This document shows positions 1 to 12,306 of a stretch of DNA of 12,306 nucleotides, one piece after another. A program made the translations under genes and the position numbers. The DNA is from Pedobacter sp. (GTDB lineage: Bacteria > Bacteroidota > Bacteroidia > Sphingobacteriales > Sphingobacteriaceae): NCBI GenBank assembly GCA_028287885.1, contig JAQBOT010000011.1:1-12306 (forward strand). Reading direction: 5' to 3'. Under the pieces are notes generated by a model. It was not told the origin of the DNA. It searched no databases and saw only the letters and a program-made list of their open reading frames with translations. Each line of letters starts with the position of its first letter. Position 1 is the first letter of the stretch.

Positions 1-83
1 ATAACCCAGGCCAAGTCATTCAAGATCGTTTTTGTTCGAAATTGAAGGTTTAGCTGCTCAATATGGACCAGAGGCTTTCCCAT
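1..83 (-). CDS. ABC-type ATP-binding protein, N-terminal fragment (cut by the left edge of the window)
   Basis: Only the first 27 codons are visible. The ATG at 83-81 shares one base with the leuD stop (TAATG), which suggests translational coupling to leuD. The reading frame is open to the edge and contains VHIEQLNLQF near residues 6-15, then ILNDLAWV. This is the usual opening of an ABC nucleotide-binding domain: a first beta strand, a short 'R-T-K-T' turn where an aromatic A-loop residue often sits nearby, and the 'iL.dl.W.i' strand that leads to Walker A. The Trp in 'LAWV' recalls ModF-like and related soluble ABC ATPases, whose domains often read 'L..lsW.v..GE'. Walker A, signature and Walker B motifs lie outside the window, so the family is inferred from the N-terminus alone. 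Its role in a leucine/isoleucine/valine operon is unknown; it may simply be a passenger gene. Confidence 0.6.
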   Translation of the reverse strand, partial: MGKPLVHIEQLNLQFRTKTILNDLAWV

Positions 84-673
84 TATAGTGCTAATCTGTC
101 TTCGTATTCTTCTATTGCTTTACGCTGGTTAAGAATAAAATCAATGTCGTCGTATCCGTTTATTAAACACGATTTCTTATAGGCGTTAATGTCAAAGTGG
201 GCCTGATCTCCGCTGGACAACAGGGTAATTGTTTGTTCAACCAGATTCACGTTGATCTGTGTCGCTGCATCATGGTACACGGCCACAAAGATCTTTTGCA
301 GAAACTCATCCGAAACCTGGATTGGTAACAATCCATTGTTCAGCGCATTTCCCTTAAAGATATCAGCGAAAAAACTGCTGATTACGACATCGAAACCATA
401 ATCCTGGATTGCCCATGCTGCATGTTCCCGGCTGCTTCCACAGCCGAAGTTCTTACCTGCTACAAGTATCTTCCCACTGTAAGTCGGGTTGTTCAACACG
501 AAATCAGGTTTGATTTGGCGCTGCGCGTCATACCTCCAATCGCAAAAAAGATTGTCACCAAAGCCCTCCCGGGTAGTCGCCTTTAAAAACCTTGCAGGAA
601 TAATCTGATCTGTATCCACGTTTTCGTTCGGTAAAGGAACAACGGTGGATGTTAATTCTATAAATTTCTTCAT
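83..673 (-). CDS. leuD: 3-isopropylmalate dehydratase small subunit
   Basis: Small (swivel-domain) subunit of isopropylmalate isomerase. With LeuC it converts 2-isopropylmalate to 3-isopropylmalate in cytoplasmic leucine synthesis. The 196-residue length is normal for the family. Visible motifs are the N-terminal '[13 protein letters not shown]' (residues 18-30), which is typical of LeuD, and GCGSSREHA at 77-85, the substrate-recognition and swivel motif of the aconitase superfamily. The ATG at 673 follows the leuC stop after 11 nt, and the stop overlaps the next gene's ATG by one base. Both support co-transcription with leuC. No truncation or unusual residue was seen. Confidence 0.96.
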
Positions 674-684
674 TTGATTTCCAA

Positions 685-2100
685 TTAGACGTATGCATTT
701 TCTACCATCAAGGCTCTTACATCGGTAATCTTACCGGTAATCGCGGCAGCTGCTGCGGTAAGCGGGCTTGCCAGGAAAGTTCTTGAATTTGGTCCTTGAC
801 GCCCTTCGAAATTGCGGTTTGATGTTGATACGCAATATTTATCTGCCGGGATCTTATCCTCATTCATTCCCAGGCATGCGCTGCATCCCGGTTCACGGAG
901 TTGGAAACCTGCGGCCTCAAAAACCTTGTCTAGGCCTTCAGCAATGGCTTGTTGCTCAACTTGCTTAGATCCTGGAACAATCCAAGCAATAACATTAGGC
1001 GACTTCGTCTTTCCGTAAACAAATTCAGCTACCTGCCTTAAATCTTCAATTCTCGAATTCGTACAGCTACCTATGAAGACATAATCGATTTCTTTTCCCA
1101 ATAGAGGCGCGTCCGCTTCAATGCCCATGTAATTAAGGGCCTTTTCGAAGGATGGCTGCTCAGAAAGCGCTTGGCTGGAGCTCGATGGTATGTGCTGGGT
1201 AATGCCCATGCCCATCCCCGGGTTAGTCCCATAAGTGATCATCGGTTCGATGTCAGTAGCGTCAAATGTTAAAACCTGATCAAACACTGCATCTTCATCA
1301 GAGTACAAGCTTTTCCATTTACTTAAAGCCAAATCCCACTGTTCGCCTTTTGGTGCAAACTCACGGCCTTTAACATAGTCAAAAGTGGTCTCATCGGGAG
1401 CAATCAATCCGCCCCGTGCGCCCATCTCTATGCTCATGTTGCAAATGGTCATTCTCGCTTCCATACTTAAAGCCTGGATCGTAGATCCGGCATACTCTAT
1501 GAAATATCCTGTACCGCCTGCGGCGGATATTTTTGAGATGATGTACAAAATGATGTCTTTCGAGGTAACGCCGGCACCAAGGTGCCCATTAACCTCAATT
1601 TTCATTGTTTTTGGACGCTGCTGCAACAAACATTGTGTAGCCATCACTTGCTCCACCTGTGAAGTTCCGATACCGAAAGCAATACAGCCAAAAGCACCAT
1701 GTGTAGAGGTATGACTATCCCCGCATACGATGGTCGCACCTGGCAGTGTGATACCCAATTCAGGTCCAATAACGTGAACGATCCCCTGAAAAGGATGTCC
1801 AAGCCCATAGAGCTCAATGCCATATTCCGCACAGTTTCTGGTCAGCATATCCACCTGAAGCCTGGACAACTCTTCTTTGATGGGCTGGTCCTGGTGCAGT
1901 GTAGGTACGTTGTGATCTGCTGTAGCAATAGTCTGCTTCGGCCTGAACAGGGGTAAACCTCTTTTGCGTAAACCATCAAAGGCCTGCGGGCTGGTTACCT
2001 CATGTATAAAATGCGTGTCGATGTAAAGGATGTCAGGAAACCCCACGTCGCTTTTTACAACGTGGGCATCCCAGATCTTTTCTACTAGTGTTTTTCCCAT
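685..2100 (-). CDS. leuC: 3-isopropylmalate dehydratase large subunit
   Basis: Large catalytic subunit of isopropylmalate isomerase, an aconitase-family enzyme with a [4Fe-4S] cluster. It partners the LeuD product encoded 11 nt downstream. The 471 residues match the usual bacterial LeuC length. The three expected cluster ligands are present: Cys346 in IGSCTNSR, and Cys406 and Cys409 in GCSACLGM. Other family motifs are [12 protein letters not shown] (127-138) and the C-terminal 'NRNFEGRQG' substrate-binding segment. The ATG at 2100 begins 12 nt after the ilvC stop, so leucine-branch genes follow the ilv genes in one transcription unit. Any regulation probably comes from the shared ilv leader far upstream, because no promoter or hairpin is evident in the ilvC-leuC gap. 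Confidence 0.97.
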
Positions 2101-2112
2101 TTGGGTTATTTA

Positions 2113-3183
2113 TTAAGCCTCAATTTCTTTGTCTGCAGTCTGGTTCTCCGGACGTAAACTGCGCACGGTTTTTCCTGCCTGCCACATTTCACTGTCTCTC
2201 AATTCAGCAAGTTCTACATTCAGCTTTTCACGGTAATCGGGTTGGCTATTGGAATCAATTGAACGTTGAGATTCTTTTCCTGTTGCAACACTTTCATACA
2301 GTTCTTCAAACACAGGTTTAGTCGCGTCTCGGAATTTCTTCCACCAGTCTAAAGCACCGCGTTGAGCAGTAGTAGAACAGTTTGCATACATCCAGTCCAT
2401 GCCGTTCTCTGCAACCAAAGGCATCAAACTTTGCGTAAGCTCTTCTACGGTCTCATTGAATGCCTCAGAAGGTGAGTGTCCTTTTGAACGTAACACATCA
2501 TATTGTGCAGCAAAGATTCCCTGAATACAGCCCATAAGAGTACCACGCTCACCCGTAAGGTCACTAAATACTTCCTTCTTGAAGTCTGTCTCAAACAAAT
2601 ACCCGCTACCTACAGCTATACCTAAAGCAATTACTCTTTCGTAAGCCTTACCAGTTGCATCCTGGAAAATTGCATAGCTGGAATTCAATCCTCTTCCTTG
2701 TAGAAACATCCGGCGGAGTGAAGTTCCAGATCCTTTTGGTGCTACAAGAAATACATCTACATCTTTAGGTGGCACAATTCCGGTTTGTTCGTTGAAGGTA
2801 ATTCCGAATCCGTGTGAAAAATATAAAGCTTTACCAGGTGTCAGGTGCTTTTGAACTGTTGGCCACAATTGTATCTGCGCCGCATCACTTAATAAATAGC
2901 ATATAATGGTACCACGTTCCAGTGCTTCCTCTATTTCAAATAACGTTTCTCCGGGTACAAATCCGTCAGCTATGGCTTTATCCCAGGTTTTACTTTCCTT
3001 ACGCTGACCAACAATTACGTTGATGCCATTGTCTTGTTGATTCAAGGCCTGACCTGGTCCCTGTACTCCGTAACCAATAATTGCAACGGTTTCGTTTTTT
3101 AGTACTTCCTGTGCTTTGCGTAATGGGAACTCTTCACGGGTGACTACATTTTCATCTTTTCCGCCGAAATTTAATACTGCCAT
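2113..3183 (-). CDS. ilvC: Ketol-acid reductoisomerase (short form, Bacteroidota type)
   Basis: Catalyses the Mg-dependent isomerisation and NAD(P)H reduction of acetolactate or acetohydroxybutyrate, the second common step of valine and isoleucine synthesis. It has 356 residues, close to the short class I length and well below the roughly 490-residue enterobacterial class II form. The Rossmann loop is GYGVQGPGQ (37-45). The following cofactor loop 'GQRKESKTW' keeps Arg and Ser residues, which suggests NADPH preference. Candidate catalytic residues by family alignment are His124 (SHGFG), Lys150 (APKGSG), metal ligands Asp208 and Glu212 (SDLTGERG), Glu244 and Glu248 (NETVEELTQ), and Ser270 (CSTTAQRG). 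The 'QGPGQA' wording differs from the common 'QGHAHA' and is nearer to plant-type enzymes. The 62-nt gap from ilvN is the longest in the operon and shows no clear terminator. Confidence 0.96.
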   Translation of the reverse strand: MAVLNFGGKDENVVTREEFPLRKAQEVLKNETVAIIGYGVQGPGQALNQQDNGINVIVGQRKESKTWDKAIADGFVPGETLFEIEEALERGTIICYLLSDAAQIQLWPTVQKHLTPGKALYFSHGFGITFNEQTGIVPPKDVDVFLVAPKGSGTSLRRMFLQGRGLNSSYAIFQDATGKAYERVIALGIAVGSGYLFETDFKKEVFSDLTGERGTLMGCIQGIFAAQYDVLRSKGHSPSEAFNETVEELTQSLMPLVAENGMDWMYANCSTTAQRGALDWWKKFRDATKPVFEELYESVATGKESQRSIDSNSQPDYREKLNVELAELRDSEMWQAGKTVRSLRPENQTADKEIEA

Positions 3184-3245
3184 AATGTTTTTAAGTTTAA
3201 ATTGTAGGTTATTATTACTCTGGATATGGATCTATAATCCCCGTC

Positions 3246-3866
3246 CTAAAGGGTTAATGCTTTATCTTTTTCTGTTGGTATTTTGTGCTCAATGACTTCC
3301 TGTCCAGGTTCTTTCTGTTCGAATTCTCGTAGTTTCGAGTTAAAGCCTTCACTGTCTTTTATAATCGCAACTCTTGCACTTCTTACAAACTCTATTAGCC
3401 CAAAGGGTTGTAATACCTCAATCAGCTTGTCTGTTTCTTCGCGGTGACCTGTGGTCTCAAATACAGTATAATCTTTACGGATAACTACAGCTCTTGCACC
3501 GTTCTCGCGAAGCAAACGTTCAACGAAAACCTTCTCCACAATCACATCTGTCGGTACTTTGTATAAAGCCATTTCCTGCCAGATCACTTCGTCATTGGTG
3601 TTGTAGTATACTTTCAAGACTTCAACCTGCTTTTCAATCTGCCTCGCTATTTTACGTACCACTTCTTCCGTGTCGTTTACTACGATATTAAAGCGATGAA
3701 TGTGCTCAATTTCCGAAGGTGAGGTGTTCAGGCTGTCAATATTGATCTTCCGTCTGGAAAAAATAATTGCTATGCGGTTTAATAGGCCGATCTGGTTTTC
3801 AGTGTACACCGTTATGGTAAATTCCTGCTTTGTATCTGCAGCTACCGAATCTTTTATAGTACTCAT
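3246..3866 (-). CDS. ilvN: Acetolactate synthase small (regulatory) subunit
   Basis: Regulatory subunit of acetohydroxyacid synthase. It binds the IlvB catalytic subunit, raises its activity and usually confers valine feedback inhibition. The N-terminal ACT domain spans roughly residues 14-90 and opens with 'FTITVYTENQIGLLNRIAI', followed by 'RRKINIDSLN', which is diagnostic of IlvN/IlvH. The ACT-like C-terminal small-subunit domain follows at about 95-175. A charged tail rich in Lys and Glu ends the protein. I chose the ATG at 3866-3864, giving 206 residues and a start 7 nt after the ilvB stop. A frame-consistent GTG at 3893 would add nine residues and overlap ilvB by 20 nt. The homologous part begins well after either start, and ATG is used by every neighbour. 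The protein is longer than the roughly 163-residue enterobacterial forms because of the tail. Confidence 0.93.
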   Translation of the reverse strand: MSTIKDSVAADTKQEFTITVYTENQIGLLNRIAIIFSRRKINIDSLNTSPSEIEHIHRFNIVVNDTEEVVRKIARQIEKQVEVLKVYYNTNDEVIWQEMALYKVPTDVIVEKVFVERLLRENGARAVVIRKDYTVFETTGHREETDKLIEVLQPFGLIEFVRSARVAIIKDSEGFNSKLREFEQKEPGQEVIEHKIPTEKDKALTL

Positions 3867-3873
3867 CTTCTGA

Positions 3874-5616
3874 TTATTTAAGTCTGATTTCACTTACACT
3901 ACAACCTTGGGGTACCATTGGGAAAACGTTGTTTTCTTTGGATACCATAACTTCAAGCAGGAATGACCCATCGTGTTGTAGCATTTCTTGCAGCGAAGAT
4001 TTGATCGCTTCTCTTTCCGTTACTTTTTTGCCAGGTATGCTATAGGCCTCTGCAACTTTGACGAAATCGGGGCTGGTGATGTCAACGAAGGAATACCGCT
4101 TGTCGTTAAACAATTGCTGCCATTGCCGCACCATACCAAGGAATTGATTGTTTAATATGATGATCTTCACGTTTACTCCACTTTGCATGATCGTACCGAG
4201 TTCCTGTATGGTCATTTGGAAACCGCCGTCACCAATTATCGCCACAACTGTTCTGTCGGGTGCTCCGAATTTGGCCCCAATGGCTGCAGGAAGTCCGAAG
4301 CCCATTGTTCCCAACCCGCCACTGGTAACATTGCTTCTCGTATGGTTGAACTTTCCATAGCGGCAGGCCACCATTTGGTGCTGGCCAACATCACTTACAA
4401 TGATCGCTTCACCATTGGTTAGTTCATTTAAATGTTGGATAACCTCGCCCATGGTTAACTCGCCGGTTCCTGGGAACAGCTCTTTATCTATTAGTTCTTC
4501 CTGTTCAATTTTAGCTAAGGCCTTAAACTCCGCTTGCCATTCCGGATGTTGTTTTTCTGCACATAAAGCCGTTAACATAGGAAGGGTCTCTTTACAGTCT
4601 CCCCAAACAGGCACGTCTGCTTTGACATTCTTGTCAATTTCTGCTGGATCAATGTCCAGGTGAATCACTTTGGCCTGCTTTGCATATTTATCTAACCTTC
4701 CGGTTACGCGGTCGTCAAAACGCATTCCTATTGCAATAAGTACATCACAAGAATTGGTTTGTACGTTTGGACCATAGTTACCATGCATGCCTAGCATACC
4801 CATGTTCAATGGATGATCAGTCGCTATCGCGCCAGCACCTAAGATGGTCCACGCTGCTGGAATACCTGTTTTTTCTATAAAAGCCTTAAATTCCTGCTCA
4901 GCTGATCCCAATAAAACACCTTGCCCGAATAAAACAAAGGGCTTTTTCGCAGCGTTGATCAGTTCAGCTGCTTGTTCTATATATTCTTTCCTAACGTTTG
5001 GTTTTGGCCTGTAGCTTCGGATGTGGTTACAAGGAACATATCCAGCAAAGTCAAACTTTTGCAGCTGTGCATCTTTGGTGATGTCGATCAGAACTGGGCC
5101 TGGTCGGCCGGTCTTTGCAATGTGAAATGCTTTAGCCAATACGCCGGGAATCTCTCTTGCGTCCGTAACCTGGTAGTTCCATTTCGTTACCGGAGTGGTA
5201 ATATTTATTACATCTGTTTCCTGGAAAGCGTCGGTACCAAGCAGATGACTAAAAACCTGACCAGTTATACATACCAATGGGGTACTATCAATCTGCGCAT
5301 CCGCCAAGCCCGTGACCAAGTTTGTGGCTCCAGGGCCGCTCGTTGCAAACACAACACCAACCTTGCCCGAAGTTCTTGCAAAGCCTTGTGCGGCATGCGT
5401 GGCACCTTGTTCATGGCGTACCAGGATGTGAGTCAATTTCTCTTTATAGTCGTAAATGGCATCATAAATCGGCATGATTGCCCCTCCCGGGTACCCGAAG
5501 ACGATCTCTGTTCCTTCTGCAATCAGTCCATCCAGTAAGGCTACTGAACCAGTTACGGTTCTTGTCGTTTTTGCTTCCGCTGATGTAATCGTTTCTTCTG
5601 CTGCTAGTTCCATCAT
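3874..5616 (-). CDS. ilvB: Acetolactate synthase large (catalytic) subunit
   Basis: Thiamine-diphosphate enzyme that condenses two pyruvates, or pyruvate with 2-oxobutyrate. This is the committed step of valine, leucine and isoleucine synthesis. It has 580 residues, the usual catalytic-subunit length. The three domains are: N-terminal PYR domain with GYPGGAIMP (41-49) and catalytic Glu69 in RHEQGA; central FAD-associated domain with GMRFDDRVTGRLD (297-309); and C-terminal PP domain with the cofactor motif starting GDGG at 462-465 and ending NN at 489-490. The presence of FAD-domain motifs and a neighbouring ilvN argues for anabolic AHAS rather than the catabolic FAD-free form. Two consecutive ATG codons (5616 and 5613) could both serve as the start. 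It lies 30 nt after ilvD. Confidence 0.97.
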   Translation of the reverse strand: MMELAAEETITSAEAKTTRTVTGSVALLDGLIAEGTEIVFGYPGGAIMPIYDAIYDYKEKLTHILVRHEQGATHAAQGFARTSGKVGVVFATSGPGATNLVTGLADAQIDSTPLVCITGQVFSHLLGTDAFQETDVINITTPVTKWNYQVTDAREIPGVLAKAFHIAKTGRPGPVLIDITKDAQLQKFDFAGYVPCNHIRSYRPKPNVRKEYIEQAAELINAAKKPFVLFGQGVLLGSAEQEFKAFIEKTGIPAAWTILGAGAIATDHPLNMGMLGMHGNYGPNVQTNSCDVLIAIGMRFDDRVTGRLDKYAKQAKVIHLDIDPAEIDKNVKADVPVWGDCKETLPMLTALCAEKQHPEWQAEFKALAKIEQEELIDKELFPGTGELTMGEVIQHLNELTNGEAIIVSDVGQHQMVACRYGKFNHTRSNVTSGGLGTMGFGLPAAIGAKFGAPDRTVVAIIGDGGFQMTIQELGTIMQSGVNVKIIILNNQFLGMVRQWQQLFNDKRYSFVDITSPDFVKVAEAYSIPGKKVTEREAIKSSLQEMLQHDGSFLLEVMVSKENNVFPMVPQGCSVSEIRLK

Positions 5617-5646
5617 TCAGTGTTTTAAATTAAAAGCCTCGTTTTC

Positions 5647-7344
5647 TTAATCCGTATAGGCATCAGTAACACAGCCTTCGCTTGCATTACTTACTTGTTT
5701 TAGGTATTTATAAAGCACGCCGCTGCGTACCGGTGGTGGCAACTGTTGCCATGCTGCTCTTCTTTCGGCAAGTTCTTCATCGCTGAGCATCACGTTAATT
5801 GAATTATTTATGGCATCAATCACGATAATATCATTGTCTTTGACAAGAGCGATGTTTCCACCGTCCCAGGATTCTGGGGTAATGTGGCCCACAACAAATC
5901 CGTGGGTTCCTCCAGAGAATCTTCCATCCGTAATCAAAGCAACTGACTTACCCAGTCCTGCTCCAATGATTGCCGATGTTGGTTTAAGCATTTCGGGCAT
6001 ACCCGGAGCTCCTTTCGGGCCAACCTGTCTAATAACAACAACGTCGCCCTGGTGTACCCTGCCACTTTGGATTCCGGCAATAAGCTGCTGCTCACCATCA
6101 AACACCCTCGCCGGACCTTCAAATCTTTCGCCTTCCTTGCCGGTGATTTTCGCTACCGCTCCAAGTTGTGCCAAGTTTCCATAAAGCATCTGCAAGTGTC
6201 CTGTCTGCTTAATCGCTCGCTGAACGGGGCGAATGACTTGTTGTGCCTCAAAGTCCAAGTCAGCTGCATCCGCAACATTCTCTGCAAGCGTCTTGCCTGT
6301 AACGGTTAAACAGTCGCCGTAAACCAGTCCTTCTTTCAAAAGGTACTTGAGAACAGCTGGAATGCCGCCGATTTCGTGAACATCTTCCATCAAATATTGC
6401 CCGCTTGGCTTCAAGTCTGCCAATACTGGCGTCTTATCACTGATCTCCTGGAAGTTTTCAAGCTTTAAGCTGAGTCCAACAGATTTAGCCATGGCGATTA
6501 AATGCAATACCGCATTTGTACTGCCACCAAGTACCATCACCGTAACGATTGCATTGTGAAATGCTTTTTCCGTCATGATCTGGGATGGTAATATATTTTT
6601 TTCCAAAAGGATCTTAATTGCTTCTCCTGCATTAAGGCATTCGGTTTTCTTTTCCTCACTTAGGGCAGGGTAGGAGGAGCTGTATGGCAAGCTCATACCC
6701 AATGCTTCTATCGCGGATGCCATGGTATTTGCAGTGTACATTCCGCCACAAGCACCAGCGCCCGGACACGTATGTCTGATTATGCCCTGATAGTCTTCTT
6801 CAGACAGCTTACCGGCAATCTTTTCACCAAGGGCTTCAAACGCAGACACAATATTTAGCGATCTTCCCTTGTATTTTCCTGAATGAATGCTACCTCCGTA
6901 GACCATTATTGCTGGGCGGTTTAAACGGCCCATTGCCATGATGGATCCAGGCATGTTTTTATCACATCCCGGAAGCGCAATTACTGCATCGTAGTATTGT
7001 CCGCCACATATTGTTTCTATCGAATCGGCTATAACATCTCTGGACACCAAGGAGTAACGCATTCCATCTGTTCCATTAGACATACCATCACTTACGCCGA
7101 TGGTATTAAATGTAAGGCCAACCATATCATTTTTCCATACGCCCTCTTTTACAAGTTTGGCGAGGTCATTTAGGTGCATGTTACAGGTATTTCCATCGTA
7201 TCCCATACTCGCAATGCCTACCTGGGCCTTTTGCATGTCTGCTGTAGTAAGGCCAATTCCGTATAACATGGCTTGTGCGCCTGCCTGTGTGCTGTCTTGT
7301 GTAAATACTTTGCTGTACCGGTTTAGTTCCGTAGTTTCTGACAT
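5647..7344 (-). CDS. ilvD: Dihydroxy-acid dehydratase
   Basis: Dehydrates 2,3-dihydroxy-isovalerate and its methylvalerate homologue to the 2-oxo acids that IlvE then aminates. The 565-residue length fits the IlvD/Edd family. Iron-sulfur ligand candidates are Cys54 (GNTCNMHL), Cys127 (GCDKNMPG) and Cys199 ([10 protein letters not shown]). Lys129 after Cys127 is the usual residue near the Mg site. Ser477 in [11 protein letters not shown] is the expected catalytic base. These motifs occur in the standard order without gaps. The 'NTCNMHLN' wording with three cysteines is what is seen in dehydratases of this family; cluster type ([2Fe-2S] or [4Fe-4S]) cannot be read from the sequence. The ATG at 7344 lies 4 nt after the ilvE stop. 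Confidence 0.97.
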
Positions 7345-7348
7345 GTGA

Positions 7349-8239
7349 TTATATAAAGACTTCGTAATTCGTTTTTTCTAGGACCAAACACTTATAAGCA
7401 CGTTGAAGGGTTGCTCCGATGCTCTCGCTCCACTTCAACGGAAATACCGTTTCATCAACAGACTTCATCCCGATAATTTCTGCGGCAGTGCCACATAGGA
7501 ACGCGCTGTCTGCCTGTTTTAGATCCGTTACCGTCAGTTGCGTTTCGATACATTCAATATCAAGCTTTTTGCAAAGCACCAATAAAGTCGCCCGGGTAAT
7601 TCCAGGTAGTATGTTTCCAAGCTCGGGCGTATATAACTTGCCGTTTTTTTCCAAGAACAGATTTGCCCCAGGAGCTTCTGCAATAAAATTTCCCTGGTCC
7701 AGTAAAACGGCTTCATCATACCCACGTGCCTTGGCTTCAGTTGTAGCTAAAATAGAGTTTACATAATGACCGCTTACCTTTGCCTGGATAGGAGTGGACT
7801 TCGGATTTGGCCGTTGATAATTCGAAATACATACTCGCACTAGCTTGTCGCCTAGATATGCTGCCCAGTCCCATGCACAGATCATAATAGAAACATTTGA
7901 GGGTTCTGTTAACGACATATTTGCGTGGCAATAGACTAGCGGACGTATATAGGCATCTTTAAAGTTATTCAGCTCCAGAACTTTGTATGTCTGATGTATC
8001 AGATCATTGATGTCCCAGTTAAATGGAATATGAACAAGTTCACATGATTTTTTCAAACGTTGGTAATGCGCTTTGGCTTTGAAAATTCGGGTACCGTTGT
8101 GCGTGTTGTATGCACGGATCCCTTCAAACGCCGCATAGCCATAATGTAACGATTGGCTGTATAAGTCTGTCTTTGCGTCTTCCGATTTAACAATTTCACC
8201 GTCCAGGTATAAAAGTGTTTTCGAATTGTAGTACTGCAT
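7349..8239 (-). CDS. ilvE: Branched-chain amino acid aminotransferase (fold-type IV PLP enzyme)
   Basis: Transfers an amino group, usually from glutamate, to the 2-oxo acids of valine, isoleucine and leucine; the last step for all three. The 296 residues match bacterial class IV aminotransferases. Family signs include '[14 protein letters not shown]' (31-44), the probable PLP Lys154 in IQAKVSGHY, Glu188 in AEAPGANLF (binds the pyridine nitrogen), GITRATLL (phosphate site), and '[14 protein letters not shown]' near the C-terminus. The Glu188 motif reads EAPGANLF where EGxGENLF is common, a mild variation. D-amino acid transaminase or aminodeoxychorismate lyase share this fold, but the operon position next to ilvD makes the BCAT role very likely. 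It is the first structural gene after the leader and attenuator. The ATG at 8239 has no strong Shine-Dalgarno, as is usual in this phylum. Confidence 0.95.
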
Positions 8240-8270
8240 GATGTATTAGGTTAAGGGATCAAAATATTTT

Positions 8271-8302
8271 TATAATAAAAAAGCGCCTTGTTTGGGCGCT
8301 TT
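8271..8302 (-). terminator. Intrinsic terminator in the ilv leader (attenuator stem 3:4)
   Basis: On the minus strand AAAGCGCC (8302-8295) and GGCGCTTT (8287-8280) form a perfect 8-bp stem around a 7-nt loop. The U-run continues past the stem (TTTTTTATTATA across 8282-8271). It lies between the leader peptide and ilvE, about 32 nt before the ilvE ATG, so it would stop the operon's own transcript before its first gene. Its 5' arm (AGCGCCC, 8300-8294) can pair instead with GGGCGC at 8340-8335, which is the expected antiterminator. On the plus strand it has only three Ts, so the minus-strand reading is favoured. Confidence 0.8.
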
Positions 8303-8340
8303 CCGTATATGTTTGTATTCAAGTCATTTACAGCGCGCCC
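8294..8340 (-). promoter_or_regulatory. Candidate antiterminator pairing (segment 2:3)
   Basis: GGGCGC at 8340-8335, inside the last codons of the leader peptide, is exactly complementary to GCGCCC at 8299-8294, the 5' arm of the terminator. Six consecutive G-C pairs would form with a 35-nt loop, and they cannot coexist with the terminator. A ribosome stalled on the upstream Ile/Leu/Val codons would leave segment 2 free and allow read-through. A ribosome reaching the stop codon at 8330-8328 would cover segment 2 and favour termination. The pairing is visible in the sequence; the mechanism is inferred from classical attenuators. Confidence 0.6.
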
Positions 8341-8411
8341 GTCTCCTGAATAATCAGCAGAATATTTACGTTAAGTAGGAGGTTGACACGATTGATAATG
8401 AAGCTGTACAT
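8328..8411 (-). CDS. ilv operon leader peptide (27 aa, rich in Ile/Leu/Val)
   Basis: This 27-codon frame starts ATG at 8411 and stops TAA at 8330-8328, 88 nt before ilvE. Thirteen of 27 residues are branched-chain: Ile5-Ile6, Val9, Leu11-Leu12-Leu13, Val15, Ile17, Leu18-Leu19, Ile20-Ile21 and Leu27. Such runs, placed directly upstream of a branched-chain amino acid operon and just before an intrinsic terminator, are the hallmark of a ribosome-sensing leader peptide. All three amino acids are represented, which fits an operon carrying both ilv and leu genes. The codons for residues 18-23 (8360-8343) can also form a short hairpin CTGCTGA/TCAGGAG with one mismatch and a 4-nt loop, a possible pause structure. 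Upstream is an A-rich stretch but no clear Shine-Dalgarno. The peptide itself probably has no function after translation. Confidence 0.8.
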   Translation of the reverse strand: MYSFIINRVNLLLNVNILLIIQETGAL

Positions 8412-8441
8412 TGTATTGTTTTCTTTGTTGTTTCTTAAAAA

Positions 8442-8472
8442 CCAATTTAGTTTTTGGTGTAGACAACGACAA
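8442..8472 (-). promoter_or_regulatory. Putative ilv operon promoter (Bacteroidota type)
   Basis: On the minus strand, TTG at 8472-8470 is followed after 20 nt by TAAATTGG at 8449-8442. This is one base from the Bacteroidota -7 consensus TAnnTTTG, and the spacing fits the -33/-7 geometry of the phylum's main sigma factor. Transcription would start near 8435, about 25 nt before the leader-peptide ATG. The same TTG-to-TA spacing of 20 nt occurs in the tRNA promoter of this window. No mapped start site is available, so this is a motif match only. Confidence 0.5.
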
Positions 8473-8753
8473 TAGCAAATTGAAAATAGTTGAAATAAGA
8501 ATATAATTAGGATTAAAACATGTTATCTAAAATAATCTTTCGTCCAACCCCTTAAAATAATACAACAAATGGTGTGGGCTATACCAATTATGCTTTCGGT
8601 ATTCGGTATAGATATTATGCGTGCATTACAAAAAACACTGAATTCTGCCTGAAATCAAGAATTCGCCATTCATTCTTAGAAAAGTACGACGACACAACCT
8701 TGTATTTTGGTAATGAAATTTGGAGGCAAAATCATGCTTACTCAAGCTAAGCC
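8473..8753. other. Gene-poor spacer between the ilv promoter and the atpDC terminator
   Basis: About 280 nt, AT-rich, without a recognisable gene. It holds a tandem 7-bp repeat TTCGGTA at 8595-8608. ATTATGC occurs twice, at 8587-8593 and 8614-8620. ATACCAAT at 8581-8588 faces ATTCGGTAT at 8601-8609 as an imperfect inverted repeat. GAATTCT/AGAATTC arms sit at 8640-8646 and 8658-8664. A 27-codon plus-strand frame at 8569-8652 is hydrophobic but has no ribosome-binding site or good promoter. It could be regulatory DNA for the ilv operon or decayed sequence. Confidence 0.5.
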
Positions 8754-8791
8754 AAAAAAAAAGTCCTTTGATGAAAATCAAAGGACTTTTT
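8754..8791 (-). terminator. Intrinsic terminator of atpD-atpC
   Basis: A perfect 15-bp stem (8758-8772 with 8777-8791) closes on a GAAA loop. On the minus strand the stem core GTCCTTTGAT / ATCAAAGGAC is followed by a run of nine Us (complement of the A-run 8754-8762). It begins 17 nt after the atpC stop, the expected site for ending the atpDC transcript. The opposite strand has five Ts plus an AT-rich tail, so weak bidirectional action is possible. Confidence 0.9.
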
Positions 8792-8808
8792 ATATTATTG
8801 TCGTTTTT

Positions 8809-9054
8809 CTACAAGGCTACACCTTCAGCCAGAACTACGATCTTATTTTTCAGCACCTCTACAACACCGCCTTTAATAATAAAGGTTTGTTCTTCGGATC
8901 CATTTTTAATAATAACCGGACCATCTTCGAGGGTGGAAATGATGGGTGCATGATCTTTCAATATCTGAAAGGAGCCCAATGTCCCAGGTACAGTAACCGA
9001 GGTTACTTCGCCTTCAAAAACCTTTTTATCTGGTGTTAATATTTCTAATGTCAT
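8809..9054 (-). CDS. atpC: F-type ATP synthase epsilon subunit, N-terminal domain only
   Basis: Epsilon subunit of the F1 central stalk, which links gamma to the c-ring at the cytoplasmic side of the inner membrane. The 81 residues form only the beta-sandwich domain. The start 'MTLEILTPDKKVFEGEV' and 'GSFQILKDHAPIISTL' (27-42) are typical, and the sequence ends soon after 'VVEVLKNKIVVLAEGVAL'. The C-terminal two-helix domain found in the roughly 130-140-residue forms is absent, and the natural stop is followed 17 nt later by a strong terminator. This is therefore a short gene rather than a frameshift. Short epsilon subunits are known in Bacteroidota. Lack of the helical domain implies that epsilon-type inhibition of ATP hydrolysis by the extended C-terminus is not available. 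The ATG is 2 nt after the atpD stop. Confidence 0.93.
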   Translation of the reverse strand: MTLEILTPDKKVFEGEVTSVTVPGTLGSFQILKDHAPIISTLEDGPVIIKNGSEEQTFIIKGGVVEVLKNKIVVLAEGVAL

Positions 9055-9056
9055 AC

Positions 9057-10580
<1,524 letters not shown>

Positions 10581-10602
10581 TTATAAAAATCAATTCGTTG
10601 AA

Positions 10603-10617
10603 GACCGTTGAACGGTC
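10603..10617. repeat. 15-bp perfect palindrome upstream of atpD
   Basis: GACCGTT, a central G, then AACGGTC form a perfect inverted repeat 41 nt before the atpD ATG. As RNA it could fold into a 6-bp stem with a 3-nt loop near the 5' end of the atpD message. As DNA it resembles a dimeric operator. Nothing in the sequence decides between these. Confidence 0.55.
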
Positions 10618-10631
10618 CACAATTCAGTCCG

Positions 10632-10639
10632 CAAAGTTA
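10632..10639 (-). promoter_or_regulatory. Possible -7 box of the atpD promoter
   Basis: The minus strand reads TAACTTTG, an exact match to the Bacteroidota -7 consensus TAnnTTTG, 69 nt before the atpD ATG. A TTG at the expected -33 position is missing; that place is a T/A-rich stretch (10651-10680). The predicted start of transcription would lie just upstream of the 15-bp palindrome at 10603-10617. Confidence 0.4.
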
Positions 10640-10711
10640 TGTTATTTCCGCTAAAAAATTATATATAAATAAAAAGTTTTTCCACAGATTTATATTGAAT
10701 ACTTTAGACCT

Positions 10712-11617
10712 ATGAAAAGAATATTGGTAACCGGTAGCAACGGACTTTTAGGCCAGAAATTGACAGAACGGGTGCTGAAATTCCATGACTTCGACCTTAT
10801 TGCAACATCCAAGGGAACAAACCGTTATCCGATAACAACCGGCTATACCTACGCAGAGATGGATATTTTAGATTCCGGGAGTGTTAAAGAGGTGATCGAA
10901 GAATATAAGCCGGACGCAATTATCCATACGGCGGCTATGACCAATGTAGATACTTGCGAAGAGAACAAAGCCATTGCATTTGCCCTTAATGTTGGAGCAG
11001 TACAGACCCTCATTTCCGTATGTGAACTTCATAACATTCAATTGATACATTTATCGACCGATTTTATTTTTGACGGAGCTGATGGTCCATACAGTGAAGA
11101 AGGTATACCAAAGCCCTTAAGCTATTATGGAGAGACGAAACTACAAGCAGAAAATTTGCTTAAAAACTCCAATGTTCACTGGGTCATCCTGCGCACCATC
11201 CTCGTATACGGTATTGTTAGTGACATGAGCAGAAGCAATATCGTGCTCTGGGCTAAGAATGCACTTGAAAAAGGAGCTCCCTTAAATGTTGTAAACGACC
11301 AGTGGCGTATGCCAACGCTCGCAGAAGATCTTGCTGAAATTTGTCTGTTGGCTGTTCAGAAATCTGCACAGGGAATTTATAATGCTTCCGGCAAGGATAT
11401 GATGAGCATCTCTGAACTTGTTGCTAAAGTTGCCGACTACTGGAAGCTCGATAAAAGCTTAATCAACGAGGTTAGCGGAGCAACGCTAAACCAAAAGGCG
11501 AGAAGGCCAGCAAGGACAGGGTTTGACCTGAGTAAATCAATATTGCATTTAGGCTACCAACCACATTCCTTCCAGGAAGGACTGGAATTACTGGATTCGC
11601 AGATTCACAGCGCTTAA
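10712..11617 (+). CDS. Extended short-chain dehydrogenase, RmlD (dTDP-4-dehydrorhamnose reductase) type
   Basis: A 301-residue NAD(P)-dependent oxidoreductase of the extended SDR superfamily. The N-terminal Rossmann motif is TGSNGLLGQ (7-15). A conserved 'D-I-L-D' after the third strand (51-54) and 'IIHTAAMTNVDTCEEN' (70-85) are typical of RmlD-like proteins. The catalytic set is Ser115/Thr116 in LSTDFIFDG and Tyr139-Lys143 in YYGETK (YxxxK). 'RTILVYG' (161-167) follows. True RmlD acts in dTDP-L-rhamnose synthesis, but no rfbA/B/C genes are nearby, so that specific role is not supported; many Bacteroidota carry solitary homologues of unknown substrate. It is divergent from atpD and 46 nt upstream of a peroxiredoxin gene, with no terminator between. 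Confidence is high for the family and low for the substrate. Confidence 0.88.
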   Translation: MKRILVTGSNGLLGQKLTERVLKFHDFDLIATSKGTNRYPITTGYTYAEMDILDSGSVKEVIEEYKPDAIIHTAAMTNVDTCEENKAIAFALNVGAVQTLISVCELHNIQLIHLSTDFIFDGADGPYSEEGIPKPLSYYGETKLQAENLLKNSNVHWVILRTILVYGIVSDMSRSNIVLWAKNALEKGAPLNVVNDQWRMPTLAEDLAEICLLAVQKSAQGIYNASGKDMMSISELVAKVADYWKLDKSLINEVSGATLNQKARRPARTGFDLSKSILHLGYQPHSFQEGLELLDSQIHSA

Positions 11618-11663
11618 TCCTGAAGCCCTTACATACACACCACACTTATTACTAAGAAAGATT

Positions 11664-12128
11664 ATGGCATTACAAGTAGGCGATAAAGCGCCAGATTTCA
11701 GATTATTCAGTTCAGAACTCAAAGAAGTGAGCATGGGTGACTATAAGGGAAAAAACCTTATCATCCATTTTTTTCCAATGGCTTTCACTGCAACCTGCAC
11801 AGAACAGCTGTGTACTGTAAGAGATACACTTGGCTACTATACAGGCATGAATGCCGAAGTTATAGGCGTCTCTGTAGACTCTCCATTTACGCTTGCTAAG
11901 TTTAAAGAAGAACAATTTTATCAGTTCCCCTTGCTTTCAGATTTTAATAAAGTAATGTCCGCGGACTATGGAGCTTTGTACGACCAATTTGTCTTCAACT
12001 TAAAAGGTGTGTCTAAACGAGCTGCTTTTGTGATTGATGAAGAAGGAATAATTACCTACGCCCAAGTTTTAGAAAATGCAGGGGATCTTCCTGACTTTAA
12101 CGCCATTAAGCAGGTGCTGGAGGCATAG
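11664..12128 (+). CDS. Peroxiredoxin, BCP/PrxQ-like (AhpC/TSA superfamily)
   Basis: A 154-residue thioredoxin-fold peroxidase, probably cytoplasmic since no signal peptide is seen. It should reduce hydrogen or organic peroxides. The active-site stretch FPMAFTATCTEQLC (37-50) contains the peroxidatic Cys45 in the PxxxTxxC pattern (Pro38, Thr42). Cys50, five residues later, is the place of the resolving cysteine in BCP-type enzymes, so an atypical 2-Cys cycle recycled by thioredoxin is plausible. Arg119 in SKRAAFVID is the conserved active-site arginine. AhpE-like 1-Cys enzymes share this layout and cannot be excluded. An A/G-rich 'AAGAAAG' precedes the ATG by 4 nt. It may be co-transcribed with the SDR gene. 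No strong terminator was found between its stop and the tRNA promoter. Confidence 0.9.
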   Translation: MALQVGDKAPDFRLFSSELKEVSMGDYKGKNLIIHFFPMAFTATCTEQLCTVRDTLGYYTGMNAEVIGVSVDSPFTLAKFKEEQFYQFPLLSDFNKVMSADYGALYDQFVFNLKGVSKRAAFVIDEEGIITYAQVLENAGDLPDFNAIKQVLEA

Positions 12129-12174
12129 TTGTTCAATTACATTCTAATAAATTTCACTTTTATGCTGAAATAAA

Positions 12175-12205
12175 TTGCGAAATCCAATTCCAAGCATTAC
12201 TTTTG
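12175..12205 (+). promoter_or_regulatory. Promoter of the tRNA-Arg gene (Bacteroidota type)
   Basis: TTG at 12175-12177 is followed after 20 nt by TACTTTTG at 12198-12205, an exact match to the -7 consensus TAnnTTTG. The predicted start near 12211 is about 18 nt before the mature tRNA 5' end. The strong match supports both the promoter call and the assignment of the organism to Bacteroidota. Confidence 0.75.
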
Positions 12206-12228
12206 CAGTCCGCTAGCGATACGGAAAT

Positions 12229-12302
12229 GCATTCGTAGCTTAATTGGATAGAGCACCTGACTACGGATCAGGAGGTTAGGGGTTCGACTCCCTTCGAGTG
12301 CA
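12229..12302 (+). tRNA. tRNA-Arg, anticodon ACG
   Basis: A full cloverleaf is visible. The acceptor GCATTCG pairs with CGAGTGC (one G-U pair). The D arm is GCTT/GAGC. The anticodon stem is CCTGA/TCAGG with loop CTACGGA, anticodon ACG at 12263-12265, and the T arm has loop TTCGACT. The discriminator base is A at 12302, and the next bases are CAC, so the 3' CCA is not encoded and must be added enzymatically. A34 would be deaminated to inosine to read CGU, CGC and CGA codons. Confidence 0.96.
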
Positions 12303-12306
12303 CACA

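Follow-up and report, generated by a model that had tools for sequence, protein, structure and literature searches.

The ilv-leu operon of this Pedobacter genome is very probably controlled by a ribosome-mediated transcription attenuator that lies directly ahead of ilvE. In a 12,306-nucleotide stretch of DNA (the window), a short frame rich in Ile, Leu and Val codons precedes an intrinsic terminator, and the end of the frame can pair with a strand of that terminator to form an antiterminator instead. The anatomy of this element, its conservation, the cognate pairing of its strands and its geometry can be read from the DNA and from comparison with relatives. On a wider scale, we consider it fairly probable that attenuation of branched-chain amino acid operons occurs throughout this class of Bacteroidota with leader codons that track the content of the operon, and that part of Pedobacter carries two attenuators in series: a Leu/Ile/Val-coded one before ilvE and, ahead of ilvD, one that is coded nearly purely with Ile and has a separate promoter box.

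We infer translation of the window leader, stalling, termination, the response to amino acids and the promoter from the arrangement of the element, and propose the following mechanism. RNA polymerase would start upstream of the leader, at a site suggested by conserved boxes there, and a ribosome would translate the 27-codon frame. If charged Ile, Leu or Val tRNA were short, the ribosome would stall in control codons 5-21 and leave GGGCGC (region 2) free to capture GCGCCC (region 3) before the 3' arm of the terminator exists; the resulting antiterminator would allow transcription to continue into ilvE and the rest of the operon. With ample supply of all three, the ribosome would reach the stop codon and cover GGGCGC, the terminator would form, and transcription would end after roughly 160 nt, counted from a start site predicted near 8435.

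A leader frame and terminator ahead of ilvE

The preliminary description of the window had claimed a 27-codon frame with 13 Ile, Leu and Val codons, a GC-rich hairpin with a U-tract ahead of ilvE, and complementarity between GGGCGC and the 5' arm of that hairpin, and each of these is present (Table 1). Leu accounts for six of these 13 codons, Ile for five and Val for two. In the window, as in relatives, a short frame thus has clustered codons for the amino acids that the operon serves to make. The terminator hairpin, AAAGCGCC-CAAACAA-GGCGCTTT (8302-8280), is GC-rich, folds at -10.9 kcal/mol and is closed by a run of six T at 8282-8277, from which 37 nt remain to the ilvE ATG at 8239; 88 nt separate the leader stop from the ilvE start, with this intrinsic terminator between them. 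GGGCGC is the exact complement of GCGCCC, the sixth pair taking the first base of the terminator loop. In the window, region 1 folds with 8347-8334 at -13.9 kcal/mol, and this pairing is also part of the centroid structure of the whole leader. As a whole, the leader RNA folds only mildly better than its shuffles (z -1.93, with 8 of 200 shuffles equally good; z -2.00 in a second run). By eye, no Shine-Dalgarno-type start was apparent at the window leader.

Table 1. Features of the ilv-leu locus in window coordinates.
Feature	Position	Strand	Remarks
Candidate promoter, TTG 8472-8470 + 20-nt spacer + TAAATTGG 8449-8442	8472-8442	minus	function predicted from sequence
Leader ORF	8411-8328	minus	27 codons + stop, ATG 8411, peptide MYSFIINRVNLLLNVNILLIIQETGAL
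Region 1, CGTGTC + CTCCT	8390-8377	minus	5' side of possible 1:2 pause hairpin
Region 2, antiterminator 5' strand GGGCGC	8340-8335	minus	within final leader codons
Region 3, GCGCCC	8299-8294	minus	common to antiterminator and terminator
Intrinsic terminator (regions 3:4)	8302-8277	minus	counterparts in relatives
ilvE, branched-chain amino acid transaminase	8239-7349	minus	NCBIfam NF005146/TIGR01122
ilvD, dihydroxy-acid dehydratase	7344-5647	minus	TIGR00110
ilvB, acetolactate synthase large subunit	5616-3874	minus	TIGR00118
ilvN, acetolactate synthase small subunit	3893-3246	minus	TIGR00119; frame limits, true start may lie inside
ilvC, ketol-acid reductoisomerase	3183-2113	minus	TIGR00465
leuC, isopropylmalate dehydratase large subunit	2100-685	minus	TIGR00170
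leuD, isopropylmalate dehydratase small subunit	673-83	minus	TIGR00171; window stops just past gene

The leader site sits between the atpD-atpC genes and the run ilvE-ilvD-ilvB-ilvN-ilvC-leuC-leuD. The earlier expectation that at least seven genes lie behind the leader is borne out by these seven, and the nearest sampled relative adds leuB, leuA and ilvA to the run, after an intervening ABC ATPase gene. That gene of the relative, between leuD and leuB (L177:4703-6130), is ModF-like by an NCBIfam match below the cut-off. At the other end of the window lies a tRNA gene (12229-12302, Rfam RF00005).

Two simple accounts of the hairpin were rejected. A generic terminator scan of the window did not list the ilvE leader hairpin, and its sole listing was the atp terminator at 8791-8758; because this strong atp terminator is separate, the leader hairpin is not merely the end of the atp operon. 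Nor is the site a known Rfam element, since a search with 4227 families (E up to 5) gave no match at the leader site of the window and ten relatives matched no family at the gathering threshold. The covariance model of Bacteroid-trp RNA (RF01692), an RNA that holds a Trp leader, matched neither the window nor the genome it comes from.

Conservation of the leader in close relatives

An ilvE protein search of the family matched 71 of 151 genomes at E 1e-100, and a named collection supplied seven loci with ilvE, all from Pedobacter, which marks the genome of the window as Pedobacter-like. Just ahead of ilvE, an Ile/Leu/Val-rich leader frame is present at 19 of 20 same-genus loci, the window included and L007 excepted, and at 6 of the 7 named Pedobacter loci, the miss being L037; these two misses probably represent one species. 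P. duraquae (L033) is among the species that have the leader at ilvE. In a second genus, g18, the leader is present at 13 and missing at four of the 17 loci examined (17 of its 18 matches were taken in). The sampled loci of g16 and g4 have no leader ahead of ilvE, save for L044 of g16, which is a probable false positive, and those of g14 have none ahead of ilvD. The wording of the leader diverges widely (for example MNTIILNIVNNLINNIILLIIQEKTAL, MTIQNNIITNNTAATVAVNVVLLPVIILNLLLLNILPGKKTGSF and MLFIILLIIVINLLLIGKKRKACLS), and the last codons are mostly able to pair with the leader's own terminator arm. A comparison of relatives upstream of ilvE had been suggested as a check on the element, and its outcome is favorable: close relatives again show an Ile/Leu/Val-rich frame, and again show pairings that exclude one another, despite the drift in wording.

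For counting, we used a fixed rule that asks for an Ile/Leu/Val-rich ATG frame ending at most 60 nt from a terminator and at most 420 nt from the gene. This rule was positive at 100 of 307 ilvE or ilvD starts, and 89 of these 100 are distinct. Of the 13 leaders of g18 it failed to detect 8, and it also passed over L025 (g21), where leader and hairpin are visible; its positive set includes L044, which together with L026 (g13) is counted in the Pedobacter ilvE group of the folding tests below. Among the 54 distinct ilvE leaders, the codon pair GTC ATT occurs in 36; in some loci only, GTCATT may pair with bases past the stop.

Coordinated change of the pairing strands

The three pairing strands shift together between groups of attenuators. 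They read GGCGCT/AGCGCC/GGCGCT in part of Pedobacter and GAGGTGG/CCGCCTC/GAGGCGG in the ilvD leaders, and in g18 AAGGCAT or AAGGCGT occurs with ATGCCTT or ACGCCTT. For 19 representatives, which like the 18 + 10 aligned sequences were picked by hand after earlier results, the leader tail and its cognate arm pair at a mean of -12.45 kcal/mol, versus -8.91 kcal/mol when tails and arms are swapped, and 0 of 20,000 permutations reached so low a value; L015 and L155 are the members of this set with poor cognate pairing. Measured against codon shuffles of the leader, the cognate duplex falls in the best 5% in only 35 of 89 attenuators.

Within g18, the 8-bp antiterminator of 10 sequences pairs in 93.8% of cells, compared with 36-51% in slid controls; letter shuffles reach 91.2%, and 9 of 500 are as high as observed. 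One pair of this antiterminator changes in a compensating manner, being G-C in 5 sequences, A-U in 4 and unpaired in 1. The terminator pairs of g18 hardly vary and do no better than shuffles as evidence of covariation. In a MAFFT alignment of group A, the terminator arms of L001 and L004 were out of register.

Modelled ribosome position and the predicted choice between hairpins

To model the switch, a ribosome was walked along the leaders under an assumed footprint: counting from where the A-site codon begins, no base pairs were allowed within the next 12 nt or behind. For the complete RNA at equilibrium, the window leader is predicted to switch. Ribosome positions 1-15 and 18-20 give the antiterminator, and 16-17 and all from codon 21 to the stop give the terminator; the outcome at 16-17 speaks against the model. 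Only 10 of the 89 attenuators are predicted to switch in this way at full length, compared with 8 among 890 codon shuffles; for most of the remaining attenuators, the terminator is favored wherever the ribosome stands. This result speaks against a purely thermodynamic switch, so that the proposed mechanism would need kinetics, that is, co-transcriptional capture of the shared strand. When the RNA is cut before the terminator 3' arm, the state in which polymerase has only just completed the loop, 83 of 89 attenuators keep the antiterminator open for a ribosome at half or more of the Ile/Leu/Val codons and close it for one at the stop codon, where codon shuffles lead one to expect 36.9. By group, these were 48/49, 24/24, 5/5 and, at class level, 6/11 (3.1 expected).

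We also asked where along each leader the masking sets in, using 124 attenuators. For this set, class-sample leaders were trimmed to an internal ATG where at least 7 Ile, Leu or Val residues remained, and spacer pairs were counted as antiterminator, unlike in the test of 89. Masking begins 0-3 codons past the Ile/Leu/Val run in 110 of the 124 (25.8 expected from codon shuffles), and in 105 of the 124 this onset is joined by a strand that is closed when the ribosome is at the stop codon (expectation 20.7). Judging by the coincidence of boundaries in these 105, the run ends in most attenuators where the modelled ribosome begins to cover the antiterminator strand. The antiterminator is predicted to exclude the terminator, to be masked by a ribosome at the stop and to be left free by one stalled at the control codons; in 8 of 46 class-level attenuators it is still open at the stop. 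Across these 124 natural variants, the wording of the leader drifts and the geometry is mostly fixed.

Candidate promoter

The preliminary description had placed a phylum-type promoter upstream of the leader. Conserved boxes are indeed present: TTG-N20-TAAATTG(G/T) lies ahead of all 47 distinct Pedobacter ilvE leaders in the rule-positive set (L044 of g16 and L026 of g13 excluded), the -7 box reading TAAATTGG or TAAATTGT. The phylum-type label, on the other hand, does not fit, since TTG-N17-21-TAnnTTTG occurs ahead of 0 of the same 47, and the conserved box is therefore not the usual TAnnTTTG box of the phylum. TAAATTG(G/T) resembles TAnnTTGY, motif SM5 of PMC9723704, which passages of that paper set apart from the sigma-A box and link to amino-acid scavenging genes, among others.

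Spread across the class and codon content

The class-level sample drew on ilvD matches at E 1e-150, which 28 of 149 genomes gave, and on ilvC matches at E 1e-30, which 77 of 396 gave, and part of these were taken in, including 49 further genomes of the 77 ilvC matches and 6 extra stretches. The fixed rule was positive at 46 of 177 gene starts and at 44 of 76 loci, and negative at the remaining 32; this test omits six loci without gene matches (L194, L210, L228-L231), and three genomes occur in it twice. In 885 dinucleotide shuffles the arrangement did not arise once, and a chance frame is therefore rejected. Counting the family of the window, 17 of 21 tested families have an Ile/Leu/Val-rich leader and a terminator before ilv genes; f26, f32, f55 and f63 have no rule-positive locus, and f72 lies outside the tested set.

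The Leu content of the leaders differs with the genes that follow. Among 43 attenuators with enough flanking DNA, the Leu share of Ile, Leu and Val in the densest 15 residues is 0.37 where leu genes are in the run (12) and 0.21 where they are not (31), a difference with Mann-Whitney p = 0.0035 when kinship is ignored, Pedobacter and one f15 group making up 10 of the 12. One L236 frame, which is the tail of ilvB, and L272, whose genome shows a leader at L063, were omitted from this set. A higher Leu share ahead of leu genes fits the sensing of end products, although the cases are not phylogenetically independent. In family f12, a Val/Ile leader precedes ilvB, and upstream of ilvD at three f12 loci (L161, L165 and L167) lies a common hydrophobic peptide of 41-63 residues with a Pro-rich tail.

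A predicted second attenuator between ilvE and ilvD

Part of Pedobacter has a further leader between ilvE and ilvD, for example MNLNTNIISNLIIIISQERGGYRCV, which is coded mostly with Ile and followed by a terminator of its own, AACCGCCTC..GAGGCGGTTTT. It is seen at L012, L017, L020, L132, L133, L138, L145 and L149, among others, and the fixed rule detects both leaders at 18 loci. Of 23 ilvD leaders, 22 are preceded by a TATGTTTG box, which is of the type usual in the phylum. All 24 ilvD leaders of the L<150 set, among which L126 belongs to another genus and has ilvD first, are predicted to switch when folded before the 3' arm. At L009, L132, L133, L138, L145 and L149, as read from the DNA, ilvE and ilvD are separated by an additional gene that looks like a methyltransferase; the second leader sits behind it in L009 and in loci of the L132 type. 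The series arrangement before ilvE and ilvD is the most unusual part of the system.

Alternative explanations

The short frame might instead encode a functional small hydrophobic protein, for instance a membrane protein, with the hairpin as its own terminator. About half of the leader residues are hydrophobic, and the longer peptide with the Pro-rich tail at the three f12 loci does look like a real protein. Membrane helices, however, typically include Ala, Phe, Gly and Met. In the cores of 76 leader peptides (the densest 15 residues), Ile accounts for 26%, Leu for 27%, Val for 14% and Asn for 13.5%, whereas Ala, Phe, Gly, Met, Trp and Cys together make up about 5%. This composition is unlike that of membrane helices as they are generally known, on which ground a small membrane protein is rejected, and what persists as the wording drifts is the Ile, Leu and Val content and the pairing of the last codons to the terminator, so we regard a protein-coding role as very improbable. 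Equally slight is the chance that the leader senses nothing and merely boosts translation of ilvE by reinitiation: PMC4833913 does propose that leader genes act by reinitiation and gives a peak of distances at 11-14 bp for Bacteroidetes, but the leader stop lies 88 nt from ilvE with a terminator between, and 17 of 21 families have Ile/Leu/Val-rich leaders with terminators before ilv genes. Control of the same terminator by a metabolite riboswitch, a T-box or an RNA-binding protein has next to no probability in our estimate; some relatives have no leader and may use other regulators, but neither the window leader nor the ten relatives matched any Rfam family in the searches described above.

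A closer question is which amino acids matter. Attenuation might operate with only one or two of the three, such as Leu or Val, the others being bystanders, and we hold this to be possible if rather doubtful. In its favor, the rare codon GTC makes up 34% of leader Val codons versus 7% in the window genes, the Leu codons CTC and CTA are also raised, and the ilvD leaders between genes are coded almost only with Ile. Against it, the codons of the window leader cover all three amino acids (5, 6 and 2 for Ile, Leu and Val), and in the co-transcriptional model each of them except the final Leu codon is a position at which stalling would keep the antiterminator open. We favor attenuation in which the leader would sense all three amino acids.

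Relation to known systems

In enterobacteria, it is textbook knowledge that attenuation controls ilv and leu operons, namely ilvGMEDA, ilvBN and leuABCD. The Pedobacter element shares with these attenuators the runs of Ile, Leu and Val codons, the alternative pairings, the terminator with its U-tract and the ilv and leu genes downstream. It differs in belonging to another phylum, in matching no Rfam family, in showing no Shine-Dalgarno-type start by eye and in placing one leader before a combined ilv-leu cluster headed by ilvE, to which some Pedobacter add the second leader before ilvD. A comparative attenuation study of 2010 (Lopatovskaya and others) may already include some of these leaders. 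Outside Proteobacteria, PMC10272879 and PMC11857589 report a leader and attenuator for Corynebacterium ilvBNC, where an ilv operon is likewise preceded by a leader frame that is conserved and by hairpins that are alternatives to each other; that system is from another phylum, and the likeness noted here is one of arrangement.

Closer to Pedobacter, PMC9723704 reports that amino-acid operons of Flavobacterium psychrophilum, a member of the same phylum and another family, show strong signs of control by leader-peptide attenuation, and 'ilv' has no word-start occurrence in the main text of that paper. Leader-like short frames in Bacteroides are mentioned in a passage of PMC7366714, and a section of PMC2864571 lists Bacteroid-trp RNA (RF01692) as a candidate RNA of Bacteroidetes; the latter shares the phylum with our element but concerns trp rather than ilv and, as noted, has no match here. 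PMC2965389 uses neither Bacteroid nor Flavobacter as a term in its main text. For an ilv attenuator in Bacteroidota or Pedobacter, the literature searched yielded only general statements.

The element is a concrete and testable prediction of an RNA switch that would govern an entire pathway, few attenuators having been characterised in this phylum, and its leader frame is probably too short for ordinary gene callers. Because switches of this kind need a ribosome close behind RNA polymerase, they predict coupled transcription and translation; if the switch works as described, Bacteroidota must couple ribosome and polymerase on these leaders. Some bacteria, Bacillus subtilis for example, do without such coupling. 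If true, coupling would occur here in a phylum that initiates translation without Shine-Dalgarno signals.

Other loci of the same genome

Beyond the ilv-leu operon, the genome of the window was searched for leaders of other amino-acid pathways. Among the matches to runs of His codons, no short His-rich frame had a terminator beside it, and runs of Phe codons gave no match; HisG itself (PF01634), present in 13 of 14 control genomes, was not matched in this assembly, which is 92% complete. For a homoserine dehydrogenase frame, no terminator or leader was seen in about 350 nt upstream. At L277, a GTG-start frame containing Trp-Gln-Trp (VIKNIHTWQWRSNSKKSFVAVLCTL) precedes a terminator about 90 nt upstream of a trpE-like gene, and this frame is a possible trp attenuator of a kind unmatched by RF01692.
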